Source: Flavobacterium sp. (GTDB lineage Bacteria > Bacteroidota > Bacteroidia > Flavobacteriales > Flavobacteriaceae). Taken from it: a stretch of DNA of 64,000 nucleotides. Location: the NCBI RefSeq assembly GCF_027483985.1, contig NZ_JAIXTJ010000021.1:1-64000 (forward strand), given 5' to 3'. Below are positions 1 to 64,000 of this stretch, in pieces. A model generated the notes under the pieces. That model searched no databases and was not told the origin of the DNA. It worked only from the letters and a program-made list of their open reading frames with translations. The position numbers and the translations under genes were made by a program. Each line of letters starts with the position of its first letter. The first letter of the stretch is position 1.

Positions 1-40
1 AATATCGACAAAAATCGCTTTTAATTATCAATAAAAATTT

Positions 41-48
41 TATTTTTG
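41..48 (+). promoter_or_regulatory. Putative -7 promoter box (TAnnTTTG)
   Basis: TATTTTTG fits the flavobacterial sigma-A -7 consensus TAnnTTTG and lies 22 nt before the start codon at 70. No convincing -33 TTG is visible, so this rests on the box and its spacing alone. Confidence 0.45.
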
Positions 49-69
49 CGCACACTAAATTAAATTTAA

Positions 70-864
70 ATGGCAACTTATAATAAGAGAGGTTACAAAA
101 CACCAAAAGAAAAAGAAGAAAAAGTAGACGCTAATTTTATTGAAGATACTCCAAACATTGATGCTAATGACAGCACAACTGCAAAAGCGTTTGATGCATT
201 AGACGAAACTGCTTCTAGAACTGAAGATTTTGTTGCTAAAAACCAAAAATATATTTTAGGTTTCCTTGGAGCAGTTGCTTTAGTGACTATTGGTTATTTA
301 TCTTATCAAAGATTTATAGCTGAGCCAAAACAAGTTGATGCAACGGAAGATTTATTTGTAGCACAACAAAACTTTCAATTAGCTACTGATGCAACTGATG
401 CTAAAAAACAAGATTCTTTGTATACATTAGTACTTAAAGGTTCTGAAGGAAAACAAGGTGCGCCAGGTATTGCTGACCAATATTCAGGAACTGATTCTGG
501 AAATATTGCTAACTATTATGCAGGAATTGCTTCTTTGAATTTAAAGAAATATGATGATGCAATTAAATATTTAGAGAAATTTTCTTCTAAAGATGCCTTT
601 TTAGGTGCAATTGCTACAGGAGCAATTGGTGATGCTTATGCACAAAAAAATGATGCTCAAAAGGCATTAGATTTATATGTTAAAGCGGCAGAGCAAAACA
701 TTAATGAGTTTACAACTCCAAGATATTTATACAAAGCAGGTCAAACATCTTTGGCTTTAGGAAAAAAATCTGATGCTTTGAAATATTTTACTCAAATTAA
801 AGAACAATACGAAACAGCTCCAGAAGCGCAACAAATTGATGCGTTAATCGGAATGGCTCAATAA
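70..864 (+). CDS. Tetratricopeptide-repeat membrane protein
   Basis: This is a 264-residue protein with a charged N-terminal region of about 60 residues, one transmembrane helix (about residues 61-80, from YILGFLGAVA) and a C-terminal helical domain. TPR-like repeats there include NYYAGIASLNLKKYDDAIKY and the DAYAQKNDAQKALDLY segment. The architecture (cytoplasmic tail, one helix, TPR domain outside) suggests a scaffold at the inner membrane and resembles YfgM-type proteins, but no enzyme is implied. It lies just upstream of ribH on the same strand, and I recall this pairing from other flavobacteria. The family call is firm; the cellular role is unknown. Confidence 0.8.
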   Translation: MATYNKRGYKTPKEKEEKVDANFIEDTPNIDANDSTTAKAFDALDETASRTEDFVAKNQKYILGFLGAVALVTIGYLSYQRFIAEPKQVDATEDLFVAQQNFQLATDATDAKKQDSLYTLVLKGSEGKQGAPGIADQYSGTDSGNIANYYAGIASLNLKKYDDAIKYLEKFSSKDAFLGAIATGAIGDAYAQKNDAQKALDLYVKAAEQNINEFTTPRYLYKAGQTSLALGKKSDALKYFTQIKEQYETAPEAQQIDALIGMAQ

Positions 865-867
865 TTA

Positions 868-933
868 GTATTCAGTATTCAGTGTTCAAATGGCAGTTTG
901 TTGTTGAACACTTTAAACTGAGCACTGAACACT
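868..933 (+). repeat. Intergenic heptad array, inverted pair
   Basis: Three direct heptads (GTATTCA, GTATTCA, GTGTTCA at 868-888) are followed, after a short spacer, by four heptads reading mostly as the reverse complement (TGAACAC, TTTAAAC, TGAGCAC, TGAACAC at 906-933). The array fills the gap between the TPR gene and ribH and ends 6 nt before the ribH start codon. The two halves can fold into a hairpin in the mRNA. The same unit recurs at 5132-5180 and 11662-11804. Confidence 0.75.
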
Positions 934-939
934 AGTAAA

Positions 940-1437
940 ATGGCTACAGCTAATAAAAATTTATCTAATTACGATAAAAACACAATCCCAAATGCGAAGA
1001 ACTTTCGGTTTGGGATTGTTGTTTCAGAATGGAACGAACACGTTACCGAAGGATTGTATAATGGTGCGATTGAAGCATTGTTAGATTGTGGTGCTACAAC
1101 TGAAAATATAATTCGTTGGAATGTTCCAGGTAGTTTTGAACTCGTTTATGGAGCACAAAGAATGATTGTAACTCAAGAAGTTGATGTTGTAATTACTATT
1201 GGTTGCGTTATTAAAGGTGAAACGATGCATTTTGAATTTGTATGCGAAGGCGTAACTCAAGGAATTAAAGATTTAAATGTTCAAACCGATGTTCCAGTGA
1301 TTTTTTGTTTGCTTACTGATAATAACGAACAACAATCAATTGATAGAAGTGGAGGCATTCACGGAAATAAAGGAACGGAAGCTGCCATTGCAGCAATAAA
1401 AATGGCTGAATTAAGAAAGAAATCTGAAAATAAATAA
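940..1437 (+). CDS. ribH: 6,7-dimethyl-8-ribityllumazine synthase
   Basis: Lumazine synthase condenses 5-amino-6-ribitylaminouracil with 3,4-dihydroxy-2-butanone 4-phosphate, the penultimate step of riboflavin synthesis. At 165 residues it has the usual family length. Visible hallmarks are the substrate-binding segment FGIVVSEWNE near residue 24, the NVPGSFELVYGAQ segment, the phosphate-binding stretch IGCVIKGETMHFEFV with its conserved GxT and histidine, and the C-terminal GNKGTEAAIAAIKMAEL helix. The rest of the riboflavin pathway is not in the window, so the gene stands apart from a rib cluster. An intrinsic terminator follows. Confidence 0.97.
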   Translation: MATANKNLSNYDKNTIPNAKNFRFGIVVSEWNEHVTEGLYNGAIEALLDCGATTENIIRWNVPGSFELVYGAQRMIVTQEVDVVITIGCVIKGETMHFEFVCEGVTQGIKDLNVQTDVPVIFCLLTDNNEQQSIDRSGGIHGNKGTEAAIAAIKMAELRKKSENK

Positions 1438-1463
1438 ATTAAATCATTTATTTTTTATAATCT

Positions 1464-1494
1464 AAAACCTACTTTTCTATGCAGTAGGTTTTTT
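1464..1494 (+). terminator. Intrinsic terminator after ribH
   Basis: The arms AAAACCTAC (1464-1472) and GTAGGTTTT (1484-1492) form a 9-bp stem that runs into a T tract. It separates ribH from mutL. Confidence 0.85.
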
Positions 1495-1547
1495 CTTTTT
1501 TAATAAGTCGTTAACTATAATAAACAATAGAATTTGCTTAAATTTGC

Positions 1548-1555
1548 TAACTTTG
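1548..1555 (+). promoter_or_regulatory. Putative -7 promoter box for mutL
   Basis: TAACTTTG matches TAnnTTTG exactly and lies 56 nt before the mutL ATG at 1612. Transcription starting about 7 nt downstream would exclude the upstream in-frame TTG at 1534, which supports the ATG start. No clear -33 element is seen. Confidence 0.5.
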
Positions 1556-1611
1556 GTTTGTTAGCGGATTTTGCTAATTACCAAATACCAATCTCTGAAT
1601 ACTCAATAAAA

Positions 1612-3465
1612 ATGTCAAGCATAATTCAATTACTTCCTGATCATGTTGCTAACCAAATTGCCGCTGGAGAAGTTGTGCAACGTCCAGCTTCTGTAGTAAA
1701 AGAATTGTTAGAAAACGCTGTTGATGCTGGCGCTACTGATATCAAGTTAATTATAAAAGATGCCGGAAAATCATTAGTCCAAGTCATTGACAATGGCAAA
1801 GGAATGAGTATTACCGATTCTAGATTGTGTTTTGAACGTCATGCAACTTCTAAAATTCGTCAAGCGGAAGATTTATTTTCATTACATACCAAAGGTTTTC
1901 GTGGTGAAGCTTTAGCATCAATTGCTGCGATTGCTCACGTCGAAATGAAAACCAAGCAAGATCAAGACGAATTAGGAACACATATAATAATAGAAGGAAG
2001 TAAATTCATCTCACAAGAACCTTCTGTTTTGCCAAATGGAACATCGTTTGCTATTAAAAATTTGTTTTTTAATATTCCGGCGCGACGTAATTTTTTAAAG
2101 TCCGAAACAGTTGAATTTAGACATATTGTTGATGAGTTTCAACGTGTAGCATTGGCGCATCCTACAATTTATTTTACAATGTATCACAACGGAAGTGAAA
2201 TGTTTAATCTTCCTAATTCTAATATTCGCCAACGAATTGTCAATGTTTTTTCTGGTAAAACCAACGAAAAATTAGTTCCTGTTCAAGAAGAAACCGAAAT
2301 CGTGACAATTCAAGGATTTGTCGGAAAACCAGAATTTGCTAAGAAAAATCGTGGTGAGCAATTCTTTTTTGTAAATGATCGATTTATTAAAAGTGGTTAT
2401 TTGCATCACGCCGTTATGGCTGCTTATGAAGGTTTGTTACCTAATGGCTCGCAACCTACTTATTTTATTTATTTAAATGTGCCGCCCAATACTATTGACA
2501 TCAACATTCATCCTACCAAAACTGAGATAAAATTTGACGATGAACACGCCTTGTATGCTATTTTGCGTTCAACTATAAAACACAGTTTAGGTCAGTTTAA
2601 TGTGGTACCAACTCTTGATTTTGATAGAGATCCAAATTTAGACACACCTTATCAATATCAAAATAAAAAGGCTGATTATCCAACTATTCAAGTCGATAGC
2701 ACTTATAATCCATTTGCAGAAGAAAAGCCTTCAAAACAGTTTTCAGGTGGTACTTCTTATAGAAAACAAGAAGTTATTGGATCAAGTTGGGAAAGTTTGT
2801 ATGTTGGTTTAAAAAATGATATTGCCGAAGTGGAACCTTTTGCCTTTGAAAATGAAGAAGTAACTGCATCATTATTTGACGAGAAAGAAGAGGAGCAATC
2901 GGTAAAACGAACGTATCAAATCCACAAAAAATACATTGTAAGTCCGATAAAATCTGGAATGGTTATTATTGACCAAGGTCGAGCGCATCAACGTGTTTTA
3001 TATGAACAGTTTTTGACTAATATGACTGTAAATCAAGCGTCAAGCCAGCAATTGTTGTTTCCTTTACAATTATTTTTTTCAAATAATGAAATGAAGTTGC
3101 TAGCCGAATTACAGCCTTCTTTAATCAATACTGGTTTTATATTTGAATCTTTTGGTGTGGATTCAATTAACGTATCAGGTATTCCTGTGAATACTACTGA
3201 AAGTGAAGTTTCTATAGTTTTAGAACAATTATTATCTGATTTACAAGACGGAATTCCGGATAGTAGTTTTAGTCAAAATGATACTATAGCTAAATCTATG
3301 GCCAAAAGTTTAGCCGTAAAAACCGGAACTTATTTAACCGAAAAAGAACAAGAAAGTTTGGTAAATAATCTTTTTGCCTGCAAAGAACCTAATGTTTCTC
3401 CCTTTCATAAACCTACTTTCATCACGATGCGTGTGGAAGATATTGATAAACGATTTGCCTTATGA
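1612..3465 (+). CDS. mutL: DNA mismatch repair protein MutL
   Basis: MutL (617 residues from ATG 1612) is the ATP-driven coordinator of mismatch repair. The N-terminal GHKL ATPase is clear: VANQIAAGEVVQRPASVVKE, then ELLENAVDAG with the Mg/ATP Asn, DNGKGM, the ATP lid TKGFRGEALASIA, and the C-terminal part of the ATPase domain with HPTKTEIKF. A variable linker follows (about 350-420) and then a dimerisation domain. The end of that domain has FACKEPNVSPFHKPTF, resembling the CPHGRP zinc region of endonucleolytic MutL proteins but without the exact signature. An in-frame TTG at 1534 lies before the likely promoter and is rejected. The stop overlaps the next start (ATGA), so it is translationally coupled to the rhomboid gene. 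Confidence 0.97.
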   Translation: MSSIIQLLPDHVANQIAAGEVVQRPASVVKELLENAVDAGATDIKLIIKDAGKSLVQVIDNGKGMSITDSRLCFERHATSKIRQAEDLFSLHTKGFRGEALASIAAIAHVEMKTKQDQDELGTHIIIEGSKFISQEPSVLPNGTSFAIKNLFFNIPARRNFLKSETVEFRHIVDEFQRVALAHPTIYFTMYHNGSEMFNLPNSNIRQRIVNVFSGKTNEKLVPVQEETEIVTIQGFVGKPEFAKKNRGEQFFFVNDRFIKSGYLHHAVMAAYEGLLPNGSQPTYFIYLNVPPNTIDINIHPTKTEIKFDDEHALYAILRSTIKHSLGQFNVVPTLDFDRDPNLDTPYQYQNKKADYPTIQVDSTYNPFAEEKPSKQFSGGTSYRKQEVIGSSWESLYVGLKNDIAEVEPFAFENEEVTASLFDEKEEEQSVKRTYQIHKKYIVSPIKSGMVIIDQGRAHQRVLYEQFLTNMTVNQASSQQLLFPLQLFFSNNEMKLLAELQPSLINTGFIFESFGVDSINVSGIPVNTTESEVSIVLEQLLSDLQDGIPDSSFSQNDTIAKSMAKSLAVKTGTYLTEKEQESLVNNLFACKEPNVSPFHKPTFITMRVEDIDKRFAL

Positions 3466-4265
3466 TGAATATAACTCCTGTTGTTAAACAACTATTGATT
3501 CTTAATATTATCTTTTTTATTGGAAGTCAAATAGTGCCCATTGCAGATACTTATTTTGCTTTATACTATTTTGAAAACCCAATGTTTAAATTTTGGCAAC
3601 TTTTAACTCATATGTTTATGCACGGCGGAGTTTCTCATATTTTCTTTAATATGTTGGCTCTGTTTTCTTTTGGTAGTGCTTTAGAACATTATTGGGGCGG
3701 AACGAAATTTTTATTTTTTTATATTTCTTGCGGATTAGGTGCGGCTTTGTTGCACACAGGTGTGAATTATATAGAAATACATTCGCTATTAAATTCCGTA
3801 TCTGAATTAAATCTAACAGAGGCTGATTTAAAAGTGTTATTGAATTCTGACTTTCGAAATGTTTTTGACGATAATGGAAAAATGTTACCATCAAATTATC
3901 AAGTTATTTTAGATAGAGTTAAATGTACGCAGGAACAATTTGACATAATTGCAAACGCTAATATAATTTCAAGAACGCCTGCGGTTGGTGCATCAGGTGC
4001 TATTTATGGATTGTTAGTAGCATTTGCATTTATGTTTCCTATGGCTGAATTGGGTATAATGTTTATTCCAATTCCTATAAAAGCTAAATATTTTGTTCCT
4101 GGTGTGCTTTGTGTTGATTTATTTTTAGGATTAAAAGGACAATCAATTTTTGGTGGCGGAAGTACAGGAATAGCCCATTTTGCTCACCTTGGTGGCGCAC
4201 TAACAGGATTTATTATGATGTGGATTTGGAGAAATAATAAGTTTAAACATAATCGTTGGAACTAA
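3462..4265 (+). CDS. Rhomboid-family intramembrane serine protease (first of two)
   Basis: This polytopic protease has 267 residues and about six helices. The catalytic serine is Ser178 in GASGAIYG and the catalytic histidine is His242 in AHFAHLGGALTGF. The HMFMHGGVSHIFFNMLALF motif of loop 1/helix 2 is conserved. A hydrophilic insert of about 65 residues (about 102-170) sits before the serine helix, longer than in compact rhomboids. It overlaps mutL by 4 nt (ATGA) and the second rhomboid by 1 nt (TAATG), so the three genes look co-translated. Its substrates cannot be read from sequence. Confidence 0.93.
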   Translation: MMNITPVVKQLLILNIIFFIGSQIVPIADTYFALYYFENPMFKFWQLLTHMFMHGGVSHIFFNMLALFSFGSALEHYWGGTKFLFFYISCGLGAALLHTGVNYIEIHSLLNSVSELNLTEADLKVLLNSDFRNVFDDNGKMLPSNYQVILDRVKCTQEQFDIIANANIISRTPAVGASGAIYGLLVAFAFMFPMAELGIMFIPIPIKAKYFVPGVLCVDLFLGLKGQSIFGGGSTGIAHFAHLGGALTGFIMMWIWRNNKFKHNRWN

Positions 4266-5131
4266 TGAGTAAGATATTTGATGATATAAAATTGCAGTAT
4301 AAACTTGGTGACATCACCAATAAAATCATCTATTGGAATGTAGGTGTTTTTGTCTTGTCACTAGTGTTATTTTTTAGATTTACAGAATATAGATTTGTTT
4401 ACCCAAATTGGTTGGCATTATCTTCCAATCCAGAGAATTTTTTGATATTTCCTTGGACCTTTTTTACATATGCTTTTCTGCATTCTGGATTTTGGCATTT
4501 GTTTTTTAATATGCTAATGCTTAATTTTTCAGGAAGATTGTTTTTAACCTATTTTACTCAGAAACAATTTGTTGGATTGTATGTACTTAGTGCCATTTTT
4601 GCTGGTTTAACATTTGCTATTTCTTATTTTTTAATGGGAATCAGTGCTCCAATTGTTGGCGCATCGGCTGCGGTTTTATCAATTTTGGTAGCTACAACAG
4701 CCTACCAACCCTTAATGGAAGTGCGATTATTACTAATTGGAAATGTGAAACTGTGGCACTTAACTGCAGTTATATTACTTTTAGACATAATGCAAATTTT
4801 GGTAGAAAATACTGGCGGCCATATTTCACATATTGCTGGTGCTGTTTTCGGAGTAATGTATATGAAATTACTTCAAAACGGAACTGATTTAAGTAACATA
4901 GTAACCAAAGTAATCAATTTTTTTGTTAATTTGTTTCAACCTAAAAAATCGGTTCCTTTTAAAAAAGTACACGTAAATAATACTAAATCTTCTACTTCAA
5001 CCAAAAGTAAGATTGTAATAAAAGATAAAACACAACAACAAATTGATGAAATTTTAGATAAAATTGGTCAATCGGGATATGATAGTTTGACTGCCGAAGA
5101 GAAAGAATTTTTATTTAAAGCCGGGAAGTAA
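4265..5131 (+). CDS. Rhomboid-family intramembrane serine protease (second of two)
   Basis: This is a second, divergent rhomboid (288 residues). The dyad is Ser134 in VGASAAVLS and His189 in GGHISHIAGAVFG, and the helix-2 motif HSGFWHLFFNMLML is intact. A soluble C-terminal tail of about 85 residues ends in a short helical segment (DEILDKIGQSGYDSLTAEEK) of a kind I associate with flavobacterial rhomboids. The start is the ATG at 4265, which shares its A with the preceding TAA. A TTG three codons upstream is possible but would lengthen the overlap. Adjacent paralogs suggest a duplication followed by specialisation, or a functional pair. Confidence 0.92.
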   Translation: MSKIFDDIKLQYKLGDITNKIIYWNVGVFVLSLVLFFRFTEYRFVYPNWLALSSNPENFLIFPWTFFTYAFLHSGFWHLFFNMLMLNFSGRLFLTYFTQKQFVGLYVLSAIFAGLTFAISYFLMGISAPIVGASAAVLSILVATTAYQPLMEVRLLLIGNVKLWHLTAVILLLDIMQILVENTGGHISHIAGAVFGVMYMKLLQNGTDLSNIVTKVINFFVNLFQPKKSVPFKKVHVNNTKSSTSTKSKIVIKDKTQQQIDEILDKIGQSGYDSLTAEEKEFLFKAGK

Positions 5132-5180
5132 GTGTTCAGTATTTAGTATTCAGTAATCAGTGTTCAGTAATCAGTGTTCG
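5132..5180 (+). repeat. Seven-copy heptad array
   Basis: Seven consecutive 7-nt units begin right after the rhomboid stop codon: GTGTTCA, GTATTTA, GTATTCA, GTAATCA, GTGTTCA, GTAATCA, GTGTTCG. No unit is shifted out of phase over 49 nt. The unit is the same family as at 868-933 and 11662-11804. Confidence 0.85.
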
Positions 5181-5229
5181 GTTTTGCAGATTAAAAAAAA
5201 TTAAATTAGTGTCTTTGCTGTAATGTAGT

Positions 5230-6276
5230 ATGAAGAAACTTTCGTGGTTAAATAAAGTGATGTATTTTTTCAATATAGTTTTGACTGTATTGACTTTTCT
5301 TGCTTATGTTTTGCCTTTTTTAGCACCAAAGTTTTTTCCTTTTTTGTCTGTTTTGACTTTAATTTTACCATTGTTTTTGATCGTCAATGGCTTGTTTTTT
5401 TTGTTTTGGTTGGTTCAAATGAAGCGACAAATGATGCTTTCAGGAATTGTTTTAATACTTGGAATCACGTTTGTAAACAAGTTTTATAAATTCTCCTCGG
5501 AAGAAAAACAACCTGAAGAAAAGGATTTTGTAGTAATGAGCTATAATGTTCGTTTATTCAATCTTTTTCAATGGATACCAAAGGAAGATGTAGCTGATGA
5601 AATAAAGGAGTTCATAAACGATCAAAATCCTGATATACTATGCATTCAAGAATATTCCGAAACTGCTAATGTCGATTTACGTGTTTACAAGCATAAGTTT
5701 GTTTTTATGCAAGGCAATAAGATTAAAACCGGACAAGCTATTTTTTCAAAATATCCTATCGTTGATAAAGGTAATATCGAATTTCCGGAGTCGAATAATT
5801 TAATTGTATATGCTGATATTCGAAAAGGCAAAGACACCATTCGTGTTTATAATATGCATTTACAATCTATAAAAATATCGCCCGATGTTAATGAGATGCA
5901 AGATAATGTAGATGCAATAAATCAACAAAAGTCGCAATTAGTTGTAAAAAGAATTAGTGAGGCGTTTACTAAACAGCAGATGCAAGCCGAAATATTGATG
6001 AATCACAAAAAAAGCTGTCCACATCCGATGATTATCTGTGGTGATATGAATAATAGTGCGTTTTCTTACGTATACAGAAGTATAAAAGGAGACTTGAACG
6101 ACTGTTTTGAAGAAACAGGAAAAGGTTTTGGTCAAACCTATAACTTCAAATATTATCCTGCGAGAATCGACTATATTTTTGCAGATAAATCAATGCAAGT
6201 CAAGACTTTTCAGACGTACCCAAATTTTAAAAATTCAGATCATTATCCGATAGTTGCTCGATTGATGATTGAATAA
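5230..6276 (+). CDS. Membrane-anchored endonuclease/exonuclease/phosphatase family protein
   Basis: The protein has 348 residues. Two to three hydrophobic helices fill the first ~85 residues, followed by an EEP (DNase I-like) fold. Catalytic landmarks in order are MSYNVRLFN (Asn), DILCIQEYS (metal-binding Glu), VYNMHLQS (His), CGDMNNS (Asp/Asn), RIDYIFAD and NSDHYPIVARL (the final Asp-His). The full set suggests an active metal-dependent phosphodiesterase or phosphatase. The substrate could be nucleic acid, phosphoinositide or another phosphoester. It follows the mutL-rhomboid genes, an order I recall from flavobacteria. Confidence 0.88.
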   Translation: MKKLSWLNKVMYFFNIVLTVLTFLAYVLPFLAPKFFPFLSVLTLILPLFLIVNGLFFLFWLVQMKRQMMLSGIVLILGITFVNKFYKFSSEEKQPEEKDFVVMSYNVRLFNLFQWIPKEDVADEIKEFINDQNPDILCIQEYSETANVDLRVYKHKFVFMQGNKIKTGQAIFSKYPIVDKGNIEFPESNNLIVYADIRKGKDTIRVYNMHLQSIKISPDVNEMQDNVDAINQQKSQLVVKRISEAFTKQQMQAEILMNHKKSCPHPMIICGDMNNSAFSYVYRSIKGDLNDCFEETGKGFGQTYNFKYYPARIDYIFADKSMQVKTFQTYPNFKNSDHYPIVARLMIE

Positions 6277-6891
6277 TTAAAGCGGTTGTTTTTTTAAATA
6301 ATCAAGTGCATAGCGACCTTCGTTAAAAAGTAAATCAACAATACTTAAGTTATTAATAAAACCATATTTGTCATCAAAAACTTGAGTATAAGGTTCGAGT
6401 ATTGTTGGATCTTTTTTTCCGTTGGCCAAATTTCTAAAATCTTTATAATCTGTAACTTCGTGAAAATACTCTGTAGTTTCTTTATAGTCGAATGGCATTC
6501 TAAGACATTTAGAAATTAGATGCAAAGTATCATAATTTAAATCTTTAAGAAATTCATATTTTTTTTCAAATATCGGACTGATTTCGTCTTCAAAATATTC
6601 GAAAAACGGAGAACTACGATAGGCAGCATCAAGCGATTTAAAATGTTGTTTCTGCCAATTAAAATCATTTTCTATTCTTACATCTTTAGTTTTTTGATGC
6701 AATTCTTTGCTGTGCTTTACAGGTACATTTAGTAATTGAAGTCCATTAGGACTATAGATGTACATTCTGTTACGATTGGTTTGCTTCTGAAAATTGTCTT
6801 CCATTTCAAAAGTTATAGAATCGGCCTGAGCCATCGCAGCAAATTGACTTATTGATGGGAAATAAGTTGGATATAAAATTATATGATTCAT
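6277..6891 (-). CDS. WbqC family protein
   Basis: This 204-residue protein matches the WbqC-like family. The N-terminal YPTYFPSISQFAAMAQAD segment, NRMYIYSPNGLQLLNVPV and the KTKDVRIENDFNWQKQHFKS stretch are characteristic. WbqC relatives often sit in O-antigen or surface-glycan loci, but in flavobacteria the gene usually lies beside lepB, as here. No biochemical reaction is established to my knowledge. It abuts the convergent EEP gene with no gap. Upstream a heptad array separates it from lepB. Confidence 0.85.
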   Translation of the reverse strand: MNHIILYPTYFPSISQFAAMAQADSITFEMEDNFQKQTNRNRMYIYSPNGLQLLNVPVKHSKELHQKTKDVRIENDFNWQKQHFKSLDAAYRSSPFFEYFEDEISPIFEKKYEFLKDLNYDTLHLISKCLRMPFDYKETTEYFHEVTDYKDFRNLANGKKDPTILEPYTQVFDDKYGFINNLSIVDLLFNEGRYALDYLKKQPL

Positions 6892-6893
6892 TG

Positions 6894-6949
6894 TTTATGC
6901 TTTGTTGTTTATGGTTCACAAACTATGAACCATAAACTATAAACTATTC
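6894..6949 (-). repeat. Heptad array between lepB and wbqC
   Basis: Eight 7-nt units fill the gap (read on the + strand: TTTATGC, TTTGTTG, TTTATGG, TTCACAA, ACTATGA, ACCATAA, ACTATAA, ACTATTC). The halves are partly complementary, so an RNA hairpin is possible. The array begins inside the last codons of lepB and ends 2 nt before the wbqC start codon. Confidence 0.75.
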
Positions 6950-8530
6950 GGTTTTTTTAGCTTTTCTTTTTTTCCAAAAATATTCACCAACAAAGTAAAT
7001 GGCTAAAAAGAATAAGAAATATTTAAAATAAGATTGTGGTTGTCCTTCGCCGCTAACCGTGGTAAAAACGCGATCCCAACGAATTTTATTCATAATTCCT
7101 TTTCCGTTAGAATCCCAACTCATCCAAATAAAAATTGGTTTTCCAACGATATGATTTTCTGGTGTGAAACCAAAATAACGTGCATCAAGTGAATTATGAC
7201 GGTTGTCTCCCATCATCCAATAGTAATCTTGTTTGAACGTATAACTTGTCGCTTTTTTGTCATTGATATAAATATCGTTTCCAACTACTTTTAATTTATT
7301 TCCTTCATATTCAGAAATTAGAATTTTATAAAGTGGTAAATTTTCCTTGTTTAAAGCAACTGTTTTACCTGCTTGCGGAATATAAATTGGACCATAGTTA
7401 TCACCGCTCCAAGGAAATTTACTTTCGTCAGCGCCATCGTGAAGTTTGTCTGGAAAAATATTGTCTTCACGACCTTTCTTAACATATCGGTTGATTGATG
7501 TTATTCCAGAAACACTTTTTAGTTTTTCTGCACCGTCAAATGTGATTGCGTGAATTATTAATGTATCTCTAAGTTCAGGATTATTGAAATGAAATCCGTC
7601 TGTAATTCCTAAATCTTTAAACACTGCATCAAAATCAGTACTTGATTTTGGGTCAAGAGTTACTTTATAGGAATATTGAGGTCTAGCTCGTTCTGGCATT
7701 ATCAATTCTTTACCATTGATAAATACGATTCCATTTTTTATTTCAAGATTATCGCCAGGTATTCCTACACAACGTTTTACATAGTTCGTTTTTTTGTCGA
7801 TAGGCTTGTCATAGCGCTTGTCTGCCGGACGATACATATGAAATAAGGTATCTCTTGGCCAATTAAAAACCACGATATCATTATTTTTTATTTTCTCAAA
7901 TCCGGGAAATCTAAAATAAGGAAGTTGCGGAAAAGTGGTATATGATTTTGTTCCAATTAATGGTAATGTATCGTGTACCATTGGTGCTGCAACAGTTGTC
8001 ATTGGTACTCGTGCTCCGTAATTTTGTTTGCTAACAAAAAGAAAATCTCCAATTAAAAGCGATTTTTCTAATGAAGACGACGGAATCACAAAAGGTTGAA
8101 TAAAATAAGTGTGTACAAAAGTAGCAACTATTATAGCAAAAAGTAAAGAACTAATGGTATCAGCAGTTTGGTTTGTAGGATGTAAACTTCTATCTGCAAT
8201 GTGTTGAACGTCTTGTGTATAGTTAATGTAATAAATGTAAAATCCTAAAGTTAAGATTCCTAAAAAGGTATCAGTTGTTGATCTTTTGCCAAAACTTCTT
8301 AAGGTTTCTACCCAAACAATTGGGAACATTATCAAATTAATAACAGGAAGAAATAACAAAAACGTCCACCAAGTTGGTCTGTTGATGATTTTCATCAAAA
8401 CGATGGAATTGTAGATTGGAATAAAAGCTTCCCAAGATTTTCTACCTGCTTTTTCATACAATTTCCAAGTTCCTAATCCGTGAATTAATTGAACCACTAG
8501 GAAAAAAACAAACCATTGGTATAGTGTCAT
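6944..8530 (-). CDS. lepB: Signal peptidase I with extra N-terminal membrane domain
   Basis: Type I signal peptidase removes signal peptides at the outer face of the inner membrane. At 528 residues it is longer than E. coli LepB because of an N-terminal region with about three helices (residues 1-110, including the WVETLRSFGKRSTTDTF segment) before the anchor helix at ~128-145. The serine motif reads IPSSSLEKSL with Ser153 at the nucleophile position, where most enzymes have SGSM or TGSM. The general-base lysine is Lys252 in YVKRCVGIPGD. The GDNRHNSLDARYFGF box is intact, and a C-terminal helix is followed by a basic tail. Confidence 0.93.
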   Translation of the reverse strand: MTLYQWFVFFLVVQLIHGLGTWKLYEKAGRKSWEAFIPIYNSIVLMKIINRPTWWTFLLFLPVINLIMFPIVWVETLRSFGKRSTTDTFLGILTLGFYIYYINYTQDVQHIADRSLHPTNQTADTISSLLFAIIVATFVHTYFIQPFVIPSSSLEKSLLIGDFLFVSKQNYGARVPMTTVAAPMVHDTLPLIGTKSYTTFPQLPYFRFPGFEKIKNNDIVVFNWPRDTLFHMYRPADKRYDKPIDKKTNYVKRCVGIPGDNLEIKNGIVFINGKELIMPERARPQYSYKVTLDPKSSTDFDAVFKDLGITDGFHFNNPELRDTLIIHAITFDGAEKLKSVSGITSINRYVKKGREDNIFPDKLHDGADESKFPWSGDNYGPIYIPQAGKTVALNKENLPLYKILISEYEGNKLKVVGNDIYINDKKATSYTFKQDYYWMMGDNRHNSLDARYFGFTPENHIVGKPIFIWMSWDSNGKGIMNKIRWDRVFTTVSGEGQPQSYFKYFLFFLAIYFVGEYFWKKRKAKKTE

Positions 8531-8594
8531 AACTTTTAGTTTAATTATTTGTAAGCGTAAAAACTTGTCAATTGTTCTTAACGCTCTTTTTTTT

Positions 8595-9296
8595 TTATTT
8601 TAAATTTAGTACATCGCGCATTGTAAAAACGCCTTGTTTTCCAACTAGCCATTCTGCGGCTATTATCGAACCTAAGGCAAATCCATCGCGATTGTGCGCT
8701 GTGTGTTTTATTTCAATTGTATCCACTTCTGATGCATAAAATATGCTGTGTGTGCCAGGAACATTTTCGATTCTCTTTGCATCAATTACTATTTCATCAG
8801 CATTCGGATTTTCAAGTGTCCAATTAGTATAATTTGAATTTTCAATTATTCCATTAGCCAAAGAGATTGCTGTTCCACTTGGCGCATCTAGTTTTTGTGT
8901 GTGATGAATTTCTTCCATCGAAACATTATATTGGCTAAACTTCGACATCATTTTAGCTAAATAATCATTTAATTCAAAGAATAAGTTTACGCCTAAACTA
9001 AAATTAGAACCATATATAAAAGCGCCATTTTGTTGTTCACAAAGCGCAACCATTTCGTCATAATGTTCTAACCAACCTGTGGTTCCACAAATTACAGGAA
9101 TTCCGTTATGTAAACATTCAGAAATATTAGTAACAGCCGAATTGGGAACACTGAAATCAATTGCGACATCAGCATTTTGTAATCCTTCAAATGATGAAGA
9201 GCTCGATTTCTTTAATACAATTTCGTGTCCTCGTTCTAAAGCAATTCGTTCAATTACTTTACCCATTTTTCCGTATCCGAGAAGTGCTATTTTCAT
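8595..9296 (-). CDS. dapB: 4-hydroxy-tetrahydrodipicolinate reductase
   Basis: DapB (233 residues) reduces 4-hydroxy-tetrahydrodipicolinate with NAD(P)H in lysine and meso-diaminopimelate synthesis. The dinucleotide motif is GYGKMGKVIERIA at the N-terminus. The substrate and catalytic segment is EEIHHTQKLDAPSGTA, holding the HH pair and Lys. It is shorter than E. coli DapB, as is usual in Bacteroidota. It lies between lepB and the DUF5683-parB-parA group on the same strand. No other dap gene is in the window. Confidence 0.96.
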   Translation of the reverse strand: MKIALLGYGKMGKVIERIALERGHEIVLKKSSSSSFEGLQNADVAIDFSVPNSAVTNISECLHNGIPVICGTTGWLEHYDEMVALCEQQNGAFIYGSNFSLGVNLFFELNDYLAKMMSKFSQYNVSMEEIHHTQKLDAPSGTAISLANGIIENSNYTNWTLENPNADEIVIDAKRIENVPGTHSIFYASEVDTIEIKHTAHNRDGFALGSIIAAEWLVGKQGVFTMRDVLNLK

Positions 9297-9345
9297 AAAG
9301 AGTTAGTTAGCTTGCGATGGTATTTGTTACAATTTTAAGAAAACT

Positions 9346-9906
9346 TTAAAGTTTTAACGTAACGCTAAGTCCTAAATTTTGTCGTGTAGTAAGTTCATTT
9401 CGGTATAAATCAGGCTTAACCGTTAGTTTGTCATTAACATTGAATTGCATTAAATGCGCATCAACATTAGCGTCAACAATATTAAGGATATAAAACAAGC
9501 CTGTAATCAGCATCGATAAATCACGATTTCTTTGATAGAATTTTTGAGCTGCAATTAATCGCGAATCGTCAAGAAATGAAAATTCATCTCCAGTATAACC
9601 TTCTAATCTTCTTTTGTAGGCATCGCGATATTGGTTGTATTTTTTATTATTATTGATATAAAAATAAATACTTGTTCCCATTGCACCATAAACCAAAGGA
9701 ATTTTCCAATATTTTTTGTTGTAAGCTTGTCCAAGTCCAGGTACGATTGCAGAATAAAATGCTGCTTTAGCTGGCGCTAGCGGATTGATTTTAGATTCTT
9801 TGATAGAGTCTAAAGCTACCAATTCTTTACCTAGTTGGGTTTGACCATAAGCAGCCATACTTCCAAAAAGAAGTACAAAAAGTGTTATGTATAGTGACTT
9901 AACCAC
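9346..9906 (-). CDS. DUF5683 domain membrane protein
   Basis: This 186-residue protein has a signal peptide (LYITLFVLLFGSMAAYGQ) and a membrane domain with the PAKAAFYSAIVPGLGQAYNKK segment typical of DUF5683. The probable start is a GTG at 9904-9906 whose G is shared with the parB stop TAG, which implies translational coupling. The family is common in Bacteroidetes beside parB and dapB; its function is unknown. The GxGQxYNKxYWKxP pattern resembles TM2-like small membrane modules. Confidence 0.82.
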   Translation of the reverse strand: MVKSLYITLFVLLFGSMAAYGQTQLGKELVALDSIKESKINPLAPAKAAFYSAIVPGLGQAYNKKYWKIPLVYGAMGTSIYFYINNNKKYNQYRDAYKRRLEGYTGDEFSFLDDSRLIAAQKFYQRNRDLSMLITGLFYILNIVDANVDAHLMQFNVNDKLTVKPDLYRNELTTRQNLGLSVTLKL

Positions 9907-10805
9907 TAGCCGTTTATTAATTTTAAAATTCTATTAAAATCTTCTTCGGAATGAAAAGGAATTGCAATTTTACCTTTACCTTTTCCGTCAACTTTCACAT
10001 CAACTTTAGCGCCAAAGAAATTTGTAAATGCCTTCTTTTGCTCTTCTCCAAGCGTAAAAGAACTACCTTTTGCCGCCTTTGCTACTGCTGGTTTTAGTCC
10101 ATCTTGGTGTTTTTTTACAAGAGCTTCCGTATCACGCACAGATAGATTTTGACTTACGATTTTTTGATAAATATCGGTTTGAACATCTTGATCTTCGATA
10201 TTAATCATCGCTCGTCCGTGACCCATACTGATAAAACCATCACGAATTCCGGTTTGAATTATCGGATCAAGTTTTAATAGACGCAAATAATTAGTAATAG
10301 TAGAACGTTTTTTTCCAACACGTTCACTCATTTGTTCTTGAGTCAACTGAATTTCTTCAATTAATCGTTGATAAGATAAGGCAATTTCTATCGGATCTAA
10401 GTCGTGGCGTTGAATATTTTCAACTAATGCCATTACCAGAGATTCGTTGTCGTTTGCAATTCTAATATAAGCAGGAATAGAGGTCATTCCAACTAATTTA
10501 GAAGCACGTAAACGTCGTTCACCCGATATTAATTGGTATTTATTAAAGTCTAATTTTCTAACAGTAATAGGTTGAATTACACCAAGTTCTTTAATAGATG
10601 ATGCTAATTCTTGTAAAGCTTCTTCATTGAAATTGGTTCGTGGTTGAAACGGATTGATTTCAATGGCATCAATTTCAACTTCTAATATATTTCCAACAAC
10701 CTTATCGGCATTTTTATCATCCACTGATTTAATATCGTTCTCTGGATCTTTTAAAAGTGCTGATAAACCTCTTCCTAAAGCTTGTTTTTTAATTGCTTTT
10801 GTCAT
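9906..10805 (-). CDS. parB: Chromosome-partitioning protein ParB
   Basis: ParB (299 residues) is a CTP-dependent clamp that loads at parS. The N-terminal domain has the ISGERRLRASKL arginine-rich box and the ENIQRHDLDPIEIA segment. The central helix-turn-helix is EQMSERVGKKRSTITNYLRL, followed by ISMGHGRAMI. A short C-terminal dimerisation region closes the protein. It sits 3 nt downstream of parA in an ordinary parAB operon. I found no obvious parS palindrome in the window. Confidence 0.97.
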   Translation of the reverse strand: MTKAIKKQALGRGLSALLKDPENDIKSVDDKNADKVVGNILEVEIDAIEINPFQPRTNFNEEALQELASSIKELGVIQPITVRKLDFNKYQLISGERRLRASKLVGMTSIPAYIRIANDNESLVMALVENIQRHDLDPIEIALSYQRLIEEIQLTQEQMSERVGKKRSTITNYLRLLKLDPIIQTGIRDGFISMGHGRAMINIEDQDVQTDIYQKIVSQNLSVRDTEALVKKHQDGLKPAVAKAAKGSSFTLGEEQKKAFTNFFGAKVDVKVDGKGKGKIAIPFHSEEDFNRILKLING

Positions 10806-10808
10806 AAA

Positions 10809-11576
10809 TTAATTACTGTTTTTTTTGATAATTTCTTCTGCTAAACTCAAGTAATTGGTAGCTCCTTTACTTGTTGCATCAAATGCTATAATGCTTTCAC
10901 CAAAACTTGGTGCTTCACTTAGCTTGACATTTCTTTGAATTATAGTTTTGAAAACCATATCATTAAAATGTTTTTGTACTTCTTCAACCACTTGATTTGA
11001 TAGACGCAAACGTGAATCAAACATAGTTAAAAGTAATCCTTCTATATCTAAATTAGGATTGTGAATTTTTTGAACACTTTTTATGGTATTCAATAACTTT
11101 CCTAAACCTTCAAGTGCAAAATATTCACATTGGATTGGTATTACTACAGAATCGGCAGCTGTTAACGCATTCAATGTTAGTAATCCCAATGATGGTGCGC
11201 AATCAATTAGAATGTAATCGTATTCTTCTTTAACGCTTTCTAAGGCTTGTTTAAGCATGTACTCACGATTTTCTTTATCGACTAGTTCAATTTCAATTGC
11301 CACAAGGTCAATATGAGCAGGAATGACATCAACATTTGGTGAAGATGATTTTATAATTGCTTCAAGTGGTGTGTTACTATGTTCTAATATTTGGTAAGTT
11401 CCAATTTCTACACTTTCCACATCAATGCCCAATCCTGAACTCGCATTAGCTTGCGGATCAGCATCAATTAATAACACTTTTTTTTCTAAAACACCTAGAG
11501 ATGCAGCTAAGTTAACTGAAGTTGTTGTTTTTCCTACACCACCTTTTTGGTTGGCTATTGCAATGATTTTACCCAT
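10809..11576 (-). CDS. parA: Chromosome-partitioning ATPase ParA
   Basis: ParA/Soj (255 residues) is the deviant-Walker ATPase partnering ParB in origin segregation. The signature KGGVGKTTTSVNLAASLG opens the protein, followed by LIDADPQANASSGLG and DYILIDCAPSLGLLTLNAL. The length fits chromosomal ParA with no N-terminal DNA-binding extension, unlike many plasmid ParA proteins. It starts the parA-parB-DUF5683 run. Confidence 0.97.
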   Translation of the reverse strand: MGKIIAIANQKGGVGKTTTSVNLAASLGVLEKKVLLIDADPQANASSGLGIDVESVEIGTYQILEHSNTPLEAIIKSSSPNVDVIPAHIDLVAIEIELVDKENREYMLKQALESVKEEYDYILIDCAPSLGLLTLNALTAADSVVIPIQCEYFALEGLGKLLNTIKSVQKIHNPNLDIEGLLLTMFDSRLRLSNQVVEEVQKHFNDMVFKTIIQRNVKLSEAPSFGESIIAFDATSKGATNYLSLAEEIIKKNSN

Positions 11577-11661
11577 TTATTTGATTCAAATTTTGAGTGG
11601 TAAAAATACAATTTTTTATGGTTTATAAAAGTGTTATTTGTTAACAATGTTGTAAATTTAA

Positions 11662-11804
11662 GTTTTCAGTATTCAGTTTTCAGTGTTCAGTACCTGACAG
11701 TCAGCAAATATTTTTTTAAAAAAAAGAAAAGTCAGAAAGAAAATTTCTAACTGACTTTTATGATAAAGTATTCAACTGAATACTGAACGCTACTTACTGA
11801 ATAC
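11662..11804. repeat. Heptad arrays in inverted orientation around a terminator
   Basis: Four heptads on the + strand (GTTTTCA, GTATTCA, GTTTTCA, GTGTTCA at 11662-11689) face about five on the - strand (from the SDR stop codon down to about 11769: GTATTCA, GTAAGTA, GCGTTCA, GTATTCA). They flank the hairpin at 11727-11759. The unit matches the arrays at 868 and 5132. Confidence 0.7.
11727..11759 (-). terminator. Intrinsic terminator after the SDR gene
   Basis: The 9-bp arms AAAAGTCAG (11727-11735) and CTGACTTTT (11751-11759) are followed on the minus strand by a long T-rich tract. It ends transcription of the SDR gene before parA. Confidence 0.8.
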
Positions 11805-12685
11805 TATTTATTTCCTTTGTTTTTTATCAATGCTTCAAGCATATCCCACATTTCTTGCGGAATTTTTTCAAGAATATTGAATTGTCCTGCGCCTTGTAGC
11901 CATTCGCCACCATCAATAGTAACCACTTCACCATTAATATAGGCTGAAAAATCAGAAACTAAATAAGCCGCTAAATTGGCTAATTCTTGGTGATCACCAA
12001 CTCTTCTTAAAGGAACTTTCTTGGCCATATCAAATTTTTCTGCCAAGTCACCAGGAAGCAATCGATCCCAAGCACCTTTTGTTGGAAATGGTCCAGGTGC
12101 AATCGCATTCATTCGAATTCCGTATTTTGCCCATTCTACAGCCAAACTTCTTGTCATAGCAAGAACTCCAGCTTTAGCAGTCGCGCTTGGTACAACATAT
12201 CCTGAACCTGTCCAGGCATAAGTTGTTACAATATTTAAAACATTACAATTGGTTTGTTTTGCATCAATCCAATGTTTACCAAAAGCAAGAGTACAATTTT
12301 TTGAACCTTTCAAAACAATATCAATGATGGTATCAAAGGCATTTGCAGATAACCTTTCGGTTGGAGAAATAAAATTTCCTGCAGCGTTGTTAAGTAAAAC
12401 ATCAACACTACCAAATGTTTTTAAAACTTCGGCAAGCATAGCTTCTACTTGATCATAATGACGAACATCGCACTGAATTGGCAAACATTTACCGCCCGTT
12501 TCTTGTTCTAATTGAGCAGCCGTGGTTTTTAATTTTTCTAAATCTCGTGATGAAATAGCAACGTTAGCGCCTAATTCTAGAAAATATTTTGTCATTGCTT
12601 TACCGAGGCCACTTCCGCCACCGGTTACAACAATTGTTTTACCTTTTAACGCATCATCGCGTAACATTTTTGCTGAAAAATCCAT
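11804..12685 (-). CDS. SDR family oxidoreductase, 2,4-dienoyl-CoA reductase-like
   Basis: This short-chain dehydrogenase has 293 residues with the NADP(H)-binding TGGGSGLGKAM near residue 21 and LLNNAAGNF near 97. The usual YxxxK motif is absent: the segment reads VVPSATAKAGV, with serine where tyrosine is expected. The same arrangement occurs in mitochondrial/peroxisomal 2,4-dienoyl-CoA reductases, which use a tyrosine 15 residues before the lysine. Here Tyr156 is exactly 15 before Lys171. The APGPFPTKGAWDRL stretch also fits that family. The likely role is auxiliary beta-oxidation of unsaturated fatty acids. The family comparison is from memory. Confidence 0.85.
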   Translation of the reverse strand: MDFSAKMLRDDALKGKTIVVTGGGSGLGKAMTKYFLELGANVAISSRDLEKLKTTAAQLEQETGGKCLPIQCDVRHYDQVEAMLAEVLKTFGSVDVLLNNAAGNFISPTERLSANAFDTIIDIVLKGSKNCTLAFGKHWIDAKQTNCNVLNIVTTYAWTGSGYVVPSATAKAGVLAMTRSLAVEWAKYGIRMNAIAPGPFPTKGAWDRLLPGDLAEKFDMAKKVPLRRVGDHQELANLAAYLVSDFSAYINGEVVTIDGGEWLQGAGQFNILEKIPQEMWDMLEALIKNKGNK

Positions 12686-12742
12686 TTTAGTTTGTTTTAT
12701 GAATTGTAAATATAGAAAATAATTTATTATGCGCGCATAATA

Positions 12743-13870
12743 TTATAATTTTAACAATCGATCGGTTGCTTCAATCAACATAGTTTCTTCTTTAGCAAAG
12801 CAAAATCTTATGCATTGTGTTTGATTAGCATCTGCATAGAAAGGTGAAAGTGGGATAGTGGCCACACCAAATTCAGTAAGTAATCGTTTAGTGAATTCTA
12901 AATCATTTTCATCTGAAATGGCTTTATAAGAGGCAATTTGAAAATAAGAACCTTCACACGGAAGCAAATCGAATTTAGTATCTTGCATCAAATTTCTGAA
13001 AAAATCTCTTTTTTGCTGGTAAAAACCTCCAAGTTCTGCGATGTCAACCACATCCATATAATCGTTGATGGCATATTGTGCTAAACTATTGACACTGAAG
13101 ACCAAAAATTGATGCACTTTTTTGATTTCTATCATTAATTGTTCGGGTGCAATTAAATAACCAATTTTCCATCCGGTAATGTGAAACGATTTACCAACAG
13201 AGGAAACAATTATACTTTTGTCTTTTAATTTTTCTCGCTGATTTACCGATTTGTGTTTGTTTTCAAATGTAATAAATTCATATACTTCATCAGAAAGTAC
13301 TAGAAGGTTCGGATATAAATCCAATAGTTTTTCTAATTGTAAAAAATCATTTTCTGTCCATATTTTTCCACTAGGATTATGCGGATTATTGATTATAATC
13401 ATTCTGGTTTTGGCATTCATTGTTGCTGAGATGACTTCCCAATTGGGCGTAAAATCAGCGTTTAAATTAATGCGTTTTGGAATGGCATTGCACAACAGTA
13501 TTGGCGTTTCGTAGCAATCATAACTTGGATCTAAAATGATTACTTCTTCATTAGGTTTTACAAGTGCTTGTATACTTGCAAATATACCTTCGGTTGCTCC
13601 AGCGGTTATTAAAATCTCAGTTAGCGGATTTACTTTTCTACCATAAGATTTATTTGTTAGCGTTGCAATTTTTTCTAATAAAGGAAGAAATCCAGCCATC
13701 GGAAGATATTGATGAATTTCTTCTTTTGACCATTTAGCTGCTAAGTTTTTAAGACGTTCGTCTACCGGAAAATTAGGGAAACCTTGAGATAAATTTATCG
13801 CATTGTGCTCTTTTGCCATTTGTGACATGACACTAAAAATACTTGTGGTTACATTAGGTAGTTTAGACAT
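12743..13870 (-). CDS. Methionine-type aminotransferase (class I/II, YbdL-like)
   Basis: This fold-type I PLP enzyme has 375 residues from the ATG at 13870. Key features are NLSQGFPNFPVD, the NNPHNPSGK segment with the conserved Asn, LSDEVYEF with the PLP-binding Asp/Tyr, and the Schiff-base lysine Lys227 in SVGKSFHITGWKIGY. An in-frame extension reaches 13939 but begins with low-complexity sequence and is rejected. Relatives transaminate methionine or kynurenine-type substrates with 2-oxo acids; methionine salvage is plausible. It diverges from the VIT-protein gene. Confidence 0.88.
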   Translation of the reverse strand: MSKLPNVTTSIFSVMSQMAKEHNAINLSQGFPNFPVDERLKNLAAKWSKEEIHQYLPMAGFLPLLEKIATLTNKSYGRKVNPLTEILITAGATEGIFASIQALVKPNEEVIILDPSYDCYETPILLCNAIPKRINLNADFTPNWEVISATMNAKTRMIIINNPHNPSGKIWTENDFLQLEKLLDLYPNLLVLSDEVYEFITFENKHKSVNQREKLKDKSIIVSSVGKSFHITGWKIGYLIAPEQLMIEIKKVHQFLVFSVNSLAQYAINDYMDVVDIAELGGFYQQKRDFFRNLMQDTKFDLLPCEGSYFQIASYKAISDENDLEFTKRLLTEFGVATIPLSPFYADANQTQCIRFCFAKEETMLIEATDRLLKL

Positions 13871-13958
13871 AGTTGTATTTAAATTAGTATAAAAGTAAAA
13901 AAAATCTTCAAGCTTTTCCAACCTTTTTATAAAATACACACTCTATTAATTTATAAAC

Positions 13959-13973
13959 TTCCTGTGTCAGGAA
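13959..13973. promoter_or_regulatory. Perfect 15-bp palindrome in divergent intergenic region
   Basis: TTCCTG and CAGGAA flank a 3-nt centre, 16 nt upstream of the VIT-protein start and within the gap shared with the aminotransferase gene. It could be a repressor operator or a short 5'-UTR hairpin. No regulator gene is adjacent. Confidence 0.35.
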
Positions 13974-13988
13974 ATAAATGTTAGTAGT

Positions 13989-16900
13989 ATGAAAAAATTA
14001 ATTGTGCTTTCTTTTTTGTTTGTCGGATTTTTGGTTCAAGCCCAAAGTCCGATAGTTAATAGTAAAGGAAAAGATTCCGCTTTAGTTCGATTAAGTCAAT
14101 TGAAAGTGTCTGTAAAAGTGGTTGGTAATATTGCCTATACTACCACAGAAATGCATTTTTTTAATGGCACAAACCGTCAAATGGAAGCTGAATTACTATT
14201 TCCGTTGCCCGAAGGCGTTTCGGTTTCGAGATATGCAATTGATATCAATGGTAAAATGCGTGAGGCTGTACCGGTAAATAAAAATAAAGGAAAACAAGTT
14301 TTTGAAGCCATCGAGCACCGTCGCGTTGATCCCGGATTATTAGAAAAAGTAGCAGGAAATACTTTTCGAACCCGAATTTATCCTTTGCTTCCCAATGGTG
14401 AACGTATTGTAATTATTGGCTATGAGCAAGAATTGAGTAGTTTGGACGCAACGCATTTAGGTTATCAAATGTTGAGTAGTTATCCAACCACTTTAGATGT
14501 TTTTGAATTGTCAATTGCTGTTCTTGGCGCATCGGCAATGCCAACAGTTACTAATGATGAAGGAGTTATTGCACTTGAAAATTTGAATCAAATGTATCAA
14601 ACAACAATTACTAAAAACAAGTATAAACCTAAAGATAAACTTTTGATTTCTATTCCTATTCGTCAAGATATTCCTTCTGTTGTGGTTCAATCTGTTGCAG
14701 GTCAGCATTATTTTTATACGAATACTGTAGTTGATGCTGTTAGCAAAAAAAAGAAGCATCCCAATTCGATAGGGTTAATTTGGGATGTTTCTTTAAGTTG
14801 CCGTAAACGTGATTTAAAGAAAGAGTTATCGTTACTTGACGCTTATTTCAAATCTTTATCTAATGTTGAAGTAACGCTTTATTTTTCTGGATACGATTTT
14901 AATAAAAAAGCTACTTATCAAATAAAAAATGGTAATTCAGATGAGTTGCAATCGGTTTTAAAACAAGTAAAATATGATGGTGGTTCGCGTTTTTCAAAAA
15001 TAAAATTTCCAATTCATGATGAATTTTTGTTTTTTACTGATGGGTTATCTTCATTAAGTTCAAACCTTTTGCCAACTACAAAAAAATCCGTTTATACTGT
15101 TACTTCTTCTGCAAGTTCAGATTATGCTTTTTTGAACTACAGTGCAATGAAAACCGGCGGAAGTTTCATCAATTTAAATCAACTTTCGGCAGAGGATGCT
15201 TTAAATAAACTGGTTTTTCAAAATCTAAAATTTCTTGGCATAAAAGAAAATTTTATGGTTACGGATTTGTATCCAATGGTTGGAACTCCAGTTTCTGGAA
15301 GTTTTAGTTTGACAGGTATTTCCTTAAAAGAGCAAAATCAAGTGGTTTTATTATTTGGATACGACAATACTCCAATTCTAGAAAAAATAATTACTATCAG
15401 TCCTCTTTCTAAATCAAATGCCGAAGTAAGTATTGAAAAACTTTGGGCTCAGAAAAAGATTGCTAATCTTGCTATTCAATACCAGCAAAATGCCGAAGAA
15501 ATTGAGTCTTTGGGCAAAAAATATGGAATTGTAACTGATAATACATCACTAATAGTTTTAGAAAATTTATCTGATTATATTCAGTATGATATTGTTCCGC
15601 CATCTGAATTGAGACCCGAATTTGATCGTTTGATGAAACAGCAAATCGCAAATGCCGAAGCCAAAAAATATAGTAATTGGGAAAACGTAGCAAGTTATTA
15701 TGAAGCTCTCAAATTATGGTGGGATAACGATAAAAAATATGCTAAACCAAAACCTATAAAGATTCAGAAACCAAAACCAGTCGTTGCGACTCCACCAAGA
15801 AATGTAAATTTTAATGGGATAAATCCGAGTTTTATTCGAGGTTTGGTTTACGATAATCAAGGTCCATTGCCTGGCGCAATTGTTATGGTTAGAGGTACAA
15901 CAAGAGGCGTAAGTACTGATATTGATGGTAAATATGCTATCGATGCAAGAGAAGGCGATGTGCTTGTTTTTCAGTTCATTGGAATGGAAAGTACAACTAT
16001 TGCTGTCGGAACCAGCAAACGTATTGACATTACTTTAAGAGAATCTGCTCGAGTTTTAGAAGAAGTTGTTGTTCAATCTATGGGAATCAATCGAAATACT
16101 GTAGCAAAAGATGAAGATGAAGACGATGTCGAGCAAAAAAATATGGTTCGTAGTTCTCAGCGCACGATTGTTTCTAAAGAGCTAACACAAGCGGCAAATC
16201 CTAATGCCACAACTACTTTATCTGATAAGGTTTCTGGATTAAATGTTACCTCTACAAATTCATGGGCCGCAGATTCATTGTCAAATGGAAGTTATCAAAA
16301 TGGTTTTGTAAATAACGATCGAACAAAAGTTAACAAATGGAATCCTGATAGAATTTATCTTAAAGCTTTAGCCAATGCGCCAGCAGATAAAAAGTATGGT
16401 TTGTATTTAGAACTTCGCGAGGATAATGAAAATAATCCTAGTTTTTATTTTGATGTTGCCAATCATTTTTATGATTCAGGTGATAAAGTAACTGCGCTTG
16501 TAATTCTGAGTACGATAGCCGATTTAGGTCTAGAAAACCATCAATTGTATAAATCATTAGTCTATGTTTTACGTCAATGGAATGCTTATGAAGATGCTTT
16601 GCATGCTGCGAAACAAGTAGCAATATGGAGAATTCAAGAACCTCAAGCGCATAGAGATTTAGCTTTGACATTAGAGGATAATCAACAATATCAGGCTGCG
16701 TTTGACGAATTGATTAAAGGCTTAGAAGTCAATTATTATGCTGAAATGCGCGGACAATATGAAGGTGTTGAAGATATTATCTTGATGGATATTAATCGAA
16801 TGATGGCCGAACATAAGAGTATAAAAACAGATAAATTAGACAAAAAGTATTACTCTAAAATGCCAGTAGATGTTAGAATTATATTAAATTGGAATCAAAT

Positions 16901-17231
16901 GGATACGGATATTGATTTACATATAATCGAACCTACCAACGAGGAATGCTACTATGGACATCGTGATACTCAAATTGGTGCTCGATTTTCTAAGGATTTC
17001 ACTCAAGGATATGGACCTGAACAATATTTATTGCGCAATGCTGTTAAAGGAAAATACATCATTAAAACCAATTATTTTGGTGAAAGTGCTTTAACCGAAA
17101 ATGGACCAGCGACCGTAATGGTTGAAATTTATACGCGAAAAGGTAATGGTACAATCGAAAGAAAATTACAAACAATTCAGCTAGGAAAGGTACGAGAAAA
17201 CCAAAATTTGGCGGAAATTTTGATCGAATAG
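13989..17231 (+). CDS. VIT-domain / CarboxypepD_reg / DUF2135 multidomain protein
   Basis: This 1080-residue secreted protein starts with a signal peptide (LIVLSFLFVGFLVQAQ). Residues ~20-160 resemble a VIT domain, and a large middle region is vWA-like. A CarboxypepD_reg-like module follows at ~612-690 (GLVYDNQGPLPGAIVMVRGT). After it comes a piece resembling a SusC signature and TonB plug (SKELTQAANPNATTTLSDKV, GLNVTSTN) but with no beta-barrel. Residues ~780-930 look helical and TPR-like. The C-terminus (from 957, MPVDVRIILNWNQMDTDIDL) is DUF2135/YfaP-like. The role is unknown; a cell-surface adhesion or assembly protein is a reasonable guess. Confidence 0.82.
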   Translation: MKKLIVLSFLFVGFLVQAQSPIVNSKGKDSALVRLSQLKVSVKVVGNIAYTTTEMHFFNGTNRQMEAELLFPLPEGVSVSRYAIDINGKMREAVPVNKNKGKQVFEAIEHRRVDPGLLEKVAGNTFRTRIYPLLPNGERIVIIGYEQELSSLDATHLGYQMLSSYPTTLDVFELSIAVLGASAMPTVTNDEGVIALENLNQMYQTTITKNKYKPKDKLLISIPIRQDIPSVVVQSVAGQHYFYTNTVVDAVSKKKKHPNSIGLIWDVSLSCRKRDLKKELSLLDAYFKSLSNVEVTLYFSGYDFNKKATYQIKNGNSDELQSVLKQVKYDGGSRFSKIKFPIHDEFLFFTDGLSSLSSNLLPTTKKSVYTVTSSASSDYAFLNYSAMKTGGSFINLNQLSAEDALNKLVFQNLKFLGIKENFMVTDLYPMVGTPVSGSFSLTGISLKEQNQVVLLFGYDNTPILEKIITISPLSKSNAEVSIEKLWAQKKIANLAIQYQQNAEEIESLGKKYGIVTDNTSLIVLENLSDYIQYDIVPPSELRPEFDRLMKQQIANAEAKKYSNWENVASYYEALKLWWDNDKKYAKPKPIKIQKPKPVVATPPRNVNFNGINPSFIRGLVYDNQGPLPGAIVMVRGTTRGVSTDIDGKYAIDAREGDVLVFQFIGMESTTIAVGTSKRIDITLRESARVLEEVVVQSMGINRNTVAKDEDEDDVEQKNMVRSSQRTIVSKELTQAANPNATTTLSDKVSGLNVTSTNSWAADSLSNGSYQNGFVNNDRTKVNKWNPDRIYLKALANAPADKKYGLYLELREDNENNPSFYFDVANHFYDSGDKVTALVILSTIADLGLENHQLYKSLVYVLRQWNAYEDALHAAKQVAIWRIQEPQAHRDLALTLEDNQQYQAAFDELIKGLEVNYYAEMRGQYEGVEDIILMDINRMMAEHKSIKTDKLDKKYYSKMPVDVRIILNWNQMDTDIDLHIIEPTNEECYYGHRDTQIGARFSKDFTQGYGPEQYLLRNAVKGKYIIKTNYFGESALTENGPATVMVEIYTRKGNGTIERKLQTIQLGKVRENQNLAEILIE

Positions 17232-17257
17232 TTAATTAGTTAGGTTAATTTTGAAAG

Positions 17258-17289
17258 CAGTCTTGAAGTAATTTTGAGGCTGTTTTTTT
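17258..17289 (+). terminator. Intrinsic terminator after the VIT-protein gene
   Basis: CAGTCTT (17258-17264) and GAGGCTG (17276-17282) pair over 7 bp, including G-U pairs, and run into seven T residues. Confidence 0.65.
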
Positions 17290-17550
17290 ATTTTTTTATT
17301 GTTTCTAACTTTTAAAAAAATCAAAATCTTAATTTTTTTTCAAATTCTTTTGTCTTTTTTTTAAGCTAATAATTTATTTTTAAAATATAGCCTTAAGTGT
17401 TTATTTTACTGGTTTTTGTAGCAAAAAATTAATTTTAAAATACAATATTTTAATTGCTGATTTACAATGATACAAATGTTAAAGTTTAAAATATCATTTG
17501 GTGAATCCAAAAATAGTTCAGAAGTTTGCTTCATCAAAAAATAGAAAAAA
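17290..17550. other. AT-rich gene-free stretch upstream of the met leaders
   Basis: I find no ORF, RNA gene or repeat here. The promoter for the leader/met transcription unit should lie in this interval. Candidates are only approximate (for example TATCATTTGG near 17493), so I do not place it. Confidence 0.5.
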
Positions 17551-17619
17551 ATGAATTTAATTATTTGCAATATGTGTTGTATGATGTGGAAACTTCCGCA
17601 GAGGACTTCTATTGCATAA
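17551..17619 (+). CDS. Met/Cys-rich leader peptide 1 (22 aa)
   Basis: This small ORF encodes a peptide opening MNLIICNMCCMMWKL. Within codons 6-12 there are three Cys and three Met. It is preceded by an A-rich tract (AGAAAAAA) suited to Bacteroidota initiation. Its codons 16-18 contain GCAGAGG, which is repeated in the terminator downstream. This fits a leader whose ribosome stalls when charged Met-tRNA or Cys-tRNA is scarce. It lies 457 nt before metY, with a second leader in between. The peptide itself probably has no function beyond being translated. Confidence 0.75.
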   Translation: MNLIICNMCCMMWKLPQRTSIA

Positions 17620-17676
17620 TTTTAAATTTTAAAATATATACAATTAAACCTCTGCCAGTCGCAGAGGTTTTTTTTT
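17598..17676 (+). promoter_or_regulatory. Transcription attenuator 1 upstream of met operon
   Basis: The terminator has perfect 10-bp arms, AAACCTCTGC (17646-17655) and GCAGAGGTTT (17661-17670), with a 5-nt loop and nine T residues. The antiterminator uses GCAGAGG (17598-17604), inside leader 1 and identical to the terminator 3' arm, to pair with CCTCTGC (17649-17655). The two structures are mutually exclusive. A ribosome at the leader stop (17617-17619) would cover 17598-17604 and favour termination. Confidence 0.8.
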
Positions 17677-17678
17677 GG

Positions 17679-17749
17679 TCTGAACTTTTTTTCAGATTTT
17701 TTGAAAAGATAAAGAAAAAAAATAAAAGATGCTGAAACGTGGTCAGCAT
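17679..17749 (+). other. Two further hairpins between leader 1 and leader 2
   Basis: TCTGAA (17679-17684) and TTCAGA (17691-17696) form a short stem followed by a T tract, possibly a backup terminator. ATGCTGA (17729-17735) and TCAGCAT (17743-17749) form a 7-bp stem ending 15 nt before the leader 2 start codon, close enough to affect its translation. Confidence 0.5.
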
Positions 17750-17764
17750 AAAAAAATAAAATAA

Positions 17765-17860
17765 ATGAACGTAATAGCTAAAAATATGATGATGTCTTGT
17801 ATGATGATGTGCACAATGTGTTGCATCAGTAGTAGCTATTACCAAAAGCGGAAGACTTAA
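17765..17860 (+). CDS. Met/Cys-rich leader peptide 2 (31 aa)
   Basis: This small ORF encodes MNVIAKNMMMSCMMMCTMCC followed by eleven mostly polar residues. Eight of 31 residues are Met and four are Cys, concentrated in codons 8-20, far beyond chance for an AT-rich intergenic region. The end of the ORF holds the strand that can disrupt the next terminator. It is the second leader in series before metY, suggesting tighter or dual (Met and Cys) sensing. The start is an ATG after an A-rich tract. Confidence 0.8.
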   Translation: MNVIAKNMMMSCMMMCTMCCISSSYYQKRKT

Positions 17861-17920
17861 TTGTAGTGTATATTTATATTCTAAAGTCCTTTTGGTAAGC
17901 CATCCAAAAGGACTTTTTTT
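17841..17920 (+). promoter_or_regulatory. Transcription attenuator 2 upstream of met operon
   Basis: The terminator has perfect 13-bp arms, AAAGTCCTTTTGG (17883-17895) and CCAAAAGGACTTT (17904-17916), an 8-nt loop and a seven-T tail. The competing pairing is ACCAAAAG (17841-17848) with CTTTTGGT (17889-17896), continued by GACTT (17854-17858) with AAGTC (17884-17888) across a 5-nt bulge. The upstream strand ends at the leader 2 stop codon, where a terminating ribosome would mask it. Confidence 0.82.
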
Positions 17921-17969
17921 ATTAAATCGAAATTCATTTCAAATTACCATCAAAAGTTATCATCAAAAT

Positions 17970-18004
17970 CTTAATACTTAATTCTTAAATCTTAATACTT
18001 AAAA
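17970..18004 (+). repeat. Five-copy heptad array before metY
   Basis: Five in-phase 7-nt units (CTTAATA, CTTAATT, CTTAAAT, CTTAATA, CTTAAAA) end 3 nt before the metY ATG. The sequence is G-free and A-rich, as favoured for ribosome binding in Bacteroidota. Confidence 0.8.
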
Positions 18005-18007
18005 ATC

Positions 18008-19300
18008 ATGAGCACACAAAAATTTGCAACCAACGCATTACACGCAGGACACGACGTAACAAAAAACGCAGGAACTAGAGCGGTTCCAATTTATCAAACG
18101 ACGTCATACGTATTTAATGATTCACAACACGCAGCTAATTTATTTGGTTTGGCCGAAGCAGGATTCATTTACACCCGATTAAATAATCCAACTAATGACA
18201 TTTTGGAGCAACGATTAGCAAAACTAGAAGGCGGAATTGGTGCTGTTGTAACCGCTTCAGGAACAGCCGCTATTGCAACTACTTTTCTAACATTACTAAA
18301 AGCTGGTGACCACATTGTAGCTTCCAATAGTTTGTATGGCGGAACTTATAATTTATTGAATGTGACCTTGCCAAGATTGGGAATCACAACGACCTTTGTA
18401 GATCCATCAAATCCTGAAAACTTTACAAAAGCTACACAAGAAAATACTAGGGTATTTTTTGCAGAAAGTCTAGGAAATCCAAAACTTGATGTCTTAGATT
18501 TAGAAGCCATAGCACAAGAAGCTAAATCTTTTAAAGTTCCATTTATCGTAGATAATACTGTGGCAACACCTTACTTACTAAATCCTATTAAATATGGTGC
18601 TGATATTGTTATTCACTCACTTACAAAATACATCACAGGAAACGGAACATCGCTTGGTGGCGTAATCATCGATGCAGGAAATTTTGATTGGAGTAACGGA
18701 AAATTCCCTGAATTTACTGAACCATCAGCAGGTTATCACGGATTAAAATATTATGAAGCACTTGGCGCAGCTTCCTTTATTGCTAAAGTAAGAATTGAAG
18801 GATTGCGTGATTTTGGCGCGTCTTTAAGTCCGTTTAATGCGTTTCAAACCATTCAAGGACTAGAAACTTTAGAAATTCGAATTAAAAAACATAGTGAAAA
18901 TGCCTTGGCTTTAGCACAATGGTTACAAGCTCAAGATGAGGTAGCTTGGGTAAATTATCCAGGTTTGGAAACCTCAAAATACAAAGTTTTAGCTGATAAA
19001 TATTTGCCAGAAGGTAAAAGTGGTATAGTTACTTTCGGTTTAAAAGGTGGATTTGAAGCGGCCAAAAAAGTAGCAGATGAAACCAAGTTGTTTTCATTAT
19101 TAGCCAATATTGGTGATACCAAATCATTGATTATTCATCCGGCGAGTACTACACACCAGCAATTGTCAGAAGAGCAACAAGTTACTACTGGCGTAACTAA
19201 AGATTTGATTCGTTTGTCAGTTGGTTTAGAAGATATTGAAGATTTGAAAGCCGATTTAAAAGAGGTTTTCGTTAAGCTTCCGGTAGAAAAATTAGTTTAG
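18008..19300 (+). CDS. metY: O-acetylhomoserine sulfhydrylase (Cys/Met metabolism PLP enzyme)
   Basis: This 430-residue PLP enzyme of the Cys/Met gamma family forms homocysteine from O-acetylhomoserine and sulfide. The N-terminal FATNALHAGHD and IYQTTSYVF motifs, the YTRLNNPTNDILEQRLAKLE substrate loop, the PLP Asp in VDNTVATPYL and Lys207 in VIHSLTKYITGNGTSLGG are all present. The length (~430) fits O-acetylhomoserine sulfhydrylases rather than the ~390-residue cystathionine enzymes. It is first in the metY-metX-hom run and is controlled, I infer, by the two attenuators upstream. Confidence 0.93.
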   Translation: MSTQKFATNALHAGHDVTKNAGTRAVPIYQTTSYVFNDSQHAANLFGLAEAGFIYTRLNNPTNDILEQRLAKLEGGIGAVVTASGTAAIATTFLTLLKAGDHIVASNSLYGGTYNLLNVTLPRLGITTTFVDPSNPENFTKATQENTRVFFAESLGNPKLDVLDLEAIAQEAKSFKVPFIVDNTVATPYLLNPIKYGADIVIHSLTKYITGNGTSLGGVIIDAGNFDWSNGKFPEFTEPSAGYHGLKYYEALGAASFIAKVRIEGLRDFGASLSPFNAFQTIQGLETLEIRIKKHSENALALAQWLQAQDEVAWVNYPGLETSKYKVLADKYLPEGKSGIVTFGLKGGFEAAKKVADETKLFSLLANIGDTKSLIIHPASTTHQQLSEEQQVTTGVTKDLIRLSVGLEDIEDLKADLKEVFVKLPVEKLV

Positions 19301-19316
19301 GTTTTTGTTTGTTTTT

Positions 19317-19354
19317 AACTGTCTCTGATTTCGCGGTCAGAGGCAGTTTTAAAA
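19317..19354 (+). terminator. Hairpin after metY (partial terminator or processing site)
   Basis: The 12-bp arms AACTGTCTCTGA (19317-19328) and TCAGAGGCAGTT (19337-19348) contain one G-U pair and an 8-nt loop. Only four T residues follow (19347-19350) before an A run, so termination may be weak. Partial read-through could lower metX and hom relative to metY. Confidence 0.6.
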
Positions 19355-19367
19355 AAAATGCTATGAA

Positions 19368-19460
19368 ATCGCCACTTACTTGACGTTTGCGAAAGCAAAC
19401 ACCTATTATAAAAAAGGCGATACCATATGTAACCGCTCAAAAATAAAATCTGAACATATG
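19368..19460 (+). promoter_or_regulatory. Structured 5' leader of the metX-like gene
   Basis: An outer stem ATCGCC (19368-19373)/GGCGAT (19416-19421) encloses a perfect 6-bp hairpin GTTTGC-GAAA-GCAAAC (19385-19400). Downstream, CATATGT (19424-19430) is complementary to ACATATG (19454-19460), which includes the metX start codon. This could be a translation-control element. I could not match it to a SAM riboswitch class. Confidence 0.45.
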
Positions 19461-20462
19461 AAAAAAAATTTAGAGAAAATAGATCTATTTAATTTTAAAC
19501 TCGAAAACGGACTTCTTAAAAGCCACATTCCGTTGACGTATCAAATATTTGGTCAACCCATTGGAAAAGCACCTGTTATTATAGTGAATCACGCTTTAAC
19601 TGGGAATTCTAATGTTGCTGGAAATTTGGGTTGGTGGAACGATTTAATCGGTGAAGAGAAAACCATTGACACCAATTACTACACCATTATTTCATTCAAT
19701 ATTCCAGGTAACGGATATGATGCTGTGTTAGAACATTTAATTTTAGATTACAAACAATTTACAATCCGTGATATTGCTAAAATATTTTGGGAAGGCTTAT
19801 TTTCTTTAGAAATATCAAAGGTTTTTGCAATAATCGGTGGAAGCCTTGGTGGAGCTATAGCTTGGGAAATGGCTGTTTTGCAACCTAATAAATTACAGCA
19901 TTTAATTCCGATTGCTACCGATTGGAAAGCTACCGACTGGGTTATTGCAAACGTATTGATTCAAGATCAAATATTAAGTAATTCAGATGATGCTGTTGCA
20001 GATGCTCGTTTACACGCAATGCTTCTTTATCGAACGCCACAATCAATAAATCAACGATTTAATAGAGTTCAAGATGATGCAACGAATATTTTTCAAATTG
20101 AAAATTGGTTATTGAATCACGGTAATAAATTAAAAAATCGATTTCATTTATGGGCTTATAAATTGATGAATCATCTTTTAAGAACTAATGATATAACTAG
20201 AAATCGCACTAATTTTTTAGAGGTTGCAAGCTCAATTCAAGCTAGTATTCATTTTGTAACTGTAGATACAGATTATTTTTTTATTGCTGATGAAAATAGA
20301 AAAGATTATCAAGTACTAAAAGCAGTCAAATCTAATGTCTATTTACACGAAATTATTTCCATTCACGGTCACGATGCTTTTTTAATAGAATACAATCAAT
20401 TAGCTCAATTTTTAGCACCTATTTTTAACAAACAAAAACAACACTATTATGTCAACGCTTAG
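19458..20462 (+). CDS. MetX-like alpha/beta hydrolase (homoserine O-acetyltransferase type)
   Basis: Taken from the ATG at 19458, this is a 334-residue alpha/beta-hydrolase. The nucleophile elbow is Ser129 in IIGGSLGGAIAWEMA. The acid lies in VTVDTDYFF and the histidine in HGHDAFLIEY, the latter closely matching the C-terminal GHDAFL signature of MetX acyltransferases. VNHALTGNSNVAG fits the oxyanion region. Between metY and hom it most likely makes O-acetylhomoserine. The open frame extends upstream to a TTG at 19380, but that segment overlaps the structured leader and looks non-coding. Its 3' end overlaps hom by 14 nt. Confidence 0.88.
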   Translation: MKKNLEKIDLFNFKLENGLLKSHIPLTYQIFGQPIGKAPVIIVNHALTGNSNVAGNLGWWNDLIGEEKTIDTNYYTIISFNIPGNGYDAVLEHLILDYKQFTIRDIAKIFWEGLFSLEISKVFAIIGGSLGGAIAWEMAVLQPNKLQHLIPIATDWKATDWVIANVLIQDQILSNSDDAVADARLHAMLLYRTPQSINQRFNRVQDDATNIFQIENWLLNHGNKLKNRFHLWAYKLMNHLLRTNDITRNRTNFLEVASSIQASIHFVTVDTDYFFIADENRKDYQVLKAVKSNVYLHEIISIHGHDAFLIEYNQLAQFLAPIFNKQKQHYYVNA

Positions 20463-21549
20463 AATCAATATAGTCCTTTTCGGAATCGGAAATGTAGGAA
20501 GTACTTTAATAAATCAAGTTTTAGAAAGTCAGAAATTCTTTTTAGAAAAGAGAAATATCGAACTTCGATTTCCGATAATTACCAATTCAACTTTAGCTTT
20601 TTTCGAAAAAGATGGAATTAAAAACCAGTGGGAAGCTAATTTTGCACAATCGGCAATTCCTTTCAAAGTTGAAGATATTATTGATTATGTGAAAGAATTA
20701 GAATTAGAAAACATAATAGCTGTTGATGCAACGGCAAGTGCTGATATTTTAAAAAGTTATATTCCGTTGCTTCAAAACGGATTTAATATTGTTGCTGCCA
20801 ATAAAAAAGCCAATACACAGCATTTAGACTTTTATAATGATTTAAGAAGAATAGCTAAGAAATTTGACAAATCATTTTTGTATGAAACCAATGTTGGAGC
20901 AGGGTTACCAGTGATTCAAACCATTAGCGATTTGTATTATTCAGGTGAAAAAATAACTAAAATTAGAGGTGTTTTTTCAGGTTCGTTGAGTTATATTTTT
21001 AATAGATTTTCAAATGAAAAAGAACCATTTTCAAAGATTTTGGTCGACGCCGAAAAACTTGGATTAACTGAACCCGATTCGAGAGAAGATTTATCAGGAA
21101 CCGATGTAGCAAGAAAACTATTAATTCTTGCACGAGAGTTAGGACAAAAAGTGGAATTATCAGATATTAATGTAGCTTCATTATTACTTCCAGAATTAAA
21201 TGAAAAACATTCGAAAGCGCAGTATGCTGTTAACAAATCATTATTTGATAAACCTTTCAATATTGCCAAAATTACACAAGCTGACAATCACACCTTGCGC
21301 TATGTTGGTGATTTAGATTTAGAGAAAAACCAATTAGAAGTAAAACTAATTTCGGTACCAAAAACAACTGCCTTAGGACAACTAAAAGGAGCAGATAACT
21401 TAATCGAAATTTATACTAAATCCTATGGTGAAATACCCATCGTAATTCAAGGTGCTGGAGCAGGAAAAGCGGTAACTGCAAGAGGAGTTTTATCTGATAT
21501 CCTTAAAGTAGCAGAGAAAATTAAGATAAAAAATGAGGTTTGGGTTTAA
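20449..21549 (+). CDS. hom: Homoserine dehydrogenase
   Basis: Homoserine dehydrogenase (366 residues) reduces aspartate semialdehyde to homoserine, the branch point to Met and Thr. It has the Rossmann motif LFGIGNVGSTLI, VAANKKANT, the substrate segment GAGLPVIQTISDL, GVFSGSLSYIFN and the LTEPDSREDLSGTDVARKLL segment. There is no fused aspartokinase and no clear C-terminal ACT domain, so allosteric control is probably reduced and transcript-level attenuation may be the main control. It overlaps metX by 14 nt and is followed by a terminator. Confidence 0.95.
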   Translation: MSTLRINIVLFGIGNVGSTLINQVLESQKFFLEKRNIELRFPIITNSTLAFFEKDGIKNQWEANFAQSAIPFKVEDIIDYVKELELENIIAVDATASADILKSYIPLLQNGFNIVAANKKANTQHLDFYNDLRRIAKKFDKSFLYETNVGAGLPVIQTISDLYYSGEKITKIRGVFSGSLSYIFNRFSNEKEPFSKILVDAEKLGLTEPDSREDLSGTDVARKLLILARELGQKVELSDINVASLLLPELNEKHSKAQYAVNKSLFDKPFNIAKITQADNHTLRYVGDLDLEKNQLEVKLISVPKTTALGQLKGADNLIEIYTKSYGEIPIVIQGAGAGKAVTARGVLSDILKVAEKIKIKNEVWV

Positions 21550-21561
21550 CAATATACATCA

Positions 21562-21589
21562 AAAAGCTACATTATCTGTGGCTTTTTTT
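21562..21589 (+). terminator. Intrinsic terminator closing the met operon
   Basis: AAAAGCTAC (21562-21570) pairs with GTGGCTTTT (21578-21586), with one G-U pair and a 7-nt loop, and runs into a T tract. Confidence 0.85.
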
Positions 21590-21604
21590 GTGTAAAATAT
21601 TTTT

Positions 21605-21624
21605 TTTCCTAAAAAATTAGGAAA
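21605..21624. promoter_or_regulatory. Inverted repeat upstream of leader 3
   Basis: TTTCCTAA and TTAGGAAA form a perfect 8-bp inverted repeat with an AAAA centre. It lies just before a promoter-like element, so it could be an operator or an upstream hairpin. Confidence 0.35.
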
Positions 21625-21640
21625 TTCAAAAAATAAAATT

Positions 21641-21667
21641 AAATATTTGCACTCGAAAATTAACAAT
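21641..21667 (+). promoter_or_regulatory. Promoter-like element P1 for leader 3
   Basis: AATATTTGCACTC is one mismatch from the TAnnTTTG box and shares the ATTTGCACTC context of the ychF promoter (46244). It lies about 40 nt before the leader 3 ATG. A near copy occurs at 21929-21954. Confidence 0.5.
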
Positions 21668-21687
21668 AACCATTTAAACGAAGAAAA

Positions 21688-21771
21688 ATGTTTGTATTCA
21701 ATTCATTCTCACAAAGCTTCACACCGGTAGGAACTGGTGCAGCACTTCTTCGTGGCTTATTTCAATCATAG
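21688..21771 (+). CDS. Leader peptide 3 upstream of rtcB (27 aa)
   Basis: This small ORF encodes MFVFNSFSQSFTPVGTGAAL followed by LRGLFQS and a TAG. It starts after an A-rich GAAGAAAAATG context. No single amino acid dominates as in the met leaders, though four Phe and three Ser fall in the first eleven codons. A hairpin CACCGGT (21722-21728)/ACTGGTG (21733-21739) with an AGGA loop lies in its middle. The end of the ORF can unpair the terminator that follows. I infer a regulatory leader; I do not recognise the peptide from any family. Confidence 0.65.
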   Translation: MFVFNSFSQSFTPVGTGAALLRGLFQS

Positions 21772-21827
21772 AAATTTACTTTTAAAAATATGAAAAAGCC
21801 CGAAGATATTTAGTTTCGGGCTTTTTT
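21747..21827 (+). promoter_or_regulatory. Transcription attenuator 3 upstream of rtcB-prfH
   Basis: The terminator has perfect 10-bp arms, AAAGCCCGAA (21795-21804) and TTCGGGCTTT (21815-21824), and a T tail to 21827. The competing antiterminator is TCTTCG (21747-21752) with CGAAGA (21801-21806) plus GGCTT (21754-21758) with AAGCC (21796-21800), 11 bp with a single bulged T. The upstream strand lies 11-22 nt before the leader stop, where a terminating ribosome would hide it. Confidence 0.75.
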
Positions 21828-21928
21828 GTATTTATTCTAGACACTTCACAAAATTTTCCCGAACAAAGTTCATTTACTCTTTCCGTAATCGGAACGAGAT
21901 GCCTTGCCGTTATTTTATGCTTTCGCAG

Positions 21929-21954
21929 AAATAATTGCACTCAAAAATAACAAT
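21929..21954 (+). promoter_or_regulatory. Second promoter-like element P2 before rtcB
   Basis: This 26-nt stretch nearly duplicates 21641-21667 (two substitutions and one deleted base) and lies 12 nt before the rtcB ATG. Its -7 box is weaker (TAATTG). It may be a second promoter that bypasses the attenuator, or the trace of a duplication. Confidence 0.4.
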
Positions 21955-21965
21955 GTTAAAAATTT

Positions 21966-23357
21966 ATGGGAAATAAATTAACCGGAAGAGACCTAATAAA
22001 ATTAGGCTTTCCAAAGAATAACAGTATCAATATTGCTTTAGGACAAATAAGCAGGTACCGTAAAAGAGAAAAAAAAGACAGTATCATTAACGAAGCCAAA
22101 GATGTGCTTTTACATCCCGAGAACTATAAAAACAACGGAACTTGGGGCAAAGTAGCCGAAGGATTGGTCAACCCAGTTCAAGTGCGAATGCATCAATTGC
22201 AAACCACACGTGCACCATTTTCAATATTTGGTGAAAACGAAATCGACGAACAAGCCAAGTTTCAATTGTATGATGCTTTAAAGTTGCCAATATCCGTTGC
22301 TGGAGCATTGATGCCCGATGCACATTCGGGTTACGGATTGCCAATTGGCGGAGTTTTAGCTACAGACAATGCGGTTATTCCGTATGGAGTTGGAGTCGAT
22401 ATTGGTTGCCGAATGAGTTTATCGATTTTCGATTTACCAGCGTCGTTCATCAAAGGAAAAGACCATCAGTTGCAAGCCATTTTGAAAGAGCACACCAAGT
22501 TCGGAATGAACGAAACGCACGCCATAAAAGCCGATCACGAGATTTTCTCAAGGTCAGAATTTCAAGACATTCCGTTGCTAAAAAGTTTGCAGACCAAAGC
22601 CTACAAACAGCTAGGAACATCTGGTGGCGGAAACCATTTCGTTGAATTCGGAATCGTTCAATTAGACACACCATTACCCGAGTGGAAGTTAGAAGCAGGA
22701 AGTTATTTCTGCGTTTTATCACACAGTGGTTCACGCGGAATGGGCGCCAATATTGCAAAACATTACACGTATCTGGCAACAAAACAATGTCCGTTACCCA
22801 AAAATGTACAGCATTTGGCGTGGCTCGATTTGAACACACACGATGGTCAGGAATATTGGTTGGCAATGAATTTAGCTGGCGATTATGCCAAAGCCTGTCA
22901 CGATAACATTCACAAACGAATCGCCAAAGCCATCGGAAAGCGCATCGTGGTAACCATAGAAAACCACCACAATTTTGCGTGGAAAGAAATGGTAAACGGC
23001 AAAGAATGCATCGTTCATAGAAAAGGCGCAACACCTGCACACCAAGGAACACTCGGAATCATTCCAGGTTCGATGACTGCGCCAGGTTATATCGTTATGG
23101 GAAAAGGATATCCTGAAGCACTAAATTCTGCATCACACGGCGCAGGAAGATTATTTTCGAGAGCCAAATGCAAGGCAAATTTCACGCCAAGTCAGATCAA
23201 AAAAGTCTTAGCAAATCACGAGGTACAACTAATCGGAGGCAATGTAGACGAAGCGCCAATGGCCTACAAAGACATCAATAAAGTTATGGCTTTGCAAACT
23301 GAGTTGGTTACTGTTTTAGGAACATTCACACCAAAAATCGTGCGAATGGATAAATAA
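21966..23357 (+). CDS. rtcB: RNA ligase RtcB (RtcB2-type, paired with PrfH)
   Basis: RtcB (463 residues) joins 2',3'-cyclic-phosphate RNA ends to 5'-OH ends using GTP and Mn. Metal ligands are visible at Asp118 (MPDAHSGYG), Cys148 (VDIGCRM), His224 (GGGNHFVEFG), His253 (LSHSGSRGMG) and in IENHHNFAWK (334-335). The guanylylated histidine is His391 in NSASHGAGRLFS. Linkage to prfH marks it as the RtcB2 type, which published work implicates in resealing rRNA cut at the ribosome decoding centre. No RtcR-type activator is nearby. Its codon use looks somewhat richer in G/C than neighbouring genes, compatible with transfer. Confidence 0.94.
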   Translation: MGNKLTGRDLIKLGFPKNNSINIALGQISRYRKREKKDSIINEAKDVLLHPENYKNNGTWGKVAEGLVNPVQVRMHQLQTTRAPFSIFGENEIDEQAKFQLYDALKLPISVAGALMPDAHSGYGLPIGGVLATDNAVIPYGVGVDIGCRMSLSIFDLPASFIKGKDHQLQAILKEHTKFGMNETHAIKADHEIFSRSEFQDIPLLKSLQTKAYKQLGTSGGGNHFVEFGIVQLDTPLPEWKLEAGSYFCVLSHSGSRGMGANIAKHYTYLATKQCPLPKNVQHLAWLDLNTHDGQEYWLAMNLAGDYAKACHDNIHKRIAKAIGKRIVVTIENHHNFAWKEMVNGKECIVHRKGATPAHQGTLGIIPGSMTAPGYIVMGKGYPEALNSASHGAGRLFSRAKCKANFTPSQIKKVLANHEVQLIGGNVDEAPMAYKDINKVMALQTELVTVLGTFTPKIVRMDK

Positions 23358-23390
23358 AAGTAGAATGTTTTTTTCTAGAAGCGAATGGCT

Positions 23391-23479
23391 TGGGCATTAT
23401 CAGCCATCCATTTTCCTGCTTTTCGTTGCAATCTCGCCAAGAAAAATGGCGAGGATTTCCACTACAATCAGGGCTATTA
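23391..23479 (-). repeat. Dispersed flavobacterial intergenic element, copy A
   Basis: Read on the minus strand it starts TAGCCCTGATTGTAGTGG, passes a hairpin (CTCGCC 23433-23438 with GGCGAG 23448-23453) and ends in AAAAGCAGGAAAAT with an ATGCCC tail. A second copy lies at 28533-28594. I remember many such TAGCCCTGATTG...AGCAGGA elements in flavobacterial genomes. It may correspond to a structured RNA family such as Flavo-1, which I cannot verify. Confidence 0.6.
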
Positions 23480-23516
23480 GAAAAACCGTTTTAACTTTTG
23501 AAAACTTTTAAAAAAA

Positions 23517-24218
23517 ATGGACAAAATAATTCAAATAACAGCAGGTCGCGGACCAGCAGAATGCACTTGGGTTGCCGCTCAAGTGCTCAAAAAAGTGTTG
23601 GAAGAAGCACACGAAAATCAATTGGAAGCCACAGTGCTACAACGAGAATCGGGACAAGAAAACGGAACAGTAACTTCTTCTTTATTAATGGTAAAAGGAA
23701 AATCAGTAGATCAGTTTATTGCATCTTGGTCAGGAACCATTCAGTGGATTGGTCAAAGCAATTTCAGAAAAATGCACAAACGCAAAAATTGGTTTATCGG
23801 TGTTTTTGAAATTGAGAGTTTACAAATAAAAACAATCTCAGAAAAAGACATTCAATACCAAGCGATGCGTAGTTCTGGCGCTGGCGGACAACACGTCAAC
23901 AAAGTGAGTTCGGCAATTAGAGCAACACATCTTCCAACAGGAATAAGTGTGGTATCAATGGATTCGCGTTCGCAACACCAAAACAAGAAATTGGCAACCG
24001 AACGATTAATAGAAAAATTCAAAATTTCCGAATTGCAACAAATAAAGCAACAAGCCAGCAACCAATGGGAAAACCAATTGAATGTGCAACGTGGCAATCC
24101 AACACGAACTTTCAAAGGTTCTGATTTTAAAAAAGAAAAAGTAGTGAAAAGCTACAAATCAGAACGGCAAACCGCAAAAGCGGAATTAACAAAAAATATC
24201 AAACAGATTAGCGACTAA
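23517..24218 (+). CDS. prfH: Peptide chain release factor homolog PrfH
   Basis: This 233-residue class I release-factor homolog has the peptidyl-tRNA hydrolysis motif GGQ at residues 123-125 (SSGAGGQHVNKVSSAIR). It lacks the full codon-recognition domain of RF1/RF2. The N-terminal ITAGRGPAECTWVAAQVL region fits PrfH. PrfH proteins release peptides from ribosomes damaged at the decoding centre, after which RtcB reseals the rRNA. It lies 159 nt after rtcB on the same strand, with a dispersed element in the gap. The C-terminus is a basic helix like that of RF-type rescue factors. Confidence 0.93.
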   Translation: MDKIIQITAGRGPAECTWVAAQVLKKVLEEAHENQLEATVLQRESGQENGTVTSSLLMVKGKSVDQFIASWSGTIQWIGQSNFRKMHKRKNWFIGVFEIESLQIKTISEKDIQYQAMRSSGAGGQHVNKVSSAIRATHLPTGISVVSMDSRSQHQNKKLATERLIEKFKISELQQIKQQASNQWENQLNVQRGNPTRTFKGSDFKKEKVVKSYKSERQTAKAELTKNIKQISD

Positions 24219-24248
24219 TTACCAATCACTAATCACTAATTATTAATA
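24214..24248 (+). repeat. Heptad array between prfH and the TPR gene
   Basis: Five in-phase units (ACTAATT, ACCAATC, ACTAATC, ACTAATT, ATTAATA) start inside the prfH stop codon and end 3 nt before the next ATG. Confidence 0.75.
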
Positions 24249-24251
24249 AAA

Positions 24252-24791
24252 ATGAAAACAGTTGATAAATACCTTTTTCAAGCCTTGGATAACTATCCGT
24301 ATTGGTTGGAAGGAACCATCGAATCCTTAGATTACGCTTTGTCCTACAACGACAAAAACGTAATGGCTTTGTGTTTGTATGGTAGAATCCAAACTGAGCA
24401 ATTGCACGATTATGAAGAAGCGAAACGTTATTTTCAAGAAGCATTAGCGATCGATATTCATGCGGTTGCAGTATATCCGTATTATTTGGATGCTTTACTT
24501 TTAAACGAAGATTACGACGAAGCATCCAAGCTAATTGATTTTGCTTTGACCATAAAAGGCATTAACAAAGTAGTAATTATGCTTAGAAAAGTATTCTTAT
24601 TGGAACAACAAAGAGAATTCAAGAAAGCAGTTAAATTGCTAAAAGAGATTAAGCTTTTACTAACGGCAAACGACAATTCCTACGAAGTAGAAGAAACCGA
24701 AAAGCGACTAAAAGCTAAATTGGAATTGCTAAAACCAAAGAAAAAAGCAAAATCTAAAAAAGATGGTGACAAGAAAAAGAAGAAGAATTGA
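24252..24791 (+). CDS. TPR-like protein, third gene of the rtcB-prfH cassette
   Basis: This soluble 179-residue helical protein has TPR-like repeats (ALCLYGRIQTEQLHDYEEAK followed by RYFQEALAID) and a very lysine-rich C-terminal tail (KPKKKAKSKKDGDKKKKKN). The poly-Lys tail suggests RNA or ribosome contact. It is co-oriented with prfH 33 nt upstream and is followed by a terminator, so it probably belongs to the cassette. Whether it helps RtcB/PrfH is unknown. No signal peptide or membrane segment is seen. Confidence 0.8.
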   Translation: MKTVDKYLFQALDNYPYWLEGTIESLDYALSYNDKNVMALCLYGRIQTEQLHDYEEAKRYFQEALAIDIHAVAVYPYYLDALLLNEDYDEASKLIDFALTIKGINKVVIMLRKVFLLEQQREFKKAVKLLKEIKLLLTANDNSYEVEETEKRLKAKLELLKPKKKAKSKKDGDKKKKKN

Positions 24792-24796
24792 TTTAT

Positions 24797-24830
24797 ACCT
24801 AACAGGTTTTCAAAACTTGTTAGGTTTTTT
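24797..24830 (+). terminator. Intrinsic terminator after the rtcB cassette
   Basis: ACCTAACAGGTTTT and AAAACTTGTTAGGT form a stem of about 13 bp with one G-U pair and a minimal loop, followed by six T residues. Confidence 0.85.
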
Positions 24831-24838
24831 CTTTATAT

Positions 24839-26968
24839 TTATTCTTCCATCAAAACTTCCAAAATACTAATCGCAGCTTCACTAATTTTAGTACCAGGAC
24901 CAAAAACAGCAACAGCACCAGCATCAAAAAGGAATTGATAATCTTGCGCAGGAATTACGCCTCCAACAATTACCATAATATCTTCACGTCCGTATTTTTT
25001 TAGTTCTGCAATAACTTGTGGTACTAAAGTTTTATGTCCAGCCGCAAGAGAGGAAACTCCAAGAATGTGAACATCGTTTTCAACTGCCTGTTTTGCAGCT
25101 TCTTGTGGCGTTTGAAATAATGGACCAATGTCCACGTCAAAACCTACGTCGGCATAACCTGTGGCTACAACTTTTGCGCCACGATCGTGTCCGTCTTGTC
25201 CCATTTTAGCAATCATAATTCTAGGACGACGACCTTCTTTTTGGGCGAAGGCATCGGCTAGTTGTTTTGCTTTTTCAAAACTTTCGTCGTTTTTTATTTC
25301 TTTACTATACACGCCGCTAAAACTTCTAATTTGTGCTTTATATCTTCCGAAAACTGCTTCCAAAGCATCACTAATTTCACCTAATGTGGCTCTGTTTCTT
25401 GCTGCTTCTACTGCCAAATCTAATAAATTTCCATTAGAGTTTTTAGCACAATCGGTTAATTTTGCTAAACATTCGGCAACTTTAGTGTTGTCACGAGTGG
25501 CTTTTATTTGTGTCAAACGCTCAATTTGTTGCTTGCGCACCATATCGTTATCGACATCCAAAATCTGTAATGGATCTTCTTTTTCTAATCTAAATTTGTT
25601 AACGCCAACAATAATATCTTGACTGCTGTCAATTCTGGCTTGTTTTCTAGCCGCAGCTTCTTCGATTCTTAATTTAGGAATTCCTGATTCAATAGCTTTA
25701 GTCATTCCGCCAAGGGCTTCTACTTCTTCAATTAATGCCCAAGCTTTTTCAGCAATTTCAGCTGTCAAAGTTTCTACATAATAACTTCCAGCCCAAGGAT
25801 CGACCGTTTTGGTGATTTTGGTTTCTTCTTGCAAAAAGATTTGGGTGTTTCTGGCAATTCTTGCTGAGAAATCGGTTGGTAAAGCAATCGCTTCGTCCAA
25901 TGCGTTGGTATGTAAGGATTGTGTTCCTCCAAAGGCCGCAGCAGCTGCTTCAATAGCTGTTCGAGCCACATTATTAAACGGATCTTGCTCGGTTAAACTC
26001 CAACCCGATGTTTGACAATGCGTTCGCAATGCCAATGATTTTTCATCTTTCGGATGGAATTGTTTTAGCAATTTTGCCCATAACATTCTACCGGCGCGCA
26101 TTTTGGCGATTTCCATAAAATGATTCATTCCAATTGCCCAGAAAAAGGAAAGGCGAGGAGCGAATTCATCGATTTTCATTCCGGTTGCTAAACCTGTTCG
26201 AATGTATTCTAAGCCATCGGCTAGAGTGTACGCTAATTCAATGTCTGCAGTTGCTCCAGCTTCTTGCATATGATAACCCGAAATTGAAATCGAGTTGAAT
26301 TTTGGCATATATTTACTAGTATATTCAAAAATGTCAGCAATGATTTTCATCGATGGCGTTGGCGGATAAATGTAGGTGTTTCTAACCATAAATTCCTTCA
26401 AAATATCGTTTTGAATTGTTCCTGAAAGTAGGTTTGGAGCGACACCTTGTTCTTCGGCAGCAACAATATAAAATGCCATAATTGGTAAAACTGCACCATT
26501 CATAGTCATAGAAACCGACATTTCATCTAATGGAATTTGGTTGAATAATATTTTCATATCTTCAACCGAATCAATGGCAACACCAGCTTTTCCTACGTCA
26601 CCAAAAACGCGTTCGTGATCAGAATCGTAGCCTCTGTGCGTTGCTAAATCGAATGCTACCGAAAGTCCTTTTTGACCTGCCGCAAGATTTCTTCTATAGA
26701 ACGCATTACTTTCTTCGGCAGTTGAAAATCCTGCATATTGTCGTACGGTCCAAGGACGACGCACGTACATAGTAGCATAAGGTCCACGAAGATTGGGCGC
26801 AAAACCAGCACCAAAATCTAAATGTTCCAATTCTTGAATGTCTTCTTTGGAGTAGATTTTTTTTATATCAATGTTTTCGGCTGTGTGGAAAGTTTGTTCC
26901 TCACTATTGGTATTTGTATTTTGACTTTTGGAATTTGTCAAGGTGATGTGTTGTATGTCTTTTCTCAT
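24839..26968 (-). CDS. mutB: Methylmalonyl-CoA mutase large subunit
   Basis: The large (catalytic) subunit, 709 residues, interconverts methylmalonyl-CoA and succinyl-CoA with adenosylcobalamin. The N-terminal TIM barrel has [20 protein letters not shown] and the [26 protein letters not shown] and [19 protein letters not shown] segments. The C-terminal B12 domain has the base-off histidine in [20 protein letters not shown] and [11 protein letters not shown]. It lies 2 nt downstream of the small subunit gene. In flavobacteria it serves propionate or branched-chain/odd-chain catabolism. No mutase chaperone gene (MeaB) lies in the window. Confidence 0.97.
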
Positions 26969-26970
26969 AG

Positions 26971-28347
26971 TTATGCTTCTTGAGATAATCGTTCTTGCTC
27001 TAATTTCTCAGCCAATCGTTTTTCAATAATAGGCGTAATTAGTGTTTTTCGCGGATTTTGTTTTACAAACGGATACAATTCTAAATCGTGCTTCATTCGA
27101 TCATTTTTGTTAGGATACTTGTTGGTTCCTAATAAAATTTCTTTTCCGCTGTCGAATAGTTCTTGTTCTTTGTTGGCACTTTCACTGATTTTTCGCTGAA
27201 TCGTTCCTTCGATTAATTGGCTGATGAGACCACCATTTTTTTCAATATCTTTGAATAATTCTAAAGCTTTATCTGCCAATTGTAGGGTTAAACTTTCGAT
27301 ATAATATGCACCATCAGCAGCATTATTTACTTTATCAAAATAACTTTCGTGTTTCAAAATTAATAGTTGATTTCTCGAAATTCTGTCACCAAACTCATTG
27401 TCTTTGTGATACAAAGCATCATAAGGAAGGTTAGAAATAAAATCAGCATTTCCGAGAATAGCGCTCATGCATTCGGTAGTGGTGCGAAGCATGTTTACAT
27501 TATAATCGTATAATGTTTTGTTTCTTTTGGTTGGAGTGACTACAATTACGCATTCTAATTCGTGATTATACTCTTTTGCCAATGTTGAAAATAAAATTCG
27601 CAATGCACGTAGTTTCGCGATTTCAAAAAAGTAATTTGTTCCAACAGAAACTTCAATAGTTATAGAATGTTTTATTGCGGGAATTCTATTGAAATATTCA
27701 TTTGCTTGGGATAAAGTGTATGCCAATTGCTGCACCATATTTGCACCCGAATTTTGATAAATTCCCGAATTAATATTTAAATAATTTATTGCCGATGAAC
27801 CTGCAATTATATTTAGTTTGTCAAAATCATTTTCAAGATTTTCAAACCAATTTCCGTCTTTTGTCAGTTGAGCAATTGGGTCGATTTGTAAAATGAAGTT
27901 AGCTTTGCTTTGGGTTGCGTAATTATTTATTTTGGTTACTATATCGATTGAAAGGAAGGGCAAATAAAAAAAATAGGTAACGTTTTGCAGCGGAAGATTT
28001 TGCATCAAATCTGCAATTGAAATGTTTTCGTTTTCTATGGTAAATCGAATGCTTTCGGCACCGCGGTTTAAAGAATCTATCGCACGTTCATTAGATTTCT
28101 TTACATCGTGAACAAAGATGTTTTGTAGAATTTGAAAGGTGTTTTTAGTACTTACCTCAAATTTTTTTTCACTTGAAGATTCGTTTTCATCGCTGTGATA
28201 AAATGGTTTAACTTTGATGCCTTCTGGGCTTTCCCATACTAAGGTTTCATTGTAATCTGCGCCTTTGAGTTCGTATTGTATTTGCTGTTTCCATTGTTTG
28301 GAACTTACGCTTTCAAAATCGGTAAAAAGTGGTTTATTTGTGCTCAC
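26971..28347 (-). CDS. mutA: Methylmalonyl-CoA mutase small subunit
   Basis: The small subunit has 458 residues. It shares the barrel fold of the large subunit ([60 protein letters not shown]) but lacks the C-terminal DGHDRGA B12 motif and so stops about 250 residues earlier, as expected for the non-catalytic partner. The region around residues 25-130 is diverged. It precedes the large subunit in the same operon with a 2-nt gap. Confidence 0.94.
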
Positions 28348-28532
28348 AAGTATAATGCTTTTTGATACTTCAAATTTAGTTAAAATTATCTTTTGCTGGA
28401 GATTTACCTTTGATTTTTTGCAAAATAGGTATATACTTTTTGGATGGTTAAATTCTACTACTGATAAATGATAAATTTGTCTTTTCGAATGAGTTTTTTT
28501 AGAACCGTGACATTTAGTTTAAAGTTCACAAT

Positions 28533-28594
28533 CTAGCCCTGATTGCAGTGGCACGAAGTAGAACGCAAAGCAGGAATTGCCATTTCCAAAATGC
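28533..28594 (+). repeat. Dispersed flavobacterial intergenic element, copy B
   Basis: Reads TAGCCCTGATTGCAGTGG then, after a variable middle, CAAAGCAGGAATTGCC, matching copy A at 23391-23479 in reverse orientation. Like copy A it is antisense to both flanking genes. It runs up to the stop codon of the FtsB-like gene. Confidence 0.6.
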
Positions 28595-28948
28595 CTACTG
28601 TTTCGCTTCTTCTAAACTGTCTTTGATTCTATCTTGTTCGATATCAATTATGTAAATATCCTCACTATCTTTTTTCATATAGTATTTCTCGCGAGCATAT
28701 TTTTCGGTTTGACCAGGATTGTTGAGGTTTTTAATACTTTGTTGGTCTTTGGCAATTTCTTGTTGGTAGTATTCTTTGTTGTCTTCAAGTTCATCGATTT
28801 CGGCATTTAAAATGCGATGGTCTAAATAAGAATAATTGTCAAGAAAAAGCATCCAGACGATGAAAAATGCGGTAACCAAAGTGTATTTGCTTCCTAAGAA
28901 TTTAAGAAACGGATAGTCACTAATTAAATTTTGAAACCAATTTTTCAT
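28595..28948 (-). CDS. FtsB/DivIC-like septum formation initiator
   Basis: This 117-residue bitopic protein has a short cytoplasmic N-terminus, one transmembrane helix (about residues 21-40, LVTAFFIVWMLFLDNYSYL) and a coiled coil (DELEDNKEYYQQEIAKDQQS). It ends in the EKYAREKYYMKKDSEDIYII segment typical of the FtsB/DivIC family, which bridges FtsQ and FtsL in the divisome. It lies 17 nt downstream of udk, an order I recall from flavobacteria. Confidence 0.88.
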   Translation of the reverse strand: MKNWFQNLISDYPFLKFLGSKYTLVTAFFIVWMLFLDNYSYLDHRILNAEIDELEDNKEYYQQEIAKDQQSIKNLNNPGQTEKYAREKYYMKKDSEDIYIIDIEQDRIKDSLEEAKQ

Positions 28949-28965
28949 TTGTATCTAGCTGTAAA

Positions 28966-29574
28966 TTAGGTCAAGCGTTGGTTGATTACGGCACGAACTA
29001 CATCAATAGCAACCGTATTGTATTTGTCATTAGGAATGATAATATCAGCAAATGCCTTGGTTGGTTCGATAAACTGTTGGTGCATTGGTTTTAATGTGGT
29101 TTGGTAACGGTTTAAAACTTCTTCCATATCGCGGCCACGCTCGGCAATATCACGTTTTAAACGACGAATTAATCGCTCGTCAGAATCGGCGTGAACATAA
29201 ACTTTAATATCAAACATTTCACGAAGTTCGGGATTGGTTAAGATAAGAATTCCTTCTACAATCATTACTTTTCGCGGATGTGTTGAAATGGTATCGTCTG
29301 TTCTGTTGTGAGTTACAAATGAATAAACCGGTTGATTTATTGTTTCTCCGGCTTTTAACTCTTTTAAATGCTTTACTAAGAGTTCGAAATCAATGGCACG
29401 AGGATGATCAAAGTTGATGTTGCTGCGTTCTTCATAACTCATTCCTACATTTTGTTTGTAGTAAGAATCTTGAGAAATAATTCCGACTTCGGCCTCTGGA
29501 AGTTCGTTCATAATTTGGTGCACTACTGTTGTTTTACCTGAACCTGTTCCGCCTGCAATTCCGATGATAAGCAT
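28966..29574 (-). CDS. udk: Uridine kinase
   Basis: Uridine/cytidine kinase (202 residues from the ATG at 29574) phosphorylates uridine and cytidine in salvage. The P-loop GIAGGTGSGKTTVVHQI opens the protein, followed by ISQDSYYKQN, NFDHPRAIDFELL and YSFVTHNRTDDTI. An upstream in-frame extension to 29652 overlaps a good promoter (29601-29627) and is rejected. It probably forms a unit with the FtsB-like gene. Confidence 0.95.
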   Translation of the reverse strand: MLIIGIAGGTGSGKTTVVHQIMNELPEAEVGIISQDSYYKQNVGMSYEERSNINFDHPRAIDFELLVKHLKELKAGETINQPVYSFVTHNRTDDTISTHPRKVMIVEGILILTNPELREMFDIKVYVHADSDERLIRRLKRDIAERGRDMEEVLNRYQTTLKPMHQQFIEPTKAFADIIIPNDKYNTVAIDVVRAVINQRLT

Positions 29575-29600
29575 AATATTTTGTTGTGTTTTAATTTCGG

Positions 29601-29627
29601 CAAAAATAAGATAAAAATCGATTGCAA
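29601..29627 (-). promoter_or_regulatory. udk promoter (TTG-N16-TAnnTTTG)
   Basis: On the minus strand TTG (29627-29625) and TATTTTTG (29608-29601) are separated by 16 nt, close to the flavobacterial -33/-7 arrangement. The box lies 26 nt upstream of the ATG at 29574 and fixes that start. Confidence 0.6.
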
Positions 29628-29631
29628 CTTC

Positions 29632-29731
29632 AAAAATCAAATTCAATTTCAAAAAGCAATTTCAAAAAGCAATTTCAACTTCAAAAGTCAAGTTTAATTT
29701 CAAAAATTAGTTTCAAATTCAACAATTAATT
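29632..29731. repeat. Degenerate ~13-nt tandem repeat upstream of udk
   Basis: The unit CAATTTCAAAAAG and decayed relatives are repeated through this stretch with almost no G. It lies upstream of the udk promoter, so unlike the heptad arrays it is not in the leader. The remaining gap 29732-29974 shows nothing I can identify except a near -7 box (TATCTTTA, 29951-29958) before the next + strand gene. Confidence 0.6.
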
Positions 29732-29974
29732 TCTACCACTAAAATTAATTTATTGTAACACAGATTTGAGAAATTTGAGAAATTTTAATGATCTGTGTTT
29801 AAAAAAAACAATTTAAGACAATGCTATGTTGTTTGTTTTTAAATGATTAATGTTTTTCTTTTTGGTTTATTCCTTTTAATTTTTAATTCTATTTTCTTTA
29901 TTTAACAAAAGATTATTGGATACTTATATTTTTATTTTGAATGTTTAAAATATCTTTAGTCAAATTAGTAAAAG

Positions 29975-30712
29975 ATGAAGATAAACTACTTTTTGTTTCT
30001 ATTGTTATGGGTTCAAGTTTCGAATTGTCAAACTGAAAAAATCATTTCGGGTAAAGTGGTTAATGAAAACTTTGCAATGGCGAAAGTTGACGTAATTAAT
30101 ATGACTCAGAAAACGGTTGTTGCTACTAATAACGATGGTGAGTTTAAAATTAAAGTTGCTGTTGGTGACAAATTAGTGTTGTTTGTAAACGAATTTAATA
30201 ATTACAAAATAATTATCACTCAAAAGGATCTTGATGCCAATAATTTGCAGTTAAACTTATCAAAATTGCCCATTGAGCTTGATGAGGTTGTAATTTCAAA
30301 TAAATTTACAAGAGCTCCAATTGTAACACAAGAAGATATCGATAAAATAACTTTGGACAAACAAGCCGCAGCTCCAAAAGTTATTGGCGCTTATGACGGA
30401 CAAATTACAAATGGTGCCGATTTTATTAGAATGGGAAAGGGTTTAGCTAAATTTGTAAAAGGTATTTTTGGTTCCGATGAAAAAGACGTTAAAGCTGAAG
30501 TGATTCCTTTTAAGAATTATTTAGAAAATATTTTTGATAACAAATTTTATACCGATTCTTTAAAATTAAAGTATGAGGATATCACCGTTTTTAAAGAATA
30601 CTGTGAACTCGATAAACAAGCAACAGTGTTAATGAAAGATGTTGATGAATTACGGATTTATGAATTTCTTATTGCTAAAAGTGATGCTTTTAAAAAAATG
30701 CGTAACTATTAA
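29975..30712 (+). CDS. Carboxypeptidase-like regulatory domain protein
   Basis: This secreted 245-residue protein has a signal peptide (INYFLFLLLWVQVSNCQT), then a CarboxypepD_reg-like beta-sandwich (ISGKVVNENFAMAKVDVINM through LPIELDEVVI). The remainder is of unknown, mostly helical character (DFIRMGKGLAKFVKGIF). Such proteins are common in flavobacterial envelopes. It converges on the TIGR02757 gene with a 1-nt gap. No function can be assigned. Confidence 0.75.
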   Translation: MKINYFLFLLLWVQVSNCQTEKIISGKVVNENFAMAKVDVINMTQKTVVATNNDGEFKIKVAVGDKLVLFVNEFNNYKIIITQKDLDANNLQLNLSKLPIELDEVVISNKFTRAPIVTQEDIDKITLDKQAAAPKVIGAYDGQITNGADFIRMGKGLAKFVKGIFGSDEKDVKAEVIPFKNYLENIFDNKFYTDSLKLKYEDITVFKEYCELDKQATVLMKDVDELRIYEFLIAKSDAFKKMRNY

Positions 30713-30713
30713 T

Positions 30714-31478
30714 TTAAAACTTTTCGAAAACGCCCAAACCAAAGAGGGCAAAATCATATTTTACAGGATCATTTGCATCTAGTTGTCTTAAATTAGAATC
30801 TAGTTCGAAAAGTGCTTTGGCGTCGTTTTGTTTTCTTGAAAGTAATTCCAATTTTCGGGCGACATTTCCGGAGTGAACGTCTAAAGGACAAGATAATGCT
30901 GCGGTTGGAATGGTTTTCCAGATTCCGAAATCTACTCCTTTTTTATCGTTTCTTACCATCCAACGTAGGAACATATTAATTCTCTTCGCTGCCGAGTTAT
31001 TTAGTGGATCAGAAATGTGTTTTTGTGTACGGTTTTGATGATCAATTTCAAAAAATACTTTCTTGAATTCAGAGATGCTTTTTTGCATTGAAGTTTCTTC
31101 GCAATTATTTGAAAAAACGGCTTCCAAACCATTGTGATTAGAATAAATATTTTGCAATCCTTTGATAAATGTAATCATATCAACACCATTGAAAGTGCGA
31201 TGCACAAAATTTTCTAACTTTTCGAGTTGATATTCTTGATGATTCATTACAAAATCGAAAGGCGAATTCCCCATAAAATCCATCATTTTTTTGGAGTTGC
31301 TGATGATCATTTTTCGGTTTCCCCAAGCGATTGTGGCAGCCAAAAATCCTGCAATTTCAATATCTTCTTTCAATGAAAATTGATGCGGAATTTGTATTGG
31401 ATCACTTTCGATGAAATTAGGATTGTTGTACAACTCGACCTTTTCGTCAAGAAAAGATTTTTGCTCTGATTTAGTCAT
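30714..31478 (-). CDS. TIGR02757 family protein (DUF2400)
   Basis: This 254-residue protein has family hallmarks: a charged start (DEKVELYNNP), EIAGFLAATIAWGNRKMIISN, the NMFLRWMVRNDKKGVDFGIW segment and PLDVHSGNVARKL. The fold resembles the helix-hairpin-helix glycosylase superfamily by the RWMVR-D-x-H-x-R pattern, but no reaction is established. Its start overlaps the upstream membrane-protein gene by 8 nt. Confidence 0.85.
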   Translation of the reverse strand: MTKSEQKSFLDEKVELYNNPNFIESDPIQIPHQFSLKEDIEIAGFLAATIAWGNRKMIISNSKKMMDFMGNSPFDFVMNHQEYQLEKLENFVHRTFNGVDMITFIKGLQNIYSNHNGLEAVFSNNCEETSMQKSISEFKKVFFEIDHQNRTQKHISDPLNNSAAKRINMFLRWMVRNDKKGVDFGIWKTIPTAALSCPLDVHSGNVARKLELLSRKQNDAKALFELDSNLRQLDANDPVKYDFALFGLGVFEKF

Positions 31479-33171
31479 TTTCTTTTATTTTTTTGGCATA
31501 AAATCCGTCTTTTATTTCGCTGGTCCTTAGCTGCGGAATGATTTTAAAATATTTTTCGAAATACTTAATTTGGTCTTTGTTTACGCAAGGAAGCATCCCA
31601 TTTCCGCTTGCCCAAAAGAAATCGTTTTGAATAGGTGAGTTGTACTTTATATTTCCTAATTGAATGACTTCAAATGAAGTGTTGTTTTTGGTATTTTGAT
31701 GTGGAAAAACAATATTCTCTGTTGAAAAATTACTGAGTTCCATCATAAATTTATAATTCGAAAAACGGTTCAATTTGACTGGAACAAATAGAATGAATAG
31801 TGTGGGAACGAGTGAAAGTAATAAAAGACTATTGATGATAACTTTATTTCTAACTAAAGTAACAAAGCAAAACAATCCAAAAAACAATATAAAATTCATA
31901 AAAAATCGATACTGAGGCGATGTTGCAAATAGGAGAATTAATTGCAAAATCATCAATAGATATAATATCCAAACTGCTTTTTCATTTTGGAATTTATAAA
32001 TAATTAAAGGCGAAATAAGTAGTAATAATACGCTCAACTTATTAAACAAACCATTAAGTTTTGGTAGTGATAACCATCTTAAAAATAAATCAAAGGCCGA
32101 CATAGAATTGTATTGTGGTAAATCGACGAAGTAACCATAATATTTTAATTGATCGTAATAAAAGTTTTCTATACTATCAGGAATGGCATAGTCTGTCGTC
32201 AAAAATGTAAATAATTTGGACGGAAATATGGGCGAACCACAAATTATCATATTTTTAGTTACAAAAAGTACTAAAACAAGTACTGAAATAAGGAACGATT
32301 TTGATAAATTCTTGTAGAGTATTCTGAAGTTTTGCACAAGTAATACAATTGGAATTAATACAAAAGTTAACGTTGTGTTTTTGATATAAAGCGTAAAAAG
32401 TATTAGAGTTACAATCAAATTAAAAACTTCAATAGTACATTTTTTATAATTTTCTAAAAAGTAAAAAAAGATAATAAACGACAAAACATAAACCGGAATA
32501 TCAGGCGATGGTGCACTAATAAATTGAAATAAAAAAATACTTGTTATCGGAAATAAACCTATCAAAAGATAGTTAGCGTTTTTGTTGTCGTAAAATTCTT
32601 GAAGTTTTTGAACAGAAAAAAAAGTTCCTAAAAGAAGTACAAATCCGCTTAAATCATTAAAATTAGAATATAAAAAAGAAAAATTAAATGCGCTTTGCGT
32701 GATGTGCCAGCCACTGACTTGTCCAAGAAAAAAATGCAGATTTACCAATCCTTTTACAAAACCATATTCGTTAATCCACTTGATGGTTTGAATGTAATAA
32801 GATTCATTATCAATTACATACGGAATGGAACTGCATTGCGCAACAATCATTAAAGTGATTGTGAATAAAAAGATTTTTAGCGTTTTTGATAGTGAATATA
32901 GTTCAATCCAAAAGTTTTTATAAATTTCAATAATTTCCTTTTGGAATTTGAAAAAGAGTAAAAGATTTAGAACTAAAAGTACTCCATGAAATTCAATGTT
33001 GATTCTACCAAAAATTGCCCAAACGCTCGCAAGAATGGTAACAGAAAACAATCCTAAAATTAATGTAATCGAGAAATTTTTATTTTTCAATCCAATACAT
33101 CTATCTAATCCAAAACCAAGATTGATTGTGGTGAAGAGAATATAAATCCAAGATAGAAGTATTAGAAGCAT
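31471..33171 (-). CDS. Large polytopic membrane protein (LIC_10190-like)
   Basis: This 566-residue protein has about twelve or more hydrophobic helices and a soluble C-terminal tail of about 110 residues. The first luminal loop holds IPYVIDNESYYIQTIKWINE and GQVSGWHITQSAFNF, where the acidic DNE pair resembles the catalytic loop of GT-C glycosyltransferases. It looks like the LIC_10190 family of putative membrane glycosyltransferases, recalled from memory. It is coupled by overlap to the TIGR02757 gene. The start lies 8 nt from a long octad array. Confidence 0.7.
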   Translation of the reverse strand: MLLILLSWIYILFTTINLGFGLDRCIGLKNKNFSITLILGLFSVTILASVWAIFGRINIEFHGVLLVLNLLLFFKFQKEIIEIYKNFWIELYSLSKTLKIFLFTITLMIVAQCSSIPYVIDNESYYIQTIKWINEYGFVKGLVNLHFFLGQVSGWHITQSAFNFSFLYSNFNDLSGFVLLLGTFFSVQKLQEFYDNKNANYLLIGLFPITSIFLFQFISAPSPDIPVYVLSFIIFFYFLENYKKCTIEVFNLIVTLILFTLYIKNTTLTFVLIPIVLLVQNFRILYKNLSKSFLISVLVLVLFVTKNMIICGSPIFPSKLFTFLTTDYAIPDSIENFYYDQLKYYGYFVDLPQYNSMSAFDLFLRWLSLPKLNGLFNKLSVLLLLISPLIIYKFQNEKAVWILYLLMILQLILLFATSPQYRFFMNFILFFGLFCFVTLVRNKVIINSLLLLSLVPTLFILFVPVKLNRFSNYKFMMELSNFSTENIVFPHQNTKNNTSFEVIQLGNIKYNSPIQNDFFWASGNGMLPCVNKDQIKYFEKYFKIIPQLRTSEIKDGFYAKKIKEND

Positions 33172-33178
33172 TTAAAAA

Positions 33179-33274
33179 GTTTAGAGGTTTAGAAGTTTAG
33201 AAGTTTAGAAGTTTAGAAGTTTAGAAGTTTAGAAGTTTAAAAGTTTAAAAGTTTAGAAGTTTAAAAGTTTAGAA
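33179..33274 (-). repeat. Twelve-copy octad array
   Basis: Twelve 8-nt units in perfect phase (+ strand GTTTAGAA, with GTTTAGAG and GTTTAAAA variants) lie immediately upstream of the membrane-protein start codon (33171, minus strand). Read in the gene's direction the unit is AAACTTCT or AAACTTTT, the same as upstream of the ferredoxin gene (41129) and parC (51770). Confidence 0.9.
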
Positions 33275-33298
33275 GTTTTTTTGTTACTTGACATTCTA

Positions 33299-33961
33299 CT
33301 ACTTACTTATATGACCATCGACCATAACTAATTTTCTATCGGCCATATTGGCTAATTCTTCGTTGTGGGTCACAATTACGAAGGTTTGTCCAAATTCATC
33401 ACGAAGTTTGAAAAACAATTGATGTAAATTTTCTGCCGATGTGGTGTCTAAATTTCCCGAAGGTTCATCGGCAAAAATTACAGCTGGTTTATTAATCAAC
33501 GCTCTAGCAACTGCAACTCTTTGTTGCTCGCCACCAGAAAGTTCACTTGGTTTGTGGTCCATTCTGTGAGATAATCCAAGATATTCTAATAATTTTTTGG
33601 CTTCGATTTCAGTGGCAGTCTTTTCTTTACCACCAATGTAAGCTGGTATGCAAACGTTTTCTAAAGCTGTAAATTCTGGTAGCAGTTGGTGAAATTGAAA
33701 AATAAATCCCAAATGTTGGTTTCTGAATTTAGATAATGATTTATCATTCATTTTCAAAATTTCCTCATTATTGATAAGTAATGATGTGCCGTTTTCAAGA
33801 GATGGCTTGTCTAACGTTCCAAGTATTTGTAACAGCGTAGTCTTACCTGCACCCGATGCACCTACAATAGATACGATTTCTCCTTTTTCAATATGTAAAT
33901 CAACACCTTTAAGTACTTGTAAACTATCGTAAAACTTATGAATATTTTTGGCTGTTATCAT
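33299..33961 (-). CDS. lolD: ABC transporter ATP-binding protein, LolD-like
   Basis: This 220-residue ABC ATPase has Walker [16 protein letters not shown], the [15 protein letters not shown] signature, Walker [13 protein letters not shown] and the H-loop IVTHNEEL. Length and sequence fit the LolD/MacB subfamily, which powers lipoprotein release or MacB-type export. No permease is adjacent, so the partner LolC/E would be encoded elsewhere, as I recall for flavobacteria. The subfamily call is good; lipoprotein release is inferred. Confidence 0.85.
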
Positions 33962-34079
33962 GCTTCAATTTTTCACAAAGTAACAAAGTATTTTATAAAT
34001 TTTGGTTGTTATAGATTTTTTTTATCGTTGAATAAATAATAAATAAAAGTTAAAGAAAACTATTTGTTTAAATTTTTCG

Positions 34080-34087
34080 TAGATTTG
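34080..34087 (+). promoter_or_regulatory. Putative -7 promoter box for folE
   Basis: TAGATTTG matches TAnnTTTG exactly, 33 nt before the folE ATG. No correctly spaced -33 TTG was found. Confidence 0.5.
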
Positions 34088-34120
34088 TTAAACAAAATAA
34101 TCCCATAAATAGAATTAGCC

Positions 34121-34792
34121 ATGAACACATTAATTGAAAAAGAAATTTACGAATTGATTGGCGATAATCATCAGATGACATCGGCAGAAACTCCTTTACG
34201 ACCTGATGCATTTGACAAATCAGATGCTGACAAAATGCAAACCATCGAAAAGCATTTCCATATTATTATGGAAGAAATGGGATTGGATATGACTGACGAC
34301 AGTCTACAAGGAACGCCTCACAGAGTTGCAAAAATGTTTATCCAAGAAATATTTTCAGGTTTAAATCCTGCTAATAAGCCAAAAATATCTGTTTTTGATA
34401 ACAGCTACCACTATGACAAAATGTTGGTAGAAGCTAACATCAGTTTCAACTCTACTTGCGAACACCACTTTTTACCAATTGTAGGAAAAGCGCACATTGG
34501 TTATGTTTCAAGCGGAAAAGTTATTGGTTTATCTAAATTGAATAGAATCGTAGATTATTATGCTCGTCGTCCGCAAGTGCAAGAACGTTTGATTATGCAA
34601 ATTTACAATGAATTGAAAACGGTTTTAGAAACTGACAATGTTATTGTAGTTATGGAAGCAACGCATTTATGTGTTTCAAGTCGCGGTATTAAAGACGAAT
34701 CAAGTTACACTTCAACCATTCAATATGGAGGAATTTTCAATGAAAAAGAAAATAGAAACGACTTTTTCAATATGATTAACCAACCTAAATAA
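34121..34792 (+). CDS. folE: GTP cyclohydrolase I
   Basis: FolE (223 residues) converts GTP to 7,8-dihydroneopterin triphosphate, the first step of folate/pterin synthesis. Zinc and catalytic residues are in NSTCEHHFLPIVGKAHIGYV and in ATHLCVSSRGIKDESS. GTPHRVAKMFIQE and IGLSKLNRIVDYYARRPQVQ are further hallmarks. The N-terminal ~45 residues are an ordinary variable extension. It is transcribed from its own promoter and diverges from lolD. Confidence 0.97.
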   Translation: MNTLIEKEIYELIGDNHQMTSAETPLRPDAFDKSDADKMQTIEKHFHIIMEEMGLDMTDDSLQGTPHRVAKMFIQEIFSGLNPANKPKISVFDNSYHYDKMLVEANISFNSTCEHHFLPIVGKAHIGYVSSGKVIGLSKLNRIVDYYARRPQVQERLIMQIYNELKTVLETDNVIVVMEATHLCVSSRGIKDESSYTSTIQYGGIFNEKENRNDFFNMINQPK

Positions 34793-34841
34793 TTTGGCAT
34801 CAGATTTGTATTATCATTTTTAAATTTAAAAATATTTAGAA

Positions 34842-35165
34842 ATGATAGTACAAACGGATGTATGTTCCAACGAAAAAAACAAACAAAGAAATTTATTCTT
34901 AGGAATTATGCTTGATTTGTTTGGAATGTTAACCTATTTAGTTCCGTTTTTTGGAGAACTTGCCGATACGGTTTGGGCACCAATTGCAGCATTGATGTTA
35001 TCAAGAATGTATAAAGGTTCGATTGGTAAAGTAGGTGGAATTATAGAATTTTTGGAAGAAATTTTACCTTTCAGTGATTTTATTCCAACATTCACATTAA
35101 CTTGGATTTATACTTATGTCATAAAAAATCAAGGAAATACACAAAACTTAAAGGAACTTCAATAG
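34842..35165 (+). CDS. Small hydrophobic membrane protein
   Basis: This 107-residue protein has two to three hydrophobic segments (LFLGIMLDLFGMLTYLVPFF, WAPIAALMLS, FTLTWIYTYVI). I do not recognise the family by number. It lies 50 nt after folE on the same strand and may be co-transcribed. Confidence 0.65.
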   Translation: MIVQTDVCSNEKNKQRNLFLGIMLDLFGMLTYLVPFFGELADTVWAPIAALMLSRMYKGSIGKVGGIIEFLEEILPFSDFIPTFTLTWIYTYVIKNQGNTQNLKELQ

Positions 35166-35174
35166 TTCCTTTTT

Positions 35175-35489
35175 TTATTTTTCAAAAAAATCGGCGATAA
35201 AACCTAGTTTGACACTTCGAAGCATTTTCTTTTCAAAAGCCCAAAAGAATTTAAATTGACCGAATAAGAATCCGAAACTAACAAGAAGAATTTGATAAAC
35301 CGGGAAAATCATCAAAATGTATAACGGATAAAACATCCAAAGCGAAGTACTACTTTTGGTAATTCCAAAAAAAGAAAGTATTGGTTTAGCAATTAGTGCT
35401 GATGTTGAACCTGTAACGGCAAATACAACAAGAATGACAAAAACTTGCCAATCTGATGTAATGTTCCAGCGCTCTTTAAAACTTCCCAT
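35175..35489 (-). CDS. DUF6787-like small membrane protein
   Basis: From the ATG at 35489 this is 104 residues with two transmembrane helices (WQVFVILVVFAVTGSTSALI and LWMFYPLYILMIFPVYQILL) and the FKERWNITSDWQ start I associate with a flavobacterial DUF (DUF6787, uncertain). The C-terminal FFWAFEKKMLRS is amphipathic. Function is unknown. Confidence 0.65.
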   Translation of the reverse strand: MGSFKERWNITSDWQVFVILVVFAVTGSTSALIAKPILSFFGITKSSTSLWMFYPLYILMIFPVYQILLVSFGFLFGQFKFFWAFEKKMLRSVKLGFIADFFEK

Positions 35490-35518
35490 TTTTGAAATAA
35501 AATACAAATTTACTCAAT

Positions 35519-35944
35519 TTATGGACGTGGCACAAATCCGGCGAGTTGTTGTTTGTTGGTTATTTGAAAATAAATGAAATAGTTATAAATTAGATAATTG
35601 ACTTCATAACCATATTTGGTATTATTATCATAGTTAATTTGCATTTCATATAATCTACTGTCATATTGTTGTGGTTGCAAAAATCTTCGGTTCCATTCAG
35701 AAACATAGATTTGATTTCGGCTTTCCAGGTAATTTTCAGTGTAATAACCTCTTGGTTTGGCAACACTATTCAACCAAGACGTAAATCCGCCATCAATAAT
35801 AATTACTTCATATTCAAGTTCTTCATTAGCAATTCTAATTGTATCTGAAACTTTTGTGTTGTCGGTTGTAGGAACTGTTTTGGAAGTTGTGGAACATCCA
35901 ATTATTATAAAAAGTAGCGTAAAAACGTAAAGTAGATTTTTCAC
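35519..35944 (-). CDS. DUF6146 family lipoprotein
   Basis: This 141-residue lipoprotein has a signal sequence with lipobox IIIGCSTT. Conserved parts are LEYEVIIIDGGFTSWLNSVA, RGYYTENYLESRN and YVSEWNRRFLQP, which I associate with DUF6146. It probably sits in the outer membrane. Function is unknown. Confidence 0.75.
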   Translation of the reverse strand: MKNLLYVFTLLFIIIGCSTTSKTVPTTDNTKVSDTIRIANEELEYEVIIIDGGFTSWLNSVAKPRGYYTENYLESRNQIYVSEWNRRFLQPQQYDSRLYEMQINYDNNTKYGYEVNYLIYNYFIYFQITNKQQLAGFVPRP

Positions 35945-36082
35945 GATTTAATTTTTTATAAAGTTACTAAAATTCAATTTATTGTGATTCTATTTTTAGT
36001 TGTTTTAACAATTTTTTGAATCTTTTAGTATTTTGTCTTAAATAAAAAAAGTAGCAATGTGACAAAGATGTTATGTTTAGAT

Positions 36083-36439
36083 TTAGCCTTTGTCTTCCTC
36101 TAAATCGTTGTGATTGTCGCCACCAATGCTATAGTAGTTGTTTTCCTCATCTTCGCTACCAATGTTTTCCAAATCATCGTCTAGTTCAGCTCCAGGAACA
36201 TCTAAATCTTCACCTGTTTGATCTTGATTGAAATCTTGTTCATTTAATTCAGAGGTATTATCAATTTTTATGAAGGGTTTCTTTTTAGAAATATCTTCAG
36301 GATCAATATCAAATTCTTTTTCAAATTTGTTGTAAATATCGTCATCCTTTGGATATTGCGGATAGCCAGGAAATTTATCTAGTTGTTCATTAGCTTTTTT
36401 TGGAAAATGAGCTACATCTTTTTTGGGATTCTTTTTCAT
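36083..36439 (-). CDS. Acidic, low-complexity small protein
   Basis: This 118-residue soluble protein starts basic (MKKNPKKDVAHFPKKANEQL) and becomes very acidic (DDDLENIGSEDEENNYY). It is probably largely disordered. It lies 22 nt downstream of the 131-residue gene on the same strand, so the two may be co-expressed. I do not recognise a family. Confidence 0.6.
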   Translation of the reverse strand: MKKNPKKDVAHFPKKANEQLDKFPGYPQYPKDDDIYNKFEKEFDIDPEDISKKKPFIKIDNTSELNEQDFNQDQTGEDLDVPGAELDDDLENIGSEDEENNYYSIGGDNHNDLEEDKG

Positions 36440-36461
36440 TAGTTTTGTTTTTAAATCGTGG

Positions 36462-36857
36462 TTACATTTTGAATTCTAAACGAGTAAAATAATCTTTAAC
36501 AAAATGTTGTTGCTCTTGGTCACTCATTTTATCAGCATTTTTAACTTTAATTATGATTTTGCTATACTTTGAATCAGATTTTAAAATATTGAATAATTCT
36601 ACTTTTGCCTCTGTCGGACCAAAGAGCAAAACTTCATCATATTTTTCAATTTCAGAAGCAATATTTTTGTAAAAAGCAGCGTGTTTATGTTGCTCTTTGT
36701 TATGCATTTCACTTTCACTGCGTTGCAAAGTTTCTTGTTTATCCTGAGATGAAAAATCGGAAGTTATGGTTTTGGTTTCTTTAACTTCAGAAGAAAATTC
36801 GATTAAATAGGCATTGGAATGGTTCATCCAAATTCCAAGTTTTTTTGATGTTTTCAT
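36462..36857 (-). CDS. Small soluble protein, possibly eRF1-domain-like
   Basis: This 131-residue protein starts KKLGIWMNHSNAYLIEFSSE, has HNKEQHKHAAFYKNIASEI in the middle and then YDEVLLFGPTEAKVELFNIL. The pattern resembles small Bacteroidota proteins related to the bacterial/archaeal eRF1-like superfamily, a weak recollection. No signal peptide or membrane segment is seen. Function is unknown. Confidence 0.6.
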   Translation of the reverse strand: MKTSKKLGIWMNHSNAYLIEFSSEVKETKTITSDFSSQDKQETLQRSESEMHNKEQHKHAAFYKNIASEIEKYDEVLLFGPTEAKVELFNILKSDSKYSKIIIKVKNADKMSDQEQQHFVKDYFTRLEFKM

Positions 36858-36965
36858 TGTTTTGTTTTTACTTTTAGTAGTAATAGTAACAACAAAATTG
36901 AGGATAAACAGCGTTGTTTTTGTTACAAAAAAGGCTTTAATGATTGCAAAAATCTCACATTAACG

Positions 36966-36998
36966 TAAAAAAAAACCACCACTAAAAAAGTGATGGTT
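36966..36998 (-). terminator. Intrinsic terminator after the DUF937 gene
   Basis: The arms at 36974-36983 and 36989-36998 give a 10-bp stem on the minus strand (one G-U pair) followed by a nine-T run. Confidence 0.8.
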
Positions 36999-37023
36999 GC
37001 TATTTAAAAGAAGTTCTTTTAAA

Positions 37024-37581
37024 TTATTTTCCAAAAAGTTTTCCTAGTAAACCACCAAATCCACCCGATTTTTTTGAAACTGCTGCAATAGCATCGCTCA
37101 TTCCAACTTGTCCGTCACCATCTTGGTCTAAGCCAAATTGACCGCCATATTTAGAAACGGCATCCATTAATCCGCCACCATTTCCACCAGAAATAGAGCT
37201 TATTAAATCGGTGATGTTAAATCCAGGTTGATTTGGATCTTTAGCTTTGTTGAGTAATCCACCTAATATTTGTGGAATTAAACCACCAGCAACGCTTCCA
37301 GCAGCTTCAGAAGATAAACCGAATTTTTCTCCCAAATTTCCTGTTACTTTTCCAGTTAATTCTTGAACTACTGGATTGTTCATATCGATTGGAGTTTTAC
37401 CAGAAAGTAATCCTGCTAAATCACCAACATTTCCGCTAGCAACCATATCTTTTAAACCGGAAAGGATTGATCCTCCAGCTTCTTCCATAACGGCTTCATT
37501 TTGTTCGTTTGGTACTGCAGGATTATTGATTACTGCTTCACCACCATATTGTTTTACTAATTCTGTAAGTTGTTCAAACAT
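37024..37581 (-). CDS. DUF937 domain protein
   Basis: This glycine-rich soluble protein (185 residues) fits DUF937: short helices with LSGKTPIDMNNPVVQELTGK, SSEAAGSVAGGLIPQILGGL and a C-terminal GGFGGLLGKLFGK. A possible EF-hand-like stretch is DQDGDGQVGMSDAI. The family is related to YidB-type proteins of unknown role. It has its own terminator. Confidence 0.8.
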   Translation of the reverse strand: MFEQLTELVKQYGGEAVINNPAVPNEQNEAVMEEAGGSILSGLKDMVASGNVGDLAGLLSGKTPIDMNNPVVQELTGKVTGNLGEKFGLSSEAAGSVAGGLIPQILGGLLNKAKDPNQPGFNITDLISSISGGNGGGLMDAVSKYGGQFGLDQDGDGQVGMSDAIAAVSKKSGGFGGLLGKLFGK

Positions 37582-37662
37582 AGTTTTTTATTTTAAGTTT
37601 TAACAAAGGTATAAAAGTTTAAAACCATTTTTTTGAAATGTACTATTTATTCTACAAAAAAA

Positions 37663-37694
37663 AATCCAAATCTCAATGTTACTTCAGATTTGGA
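37663..37694 (-). terminator. Intrinsic terminator after serA
   Basis: ATCCAAATCT (37663-37672) and AGATTTGGAT (37685-37694) form a perfect 10-bp stem. On the minus strand it runs into a nine-T tract. Confidence 0.85.
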
Positions 37695-37718
37695 TTATAT
37701 TTTTTTTACAAAAAAGGA

Positions 37719-38672
37719 TTACTTTTTTAATAAGCCAATAATCTGTTCGGCTAATTCCGTCCCGATTCTGTCTTGTGCTTCAAGTGTTGCTGCGCCAATA
37801 TGTGGCGTTAATGAAATTCTTGGATGCATTAAAATTTTAATTTCAGGTGTTGGTTCGTTTTCAAAAACATCTAATCCTGCAAAAAGAATTTTGTCATTGT
37901 CTAAAGCTTCAATTAAAGCAACTTCATTAATTACTCCACCACGAGCACAATTTACGATTCCAACATTTTCTTTCATTTGAGCAATTTCATTTGCATCAAT
38001 TACATAACCTTCTTGCGCAGGAACGTGAAGTGTAATAAAGTCAGAATGTTTGAACAAATCCTCTAATGGTTCTGTAATAATATCAACATTAATGAATTGA
38101 CCCGTGTAAAAATCAACTCTAATTTCGGCATTGCTTAAAAATTTATCTGCTGCAATAACTTTCATTCCAAGTCCAAGTGCCATTTTAGCAACCGCTTGAC
38201 CAATTCTTCCAAAACCTATAATTCCCAACGTTTTGCCTCGAAGTTCGATACCACTTGCGTAAGCTTTTTTCAAACCTTCAAAATTAGTATCACCTTCAAG
38301 AGGCATATTTCTATTCGAATCGTGCAAGAAACGAACACCAGTAAATAAATGTGCAAATACCAACTCGGCAACACTTTCTGACGATGATGCAGGAGTATTG
38401 ATTACGTGTATTCCTTTTGCACGAGCGTATTCAACATCAATATTGTCCATTCCAACGCCACCACGACCGATGATTTTTAAATTTGGACACGCGTCAATAA
38501 TATCTTTACGAACTTTGGTTGCACTACGTACTAAAATTACATCAACATTATTGGAATTGATGAAATTCGCCACTTGTTCTTGAGCTACTTTGGTAGTAAT
38601 TACTTCAAATCCACCTTTTTCTAAAGCTTTGATTCCGCTTTTTGAAATTCCGTCGTTAGCTAATACTTTCAT
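37719..38672 (-). CDS. serA: D-3-phosphoglycerate dehydrogenase-like D-2-hydroxyacid dehydrogenase
   Basis: From the ATG at 38672 this is 317 residues. It has the NAD motif LGIIGFGRIGQAVAKMALGL, catalytic Arg in VNCARGGVINE, Glu in FENEPTPE and His in LTPHIGAATLEAQDR. The short form lacks the C-terminal ACT/ASB domain of E. coli SerA, so serine feedback is probably absent. Position directly after serC supports 3-phosphoglycerate as substrate in serine synthesis. An upstream in-frame extension to 38708 is considered non-coding. Confidence 0.92.
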   Translation of the reverse strand: MKVLANDGISKSGIKALEKGGFEVITTKVAQEQVANFINSNNVDVILVRSATKVRKDIIDACPNLKIIGRGGVGMDNIDVEYARAKGIHVINTPASSSESVAELVFAHLFTGVRFLHDSNRNMPLEGDTNFEGLKKAYASGIELRGKTLGIIGFGRIGQAVAKMALGLGMKVIAADKFLSNAEIRVDFYTGQFINVDIITEPLEDLFKHSDFITLHVPAQEGYVIDANEIAQMKENVGIVNCARGGVINEVALIEALDNDKILFAGLDVFENEPTPEIKILMHPRISLTPHIGAATLEAQDRIGTELAEQIIGLLKK

Positions 38673-38729
38673 AATTTGGTTTATGAGTTTAAAAGTTGGA
38701 AAACTCAATTAAATTTATTTTTTATTTTT

Positions 38730-39800
38730 TTATATTTTAGTTTCAAGCTCTTTCATTACATCAACTAAAATTTGAACACTTTCCAATGGCAAAGCATTGT
38801 ACATTGAAGCACGATAACCTCCAACAGAACGATGGCCAGGCAACCCAGAAATTCCTGCTTCTTTCCACATTTTGTCAAAAATAGGAGCGTGGTTTTCATC
38901 GTTTAGTAAAAACGTTGCGTTCATAACACTTCTATCTTCAACGGCTGCAGTTCCTTTAAATAATGGATTTCTGTCGATTTCTGTATATAATAAGTTGGCT
39001 TTGGCTTCGTTGGCTTTTTCAATTGCTACAATTCCGCCAAGGTTTTTCAACCATTGCAAAGTCAAAAGCGATGCATAAATAGGAAAAACAGGTGGCGTAT
39101 TGTACATACTTTCTGCTTTGATATGTTTTTCATAATCGAGCATACTTGGAATATATCTCCCAGATTTTCCTAAAATTTCTTCTTTTACTATTACTAATGT
39201 TGTTCCAGCTGGACCCATATTTTTTTGAGCTCCAGCATAAATCAAATCAAATTTTGAAAAATCTAAAGTTCTTGAAAAAATATCCGAACTCATATCACAA
39301 ACTACAGGAACATTTGTATTTGGAAACGACTTCATCTGTGTTCCAAAAATAGTATTGTTGCTCGTACAGTGAAAGTAAGAAGCATCTTCAGGAATACTAA
39401 ATCCTTTCGGAATATGATTGTAATTTTGCTCTTTAGACGAACCTACGACTATCGTTTCGCCAAAATGTTTCGCTTCTTTAATTGCATTATTTGCCCAAGT
39501 TCCAGTGTCTAAATAAGCTGCTTTTCCATCAGTTTTCATTAAATTATAAGGAACCATTAGGAACTCTAAACTAGCTCCACCAGCTAAAAATAGCGCTTGA
39601 TATCCTTTTCCTTCTAATCCTAAAAGTTCTAAAGCTAGAGCTCTTGCTTCGTCCATAACGGCAACAAAATCTTTGCTTCTATGAGAAATTTCTAAAATAG
39701 ATAAATCGGAATTGTTAAAATTTAAAATGGCTTCTGCTGATTTTTCAAATACTTCTTGTGGAAGAATACAAGGTCCGGCGCTGTAGTTGTGTTTTTTCAT
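38730..39800 (-). CDS. serC: Phosphoserine aminotransferase
   Basis: SerC (356 residues) makes 3-phosphoserine from 3-phosphohydroxypyruvate and glutamate. It begins NYSAGPCILPQEVFEKSAEA. The PLP lysine is in IYAGAQKNMGPAGTTLVIV, and CDMSSDIFSR provides the PLP-binding Asp. GLPGHRSVGGYRASMYNALP is the substrate-binding C-terminal motif. It heads serC-serA, separated by 57 nt. Confidence 0.97.
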   Translation of the reverse strand: MKKHNYSAGPCILPQEVFEKSAEAILNFNNSDLSILEISHRSKDFVAVMDEARALALELLGLEGKGYQALFLAGGASLEFLMVPYNLMKTDGKAAYLDTGTWANNAIKEAKHFGETIVVGSSKEQNYNHIPKGFSIPEDASYFHCTSNNTIFGTQMKSFPNTNVPVVCDMSSDIFSRTLDFSKFDLIYAGAQKNMGPAGTTLVIVKEEILGKSGRYIPSMLDYEKHIKAESMYNTPPVFPIYASLLTLQWLKNLGGIVAIEKANEAKANLLYTEIDRNPLFKGTAAVEDRSVMNATFLLNDENHAPIFDKMWKEAGISGLPGHRSVGGYRASMYNALPLESVQILVDVMKELETKI

Positions 39801-39803
39801 TTT

Positions 39804-39841
39804 ATTCTGAATTTATTTCAGAATTTTTTTTCTTCTGAAAT
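39804..39841 (-). promoter_or_regulatory. Triple TTCnGAA motif and hairpin in the serC leader
   Basis: TTCTGAA (39804-39810), TTCAGAA (39817-39823) and TTCTGAA (39833-39839) lie just upstream of serC. The last two extend to a perfect 9-bp hairpin (39815-39823 with 39833-39841). This may be an operator or an mRNA structure that controls serine synthesis. No regulator is adjacent. Confidence 0.4.
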
Positions 39842-39967
39842 CGTGTAAAATTTTAAAGCGCAAATTTCGTGAATAGCTAATGAAATTGCGATTAGAATTT
39901 GACAATAATAAACCCTTGTTATTAACGAAATCGTTTTAGTTTATAACAATTTTTGAGAATAATGCAG

Positions 39968-41026
39968 TTAAATCTGTTGAAGAAATGCTAAAGTATCAAC
40001 GTTATCAGCATAATCCCATAGATTTGGTTTTTGAGTTTGCCCAAACGCAATGGAACCTGAAATTAAATCATTAGAAACAATGCATTGAATTTGATCTGCA
40101 TCATTTTCTAAACGTGATTTTATCTCATTCAGATTGTCATAATATTCATAAAAAACAGACGAAATAGGTGAAGAATAACTGGTGTCTTCTTTTATTGTAA
40201 GAAATTCATTATCTAATAATTTGAAATTGCTCATTAAAAAAACGGCTTTGTTATAATCATAATTATTAGAATATTTTTCGTAAAATATGACGTCTTTATA
40301 TTCGTAAATAGCTTTAAAGAAATTTTCAAAATTGTAGTCTTTTGGAACAAATAATTTAGAAACATTACGGCAACCCAAACCAAAGTATCTAAAAATATCT
40401 TCGCCTAGATTTACCAAATCCTCGTGTGACTCATTTCCGGTTAAAATGGCAACCGAATTTCTATTTTTGCGAATAATACTGGGTTTATCTTTAAAGTAAA
40501 ATTCGAAGTATCTCGCAGTATTATTACTTCCGGTTGCTATTACGGCATCAAAATTTTCTAATTTTCCTTCTGTAAATGTTATGTACTTTTCTAATTCAGA
40601 ATTTAGAGAAATTAAATACTTGGCCAAAAAAGGCAATAGTTTTTGATCGTTTGAAGATGTTTTTACCAAAACTTTATGACCAGAAACGATAACCGATAAA
40701 AAATCGTGGAAACCCACTAGTGGAATGTTTCCTGCAAGAATTAATCCAACGGTTTTTGTATTGATTGTAGAGAAATCATAATTTAATAACCATTGGTTCA
40801 AATTTTCTTCTGTCAGAGCGTTTGCCCAAGAGTTTATAGCAAAATATACATGTTCAGGTGTAAACCAACCATTATGGGATTGTGAAAGATCAATCAAATT
40901 TACAAAATCATCATAAAATAGATTGTTATTTAAAACCGCTTCCTTTTTGGTGTTATTATCTAACGAAAATTGGCTTAAAAACTTTCCTAATTCTACAAAA
41001 GCGTTAATTTTTTCTTTTTGTAACAT
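39968..41026 (-). CDS. Acyl-CoA reductase (LuxC-like)
   Basis: From the ATG at 41026 this is 352 residues, similar to acyl-CoA reductases of the aldehyde-dehydrogenase-like LuxC superfamily. Visible elements are GLILAGNIPLVGFHDFLSVI, VLVKTSSNDQKLLPFL, FDAVIATGSNNTARYFEFYF and GLGCRNVSKLFVP with the candidate catalytic Cys. An in-frame GTG at 41068 overlaps the -7 box and is rejected. It diverges from the ferredoxin gene. Flavobacteria commonly keep it beside serC and ferredoxin; its physiological substrate is uncertain. Confidence 0.83.
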   Translation of the reverse strand: MLQKEKINAFVELGKFLSQFSLDNNTKKEAVLNNNLFYDDFVNLIDLSQSHNGWFTPEHVYFAINSWANALTEENLNQWLLNYDFSTINTKTVGLILAGNIPLVGFHDFLSVIVSGHKVLVKTSSNDQKLLPFLAKYLISLNSELEKYITFTEGKLENFDAVIATGSNNTARYFEFYFKDKPSIIRKNRNSVAILTGNESHEDLVNLGEDIFRYFGLGCRNVSKLFVPKDYNFENFFKAIYEYKDVIFYEKYSNNYDYNKAVFLMSNFKLLDNEFLTIKEDTSYSSPISSVFYEYYDNLNEIKSRLENDADQIQCIVSNDLISGSIAFGQTQKPNLWDYADNVDTLAFLQQI

Positions 41027-41067
41027 TTGTTTATTTGTATATGAATGGTTTTGATTGTAATTTTGCA

Positions 41068-41075
41068 CAAAATTA
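41068..41075 (-). promoter_or_regulatory. Putative -7 box for acyl-CoA reductase
   Basis: On the minus strand this is TAATTTTG, an exact TAnnTTTG, 41 nt upstream of the ATG at 41026. Confidence 0.5.
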
Positions 41076-41128
41076 GTAATAAGTAAATAGTAATAAGTAA
41101 ATAGTTCAAAAAGTTATATGTTTTTTTT

Positions 41129-41168
41129 AAACTCATAAACTTTTAAACTTTTAAACTCATAAACTTTA
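41129..41168 (+). repeat. Five-copy octad array before ferredoxin
   Basis: Five 8-nt units in perfect phase (AAACTCAT, AAACTTTT, AAACTTTT, AAACTCAT, AAACTTTA) end 3 nt before the ferredoxin ATG. Confidence 0.85.
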
Positions 41169-41171
41169 AAG

Positions 41172-41522
41172 ATGGCAATTATAATAACAGACGAATGTAT
41201 TAATTGTGGCGCTTGTGAGCCAGAATGTCCAAATACAGCAATATATGAAGGCGCAGATGATTGGAGATGGAAAGACGGAACGAAGCTACGAGGAAAGGTA
41301 ATTCTTCCTGATGGTACAGAAGTTGATTCTGATGCGGCACAAACTCCAGTTTCTGACGATGTTTATTATATTGTGCCAGGAAAATGTACAGAATGTAAAG
41401 GTTTTCACGAAGAACCGCAATGTGCTGCAGTTTGCCCAGTAGATTGTTGCATTCCAGATGATAATCACGTAGAAAGCGAAGAAACACTTTTAAACAGACA
41501 ATCGTTTTTACATAACGAATAG
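41172..41522 (+). CDS. 4Fe-4S dicluster ferredoxin
   Basis: This 116-residue bacterial-type 2[4Fe-4S] ferredoxin has two cluster motifs, [12 protein letters not shown] near residue 9 and [20 protein letters not shown] near residue 75. The second has a longer spacing between its cysteines, and an insert of about 45 residues separates the halves. The C-terminal tail ([17 protein letters not shown]) is typical of flavobacterial ferredoxins. It is expected to shuttle low-potential electrons for oxidoreductases such as pyruvate:ferredoxin-type enzymes. Confidence 0.93.
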
Positions 41523-41544
41523 TTTACTTTATTTTGAATAAAAA

Positions 41545-41576
41545 AAATCCTGAAAATTTAATTTTCAGGATTTTTT
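41545..41576. terminator. Bidirectional terminator, ferredoxin / TonB receptor
   Basis: AAATCCTGAAAAT (41545-41557) and ATTTTCAGGATTT (41561-41573) form a perfect 13-bp stem with a TTA loop, T-rich on both strands between convergent genes. Confidence 0.88.
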
Positions 41577-41590
41577 AGTTTAGGGATGTT

Positions 41591-44218
41591 TTAGAATCTA
41601 AATCCTAAACGAGCATAGTAGTAAGCGCCACTAAAACCCATTTGAACAGAATCCCAATATCCACCAGCTTCTGTGTTACCTTGTTCGTCTTGTTTGTCTG
41701 GATAAACATTAAACAAGTTATTACTTCCGATGCTTAGTTTTAAGTCTTTAGAAAGTTTAAATCCTAATGTTAAATCGGTTACCATTTTGGCTGTGTAAAT
41801 ATCTTCTTCATCTGCATAATCTATTAAAATTACTTTGCTGAAACGTGTAAAAGCTAATCCTGCATCAAACCATCTTTTATTGTAATTGAAATTTAAACCA
41901 AATTTATTGTTTGGAGCTGATGCTAACAAAAATGCTTTTTCTCTTTTTCCAAAAAAGGTACCTTGGTCTAAGTTTCCATTTTTGATATTATTAATTTCCA
42001 TATCATTAATGTTTCCAACAAATGTTATTCCTAATTTTGAGTCAGAAAATGATTTTTTCCAAGCAAAAACAAAATCAACTCCTTTAGTTTTTGTATCCAC
42101 TCCATTGGTAAAAAATTGAGCTTCAGAAACGCCTAGGTTAAATGCTGATGCATCAAAATATCCTGTTAAAACAATTCTATCTTTAACATTGATAAGGTAT
42201 CCATCAATTGTTGCTGTGAAATTTCCAAAACTAGCGGTTAATCCAAGTGATGCGTTAACTGCTTTTTCTTCATTTAATTTTTTGATTCCAAAAGCTCTTG
42301 TTACTGTTGAATTATTAGAAGCTAATAAAACTTCTGTAGCACCAGATGAGTTAAAGTTTGTAAATTGTAAATTGTAATAAATTTGTGCCAATGATGGTGC
42401 TCTAAATCCTGAACTAACAGAACCTCTTAAATTAATTTTATCAGAAATTTTTAATCTTGAAGCTAATTTTCCATTTAAAGTGCTACCAAAATCGCTGTAG
42501 TTTTCAAAACGAGCTGCAGCACTTACCAAGAAACTATTAGTAATATCAAATTCTGAATCAGCATATAATGATAAATTAGTTCTAGATTTGTCTACCACAT
42601 TTTTTGGAGAATATCCAGGAAATCCTTGTGATCCACCAGGTCTTGGATTTCCAGAATCTGGATCAACCGGAATGGTTTGTGTCGTTGGATCTGTAACTAC
42701 GTTTCCATTGACATCATAAGTAGAATAAGAACCTTCTTCACCTGCAAAAATTTGAAATGCTTCGGTTCTATATTCTGTACCAAACGCAAGATTCATTCCG
42801 TTCAATACCGATTTAAAGTTTTTAGAAAAATCAAGATTTAAAGTATTTTGACTTAAACTGTGTCCACCAGCATCAAATTCAGTAGGCGAAGCATTTTCTA
42901 AAGAAGCGTTTAGTGTGCCTTTTATTAAATAATGAAAATTGTTTTTACCATAGGTATTGCTTAAGTCCATTTTCCAACCATTTCTTTCCGTTCTAAATCC
43001 TGCAGATATTGAGTTGTCAATGATGGTTGATGTAATTCTTGGTGTATAGCCACCAGGATAAATAGATTGAACTACGCGTTCGCCATCATTTCTAGTAAAA
43101 GCATAAGCATCGGTATCTCTATAATTTCTTCCTCCAAAAACATAAAAACTTGTTTTATCAGATACTGGAATCGATGCATTCGTAAAGAAATTAAAACCAT
43201 CAATTGAAGCTTCACCAAAACCTTTTCTAAAATCGTAGCTTGGTCTAAGTGTTTTATTTTTTGTTAAATATTCGGTAGTGCAATTAGCATAACCGCCTTT
43301 TTCGCCAATTTTTACACCATAATTTGCATTAATCTTCATCGAACCACCATCAAATGCTTGATTTTTTCCATAAGTATTTCCGTTACCATTTTGGTCTAAT
43401 CTAAAACCTTTAGTATTTGGTGTTCCTGGTAAAAAATCACCTTCGGCATTTGTATTGTAAGCACCATAAGTAATAGATCCAGTAAATTCGTTTACATTGT
43501 CATTTAATACAATATTTATCACACCAGCAATTGCATCTGAACCGTATTGAGCTGCTGCGCCATCGCGTAAGATTTCAATTCTTTTAATAGAACTTGCTGG
43601 AATAGAATTTAAATCAGTACCAGTATTTCCTCTACCACGTGTTCCAAATAAATTAACTAATGAAGATTGATGTCTTCTTTTTCCGTTGATTAAAACCAAA
43701 GTTTGGTCTGGTCCTAATCCGCGTAACGACGCTGGGTCAATGTGGTCAGCACCATCAGAACCTGATTGTTTGCTTGCATTAAATGATGGTGCTACGTATT
43801 GTAGCAATTCATTAATTTCGATTTTACCACTTTGCGTCGTAACCGCCTTAACATCGATTATATCTATAGGAACAGCCGAGTTGACTACTGTTCTTTTAGA
43901 ATTTCTTGAACCAACGATTTGAACTTCATTTAGCATTTCACCTTCTTGAAGAACTACGTTGATCACGTTTAAATCTTTGGTGTTTTTTTCAGCCGTTTGA
44001 TATCCAACGTAAGTAAAAATCAAAGTGGCGTCTTCTTTGACTTTAATTTTAAAAGAGCCATCAACCTCAGTTGAAATTCCATTAGAGGTTCCTTTTTCGA
44101 CAACATTTACGCCGATAAGCGGTTGGCCATTGCTGTCTTTGACCGTTCCAGATACTTGTTTTTGTGCAAATAAAATGGAACTCGAAAAAATTAAAAATAA
44201 GAGTGTAATTTTTTTCAT
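41591..44218 (-). CDS. TonB-dependent outer-membrane receptor
   Basis: This 875-residue receptor has a signal peptide (ITLLFLIFSSSILFAQKQ), then a CarboxypepD_reg-like domain (~20-95, VSGTVKDSNGQPLIGVNVVE). The plug (~115-230) holds SLRGLGPDQTLVLINGKRRH and IKRIEILRDGAAAQYGSDAI. A 22-stranded barrel ends in the terminal aromatic signature YYARLGFRF. No SusD partner is adjacent, so it is likely a siderophore, metal or vitamin receptor rather than a SusCD pair. The ligand is unknown. Confidence 0.92.
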   Translation of the reverse strand: MKKITLLFLIFSSSILFAQKQVSGTVKDSNGQPLIGVNVVEKGTSNGISTEVDGSFKIKVKEDATLIFTYVGYQTAEKNTKDLNVINVVLQEGEMLNEVQIVGSRNSKRTVVNSAVPIDIIDVKAVTTQSGKIEINELLQYVAPSFNASKQSGSDGADHIDPASLRGLGPDQTLVLINGKRRHQSSLVNLFGTRGRGNTGTDLNSIPASSIKRIEILRDGAAAQYGSDAIAGVINIVLNDNVNEFTGSITYGAYNTNAEGDFLPGTPNTKGFRLDQNGNGNTYGKNQAFDGGSMKINANYGVKIGEKGGYANCTTEYLTKNKTLRPSYDFRKGFGEASIDGFNFFTNASIPVSDKTSFYVFGGRNYRDTDAYAFTRNDGERVVQSIYPGGYTPRITSTIIDNSISAGFRTERNGWKMDLSNTYGKNNFHYLIKGTLNASLENASPTEFDAGGHSLSQNTLNLDFSKNFKSVLNGMNLAFGTEYRTEAFQIFAGEEGSYSTYDVNGNVVTDPTTQTIPVDPDSGNPRPGGSQGFPGYSPKNVVDKSRTNLSLYADSEFDITNSFLVSAAARFENYSDFGSTLNGKLASRLKISDKINLRGSVSSGFRAPSLAQIYYNLQFTNFNSSGATEVLLASNNSTVTRAFGIKKLNEEKAVNASLGLTASFGNFTATIDGYLINVKDRIVLTGYFDASAFNLGVSEAQFFTNGVDTKTKGVDFVFAWKKSFSDSKLGITFVGNINDMEINNIKNGNLDQGTFFGKREKAFLLASAPNNKFGLNFNYNKRWFDAGLAFTRFSKVILIDYADEEDIYTAKMVTDLTLGFKLSKDLKLSIGSNNLFNVYPDKQDEQGNTEAGGYWDSVQMGFSGAYYYARLGFRF

Positions 44219-44344
44219 AAATATAAATTTGGTTTAGGTTAGTTTAACAAATATATATAAAAAAGCATATTTGTTTAAGTATAATTCAATTAAATGTTAA
44301 AATATGTAATTGTTTATTACATTTGTATATCAATTTATTTGAGG

Positions 44345-45508
44345 ATGAAGTATTTATTTACAATTACTTTTTTACTTTTTTCTACTTATCTACTTGGTCA
44401 AGAGGTAGAAAAAACAATTATACTCAAAGATGAAACTTCTAATTTGCCTATTGAAGATGCATCAGTCTTAGTTTTAAAATCTAAACAACTTAATTTAAGT
44501 AATACTGAGGGTAAAGTTAGTTTTGTAATTAAAGGAATTTCCACGATTCAAATTACGCATACATCTTATATTTCTCAAACAATACGTTCGACCAGTTTAA
44601 AAGAAAAGGAAACCGTTATTTATTTGAAAAGTAATTTCAATAAATTGGATGAAATAATTTTAACGAAACAACATCCTCAAAAAATATTGGCCACATTAAT
44701 TGAAAATTCATCTAAAAAACTTACTATTCCAGCCAGATTAAAAGTCTATGCTAGAGAGTTTTTTAAACTCAATGGAGCTTATTCTAATTACAATGATGGT
44801 TTGATGAATTTCCAACTTTCAGGTAAGCCAAATGATTTTAAAACTACCATTTTGGTAGAACAAAACCGATCTTTTGGATTAGTTGATGAGTCGATTAATG
44901 ACGAGCTTGTTGGCTATAATCTGAATAATATTATGCAGAATTACTATAATTTTAAGTATCTAAATCCATTGTTAGAGCCGAGAGCTAAAAAGGAATTTGA
45001 TTTTTTAATCAAAGCTCATCCAGTAAACGAAGATTATTATGTAATGACCGCAATTCCAACCGATAATAGCGCAGCGATGTTAGACGATTACGCCATAGTT
45101 TATGATAGAAAACGAAAGATTATTATTGAAGTAAGTGCTGCAATTTCACCCACATCAATTGCTAAAGCTAAAGATAGCAATGGAAAAAATGGCAAAACGA
45201 TTTACAAGTCATTTTTTAAAACAATGTATCGGTTTGATTCTAATTACTATTATTTAATTAGTTCAAAAGAGGAGATTGGCTATGAAAAAATTTTCAAAAA
45301 AAAGACAACCGATATTGAAGTCCGAAATTACTTTGTAACTACTAATTTTAGTAATCAAAATTATAGTTTTAAAGAAAGTGAAGTTTTTAAAGATAAAACC
45401 TTATTCAATAAAAAGAATACCATTCTAAGTAATTATTGGGAACTATCTGGTTTAGTTGCTACAGAAGAAGAAGAACAAATCATAAAACAGGTTCAAGAAA
45501 CCGATTAA
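44345..45508 (+). CDS. CarboxypepD_reg-like domain outer-membrane protein
   Basis: From the ATG at 44345 this is a 387-residue protein with signal peptide KYLFTITFLLFSTYLLGQEV. A carboxypeptidase-regulatory-like domain follows (residues ~25-105, IEDASVLVLKSKQLNLS). The rest is a beta-rich region of unknown fold. The in-frame start at 44294 would place a second hydrophobic stretch before the signal peptide and is less likely. It diverges from the TonB receptor gene across about 125 nt. Function is unknown. Confidence 0.72.
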   Translation: MKYLFTITFLLFSTYLLGQEVEKTIILKDETSNLPIEDASVLVLKSKQLNLSNTEGKVSFVIKGISTIQITHTSYISQTIRSTSLKEKETVIYLKSNFNKLDEIILTKQHPQKILATLIENSSKKLTIPARLKVYAREFFKLNGAYSNYNDGLMNFQLSGKPNDFKTTILVEQNRSFGLVDESINDELVGYNLNNIMQNYYNFKYLNPLLEPRAKKEFDFLIKAHPVNEDYYVMTAIPTDNSAAMLDDYAIVYDRKRKIIIEVSAAISPTSIAKAKDSNGKNGKTIYKSFFKTMYRFDSNYYYLISSKEEIGYEKIFKKKTTDIEVRNYFVTTNFSNQNYSFKESEVFKDKTLFNKKNTILSNYWELSGLVATEEEEQIIKQVQETD

Positions 45509-45512
45509 AAAA

Positions 45513-45544
45513 AAATCCTGAATGTTGAAGTTCAGGATTTTTTT
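45513..45544. terminator. Bidirectional terminator
   Basis: AAATCCTGAA (45513-45522) and TTCAGGATTT (45531-45540) form a perfect 10-bp stem with T tracts on both strands between convergent genes. The stem sequence is nearly that of 41545-41573. Confidence 0.85.
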
Positions 45545-45558
45545 GTTTGGGTCAAATC

Positions 45559-46101
45559 TTATTTTACAATTTCAAATTTCTCTCTTTTTAAAGCATCTGT
45601 TTTAACGTCATAGGTTTCTAAAATAAAGTTACCATCAGCATCATAAAATCCAACTGCAACTTTATTATCAGTTACATAAATATAGTTGTTATTAGATGTT
45701 TTTCTTAAAATTCCTTTTGAACTGTTGTCTATCGAATTCAAAGTATATCCCGATTTGTCTGATTGCATTTGGTATTTTTTACCTTCAAACATATAATAAG
45801 CAGAACGTTCTACATTTACTTCTTGAACAACGCCATCAAGTGTTACTTTGGTAGTTTTTGTTACTTCTACTTTATTGTCTACTACTTGTGGTATGTTAAT
45901 GGTATTTGCTTTTTCTTCGCCTAACTCAACCTTCTGAACTTCTTTGGTATTTACCGTTTTTACTAGTTTCTTTTCGCCTTTAGAATCTTTAATAGTTGTT
46001 ACAGTTGTTTTGGTTTCTGATTTTACATTTTCAGGCGTTTGAGCAAAAAGTGTCGTCGAAAATAAAAATAAAGCGGTCATTGTTAAATTTATAGTTTTCA
46101 T
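45559..46101 (-). CDS. Secreted protein of unknown function
   Basis: This 180-residue protein has a clear signal peptide (INLTMTALFLFSTTLFAQTP). The mature part is rich in Thr, Val and Lys, with TTVTTIKDSKGEKKLVKTVN and VEVTKTTKVTLDGVVQEV, followed by a region that looks like short beta-strands. I recognise no family. Confidence 0.65.
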   Translation of the reverse strand: MKTINLTMTALFLFSTTLFAQTPENVKSETKTTVTTIKDSKGEKKLVKTVNTKEVQKVELGEEKANTINIPQVVDNKVEVTKTTKVTLDGVVQEVNVERSAYYMFEGKKYQMQSDKSGYTLNSIDNSSKGILRKTSNNNYIYVTDNKVAVGFYDADGNFILETYDVKTDALKREKFEIVK

Positions 46102-46243
46102 AATTCAATTATTTAAGTTATCATTATTATTGTACAAAGTTATCTAGCAATCAATTATTTGCTGTTACACAATTTTATTTATCATTTACACAATATTTAA
46201 GTTGATATGATTTATCAGATGACAATATTTTTAAATTAAAAAC

Positions 46244-46251
46244 TATATTTG
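46244..46251 (+). promoter_or_regulatory. -7 promoter box for ychF
   Basis: TATATTTG matches TAnnTTTG exactly, followed by the GCACTC context seen at other promoters here. Transcription would start near 46258, leaving about 70 nt of leader before ychF. Confidence 0.6.
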
Positions 46252-46273
46252 CACTCTTTTAAAAATAAAACTT

Positions 46274-46309
46274 ATGATGGAACGGTTTTGCGTTTCATTT
46301 TACCTATAA
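46274..46309 (+). CDS. Possible upstream mini-ORF in the ychF leader (11 aa)
   Basis: The short ORF MMERFCVSFYL lies wholly inside the predicted ychF leader, starts with two ATG codons and ends 20 nt before the ychF start. It contains a CGG codon, which is uncommon in AT-rich flavobacteria. No terminator follows, so any control would be translational. It may be chance. Confidence 0.3.
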   Translation: MMERFCVSFYL

Positions 46310-46328
46310 AAAATAATATTTAAGAAAT

Positions 46329-47423
46329 ATGAAAGCAGGAATTGTAGGATTACCAAACGTAGGAAAATCAACTTTATTTAATTGTTTATCCAATGCTAAA
46401 GCGCAAAGTGCTAACTTTCCGTTTTGTACTATAGAACCTAACATTGGTGTGGTAAACGTTCCAGATCCAAGAATCAACCGTTTGGAGGAATTAGTAAAAC
46501 CAGAACGTGTGCAAATGGCAACTGTTGATATCGTTGATATTGCAGGATTGGTAAAAGGAGCAAGTAAAGGTGAAGGTTTAGGAAATCAATTCCTTGCAAA
46601 TATTAGAGAATGTAACGCAATTATTCACGTTTTGCGTTGTTTTGACAATGATAATATCGTGCATGTTGATGGAAATGTAAACCCAATTCGTGATAAAGAA
46701 ACGATTGATATCGAGTTGCAATTAAAAGATTTAGAAACAGTTGAAAAACGTTTAGAAAAAGTAAATCGTGCAGCTAAAACTGGAAACAAAGAAGCGCAAA
46801 CAGAAAAAGCACTTTTAGATAGAATTCGTGAAACGTTGTTGCAAGCAAAATCTGCAAGAACTGTTGAGCCACAAAATCAAGACGAAATCGAATTGATGGA
46901 AGATTTTCAATTAATTACAAACAAACCGGTATTATATGTTTGTAATGTTGACGAAAGTTCAGCAGTAAACGGAAATAAATATGTAGATCAAGTTCGCGAA
47001 TTAGTAAAAGATGAAGATGCTGAAGTTATCATCCTTTCAGTTGGAGCAGAAGCTGATATTACTGAATTAGAAAGCTACGAAGAGCGTCAAGTTTTCCTGG
47101 AAGATATGGGATTGACTGAACCAGGTTCGGCAGTATTAATTCGTGCAGCGTACAAATTATTAAAACAACAAACATATTTCACAGCAGGAGTTAAAGAAGT
47201 TCGCGCTTGGACCATTAACGTTGGCGATACAGCACCAAAAGCAGCTGGAGTAATCCACACCGATTTTGAAAAAGGATTCATCCGTGCTGAGGTTATTGCA
47301 TTTGAAGATTATTCAGCATTAGGTTCAGAAGCGAAATGTAAAGAAGCTGGAAAACTAAGAGTGGAAGGAAAAGAATATATTGTTAAGGATGGTGATGTGA
47401 TGCATTTCCGTTTTAATGTGTAG
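46329..47423 (+). CDS. ychF: Redox-regulated ATPase YchF
   Basis: YchF (364 residues) is an Obg-family P-loop NTPase that prefers ATP and binds ribosomes. Motifs are GLPNVGKSTLFNCLSNAKAQ with the Asn typical of YchF, FPFCTIEPNIGVV, VDIAGLVKGASKGEGLGNQFL and the NVDESS region replacing canonical NKxD. The C-terminal TGS-like domain ends with EYIVKDGDVMHFRFNV. It stands alone here, without pth. Confidence 0.97.
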   Translation: MKAGIVGLPNVGKSTLFNCLSNAKAQSANFPFCTIEPNIGVVNVPDPRINRLEELVKPERVQMATVDIVDIAGLVKGASKGEGLGNQFLANIRECNAIIHVLRCFDNDNIVHVDGNVNPIRDKETIDIELQLKDLETVEKRLEKVNRAAKTGNKEAQTEKALLDRIRETLLQAKSARTVEPQNQDEIELMEDFQLITNKPVLYVCNVDESSAVNGNKYVDQVRELVKDEDAEVIILSVGAEADITELESYEERQVFLEDMGLTEPGSAVLIRAAYKLLKQQTYFTAGVKEVRAWTINVGDTAPKAAGVIHTDFEKGFIRAEVIAFEDYSALGSEAKCKEAGKLRVEGKEYIVKDGDVMHFRFNV

Positions 47424-47430
47424 TTTTTAG

Positions 47431-47491
47431 AGAATAGATAATAGAATATAGAAAATAGACTAGCCGCAAAAGAGATTTTGCGGTTTTTTTT
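47431..47491 (+). terminator. Heptad array and intrinsic terminator after ychF
   Basis: Four heptads (AGAATAG, ATAATAG, AATATAG, AAAATAG at 47431-47458) precede a terminator with perfect 8-bp arms CCGCAAAA (47464-47471) and TTTTGCGG (47476-47483), a GAGA loop and a long T tail. Confidence 0.85.
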
Positions 47492-47529
47492 TGGCACAAC
47501 ATTTGGATTGAAAAAAAAAACTCTTCCCA

Positions 47530-48204
47530 ATGAAAAAATTAGTTTTCTTATTCGTTTTACCTGTTTTGATATTTTCTTGTAAGCAATCTACAAGTGAAGC
47601 TATTCCTGATGGAAATAATTTTTACTTTGAAAAGCCTCAACCTATTAACGATTCAGAGTTGAGTTCCTTTCCAAATAAATTTAAAGGAGTTTATATGTCT
47701 GAGGATTCACTTTTTTTGAATATTACAAATAATATGATTTTTTCAGAAAGAGAATATAAATTCAGATTTCATAAAAATCAATTAGATTCTTTAAAGGAAT
47801 ATTTTGATGTAGTCGATGGTAAATACATTTCAAAAGATGAAAAAGAAATTTATAATTCTAAAAAAGTTGGAGATTCAATAGAATTTTTATCTAAAAATAT
47901 TGATACTATTTTTCAGCTTTCAGATACGCAAAAAGCAAAAGGAATTAATGGATTTTTAGTTCTAAATCAAAGAGATTCAATTTATTGGAAAGTTAAATTG
48001 ATAAGTTTGAATAATAATGCTTTAACTATCAAACAATTATATTTTGATGATGATCTAAAAAGAATAGATTCTATTACAAAAGTTCATTCTAAAATGATTG
48101 ACTCTGCTAGTTTTGTAATTTCACCAAAAAGAAGAGAATTTACGCAGTTTTTCAAATTGAAAAAATTCGGATTTGACCAAGAATACAGAAAGATTTCTAA
48201 ATAA
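47530..48204 (+). CDS. Lipoprotein of unknown function
   Basis: This 224-residue lipoprotein has a signal sequence with lipobox LIFSCKQS. The mature protein is hydrophilic, Lys- and Asp-rich, with YFEKPQPINDSELSSFPNKF and RDSIYWKVKLISLNNNALTI. I recognise no family. It lies between ychF and parE on the same strand. Confidence 0.65.
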   Translation: MKKLVFLFVLPVLIFSCKQSTSEAIPDGNNFYFEKPQPINDSELSSFPNKFKGVYMSEDSLFLNITNNMIFSEREYKFRFHKNQLDSLKEYFDVVDGKYISKDEKEIYNSKKVGDSIEFLSKNIDTIFQLSDTQKAKGINGFLVLNQRDSIYWKVKLISLNNNALTIKQLYFDDDLKRIDSITKVHSKMIDSASFVISPKRREFTQFFKLKKFGFDQEYRKISK

Positions 48205-48330
48205 TCTGCAAAATCTCTTCTCTATTTTCTTACTTAAAATTGTCAAAAACATTCTTAATAACTTTGACAGATATCATTTTAAAAACAGCTCGAAATGCAC
48301 TATATTAGCTGAAAATCGATACATTTTAAA

Positions 48331-50190
48331 ATGGCTCAAGAAACACAATATAACGAAGACAATATACGCTCACTCGATTGGAAAGAACACATCCGAATGC
48401 GTCCCGGAATGTACATCGGGAAACTCGGTGACGGTTCGTCTCCAGATGACGGAATTTATATTTTACTAAAAGAAGTAATCGACAACTGCATCGACGAATT
48501 CGTTATGGGTGCAGGAAAAGTTATCGAAGTAACCATAAAAGATAAATTAGTAACCGTTCGTGATTACGGTCGTGGAATTCCATTAGGAAAAGTCGTTGAC
48601 GTAGTTTCCAAGATGAATACTGGTGGAAAGTATGATTCGAAAGCTTTTAAAAAATCGGTTGGTTTAAATGGAGTTGGTACCAAAGCTGTAAATGCTTTGT
48701 CCAATTATTTCCGTGTAGAATCGGTTCGTGACAACCAACAAAAAGCAGCCGAATTCTCGGAAGGAAATCTTAAATTAGAAGAAGAAGTTACCGAAACCAC
48801 AAAAAGAAAAGGTACAAAAGTGGCTTTCATTGCTGACGAAGCTATTTTCAAAAATTATAAATACCGTAATGAGTATATTATCAAAATGCTCAAAAATTAT
48901 TGTTATCTAAATCGTGGATTAACAATATATTACAACGGTGAAAAATACCTTTCAGAATTTGGATTAAAAGATTTATTAGAAGAAACAATTACGGAAGAAG
49001 ATATGCAATATCCAATCATTCACTTAGAAGGTGATGATATCGAAATTGCGCTAACGCACAGTAAATCACAATATTCCGAAGAGTACCATTCGTTCGTAAA
49101 CGGACAAAATACAACACAAGGTGGAACGCACTTAAACGCATTTCGTGAAGCCATTGTAAAAACCATCCGTGAATATTACAACAAAGGTTTTGAAGCTTCT
49201 GATATCCGTAAATCCATCGTTTCTGCGGTTTCTATAAAAGTAGAAGAGCCAGTTTTCGAATCTCAAACCAAAACCAAATTGGGTTCTAACGATGTTGGTC
49301 CGAATGGTCCGACGGTTCGTACTTTTATTCACGATTTTATTACAACCAAATTAGATAATTTTTTACATAAAAATCCGGAAGTTGCCGATTTGCTTTTGCG
49401 CAAGATTTTACAAGCCGAACGCGAACGTAAAGAACTTTCAGGAATTAGAAAATTAGCCAAAGACAGAGCAAAAAAAGCAAGTTTACACAATAAGAAATTG
49501 CGCGATTGTCGTGTGCATTTAACCGATGCTAAAAATCCAAGAAGTTTAGAAAGTACGCTTTTTATTACCGAAGGAGATTCGGCTTCGGGTTCGATTACCA
49601 AAAGTCGTGATGTGAATACACAAGCCGTTTTCAGTTTACGTGGTAAGCCTTTGAATTCTTATGGAATGTCGAAGAAAATTGTCTACGAAAACGAAGAGTT
49701 CAATTTGCTTCAAGCTGCATTAGATATTGAAGAAAGTATCGAAGATTTGCGTTACAACAATATCGTAATTGCCACCGATGCCGATGTCGATGGAATGCAC
49801 ATTCGCTTGTTATTGATTACGTTTTTCCTTCAGTTTTTTCCTGAAATGATTAAAGAAGGACATTTGTATATTTTGCAAACGCCATTATTCCGTGTGCGAA
49901 ACAAAAAAGAAACCATCTATTGCTATTCAGACGAAGAACGAAGAGATGCCATAGAAAAACTGAAACCAAAACCAGAAATTACTCGATTCAAAGGATTAGG
50001 AGAAATTTCACCTGATGAGTTTAAACATTTCATTGGAGAAAGCATCCGTTTAGATCCTGTGATGTTAGATAAAGCTACATCTATTGAAACTTTGTTAGAA
50101 TTCTATATGGGTAAAAACACACCAGATAGGCAAACGTTCATTATCAATAATTTGAAAGTGGAATTGGATAAGGAATTGGTAGAGAAATAA
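48331..50190 (+). CDS. parE: DNA topoisomerase IV subunit B (ParE)
   Basis: The type IIA topoisomerase ATPase subunit has 619 residues. GHKL ATPase motifs are [29 protein letters not shown] (catalytic Glu and Mg-binding Asn) and [15 protein letters not shown]. The TOPRIM domain has [11 protein letters not shown] and [12 protein letters not shown], and [13 protein letters not shown] follows. ParE rather than GyrB is favoured by short length and linkage to parC three genes later. A DUF1016 gene starts 11 nt downstream. Confidence 0.93.
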
Positions 50191-50200
50191 AGTTAGAATT

Positions 50201-51316
50201 TTGTCAAAAGAACTTCAAAATAAAGAGTTATTCCAACAAGTCGTTGTGTTATTGCAAAATGCACAACAACAAGTTTTGCGTACGGTAAATTCAACAATGA
50301 CCTACACGTATTTCGAAATTGGAAGAATGATTGTCGAAGAGGAACAAAACGGAAAAGAACGCGCCGAATACGGAAAGCAAATCCTAAAAGGACTTTCTCA
50401 ACAATTGACAAATGAGTTTGGAAAAGGTTTTTCTGTGATTAATTTGGAAAATATGAGGAAGTTTTTTTTGATTTATTCAAATTCGTCGTCACTGATGAGG
50501 ATTTTGGATATTGTAAATGCTTCTTTTCAAATTCCCCAGTCAGTGACTGGGAATTTAGATATTAAGATTCCCCAGTCACTGACTGGGGAATTTGAAACTC
50601 AAAAAACGCAGACACTGATTTCGTTTTTCAAATTGACTTGGACACATTATACTTTTCTAATGCGAATTGATGATGAAAAAGAACGAAGTTTCTACGAAAT
50701 TGAATCAGAGAAACACAATTGGAGTGTACGTGAACTAAAACGTCAATATGATTCAGCTTTATATGCACGATTGGCTTTAAGCAGAGATAAAGAAGGTGTT
50801 TTAAAATTATCAGAAGAAGGTCAGATTATTGAAAAACCAAAAGACATTATAAAAGATCCTTACATTTTAGAATTCTTAGGATTACCAGAGTTAAACAATT
50901 ATTCTGAATCTGAATTAGAACAAGAAATAATCAATAAATTAGAACATTTTCTATTAGAATTAGGTGAAGGTTTTGCCTTTGTAGCACGTCAAAAACGAAT
51001 CACATTTGATGATAAACATTTCTATATTGATTTAGTATTTTACAATCGAGTTTTAAAAAGTTTTGTTTTAATCGATTTAAAAATTGGCGAATTGAAACAT
51101 CAAGATTTAGGACAAATGCAAATGTATGTCAATTATTATGACAGAGAAATGCGATTGGAAGGAGAAAACAAAACCATCGGAATTGTACTATGTCAAAACA
51201 AAAGTGATTTGGTTGTAGAATACACACTACCAGATAATAATGAGCAAATTTTCGCAAGTAAATACAAAACAATTTTACCAAGCAAAGAAGATTTAATAAA
51301 ACTGATAAAAGGATGA
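50201..51316 (+). CDS. PDDEXK nuclease-fold DUF1016 (YhcG-like) protein
   Basis: This 371-residue protein belongs to the YhcG/DUF1016 family. The N-terminal domain (~1-160) has TYFEIGRMIVEEEQNGKERA and NLENMRKFFLIY, then SFFKLTWTHYTFLMRI. The C-terminal PDDEXK domain (~215-360) has DLVFYNRVLKSFVLIDLKIG, with the D..D-x-K nuclease core, and QMQMYVNYYDREMR. The start is a TTG (50201), as no ATG occurs before residue 29. It sits between parE and parC, an unusual place for an accessory defence-like or repair-like gene. Its linker contains two DNA palindromes. Confidence 0.88.
   Translation: MSKELQNKELFQQVVVLLQNAQQQVLRTVNSTMTYTYFEIGRMIVEEEQNGKERAEYGKQILKGLSQQLTNEFGKGFSVINLENMRKFFLIYSNSSSLMRILDIVNASFQIPQSVTGNLDIKIPQSLTGEFETQKTQTLISFFKLTWTHYTFLMRIDDEKERSFYEIESEKHNWSVRELKRQYDSALYARLALSRDKEGVLKLSEEGQIIEKPKDIIKDPYILEFLGLPELNNYSESELEQEIINKLEHFLLELGEGFAFVARQKRITFDDKHFYIDLVFYNRVLKSFVLIDLKIGELKHQDLGQMQMYVNYYDREMRLEGENKTIGIVLCQNKSDLVVEYTLPDNNEQIFASKYKTILPSKEDLIKLIKG
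50531..50592. repeat. Tandem 25-bp palindromes inside the DUF1016 gene
   Basis: Two near-identical perfect palindromes, each with 12-bp arms ATTCCCCAGTCA and TGACTGGGGAAT and a 1-nt centre (G at 50543, C at 50580), start 37 nt apart. They are markedly more GC-rich than their surroundings and encode repeated IPQSVTGN / IPQSLTGE in the linker. No third copy is seen in the window. Confidence 0.9.
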
Positions 51317-51747
51317 TAATAAGGTGTTTAATGGTTATTTTAGTTTTAAGTTTTATTTCTTGTAAAGATGTAAAGCCAAATTACAAATATTCATTCTTTA
51401 ATGATGTGGATAAGATAGAACATATCACTTTTGAAGAAAATGATTTTATTCAAAAAATGACTTCAAAAGATGCTACTATACCTAAAATTATTTCTTCAAA
51501 AATTATATTAAAAGAGAATTTTGAAGTTTTATTTGAATTATTATCGAAAAAATATGATAATTGTACTTTGATGAAATGTTACAATCCAAGAGATATTTTT
51601 TATTTTTATAAAAAAGGTAAAAAAGTAGGCTTTTATGAATTTTGTATAGAATGTGGAGGAAGTAGAACTTCTAAAAATTTAGATAGTTTACCAACCTTTT
51701 GTCAAGAAAAAGGAGTTGATTTAGACGAGATATTAAAAAATAATTAA
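51313..51747 (+). CDS. Small lipoprotein of unknown function
   Basis: This 144-residue protein has a lipoprotein signal (RCLMVILVLSFISCKDVK). It overlaps the end of the DUF1016 gene by 4 nt (ATGA), so it is translationally coupled. It has several Cys in LMKCYNPRDIF and EFCIECGGSR. I recognise no family. It may belong to the same inserted unit as the DUF1016 gene. Confidence 0.65.
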   Translation: MIIRCLMVILVLSFISCKDVKPNYKYSFFNDVDKIEHITFEENDFIQKMTSKDATIPKIISSKIILKENFEVLFELLSKKYDNCTLMKCYNPRDIFYFYKKGKKVGFYEFCIECGGSRTSKNLDSLPTFCQEKGVDLDEILKNN

Positions 51748-51769
51748 AAAATTTAAGTTTAGTAGTCTA

Positions 51770-51808
51770 CAACTTTTAAACTTCTAAACCTTAAACTTTT
51801 AAACCTTC
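51770..51808 (+). repeat. Octad array before parC
   Basis: Units CAACTTTT, AAACTTCT, AAACCTT (one base short), AAACTTTT and AAACCTTC end 2 nt before the parC start codon. They match the unit at 33179 and 41129. Confidence 0.7.
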
Positions 51809-51810
51809 AT

Positions 51811-54525
51811 ATGAAAGACGAAGAAGAAGATAACATTAACGAAGAAGAAACTAACGACGAGTTAGACGATTCAACCAATGACGAAATTGCTGACGAAGGC
51901 TTTGAGGACATAGTTTCTAGAGGCGGAAATCACTTTTACGAAAACGACGAAAATCCAGAAGACACCATTACCAAAGTTACAGGAATGTATAAAGATTGGT
52001 TTTTGGATTATGCTTCCTATGTAATTCTTGAGCGTGCCGTACCTGCGATTGAAGATGGTTTCAAACCAGTGCAACGTCGTATTATGCATTCATTGAAAGA
52101 GTTGGATGACGGTCGTTACAACAAAGTTGCGAATGTCGTTGGACACACGATGCAGTATCATCCTCACGGTGATGCGAGTATTGGAGATGCTATGGTGCAA
52201 ATTGGTCAGAAAGAATTGTTGATTGATTGTCAGGGAAACTGGGGAAATATTCTAACAGGAGATAGTGCTGCAGCTTCGAGATATATTGAGGCACGTTTAT
52301 CTAAATTCGCTTTAGAAGTTTTGTATTCTCCAAAAATCACCGATTGGGGTGTTTCTTACGATGGTCGTCGTGCCGAGCCGAACAATCTTCCAGTAAAGTT
52401 TCCTTTGCTTTTGGCTCAAGGTGCTGAAGGAATTGCGGTTGGACTTTCGACTAAAGTTTTGCCTCACAATTTCAACGAATTGATTGATGCTTCGATTAAA
52501 ATTTTAAAAGGAAAACCTTTTACATTATATCCAGATTTTCAAACTGCTGGAATTGCCGATGTTTCCAATTATAACGATGGTTTGCGTGGCGGACGTGTTC
52601 GTGTTCGTGCCAAAATTTCGCAATTGGACAAACAGACTTTGGTGATTACTCAAATTCCGTTTTCAACCAATACATCGACTTTGATTGATAGTATTTTGAA
52701 AGCTAACGAAAAAGGTAAAATCAAAATCAAGAAAATTGAAGACAATACAGCTGCCGAAGTTGAGATTTTAATTCACTTATTTCCAGGAGTTTCTCCAGAT
52801 AAAACGATTGATGCTTTGTATGCGTTTACGGCTTGTGAAACCTCTGTTGCTCCTTTGGGTTGTGTGATTGAAGATAACAAACCGTTATTTATTGGTGTTT
52901 CTGATATGTTGAAAATTTCGACGGAAAGAACGGTTGATTTATTAAAGAAAGAGCTCGAAATTCAATTAGAAGAACTTAAAAACAAATGGCATTTCTCGAC
53001 TTTAGAAAAGATTTTCATTCGTGAAGAAATGTATATTGATTTCAAATTGTATTCGGATAGAGAATCGCTTTATAAATATATGTACAATCGTTTTGAGCCT
53101 TTCAAAAAATCATTTGTACGTGAAATTGAAGATGACGATTTGCAGAAATTAACCCAAATTCCGATGATTCGTATTACGCGATTTGACTCGGATAAAGCGG
53201 ATGATTTTATTGCCAAATTGGAAGACGAAATGAAAGAAGTGCAACATCATTTAGATAATCTAATTGATTTTGCCATTGATTATTTTGCTCGTTTGAAAGA
53301 GAAATACGGAAAAGGTCGCGAACGTCAAACGGAATTGAGAAGTTTTGAAAATATCGAAGCTACGAAAGTGGTTTTAAGAAATACAAAATTATATGTAAAC
53401 AAAGAAGAAGGTTTCTTTGGAACAGGTTTGAAAAAAGACGAGTACGTTGCTGATTGTTCTGATATTGATGACGTTATCGTTTTCTTACGCGATGGGAAAA
53501 TGATGATTTCTAAAGTTGACGACAAGAAATTCGTAGGAAAAGATATCATACACATTGATGTATTTGACAAAAATGACAAACGTACCATTTACAATATGAT
53601 TTATCGTGATGGTAAAAATGGTTCTACTTTTATAAAACGTTTTAATGTTTCAGGTGTTACTCGTGATAAATTTTACGATTTAACACAAGAAAAACCAGGT
53701 TCACAAACTTTATATTTCTCTGCTAATCCAAATGGTGAAGCTGAGGTTGTAACGATATTATTGCGTCAAGTTGGAAGCGTGAAAAAACTAAAATGGGATG
53801 TTGATTTCACTGACATTGCCATAAAAGGTCGTGCTTCTCGTGGAAATACAGTTACCAAATATCCAATCAAGAAAATTGAATTGAAGGAGAAAGGAATTTC
53901 AACTTTACGTCCGAGAAAAGTTTGGTTTGATGATACAGTTCAGCGTTTGAATGTTGATGGAAGAGGCGAGTTGTTAGGCGAATTCCGACCAAATGATCGT
54001 TTGTTAATCATCAATCAATCTGGAAAATTGAAAACCATTATTCCAGAACTGACTACGCATTTTGATGAAGATATGATTGTGCTAGAAAAATGGAATCCGA
54101 AGAAACCTATTTCTACAATATATTATGATGGAGAAAAAGAGCGCTATTTCATTAAACGATTCTTGGTTGAAAACGAAAATAAAGAAGAAGTTTTCATTAC
54201 TGAACACGAAAAATCACAATTAGAAATTGTTTCAACCGATTGGCGTCCAGTGGCGGAAATTGTATTTGCGAAAGTAAAAGGCGTTCAAAAAGACAATCAA
54301 ACCATTGATTTAGAGCAATTTATAGCAGTAAAAGGAATCAAAGCTTTGGGTAATCAATTGACTACTGATAAATTGAAACAAGTAAATCTTTTAGAATCGT
54401 TACCATACGAAGAGCCAGTGGAAGAAGTTCCAGAAGAAACGCAAATTTCAGGCGATGAAAGTGCTTCCGAAGATATTCAAACTGAATTAGACGACGACGG
54501 ACAAATTACGTTGTCTTTAGAATAA
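51811..54525 (+). CDS. parC: DNA topoisomerase IV subunit A (ParC/GyrA family)
   Basis: This subunit has 904 residues and carries an acidic N-terminal extension of about 58 residues. The breakage-reunion domain has ERAVPAIEDGFKPVQRRIMH, YHPHGDASIGDAMVQIGQKE and the catalytic tyrosine Tyr158 in DSAAASRYIEARLSK. A coiled-coil gate and a C-terminal beta-pinwheel follow. The canonical GyrA-box (QRRGGKG) is not evident, which supports topoisomerase IV, and pairing with parE agrees. The C-terminus is an acidic tail (EEPVEEVPEETQ). Confidence 0.93.
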   Translation: MKDEEEDNINEEETNDELDDSTNDEIADEGFEDIVSRGGNHFYENDENPEDTITKVTGMYKDWFLDYASYVILERAVPAIEDGFKPVQRRIMHSLKELDDGRYNKVANVVGHTMQYHPHGDASIGDAMVQIGQKELLIDCQGNWGNILTGDSAAASRYIEARLSKFALEVLYSPKITDWGVSYDGRRAEPNNLPVKFPLLLAQGAEGIAVGLSTKVLPHNFNELIDASIKILKGKPFTLYPDFQTAGIADVSNYNDGLRGGRVRVRAKISQLDKQTLVITQIPFSTNTSTLIDSILKANEKGKIKIKKIEDNTAAEVEILIHLFPGVSPDKTIDALYAFTACETSVAPLGCVIEDNKPLFIGVSDMLKISTERTVDLLKKELEIQLEELKNKWHFSTLEKIFIREEMYIDFKLYSDRESLYKYMYNRFEPFKKSFVREIEDDDLQKLTQIPMIRITRFDSDKADDFIAKLEDEMKEVQHHLDNLIDFAIDYFARLKEKYGKGRERQTELRSFENIEATKVVLRNTKLYVNKEEGFFGTGLKKDEYVADCSDIDDVIVFLRDGKMMISKVDDKKFVGKDIIHIDVFDKNDKRTIYNMIYRDGKNGSTFIKRFNVSGVTRDKFYDLTQEKPGSQTLYFSANPNGEAEVVTILLRQVGSVKKLKWDVDFTDIAIKGRASRGNTVTKYPIKKIELKEKGISTLRPRKVWFDDTVQRLNVDGRGELLGEFRPNDRLLIINQSGKLKTIIPELTTHFDEDMIVLEKWNPKKPISTIYYDGEKERYFIKRFLVENENKEEVFITEHEKSQLEIVSTDWRPVAEIVFAKVKGVQKDNQTIDLEQFIAVKGIKALGNQLTTDKLKQVNLLESLPYEEPVEEVPEETQISGDESASEDIQTELDDDGQITLSLE

Positions 54526-54530
54526 ACTCG

Positions 54531-54565
54531 ACCTGCAAGGTTTCATAAGCCTTGTAGGTTTTTTT
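54531..54565 (+). terminator. Intrinsic terminator after parC
   Basis: ACCTGCAAGG (54531-54540) and CCTTGTAGGT (54550-54559) form a 10-bp stem with one G-U pair and a T tail. Confidence 0.88.
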
Positions 54566-54634
54566 ATTTGATAAATCATTTTTATTTCAAAACAACTCAA
54601 CTAATTTCACTTCAAATTTTACTAAAAAAAAATA

Positions 54635-56308
54635 ATGTCAACATTTCTATCCGATATTGAGATTGCTCAAAATGCAACTTTACAACACATTAGAAAAATA
54701 GCCGAAAAAATAAATATTCAAGAAGACGATTTAGAATACTACGGAAAGTATAAAGCCAAATTGCCTTTAGAATTACAAGCTGAAAATCCAAAAGGAAAAC
54801 TTATTTTGGTTTCTGCGATGTCGCCAACTAAATATGGTGAAGGAAAAACCACAATGACTATTGGGCTAACAGACGGTTTGAACTACATTGGAAAAAAAAC
54901 AATTGGTGTTTTGCGCGAACCTTCACTCGGACCAGTTTTTGGTTTGAAAGGCGGCGCTGCTGGTGGCGGATATGCTCAAGTTGTTCCAATGGAAGATATT
55001 AATTTGCATTTTACAGGTGATTTTTCGGCTATTGAAAAAGCTAATAATTTACTTTCAGCAGTAATTGATAATAATCTTCAAAATCCGAAGTTTTCTTTGA
55101 ATTTAGATCCAAAATCTATTGCTTGGAAACGTGTTATGGATATGAATGATCGTTCACTTCGCCAAATAATTATTGGAGTTGGAGCAAAAGCTAACGGAAC
55201 GATGCGCGAAGATGGTTTCAACATTACTCCAGCATCAGAAGTGATGGCGATTCTTTGTTTGTCGAAAGATTTAGAAGATTTGAAATTTAGATTAGGAAAT
55301 ATTTTTGTTGGAAAAACTTTTGAAGGGAAAGCGATTTTTGCTCGTGATTTGAAAGTAGTAGGAGCAATGGCAGTTTTGCTAAAAGATGCTTTGAAACCGA
55401 ATTTAGTACAAACTTTAGAAGGAAATCCAGCTATTCTTCACGGTGGACCATTTGCAAGTATTGCACAAGGTACGAATACAGTGATTGCTACTAAAATGGG
55501 ACTTTCTCTAGGCGATTATGTAGTTACCGAAGCAGGATTTGGAGCCGATTTGGGTGCTGAAAAATTCTTTCATATAAAATGTGGACAAAGCGGATTGAAA
55601 CCTGATGCTGTGGTTTTAGTTGTCACGATTCGAGCAATTAAACATCACGCTGGTTTGAATGCAGAAGATTTTAAAACGGAAAATGTGGCTGCAATTGAAA
55701 AAGGATTCTGCAACTTAGAAAAGCACATTGAAAATATTCAAAAGTTTGGAATAAATCCTGTGGTTTCTGTAAATGCTTTTCCTGATGATACACAAGCTGA
55801 ATATGATAAATTGAAAGCATTGTGTTTAGCAAAAGGCGTTACTGCAATTGTAAGCACAGCTTTTGTTGATGGCGGAAAAGGTTCGGCTGAATTAGCTGAA
55901 AAAGTAGTTGCTGAAATCAACAAAGATGAAGCAAATTTTAGACCATTATATCAAAAAGAAGATTCAATTGAACATAAAATAAATACGATAGCGAAAGAAA
56001 TTTATGGGGCAAGTTCGGTTGAGTTTTCTCCAAAATCGAAATCACAATTGAAGATGATTAATGATCTAGGTTTTAATGAATTTCAAATTTGTATGGCAAA
56101 AACACCTGCAAGTTTTTCTGACAATGAAAAGATAATTGGACGTCCGACGGATTTTACTATTACGGTTCGTGAGTTTGAAATCGCTAGTGGTGCCGGATTT
56201 ATTGTTCCGTTACTTGGAGATGTTATGCGAATGCCTGGTTTGCCAGCAGTTCCAAATGCTGAAAGGATTGATATTGATAATGATGGTAAGGTAATAGGAT
56301 TGTCTTAG
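54635..56308 (+). CDS. fhs: Formate-tetrahydrofolate ligase
   Basis: This enzyme (557 residues) makes 10-formyl-THF from formate, THF and ATP. The ATP site is SAMSPTKYGEGKTTMTIGLTD. Family motifs include REPSLGPVFGLKGGAAGGGYAQ, TGDFSAIEKANNLLSAVIDN and GGPFASIAQGTNTVIATKMG. The C-terminal ITVREFEIASGAGFIVPLLG and MRMPGLPAVPNAERIDID are intact. Its size matches monofunctional Fhs. Confidence 0.97.
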   Translation: MSTFLSDIEIAQNATLQHIRKIAEKINIQEDDLEYYGKYKAKLPLELQAENPKGKLILVSAMSPTKYGEGKTTMTIGLTDGLNYIGKKTIGVLREPSLGPVFGLKGGAAGGGYAQVVPMEDINLHFTGDFSAIEKANNLLSAVIDNNLQNPKFSLNLDPKSIAWKRVMDMNDRSLRQIIIGVGAKANGTMREDGFNITPASEVMAILCLSKDLEDLKFRLGNIFVGKTFEGKAIFARDLKVVGAMAVLLKDALKPNLVQTLEGNPAILHGGPFASIAQGTNTVIATKMGLSLGDYVVTEAGFGADLGAEKFFHIKCGQSGLKPDAVVLVVTIRAIKHHAGLNAEDFKTENVAAIEKGFCNLEKHIENIQKFGINPVVSVNAFPDDTQAEYDKLKALCLAKGVTAIVSTAFVDGGKGSAELAEKVVAEINKDEANFRPLYQKEDSIEHKINTIAKEIYGASSVEFSPKSKSQLKMINDLGFNEFQICMAKTPASFSDNEKIIGRPTDFTITVREFEIASGAGFIVPLLGDVMRMPGLPAVPNAERIDIDNDGKVIGLS

Positions 56309-56365
56309 AAATTTTGAATAAATAATCAATACAAATACTAGTTAACCCTGATGGGAATGAAAATA

Positions 56366-56398
56366 AAAAATGCCTTGATTGTTTCAAGGCATTTTTTT
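56366..56398. terminator. Bidirectional terminator, fhs / terC
   Basis: AAAAATGCCTTGA (56366-56378) and TCAAGGCATTTTT (56384-56396) form a perfect 13-bp stem with a 5-nt loop between convergent genes. Confidence 0.88.
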
Positions 56399-56458
56399 AT
56401 TGTAATGGACAGCAGGAATAGGGTTTTGTGATAAACCCCAAACGATTCGTTCCTAAAA

Positions 56459-57316
56459 TTAATTAGTAATATCGCTATCTTCTAATTTTTTGTCTATGAT
56501 TTTGCTGTTGTTTAATTGAACAGGTTTTTTGCTGCTTTTCTTCATTTTTAAATTTAGGAATTCTACAAAAAGTGAGAAGAAAATCGCAAAATATAAATAT
56601 CCTTTTGGAATGCTATGAACTTCAACATCATTACCAAATTTGAAATTTGCTAAATGCGAACCTTCTGCTAAAAGCATAACTCCAATAAGAATTAAGAAGG
56701 AAAGTCCAAGAATTTGAATCGTTGGATGTTCGTTTACGAATTTAGAAACTGGTCCAGCAAAAGCTAACATTACAACAATAGAAAGTACGATTGCTAAAAT
56801 CATAATTTCGATTGCTCCAGCAGGTCCAAAACCTTTTGGTGGTTCGGCAGAACTTACTAAACCAATTGCTGTTAAGATACTATCAAAAGAGAAAACGATG
56901 TTTAATAATGCGATTTGTAAAATTGCAGCTGATAAGCTATTGCTTGCTTTTCCGTTGGTTGATTCTTCTTCACCTTCTAATTTGTGGTGAATTTCTGAAA
57001 CCGATTTATATAACAAAAATAAACCTCCACCAAAGATGATTAAACTTTGTCCAGAAATTCCACCAGAGAAAAATCCGAAATCAAAATCATAAAAAGATTT
57101 TTTTAATCCCATAACCCAAGTGATTCCGAAAAGTAAGATAATACGAAATACCATTGCTAATAATAATCCAATTCTTCTGGCTTTTGGTTGATCTTCTTCA
57201 CGAAGTTTTCCCGAAACGATAGATAAGAAAACAATGTTGTCAATACCAAGAATGATTTCTAAAAATGTTAAAGTTAAAAGTGCAATTAATGCATCTGTGG
57301 TAAATAATACTTCCAT
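56459..57316 (-). CDS. TerC family membrane protein
   Basis: This 285-residue TerC/Alx-type protein has about seven helices. The first motif is LTFLEIILGIDNIVFLSIVSG with the acidic pair E and D, and the second is LLNIVFSFDSILTAIGLVSS. The family handles metal ions (manganese in Alx/MntP-like roles) and was first linked to tellurite resistance. No other ter gene is near. The C-terminus is soluble and basic. Confidence 0.92.
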   Translation of the reverse strand: MEVLFTTDALIALLTLTFLEIILGIDNIVFLSIVSGKLREEDQPKARRIGLLLAMVFRIILLFGITWVMGLKKSFYDFDFGFFSGGISGQSLIIFGGGLFLLYKSVSEIHHKLEGEEESTNGKASNSLSAAILQIALLNIVFSFDSILTAIGLVSSAEPPKGFGPAGAIEIMILAIVLSIVVMLAFAGPVSKFVNEHPTIQILGLSFLILIGVMLLAEGSHLANFKFGNDVEVHSIPKGYLYFAIFFSLFVEFLNLKMKKSSKKPVQLNNSKIIDKKLEDSDITN

Positions 57317-57357
57317 TAGTAAGTTTAAAAAGTTAAAGTTAAAGTGGTTTTACGGAA

Positions 57358-57732
57358 TTAATTGATTTTTGTTACAGTTCCTATTTGTTTTTTTGATTCT
57401 CCAACAAAAGAATATTCAAAAGTATAGGTTTTTCCTTCGGTTGAAATGAATCGCATAGAAATTGCTTTTTGTTCAGCCATATTTCTTGGATGTAATTTTT
57501 TTAGAATAAATTCGTAGTCGCTTACCCAACGAACTGATGCAGTATCGGTTCTTCCTTTATAGGTTTCTATTTGTAATTTATCGGTTCGTTCAAAAGTTGT
57601 GATTTCTTTTTTGCCATTAACTTCTTGCACAAATTCAAATTTACCTGTTTTAAATTCTTCTGGATGGCATTCTAATTTGTTTTGGCAACTAAGAAAAAGT
57701 ATAGATATTAAGAAAAGCAATAGTGTTTTCAT
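57358..57732 (-). CDS. Small lipoprotein of unknown function
   Basis: This 124-residue protein has a lipoprotein signal (LLLFLISILFLSCQNK). The mature part is about one small beta-rich domain (FVQEVNGKKEITTFERTDK, SVRWVSDYEFILKK). Homologs in flavobacteria are sometimes mislabelled as DNA topoisomerase IV, which the sequence does not support. Function is unknown. Confidence 0.68.
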   Translation of the reverse strand: MKTLLLFLISILFLSCQNKLECHPEEFKTGKFEFVQEVNGKKEITTFERTDKLQIETYKGRTDTASVRWVSDYEFILKKLHPRNMAEQKAISMRFISTEGKTYTFEYSFVGESKKQIGTVTKIN

Positions 57733-57747
57733 ATAAATGGAATATAA

Positions 57748-57972
57748 TTATTTATCGTTAAAAAGTGCATCAGTCATTGTTTTTATTCCTTTGAAAGCTA
57801 AATACACCGAAGTAATACAAATGGAGCAGCCAATGACTAAAATTAAATAATGCCAATTAGTGTGTTTGTTCATAAAGGCATTATACATAATGCTTGGTCC
57901 GATAAACATTAAAGGTAATGCACCAAATAAATATTTGACACCTTTGGCTAATAAATCTTTATTAGTTGACAT
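57748..57972 (-). CDS. DUF6095-like small membrane protein
   Basis: This 74-residue protein has two transmembrane helices (FGALPLMFIGPSIMYNAFM and WHYLILVIGCSICITSVYLA). It resembles a flavobacterial DUF (DUF6095, from memory). It sits 1 nt from the next gene in a run with murQ. Confidence 0.65.
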   Translation of the reverse strand: MSTNKDLLAKGVKYLFGALPLMFIGPSIMYNAFMNKHTNWHYLILVIGCSICITSVYLAFKGIKTMTDALFNDK

Positions 57973-57973
57973 A

Positions 57974-58435
57974 TTAAAAACGAATTTGTATGCCGTAACC
58001 TCGTTGGTTTCCGATTAAATTTACTTCAAAATTGGAGTTGGTATCACCTTGATTTTTTAGACCATTATTGTACAAATCAATTCCTTCTTTAATTTTTTTG
58101 TTCTTTCCAGTTAAAACTGGGATCGCTACAATTAATGCTCCAGCTCCAATGTAAGTAGCGATAGTTGGATAATTTACATCAGAAACTAGGCCTACAACTA
58201 TATCGGTAATGACCAAAGCACCACCAAATCCAATTAAGAAACCTCCAGCTGATTCTTTGCCAAGTCCAGATTTGAATTTACTCAAAGCTTCAGCATTAGA
58301 AGCCAATAATTGTTTGGTTTCTCTAGTCGAAATTTGACTTCCGTTTACATAATATTTGCCTCGTTCTAAAGAGATTTCTTGAGCAAAAGAAAGTACAGAC
58401 AGTAATAATGCGAATGTTAACAATAGTTTTTTCAT
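57974..58435 (-). CDS. Secreted/membrane protein of unknown function
   Basis: This 153-residue protein has a signal peptide (LLLTFALLLSVLSFAQEI). An RGKYYVNGSQISTRE segment follows, then two glycine-rich hydrophobic stretches (GGFLIGFGGALVITDIVVG and ATYIGAGALIVAIPVL) that resemble membrane hairpins. It ends in a beta-strand-like YGIQIRF. I recognise no family. It is encoded between murQ and DUF6095. Confidence 0.65.
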   Translation of the reverse strand: MKKLLLTFALLLSVLSFAQEISLERGKYYVNGSQISTRETKQLLASNAEALSKFKSGLGKESAGGFLIGFGGALVITDIVVGLVSDVNYPTIATYIGAGALIVAIPVLTGKNKKIKEGIDLYNNGLKNQGDTNSNFEVNLIGNQRGYGIQIRF

Positions 58436-58458
58436 AGTTTTTATTTTTTAAAATTTAT

Positions 58459-59268
58459 TTATTTCCAGTGTTCAACGGCTTTTCTAACGCTTCCAAATTC
58501 CATTAGTAATTCACTTGCTTTTTCGTAATTTACAGGAATTTCGCTCATAATCATTTTTACGCCTCGATCAACTAATTTATCATTACTCAATTGCATGTCG
58601 ACCATTTTGTTGCCTTTTACTTTTCCGAGTTGGATCATAGTTGCTGTTGAAATCATATTCAAAACTAGCTTTTGAGCTGTTCCTGCTTTCATTCGTGAAC
58701 TTCCTGTAACGAATTCAGGTCCAACCACAACAACAATTGGAAAATTTGCAGTTAGTGCTAACGGACTTCCTTCATTACATGTAATGCAGCCAGTAACTAT
58801 ATCATTATCATTGCATTTTTTTAGACCTTCAATGACATAAGGTGTTGTTCCTGACGCAGCAATTCCTATTACCACATCGTTTGTTGAGATATTTTGTTCT
58901 TGTAAATCTATCCATGCTTGAGTTGTATTGTCTTCTGCATTTTCAACTGCTTTTCTAATGGCTTTATCGCCACCAGCTATAATTCCGTTTACTAAATCAA
59001 ATGGAACTCCAAATGTTGGTGGACATTCACTTGCATCAACAATACCTAATCTTCCGGATGTTCCAGCGCCGATATAAAAAAGTCGTCCTCCAAGTTTCAT
59101 TTTTTCCACAACTTTTGAAACTAACGCTTCAATTTGGGGCAAAGCTTTTTCAACTGCCAACGGAACGGTTTTGTCTTCCTTATTAATATTAGTCAACAAT
59201 TCAGATACCGACATTTTTTCTAAATGTTCGTATTTGGAGGATTGCTCTGTGGTTTTGGTGAAGTTCAT
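58459..59268 (-). CDS. murQ: N-acetylmuramic acid 6-phosphate etherase
   Basis: MurQ (269 residues) cleaves the D-lactyl ether of MurNAc-6-phosphate to GlcNAc-6-phosphate in peptidoglycan recycling. The SIS domain has GGRLFYIGAGTSGRLGIVDA, ECPPTFGV and IGIAASGTTPYVIEGL. VVVGPEFVTGSSRMKAGTAQ is the catalytic/signature segment. The start overlaps the stop of the upstream lipoprotein gene by 4 nt. No murP or amgK is in the window. Confidence 0.96.
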   Translation of the reverse strand: MNFTKTTEQSSKYEHLEKMSVSELLTNINKEDKTVPLAVEKALPQIEALVSKVVEKMKLGGRLFYIGAGTSGRLGIVDASECPPTFGVPFDLVNGIIAGGDKAIRKAVENAEDNTTQAWIDLQEQNISTNDVVIGIAASGTTPYVIEGLKKCNDNDIVTGCITCNEGSPLALTANFPIVVVVGPEFVTGSSRMKAGTAQKLVLNMISTATMIQLGKVKGNKMVDMQLSNDKLVDRGVKMIMSEIPVNYEKASELLMEFGSVRKAVEHWK

Positions 59269-59642
59269 TTAGTTTCTTCTATTTTAAAACTTTTAACTTG
59301 GTTAGATTGATTAAATTCGATTTTCAAATTTTTAATATAAACTGGATCAATATCAAAACCATAATCTGTAACAATATTATAATAAATTGAATTTGGTTCA
59401 ACGTTAGAATAATTTTCTGGTTCACCCAATAATTCAACTAGTTCAATTTTAGAAAGTCCAATTAATTTATGGTTTAAAGTTAAATCATTTATCATCTTAT
59501 CTCTATTTAAATAAAACCCATCACTAGACTTTAACCAATCTACTTTATTAAATTTTATTTCATTTTTGCAAGAAAAACATATAATAATCAAAATAAAGAC
59601 AATCTTAAATTTTGATGATAGAATGTTTTTAGACAGCTGCAT
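59265..59642 (-). CDS. Lipoprotein of unknown function coupled to murQ
   Basis: This 125-residue protein has a lipoprotein signal (FKIVFILIIICFSCKNE). The mature part contains LIGLSKIELVELLGEPENYS, reminiscent of SmpA/BamE-like small proteins (the LLGEP turn). It overlaps murQ by 4 nt. Function is unknown. Confidence 0.65.
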   Translation of the reverse strand: MQLSKNILSSKFKIVFILIIICFSCKNEIKFNKVDWLKSSDGFYLNRDKMINDLTLNHKLIGLSKIELVELLGEPENYSNVEPNSIYYNIVTDYGFDIDPVYIKNLKIEFNQSNQVKSFKIEETK

Positions 59643-59646
59643 AGTA

Positions 59647-60027
59647 CTACTTTAAAACGTGATGTGCTAAAACACTTTGAACATCATACACATTTACCGA
59701 TTTATTAAATTGCTTTACAATACTTGGATTAACCTCACTTGAAACCCAAATTTTTAGTTCAGCCTCAAGGTCAAAAGTGCCTGCTGTTTCAATACTGAAT
59801 CGAGAAATGCTCTTGTAAATAATCGATTTGTATTCAATTTTGCTTCCGGTAATCCCTTGTTTTTCAACTAAAATAAGTCGTTTGTTGGTGAAAATAAAAG
59901 TATCTCTTATCAGTTTGAATCCCAATTCAATTATTTCACCTTCAATTAAAAGTTTTCCGTAATCATTTTGTAAAGTCTCCTGATTTACAGCACCAGCATT
60001 GCCTAATAGAGCAGAAAATAATCCCAT
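59647..60027 (-). CDS. Bacterial PH-domain protein
   Basis: This 126-residue protein fits the bacterial pleckstrin-homology family (PF08000, YvbH-like): IEGEIIELGFKLIRDTFIFT, NKRLILVEKQGITGSKIEYK and SIETAGTFDLEAELKIWVS, ending with a helix. No membrane segment is seen. Partners are unknown. Confidence 0.82.
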   Translation of the reverse strand: MGLFSALLGNAGAVNQETLQNDYGKLLIEGEIIELGFKLIRDTFIFTNKRLILVEKQGITGSKIEYKSIIYKSISRFSIETAGTFDLEAELKIWVSSEVNPSIVKQFNKSVNVYDVQSVLAHHVLK

Positions 60028-60078
60028 AGTAATCTTATTTTATTTTTTGTTCTTCAAATATAAAATAAAAGTTCGGAA

Positions 60079-60747
60079 TTACATAAAATATGCTAACACA
60101 ACTCCTAAAATAATCATCGAGATTTTTGCTATATTGAATTTATGTCCTTCACTACTTTCAAAAATGATGGTTGAGGAAATGTGGAATAAAATTCCGATAA
60201 CAACCGCAGTAATCTCATTATAATAGTTACCTAAGCTCGGAAAAATATCAGAAATAAGTGTTCCAAGCGGTGTCATTACTGCAAATGTTAGCATAAAAAG
60301 AAACAAAGCGGTTTTGTTTAACTCAGCATTTAAGAAAAATGTGGTTAAGATAATTGCAATCGGTAAATGATGTATCGCAATTCCGAGCGCTAATTCGTGA
60401 TGATGACCAACAGGAAAACCTTCTAGTAAAGCGTGAATACATAGGCTAATAAATAAAAGCCAAGGCATTTGAGTCATTTTATCGTGTCCGTGAACGTGTC
60501 CGTGTTCAGCTCCTTTTGAAAAAAATTCTAATATTATTTGAAATAAAATACCAAGCATAATAAAAATCCCAACATTATGGTTGTGAGATTCATATACTTC
60601 TGGTAATAAATGAATTACTGTTAATGAAAGTAAAAATGAACCACTAAAAGCTAGTAGTAATTTTAAATTTTTTTTAGCTCGTGGTTTTAGTGCTATTGCG
60701 ATAAAAAAACCAAGTAAAACCGATAATAATGGCAATAAGTAATTCAT
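60079..60747 (-). CDS. ZIP family metal transporter
   Basis: This 222-residue ZIP transporter has about eight helices. Metal-binding helix IV reads HALLEGFPVGHHHELALGIA and helix V ALGIAIHHLPIAIILTTFF, with the paired histidines. A cytoplasmic His-rich loop (GAEHGHVHGHDKM) is typical. Likely substrates are zinc, iron or manganese. Its start shares a nucleotide with the methyltransferase stop. Confidence 0.9.
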   Translation of the reverse strand: MNYLLPLLSVLLGFFIAIALKPRAKKNLKLLLAFSGSFLLSLTVIHLLPEVYESHNHNVGIFIMLGILFQIILEFFSKGAEHGHVHGHDKMTQMPWLLFISLCIHALLEGFPVGHHHELALGIAIHHLPIAIILTTFFLNAELNKTALFLFMLTFAVMTPLGTLISDIFPSLGNYYNEITAVVIGILFHISSTIIFESSEGHKFNIAKISMIILGVVLAYFM

Positions 60748-61511
60748 TATTTAAATATCATAATTAATCGTTCGCTAGTATTCTTGTGAAATTTTTTCAA
60801 TTTGTAGTCGCCAAAAGTATCTAAAAGGTAAATACCAGCATCATCCATCATCTTTTGAAAATCTTCTAAAGTTAACGCTTTTACTTTTTCGGTAAAATGA
60901 TATTTTTCGTTTTGATCTTCAAATGCTATTTCTTTTATAATATGATTGTCGGCAACATATCTTTTAATATGAAAATCAATGCCATCAACAGTTTTAATTT
61001 CTTCGGGAACTAAATTAGCGATGACTTGATGTACATTCATAAAATCGATTACAGCAAAACCATAATCAGTCAAACTTTCTTTAATTGCAATTAATGTTCT
61101 TAAATCATCGTTATCGTTTTCAAAATAACCAAAACTTGTAAAAAGATTGAAAATAGCATCAAATTTATCTTCAAATTTTTCACGCATATCGTGTACTTCG
61201 AAATGCAAGGTATCGTTCGCATTTTTGCTTGCTTCTGCAATACTGTTTTCAGATAAATCGGCACCTAAAACATCAAATCCGAGTTGATTTAGATAAATAG
61301 AATGACGTCCTTTGCCACAAGCTAAGTCCAAAACTTTGGCTTTTTCAGGAAGATTTAGATAGTGTGTCAAATTATCCATAAAAACCTGCGCTTCACGGTA
61401 ATTTCTGTCTTTATATAAAATGTGGTAGTAAGGTGTATCAAACCATGAAACGAACCAATTATTAGTTGTAAGTTTCGAGTTTGGAGTTTCGGGTTTATCT
61501 AATATTGACAT
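60747..61511 (-). CDS. Class I SAM-dependent methyltransferase
   Basis: This 254-residue methyltransferase has motif I VLDLACGKGRHSIYLNQLGF, post-I VLGADLSENSI, and DAIFNLFTSFGYFENDNDDL as a motif IV-like region. The N-terminal WFDTPYYHILYKDRNYREA is characteristic of a Bacteroidota subgroup. The substrate is unknown. It overlaps the ZIP gene by 1 nt. Confidence 0.85.
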   Translation of the reverse strand: MSILDKPETPNSKLTTNNWFVSWFDTPYYHILYKDRNYREAQVFMDNLTHYLNLPEKAKVLDLACGKGRHSIYLNQLGFDVLGADLSENSIAEASKNANDTLHFEVHDMREKFEDKFDAIFNLFTSFGYFENDNDDLRTLIAIKESLTDYGFAVIDFMNVHQVIANLVPEEIKTVDGIDFHIKRYVADNHIIKEIAFEDQNEKYHFTEKVKALTLEDFQKMMDDAGIYLLDTFGDYKLKKFHKNTSERLIMIFK

Positions 61512-61596
61512 TAATTCTTGTTCATAAAATTCCTAGCGTGCAAATTTAGTGTATTTTTGCAAAAGTTATCCCAAGTTTGGGATTTAGTTAGTTATT

Positions 61597-61634
61597 GAAA
61601 TTGCAATTGAATTTTGAAATTGCAATTGAATTTT
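61597..61634 (+). repeat. Exact 19-bp tandem duplication upstream of the RNA methyltransferase
   Basis: GAAATTGCAATTGAATTTT occurs twice head to tail, followed by a partial third unit (GATATTGAAAATGG) that contains the likely start codon. Confidence 0.85.
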
Positions 61635-61644
61635 GATATTGAAA

Positions 61645-62811
61645 ATGGAAAATTTTAAAATGGTTGCCAAAACCTTCTTTGGTTTTGAAGAAATATTAGC
61701 TCAGGAATTACGCGTTTTAGGTGCGCAAGATGTTGAAATAGGAACAAGAATGGTAAGTTTTAAAGGAGATAAAGGTTTTATGTACAAAGCCAATTTGTCG
61801 TTAAGAACTGCTTTAAAAATCTTAAAACCCATTTATTATTTCAGAGCAAAATCCGATGTTTTATTATACAAAGGAATTCAAGGAATTGATTGGAGTACCT
61901 ATCTAAATGCTAATCAGACTTTTGTTATTGACACAACCATTCATTCTGATTTTTTTAAACATTCACAATTTGTTTCTCAAAAAGCTAAAGATGCTATTGT
62001 AGATCAATTTCGTGAAAAAACTGGCGTTCGTCCAAGCATTGATAAAGAATTTCCCGATTTAAGAATTAATATTCATATCGATAAAGATCAAGTTTCGGTA
62101 GCGTTAGATACCTCAGGAAATTCGTTACACCAACGAGGTTATAGAACGGCAACTAATATTGCTCCAATTAATGAAGTTCTTGCTGCAGGAATGCTATTAC
62201 TAGCTGGTTGGGAAGGCAAAACTGATTTTCTTGATCCAATGTGTGGTTCGGGAACGATTCTTATTGAAGCCGGAATGATTGCATGTAATATTCCAGCTAA
62301 TATCAATAGAAAAGAATTTGCCTTCGAAAAATGGAACGATTGGGATAACGACCTTTTTGATCAAATTATTGATGCCTTGATGAAACGCACTCGCGAATTC
62401 CATTATACATTAAAAGGATATGATAAAGCGCCAAGTGCTGTAAATAAAGCCATTGACAATGTTAAAAATGCTAATCTTGACGATTATATAAAAATTGAAC
62501 AACAAAATTTCTTTGATACTAAAAAGGAAACTTCTGGACCATTACAAATGGTTTTCAATCCGCCTTATGGTGAACGTTTGGATATTGATTTGGAACGTTT
62601 TTACAGAGAAATGGGTGATACAATGAAACAAAATTATCCCGGAACAAATGCTTGGTTCATTACAGCCAATTTAGAAGCATTGAAATATGTTGGACTAAAA
62701 CCGTCAAGAAAAATCAAACTTTTTAACGGTAGTTTAGAAGCACGATTGGTAAAGTACGAAATGTATGAAGGTAGCAAAAGAACAAAGTTTCAAGTAGAAG
62801 AAGACAAATAG
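61645..62811 (+). CDS. THUMP-domain RNA methyltransferase (RlmL-like)
   Basis: From the ATG at 61645 this is 388 residues. An N-terminal ferredoxin-like/THUMP module (~1-160; VAKTFFGFEEILAQELRVLG) precedes a Rossmann methyltransferase. There LDPMCGSGTILIEAGMIACN is the SAM motif and VFNPPYGERLDID the catalytic NPPY motif for N2-guanine methylation. It is probably a 23S rRNA m2G methylase of the RlmL/RlmK type, single-domain half form as usual in Bacteroidota. An alternative TTG lies 4 codons earlier. Confidence 0.92.
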   Translation: MENFKMVAKTFFGFEEILAQELRVLGAQDVEIGTRMVSFKGDKGFMYKANLSLRTALKILKPIYYFRAKSDVLLYKGIQGIDWSTYLNANQTFVIDTTIHSDFFKHSQFVSQKAKDAIVDQFREKTGVRPSIDKEFPDLRINIHIDKDQVSVALDTSGNSLHQRGYRTATNIAPINEVLAAGMLLLAGWEGKTDFLDPMCGSGTILIEAGMIACNIPANINRKEFAFEKWNDWDNDLFDQIIDALMKRTREFHYTLKGYDKAPSAVNKAIDNVKNANLDDYIKIEQQNFFDTKKETSGPLQMVFNPPYGERLDIDLERFYREMGDTMKQNYPGTNAWFITANLEALKYVGLKPSRKIKLFNGSLEARLVKYEMYEGSKRTKFQVEEDK

Positions 62812-62905
62812 GAAACAAAAAAGTTGCAGTAAATTATCAAATTGAAATTTTAAGCACAGTATACAATATACAACAATTCATTACACAACAACATATTACA
62901 AAAGA

Positions 62906-63139
62906 ATGAGTAAGCAAACAAAATCATTTATCTACAATTTATTAAGTTTTGCAGCTTTGTTTTTACCTTTACAAGTTGCAGTTTCGGCTTTTACAAACTT
63001 ACAAGGACTGATGGTTTTAGTCGTAGCTTTTGTGATTGCAACTATTTTTGCGCCAAAATTTCAGGCTATCAAAACCAAAGATGGTGACAAATTGTTCATG
63101 AAAGTAATTTTCGTAAAAGGTGTAAAGGAAATCAACTAG
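62906..63139 (+). CDS. Small membrane protein of unknown function
   Basis: This 77-residue protein has two hydrophobic helices (FIYNLLSFAALFLPLQVAVSA and GLMVLVVAFVIATIFAPKF) and a basic C-terminus. I recognise no family. It lies 4 nt before the EEP-fold gene and probably shares its transcript. Confidence 0.62.
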   Translation: MSKQTKSFIYNLLSFAALFLPLQVAVSAFTNLQGLMVLVVAFVIATIFAPKFQAIKTKDGDKLFMKVIFVKGVKEIN

Positions 63140-63143
63140 TTTA

Positions 63144-63845
63144 GTGAAAATTGGTACAATTAACATCGATTGGTTTTTAAAAAAAGAAACCACTCAGAAT
63201 CTTATTTTAGAAAAAATCAAGCAACAAGATTTCGATTTCTTAATTGTAACAGAAAATAGTGATGCATTTTATTTGCCCGACAACTATTTTGTTTATCATT
63301 CAAATGCACTTCCTTTAAATTCAGAATATGAGAATTTAGATTACGGAACTTACTTAAAAGGCAAGCAAGCTTTTAGAACGTCAATTTTCAGCAAATATCC
63401 TTCAATAAAAAAGAATGTTGTGCAAGATGCTTTCACAAGTGTCTGTCATAGTTTTCTGATAGGTGAAAAAGAAATAACTGTTTACGGTACAATTATTGGC
63501 ACTTGGGGAATTTTGCATCAAAAAACAGTAGCAAAAAAAGAATTATTACATTTTTTAATTGATTCTGAGTCTTTCAGAAATTATCAAAATGTGATTGTTG
63601 CAGGTGATTTAAATACCTCTTTTATAGTTTCTGAAAATCGAGAGCTTTCTCAAGTAAACAGTCGAGCTATTTTTGAATTGCAAGCAAAGAAAATAAACCT
63701 TTCAATAGTTACGGCGCAAATTCCTCAAAATATTGATCACTTTTTACTTTCCGAATCTTTGAATTGTGTAGCTACTTCAGTTTTTATGGATGAAACAGAA
63801 CTAAAAGATGCTTATCACAAAGGAATTGCAGCTATTATTGAGTAA
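63144..63845 (+). CDS. Endonuclease/exonuclease/phosphatase-fold protein
   Basis: The start is a GTG at 63144 and the length 233 residues. EEP landmarks are IGTINIDWF, FDFLIVTENSD (metal Glu), TVYGTIIGTW, IVAGDLNTSF and NIDHFLLS. No signal peptide is seen, unlike the EEP protein at 5230. Some catalytic histidines of the canonical fold are hard to place, so activity is less certain. It follows a small membrane protein closely. Confidence 0.75.
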   Translation: MKIGTINIDWFLKKETTQNLILEKIKQQDFDFLIVTENSDAFYLPDNYFVYHSNALPLNSEYENLDYGTYLKGKQAFRTSIFSKYPSIKKNVVQDAFTSVCHSFLIGEKEITVYGTIIGTWGILHQKTVAKKELLHFLIDSESFRNYQNVIVAGDLNTSFIVSENRELSQVNSRAIFELQAKKINLSIVTAQIPQNIDHFLLSESLNCVATSVFMDETELKDAYHKGIAAIIE

Positions 63846-64000
63846 TTATTTTTTGATTTTTTCCTTTGGTTTCACAATGGTTTTGAAAATTGGTACGAAA
63901 TAAGAAACTGTATAATTCATTCCAACTCCAAATTTTCCGTCATAAGTTCTATTGAAACCAGGAATGTACAGATTATCAAATCCGTCTGGTTTTTTATTGG
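63846..64000 (-). CDS. Partial CDS, C-terminal fragment (window edge)
   Basis: The minus strand encodes 51 residues and a TAA, with the 5' part beyond the window. The readable tail includes DGFDNLYIPGFNRTYDGKFG, GMNYTVSYFVPIF and KTIVKPKEKIKK. It is short and beta-strand-like then basic, not enough to assign a family. Confidence 0.6.
   Translation of the reverse strand, partial: NKKPDGFDNLYIPGFNRTYDGKFGVGMNYTVSYFVPIFKTIVKPKEKIKK

What the first reader, a model, noticed from the sequence alone, without database searches (positions are those of the whole stretch)
21641..21966. Putative ribosome-sensing attenuator in front of rtcB-prfH
A 27-codon ORF (21688-21771) is followed by a strong terminator (21795-21827). 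The last third of the ORF (TCTTCG and GGCTT, 21747-21758) can pair with the terminator 5' arm over 11 bp with one bulge. A ribosome that finishes the ORF masks that strand and allows termination; ribosomes that stall early or fail to initiate leave it free for antitermination. The genes controlled encode RtcB and PrfH, whose published role is rescue and repair of ribosomes damaged at the decoding centre. The leader would therefore induce the repair system when translation fails, replacing the RtcR activator used elsewhere. The pairings are seen; the sensing role is inferred. I know of no description of this.
Basis: partly seen in the sequence, partly recalled or inferred. Interest (0 to 1): 0.93.

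Follow-up and report, generated by a model that had tools for sequence, protein, structure and literature searches.

The report
Ribosome-sensing switch before ribosome-repair genes
In front of genes likely to mend damaged ribosomes, many flavobacteria carry the same kind of short RNA leader with a tiny gene inside it, which is predicted to switch the repair genes on when ribosomes start reading that tiny gene but stall.

Summary
A covariance model of the leader, searched genome-wide, matched 83 of 395 genomes of the window's order (inferred Flavobacteriales) at E<=5.3e-7; 82 of the 83 stand before an RtcB gene. The small ORF is present in 99 of 100 aligned leaders, in frame with the antiterminator strand in 96 of 99, with the stop codon exactly 21 nt past a fixed point in 86 of 99. 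The antiterminator pairing, not built into the model, covaries. At one position strands 2-5 change together. Best reading: ribosome-mediated transcription attenuation that senses ribosomes which initiate but stall. Whether failed initiation also induces is open. No peptide or control-codon run is shared by the leaders. There is a precedent: in Pseudomonas aeruginosa an RtcB-like gene plus prfH (PA5471/armZ-PA5470) is reported to be controlled by a ribosome-sensing leader, PA5471.1. This is a new variant of that kind. Nothing was tested at the bench.

The parts
21642..21649 (+). promoter-like -7 box AATATTTG (Bacteroidota consensus TAnnTTTG, one mismatch)
   Evidence: [TA]AnnTTTG lies within 60 nt before element 1 in 94 of 100 leaders (exact TAnnTTTG in 63), against 5.7% of mononucleotide shuffles; consensus from passages of PMC9723704
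21678..21685 (+). element 1, ACGAAGAA, beside the leader start codon; pairs with element 2
   Evidence: ends 2-5 nt before the start codon in 95 of the 97 leaders with a letter at that alignment column
21688..21771 (+). leader ORF, 27 codons plus TAG
   Evidence: an ORF through element 2 in 99 of 100 aligned leaders
21722..21739 (+). hairpin H inside the ORF (7 bp, -8.2 kcal/mol)
   Evidence: 94.3% of cells paired, all 7 pairs with changes on both sides, on an alignment fitted to it; energy
21746..21758 (+). element 2, TTCTTCGTGGCTT: pairs with element 1 or element 3
21794..21806 (+). element 3, AAAAGCCCGAAGA: terminator 5' arm; pairs with element 2 or element 4
21814..21827 (+). element 4, TTTCGGGC and U tract: terminator 3' arm; pairs with element 3 or element 5
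   Evidence: at least 6 T in 8 nt in 98 of 99
21858..21863 (+). element 5, CCCGAA, complementary to element 4
   Evidence: exact complement of at least 7 nt in 72 of 100 leaders against 8.3% of dinucleotide shuffles; at least 6 nt in 89 against 27.8%; mean 7.66 against 5.12. In the window itself the match is 6 nt, which 16 of 40 shuffles reach
21966..23357 (+). rtcB (PF01139), first gene controlled
23517..24218 (+). prfH (RF-1 domain PF00472)
24252..24791 (+). TPR protein, third gene of the likely operon
   Evidence: a relative lies downstream in 66 of the 74 leader loci fetched with up to 7 kb downstream

Best explanation
The leader is a conserved RNA with a 27-codon ORF and five complementary strands that is predicted to act as a ribosome-dependent transcription attenuator of rtcB-prfH-TPR. 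Inferred mechanism: (a) A ribosome that translates to the stop codon covers strand 2, so terminator 3:4 forms and the repair genes stay off. (b) A ribosome that initiates but stalls in roughly the first 14 codons covers strand 1, or keeps it from strand 2, and leaves strand 2 free; 2:3 forms, RNA polymerase reads through, and rtcB-prfH-TPR is made. (c) With no ribosome, 1:2 forms first and would tend to keep the genes off, but this step is unresolved. (d) In read-through RNA, 4:5 would hold strand 4 and stabilise the ON fold. The likely signal is general failure of elongation (damaged decoding centre, drugs), because neither a run of one codon nor one peptide is shared by the leaders. Shown here: the strands, their conservation and covariation, ORF frame and stop geometry, gene association. 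Inferred: translation, termination, induction by stalling, and the link to ribosome damage.
For: Genome-wide CM search: 83 of 395 genomes of the order at E<=5.3e-7 (recounted), 82 of these before an RtcB of at least 45% identity. ORF in 99 of 100; CTTC in frame in 96 of 99; stop 21 nt after its C in 86 of 99. 2:3, not in the model, covaries; on an RtcB tree of 93 loci it has 6 inferred double compensatory changes. Strands 2-3-4-5 read G-C-G-C in 69 and A-T-A-T in 10 of 100. Footprint folding before strand 4 is made: mean P(2:3) 0.91 with a ribosome at start, 0.02 at stop, falling after about codon 14. Codons 2-9 of the 52 25-codon ORFs show no bias towards third positions (changes at codon positions 1/2/3: 472/505/567). 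Fulvivirga L191, order Cytophagales, has the same architecture in other letters, judged by eye. Precedent with published induction data: PA5471.1-armZ-prfH.
Against: No transcript, ribosome profile or reporter was seen for this leader. Alignment A7 was fitted to 1:2, H and 3:4, so their counts lean that way. The outer pairs of 1:2 are weak: 18 inferred changes to unpaired, 17 of them at its two end pairs. Before strand 4 is made, 2:3 beats 1:2 at equilibrium even with no ribosome (P 0.87). In the window's own leader 3:4 wins at equilibrium even with a ribosome at the start (P(3:4) 0.91), so antitermination there must be kinetic. Strand 5 is transcribed after the termination decision, so its role is unexplained; 3 of 100 read A-T-A-C, where it does not follow. 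In 25-codon ORFs codons 10-18 and 19-25 do show synonymous bias (359 to 177 and 347 to 96), so a peptide effect near the stop is not excluded. Six of 105 leaders have no RtcB of that kind downstream.
Confidence: 0.74

Rival explanations
1. Amino-acid-specific attenuator (trp/his type): the ORF senses shortage of one charged tRNA.
For: Same topology as amino-acid attenuators (recalled); the window ORF has five Phe codons.
Against: Peptides differ between lineages and I see no repeated codon common to them (by eye); codons 2-9 drift freely in the 25-codon group; the genes are RNA repair, not biosynthesis.
Confidence: 0.05
2. Nascent-peptide sensor: the peptide itself arrests the ribosome near its end when a drug or damage is present, as RLR peptides do for macrolides.
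For: LRG or LRD near the C-terminus in many leaders; synonymous bias in codons 10-25 of the 25-codon group.
Against: Those codons overlap H and strand 2, where RNA pairing explains part of it; three of 99 leaders encode the strand in another frame; a stall there would hide strand 2 and keep the genes off.
Confidence: 0.1
3. The terminator belongs to a separate small-protein or sRNA gene, and rtcB has its own promoter after it.
For: A TTGCACTC-like repeat of the leader's promoter region lies just before rtcB (21935-21954); leader and terminator could stand alone.
Against: The position before an RtcB gene is kept in 82 of 83 strong hits; 2:3 and 4:5 pairings make no sense for a plain terminator.
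Confidence: 0.05
4. Protein- or ligand-binding RNA (autoregulation by RtcB or PrfH), with the ORF incidental.
For: Strongly structured; strand 5 is not needed for a simple attenuator.
Against: ORF frame and stop position are held to the nucleotide in 86 of 99, which a ribosome-free switch would not need.
Confidence: 0.06

Closest known systems
PA5471.1 leader of PA5471 (armZ, RtcB-like) - PA5470 (prfH), Pseudomonas aeruginosa
   Same: Leader ORF, alternative RNA folds and a 3:4 terminator before an RtcB-like gene followed by prfH on one message; reported induced by ribosome-targeting drugs and ribosome stalling (passages and one section of PMC12057347, passages of PMC3516279 and PMC13041342).
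   Different: 13-aa leader peptide about 250 bp upstream; ArmZ is described as a MexZ anti-repressor. A stop at codon 3, or deletion, of PA5471.1 raises ArmZ, whereas here strand 1 may keep an untranslated leader off. The review says the attenuation still needs confirmation. No sequence comparison with PA5471.1 was made here. The passages seen do not describe a start-codon strand 1 or a strand 5.
vmlR and hflXr (rli80) ribosome-sensing attenuators
   Same: uORF, anti-antiterminator, antiterminator and terminator controlling a ribosome-rescue or protection factor (abstract and headings of PMC9226507; passages of PMC6310831). In rli80 the start-codon mutant cannot be induced.
   Different: Induced by cognate antibiotics (RLR peptide in rli80); Gram-positive hosts; other genes; no strand 5 described in what was read.
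toiL uORF of topAI-yjhQ, E. coli
   Same: A uORF that senses several kinds of ribosome stall, including at the start codon (abstract and section headings of PMC12121999).
   Different: Acts on a ribosome-binding site and Rho, not an intrinsic terminator.
trp/his operon attenuators
   Same: Mutually exclusive 1:2, 2:3, 3:4 pairings and a leader ORF (recalled).
   Different: Those have runs of control codons (recalled); none seen here.
Leader-peptide attenuators noted in Flavobacterium psychrophilum
   Same: Same family if the window's family is Flavobacteriaceae; attenuation clues reported before amino-acid operons (passage of PMC9723704).
   Different: rtcB does not occur in that paper's main text; its supplements were not seen.

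Membership tests
Ribosome-mediated transcription attenuator | translated short ORF upstream of an intrinsic terminator | tested here: inconclusive
   ORF and terminator conserved with fixed geometry; translation itself not measured
Ribosome-mediated transcription attenuator | antiterminator strand inside the ORF, pairing with the terminator 5' arm | tested here: met
   89.5% of cells, covariation above slid controls
Ribosome-mediated transcription attenuator | anti-antiterminator / pause pairing (1:2) | tested here: met
   93.2% of cells, 4 of 8 pairs changed on both sides, on a fitted alignment; P(1:2) 0.88 before strand 3 is made; unclear in L155, L158, L159
Ribosome-mediated transcription attenuator | read-through changes with ribosome position | not testable with these tools
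   only footprint folding was possible
Amino-acid operon attenuator (trp/his type) | run of control codons for one amino acid | tested here: not met
   peptides, read by eye
Rfam Thr_leader RF00506 | gathering score 55 | tested here: not met
   29.6 bits on the + strand, 33.4 on the - strand
PA5471.1 leader (P. aeruginosa) as a homologue | common descent of the leader sequence | not tested
   its sequence was not fetched; works like it by published description only

The most novel reading that the evidence does not exclude
A self-diagnosing ribosome-damage sensor: strand 1 sits under the initiating ribosome, so the five-strand switch ({1:2, 3:4} OFF; {2:3, 4:5} ON) would open only for ribosomes that can initiate but cannot elongate, which is what decoding-centre cleavage would give in bacteria that do not rely on Shine-Dalgarno pairing. 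The broken ribosome would itself order its own repair kit, and 4:5 would lock the ON fold.
Probability: 0.4. Interest if true: 0.82.

Novelty: new variant of a known kind. Interest (0 to 1): 0.64.

Why it matters
It gives the rtcB-prfH repair module of these bacteria a likely trigger and makes it testable: stall or cut ribosomes and measure read-through. Together with the published Pseudomonas leader and a differently lettered one in Fulvivirga, it suggests that ribosome-sensing attenuation recurs in front of this module, perhaps by convergence. Strand 5, conserved after the terminator and covarying with it, is a feature I do not know from textbook attenuators (recalled) and asks for an explanation.

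Tried and rejected
Element 5 as a gate on the rtcB start codon: not supported; the start region is 0.56 unpaired with 5 free and 0.57 with 5 blocked, higher by more than 0.05 in 13 of 50 loci tested, although 5 pairs within 20 nt of the start with mean P 0.35 when free (50 of the 63 loci with the rtcB start in range).

4:5 as a second terminator: not general; at least 5 T in the 8 nt after element 5 in 23 of 50.

Rfam: no family above its cut-off in the leader; Thr_leader, MicC and others are below gathering.

Paralogous leaders in the same genome: none at E<=0.001 by BLAST; the second hit is the terminator's own reverse complement.

CM hits outside the order: of 296 genomes drawn from the phylum (relatives of the order included) 24 matched, and only G788 (81 nt, 41 bits) is outside the order; not convincing. 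rtcB-prfH loci of Chitinophaga (L192), Edaphocola (L193), Mucilaginibacter (L195) and unnamed L299 have short ORFs but, by eye, no clear terminator; R2 does not match L191, L192, L193 or L195.

Rows dropped before counts: L156, L157, L160, L161, L162, L163 (6 of the 80 regions), weak model hits without the anatomy by eye and without related genes downstream. The other 74 plus 31 further loci make the 105 leaders. One search was given 100 of the 105 (cap 100; L076, L079, L080, L130, L144, similar to others, left out). Weak hits not examined: G772:C7 (2), G593:C11, G550:C3, G686:C1:5092806, G564:C15:143768, G216:C1:2814062, G755:C1:2606941, G186:C8, G714:C50, G577:C12. In one search (85 of 397 genomes at E<=0.01) I looked at 25 of the 30 loci and kept 15; two weaker hits fetched later (L182, L183) proved to be leaders, so unexamined weak hits may hide more.

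Full report
What is there. I infer Flavobacteriales: the same leader matches the model in two named records, an uncultured Bizionia (L189, 63 bits; Bizionia is Flavobacteriaceae) and a Flavobacteriaceae MAG (L190, 108 bits). After a homoserine-dehydrogenase-like gene that ends at 21549 (name recalled), the order is: promoter-like box, leader, rtcB, prfH, TPR gene.

Conservation. Upstream of rtcB in relatives the same anatomy appears. Of the 15 genomes with a full-length RtcB match at 60% identity or more, 11 carry the leader directly before rtcB. In 2 it stands before an accessory ORF that precedes rtcB (G059; G004). In 2 (G024, G033) a sequence-divergent version, read by eye, stands before a PcfJ-like gene, with CCGGGTT and AACCCGG as strands 2 and 3. 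A covariance model from 24 leaders was run genome-wide, blind to rtcB: 83 of 395 genomes of the order match at E<=5.3e-7, then there is a gap to weak hits at 1e-5; 82 of the 83 precede an RtcB of at least 45% identity. The exception, L110, is an orphan leader. Over all 105 leaders collected, 99 precede such an RtcB. Where up to 7 kb downstream was fetched (74 loci), PrfH was found in 66 and a TPR relative in 66. Three leaders (L155, L158, L159), which lack a clear strand 1, precede the TPR gene and a different RtcB (26-27% identity), so the leader seems to follow RNA repair rather than one gene.

Reading frame. In 99 of 100 aligned leaders an ORF (97 ATG, 2 GTG) runs through strand 2; CTTC is in frame in 96 of 99; the stop begins exactly 21 nt after its C in 86 of 99; strand 1 ends 2-5 nt before the start codon in 95 of 97. 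The peptides differ between lineages. In the 52 25-codon ORFs, codons 2-9 change about as often at positions 1 and 2 as at 3; codons 10-25 are biased to position 3, and they overlap hairpin H and strand 2. In a smaller group of 17 27-codon ORFs the pattern is the reverse: codons 2-9 lean to synonymous change (64 to 44), later codons do not (25 to 62, 21 to 38). Pairwise counts are not independent events.

Pairings. 1:2, H and 3:4 were built into the model, so their counts lean towards it: 95.7% of cells paired, against 36-55% when slid. 2:3 was not: 89.5% paired, 93 cells changed on both sides against 1-16 slid, and 6 double compensatory changes inferred on an RtcB tree of 93 loci. In control (a) two measures are weak: pairs with a change on both sides (17 of 500 shuffles reach it) and further pair types (153 of 500). 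Strand 5: an exact complement to strand 4 of at least 7 nt in 72 of 100 leaders against 8.3% of shuffles, at least 6 nt in 89 against 27.8%; in 82 of 100 it is of at least 6 nt, holds one of a few core motifs that I listed and starts 17-41 nt after the model's end. At one position, strands 2, 3, 4 and 5 read G-C-G-C in 69 and A-T-A-T in 10 of 100; 3 read A-T-A-C and the other 18 are mixed or lack a strand 5.

How it would work. Energies in the window are 1:2 -8.3, H -8.2, 2:3 -12.4, 3:4 -17.6, 4:5 -9.9 kcal/mol, a ladder in order of synthesis up to the terminator. With a 30-nt ribosome footprint and RNA ending before strand 4 (99 leaders), mean P(2:3) is 0.91 with the ribosome at the start codon and 0.02 at the stop, falling between about codons 14 and 19. 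With no ribosome it is 0.87, but 1:2 is already formed before strand 3 exists (P 0.88). With strands 4 and 5 added (86 leaders), no ribosome gives P(3:4) 0.84, ribosome at stop 0.95, ribosome at start P(2:3) 0.47, P(3:4) 0.48 and P(4:5) 0.48. In the window itself 3:4 wins in all three states at equilibrium, so antitermination there would have to be kinetic. The simplest reading is the classical one: completed translation or none gives OFF, a ribosome stalled early gives ON. The clause that no ribosome gives OFF is the least certain.

Relation to known work. RtcB2-PrfH rescues and re-ligates ribosomes cut by colicin E3 (abstract of PMC9223846). TPR and nucleotidyltransferase genes and unknown domains beside RFH-RtcB are already described (passages of PMC6514570). 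The regulation has a close precedent: in P. aeruginosa, PA5471 (armZ, RtcB-like) and PA5470 (prfH) share a polycistronic message; a 13-aa leader, PA5471.1, is reported to link ribosome inhibition to expression by attenuation, with a 3:4 terminator. hflXr and vmlR are further rescue or protection genes under ribosome-sensing attenuators. In the held library, searches for PrfH with RtcB, RtcB with 'leader peptide' or 'attenuator', rtcB with prfH and Flavobacter, and a five-term search listed no title or abstract start that describes a leader before rtcB-prfH in Bacteroidota. Most subscription journals are not held, and supplementary files could not be searched.

Verdict. Real, conserved and very probably a ribosome-sensing attenuator; a new variant of a known kind, with an unexplained fifth strand.

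Noticed in passing
window 23408-23479 (- strand): Flavo-1 RNA (Rfam RF01705, 70.3 bits, cut-off 42) lies between rtcB and prfH; by eye, similar repeat sequence sits between leader and rtcB in some relatives (for example L015, L119).
   Followed up: no
L191, about 3270-3480: Fulvivirga sediminis (Cytophagales): ORF MMVQKIHIALLTGMLAA, GACCGGG/CCCGGTC antiterminator, terminator and a downstream CCCGA before rtcB-prfH: same architecture, other letters, by eye; the model R2 does not match it.
   Followed up: partly
L192, L193, L299 upstream of rtcB-prfH: 14-codon ORFs (MTERIHISPLSPAA, MTEQFNISSLVIAA, MTEQFYISSLFIAA) before rtcB, with an inverted repeat before the ATG and no clear intrinsic terminator; perhaps another ribosome-sensing leader.
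   Followed up: no
L185, L186, L301: PcfJ-led rtcB operons with a second terminator-like hairpin in tandem after the first attenuator, by eye.
   Followed up: no
L111, L118, L119, L127, L150: A protein of about 245-255 aa between leader and rtcB (L119 read only in part); L118's has no Pfam match; relatives in L184, L195 and L300 (31-41% identity).
   Followed up: partly
L110: Orphan leader with no rtcB within 7 kb and no strand 5: perhaps operon loss.
   Followed up: partly
L166: Leader before a GNAT-like gene (name recalled), without strand 5.
   Followed up: no
L167 and L182: One genome (G215) has two leaders, one before a PcfJ-like gene without RtcB in the 7 kb held and one before accessory ORF-rtcB-prfH.
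   Followed up: partly
window 21647-21667 and 21935-21954: TTGCACTC, one base, AAAAT, optional T, AACAAT occurs twice: at the leader promoter and just before rtcB; a possible second promoter.
   Followed up: no
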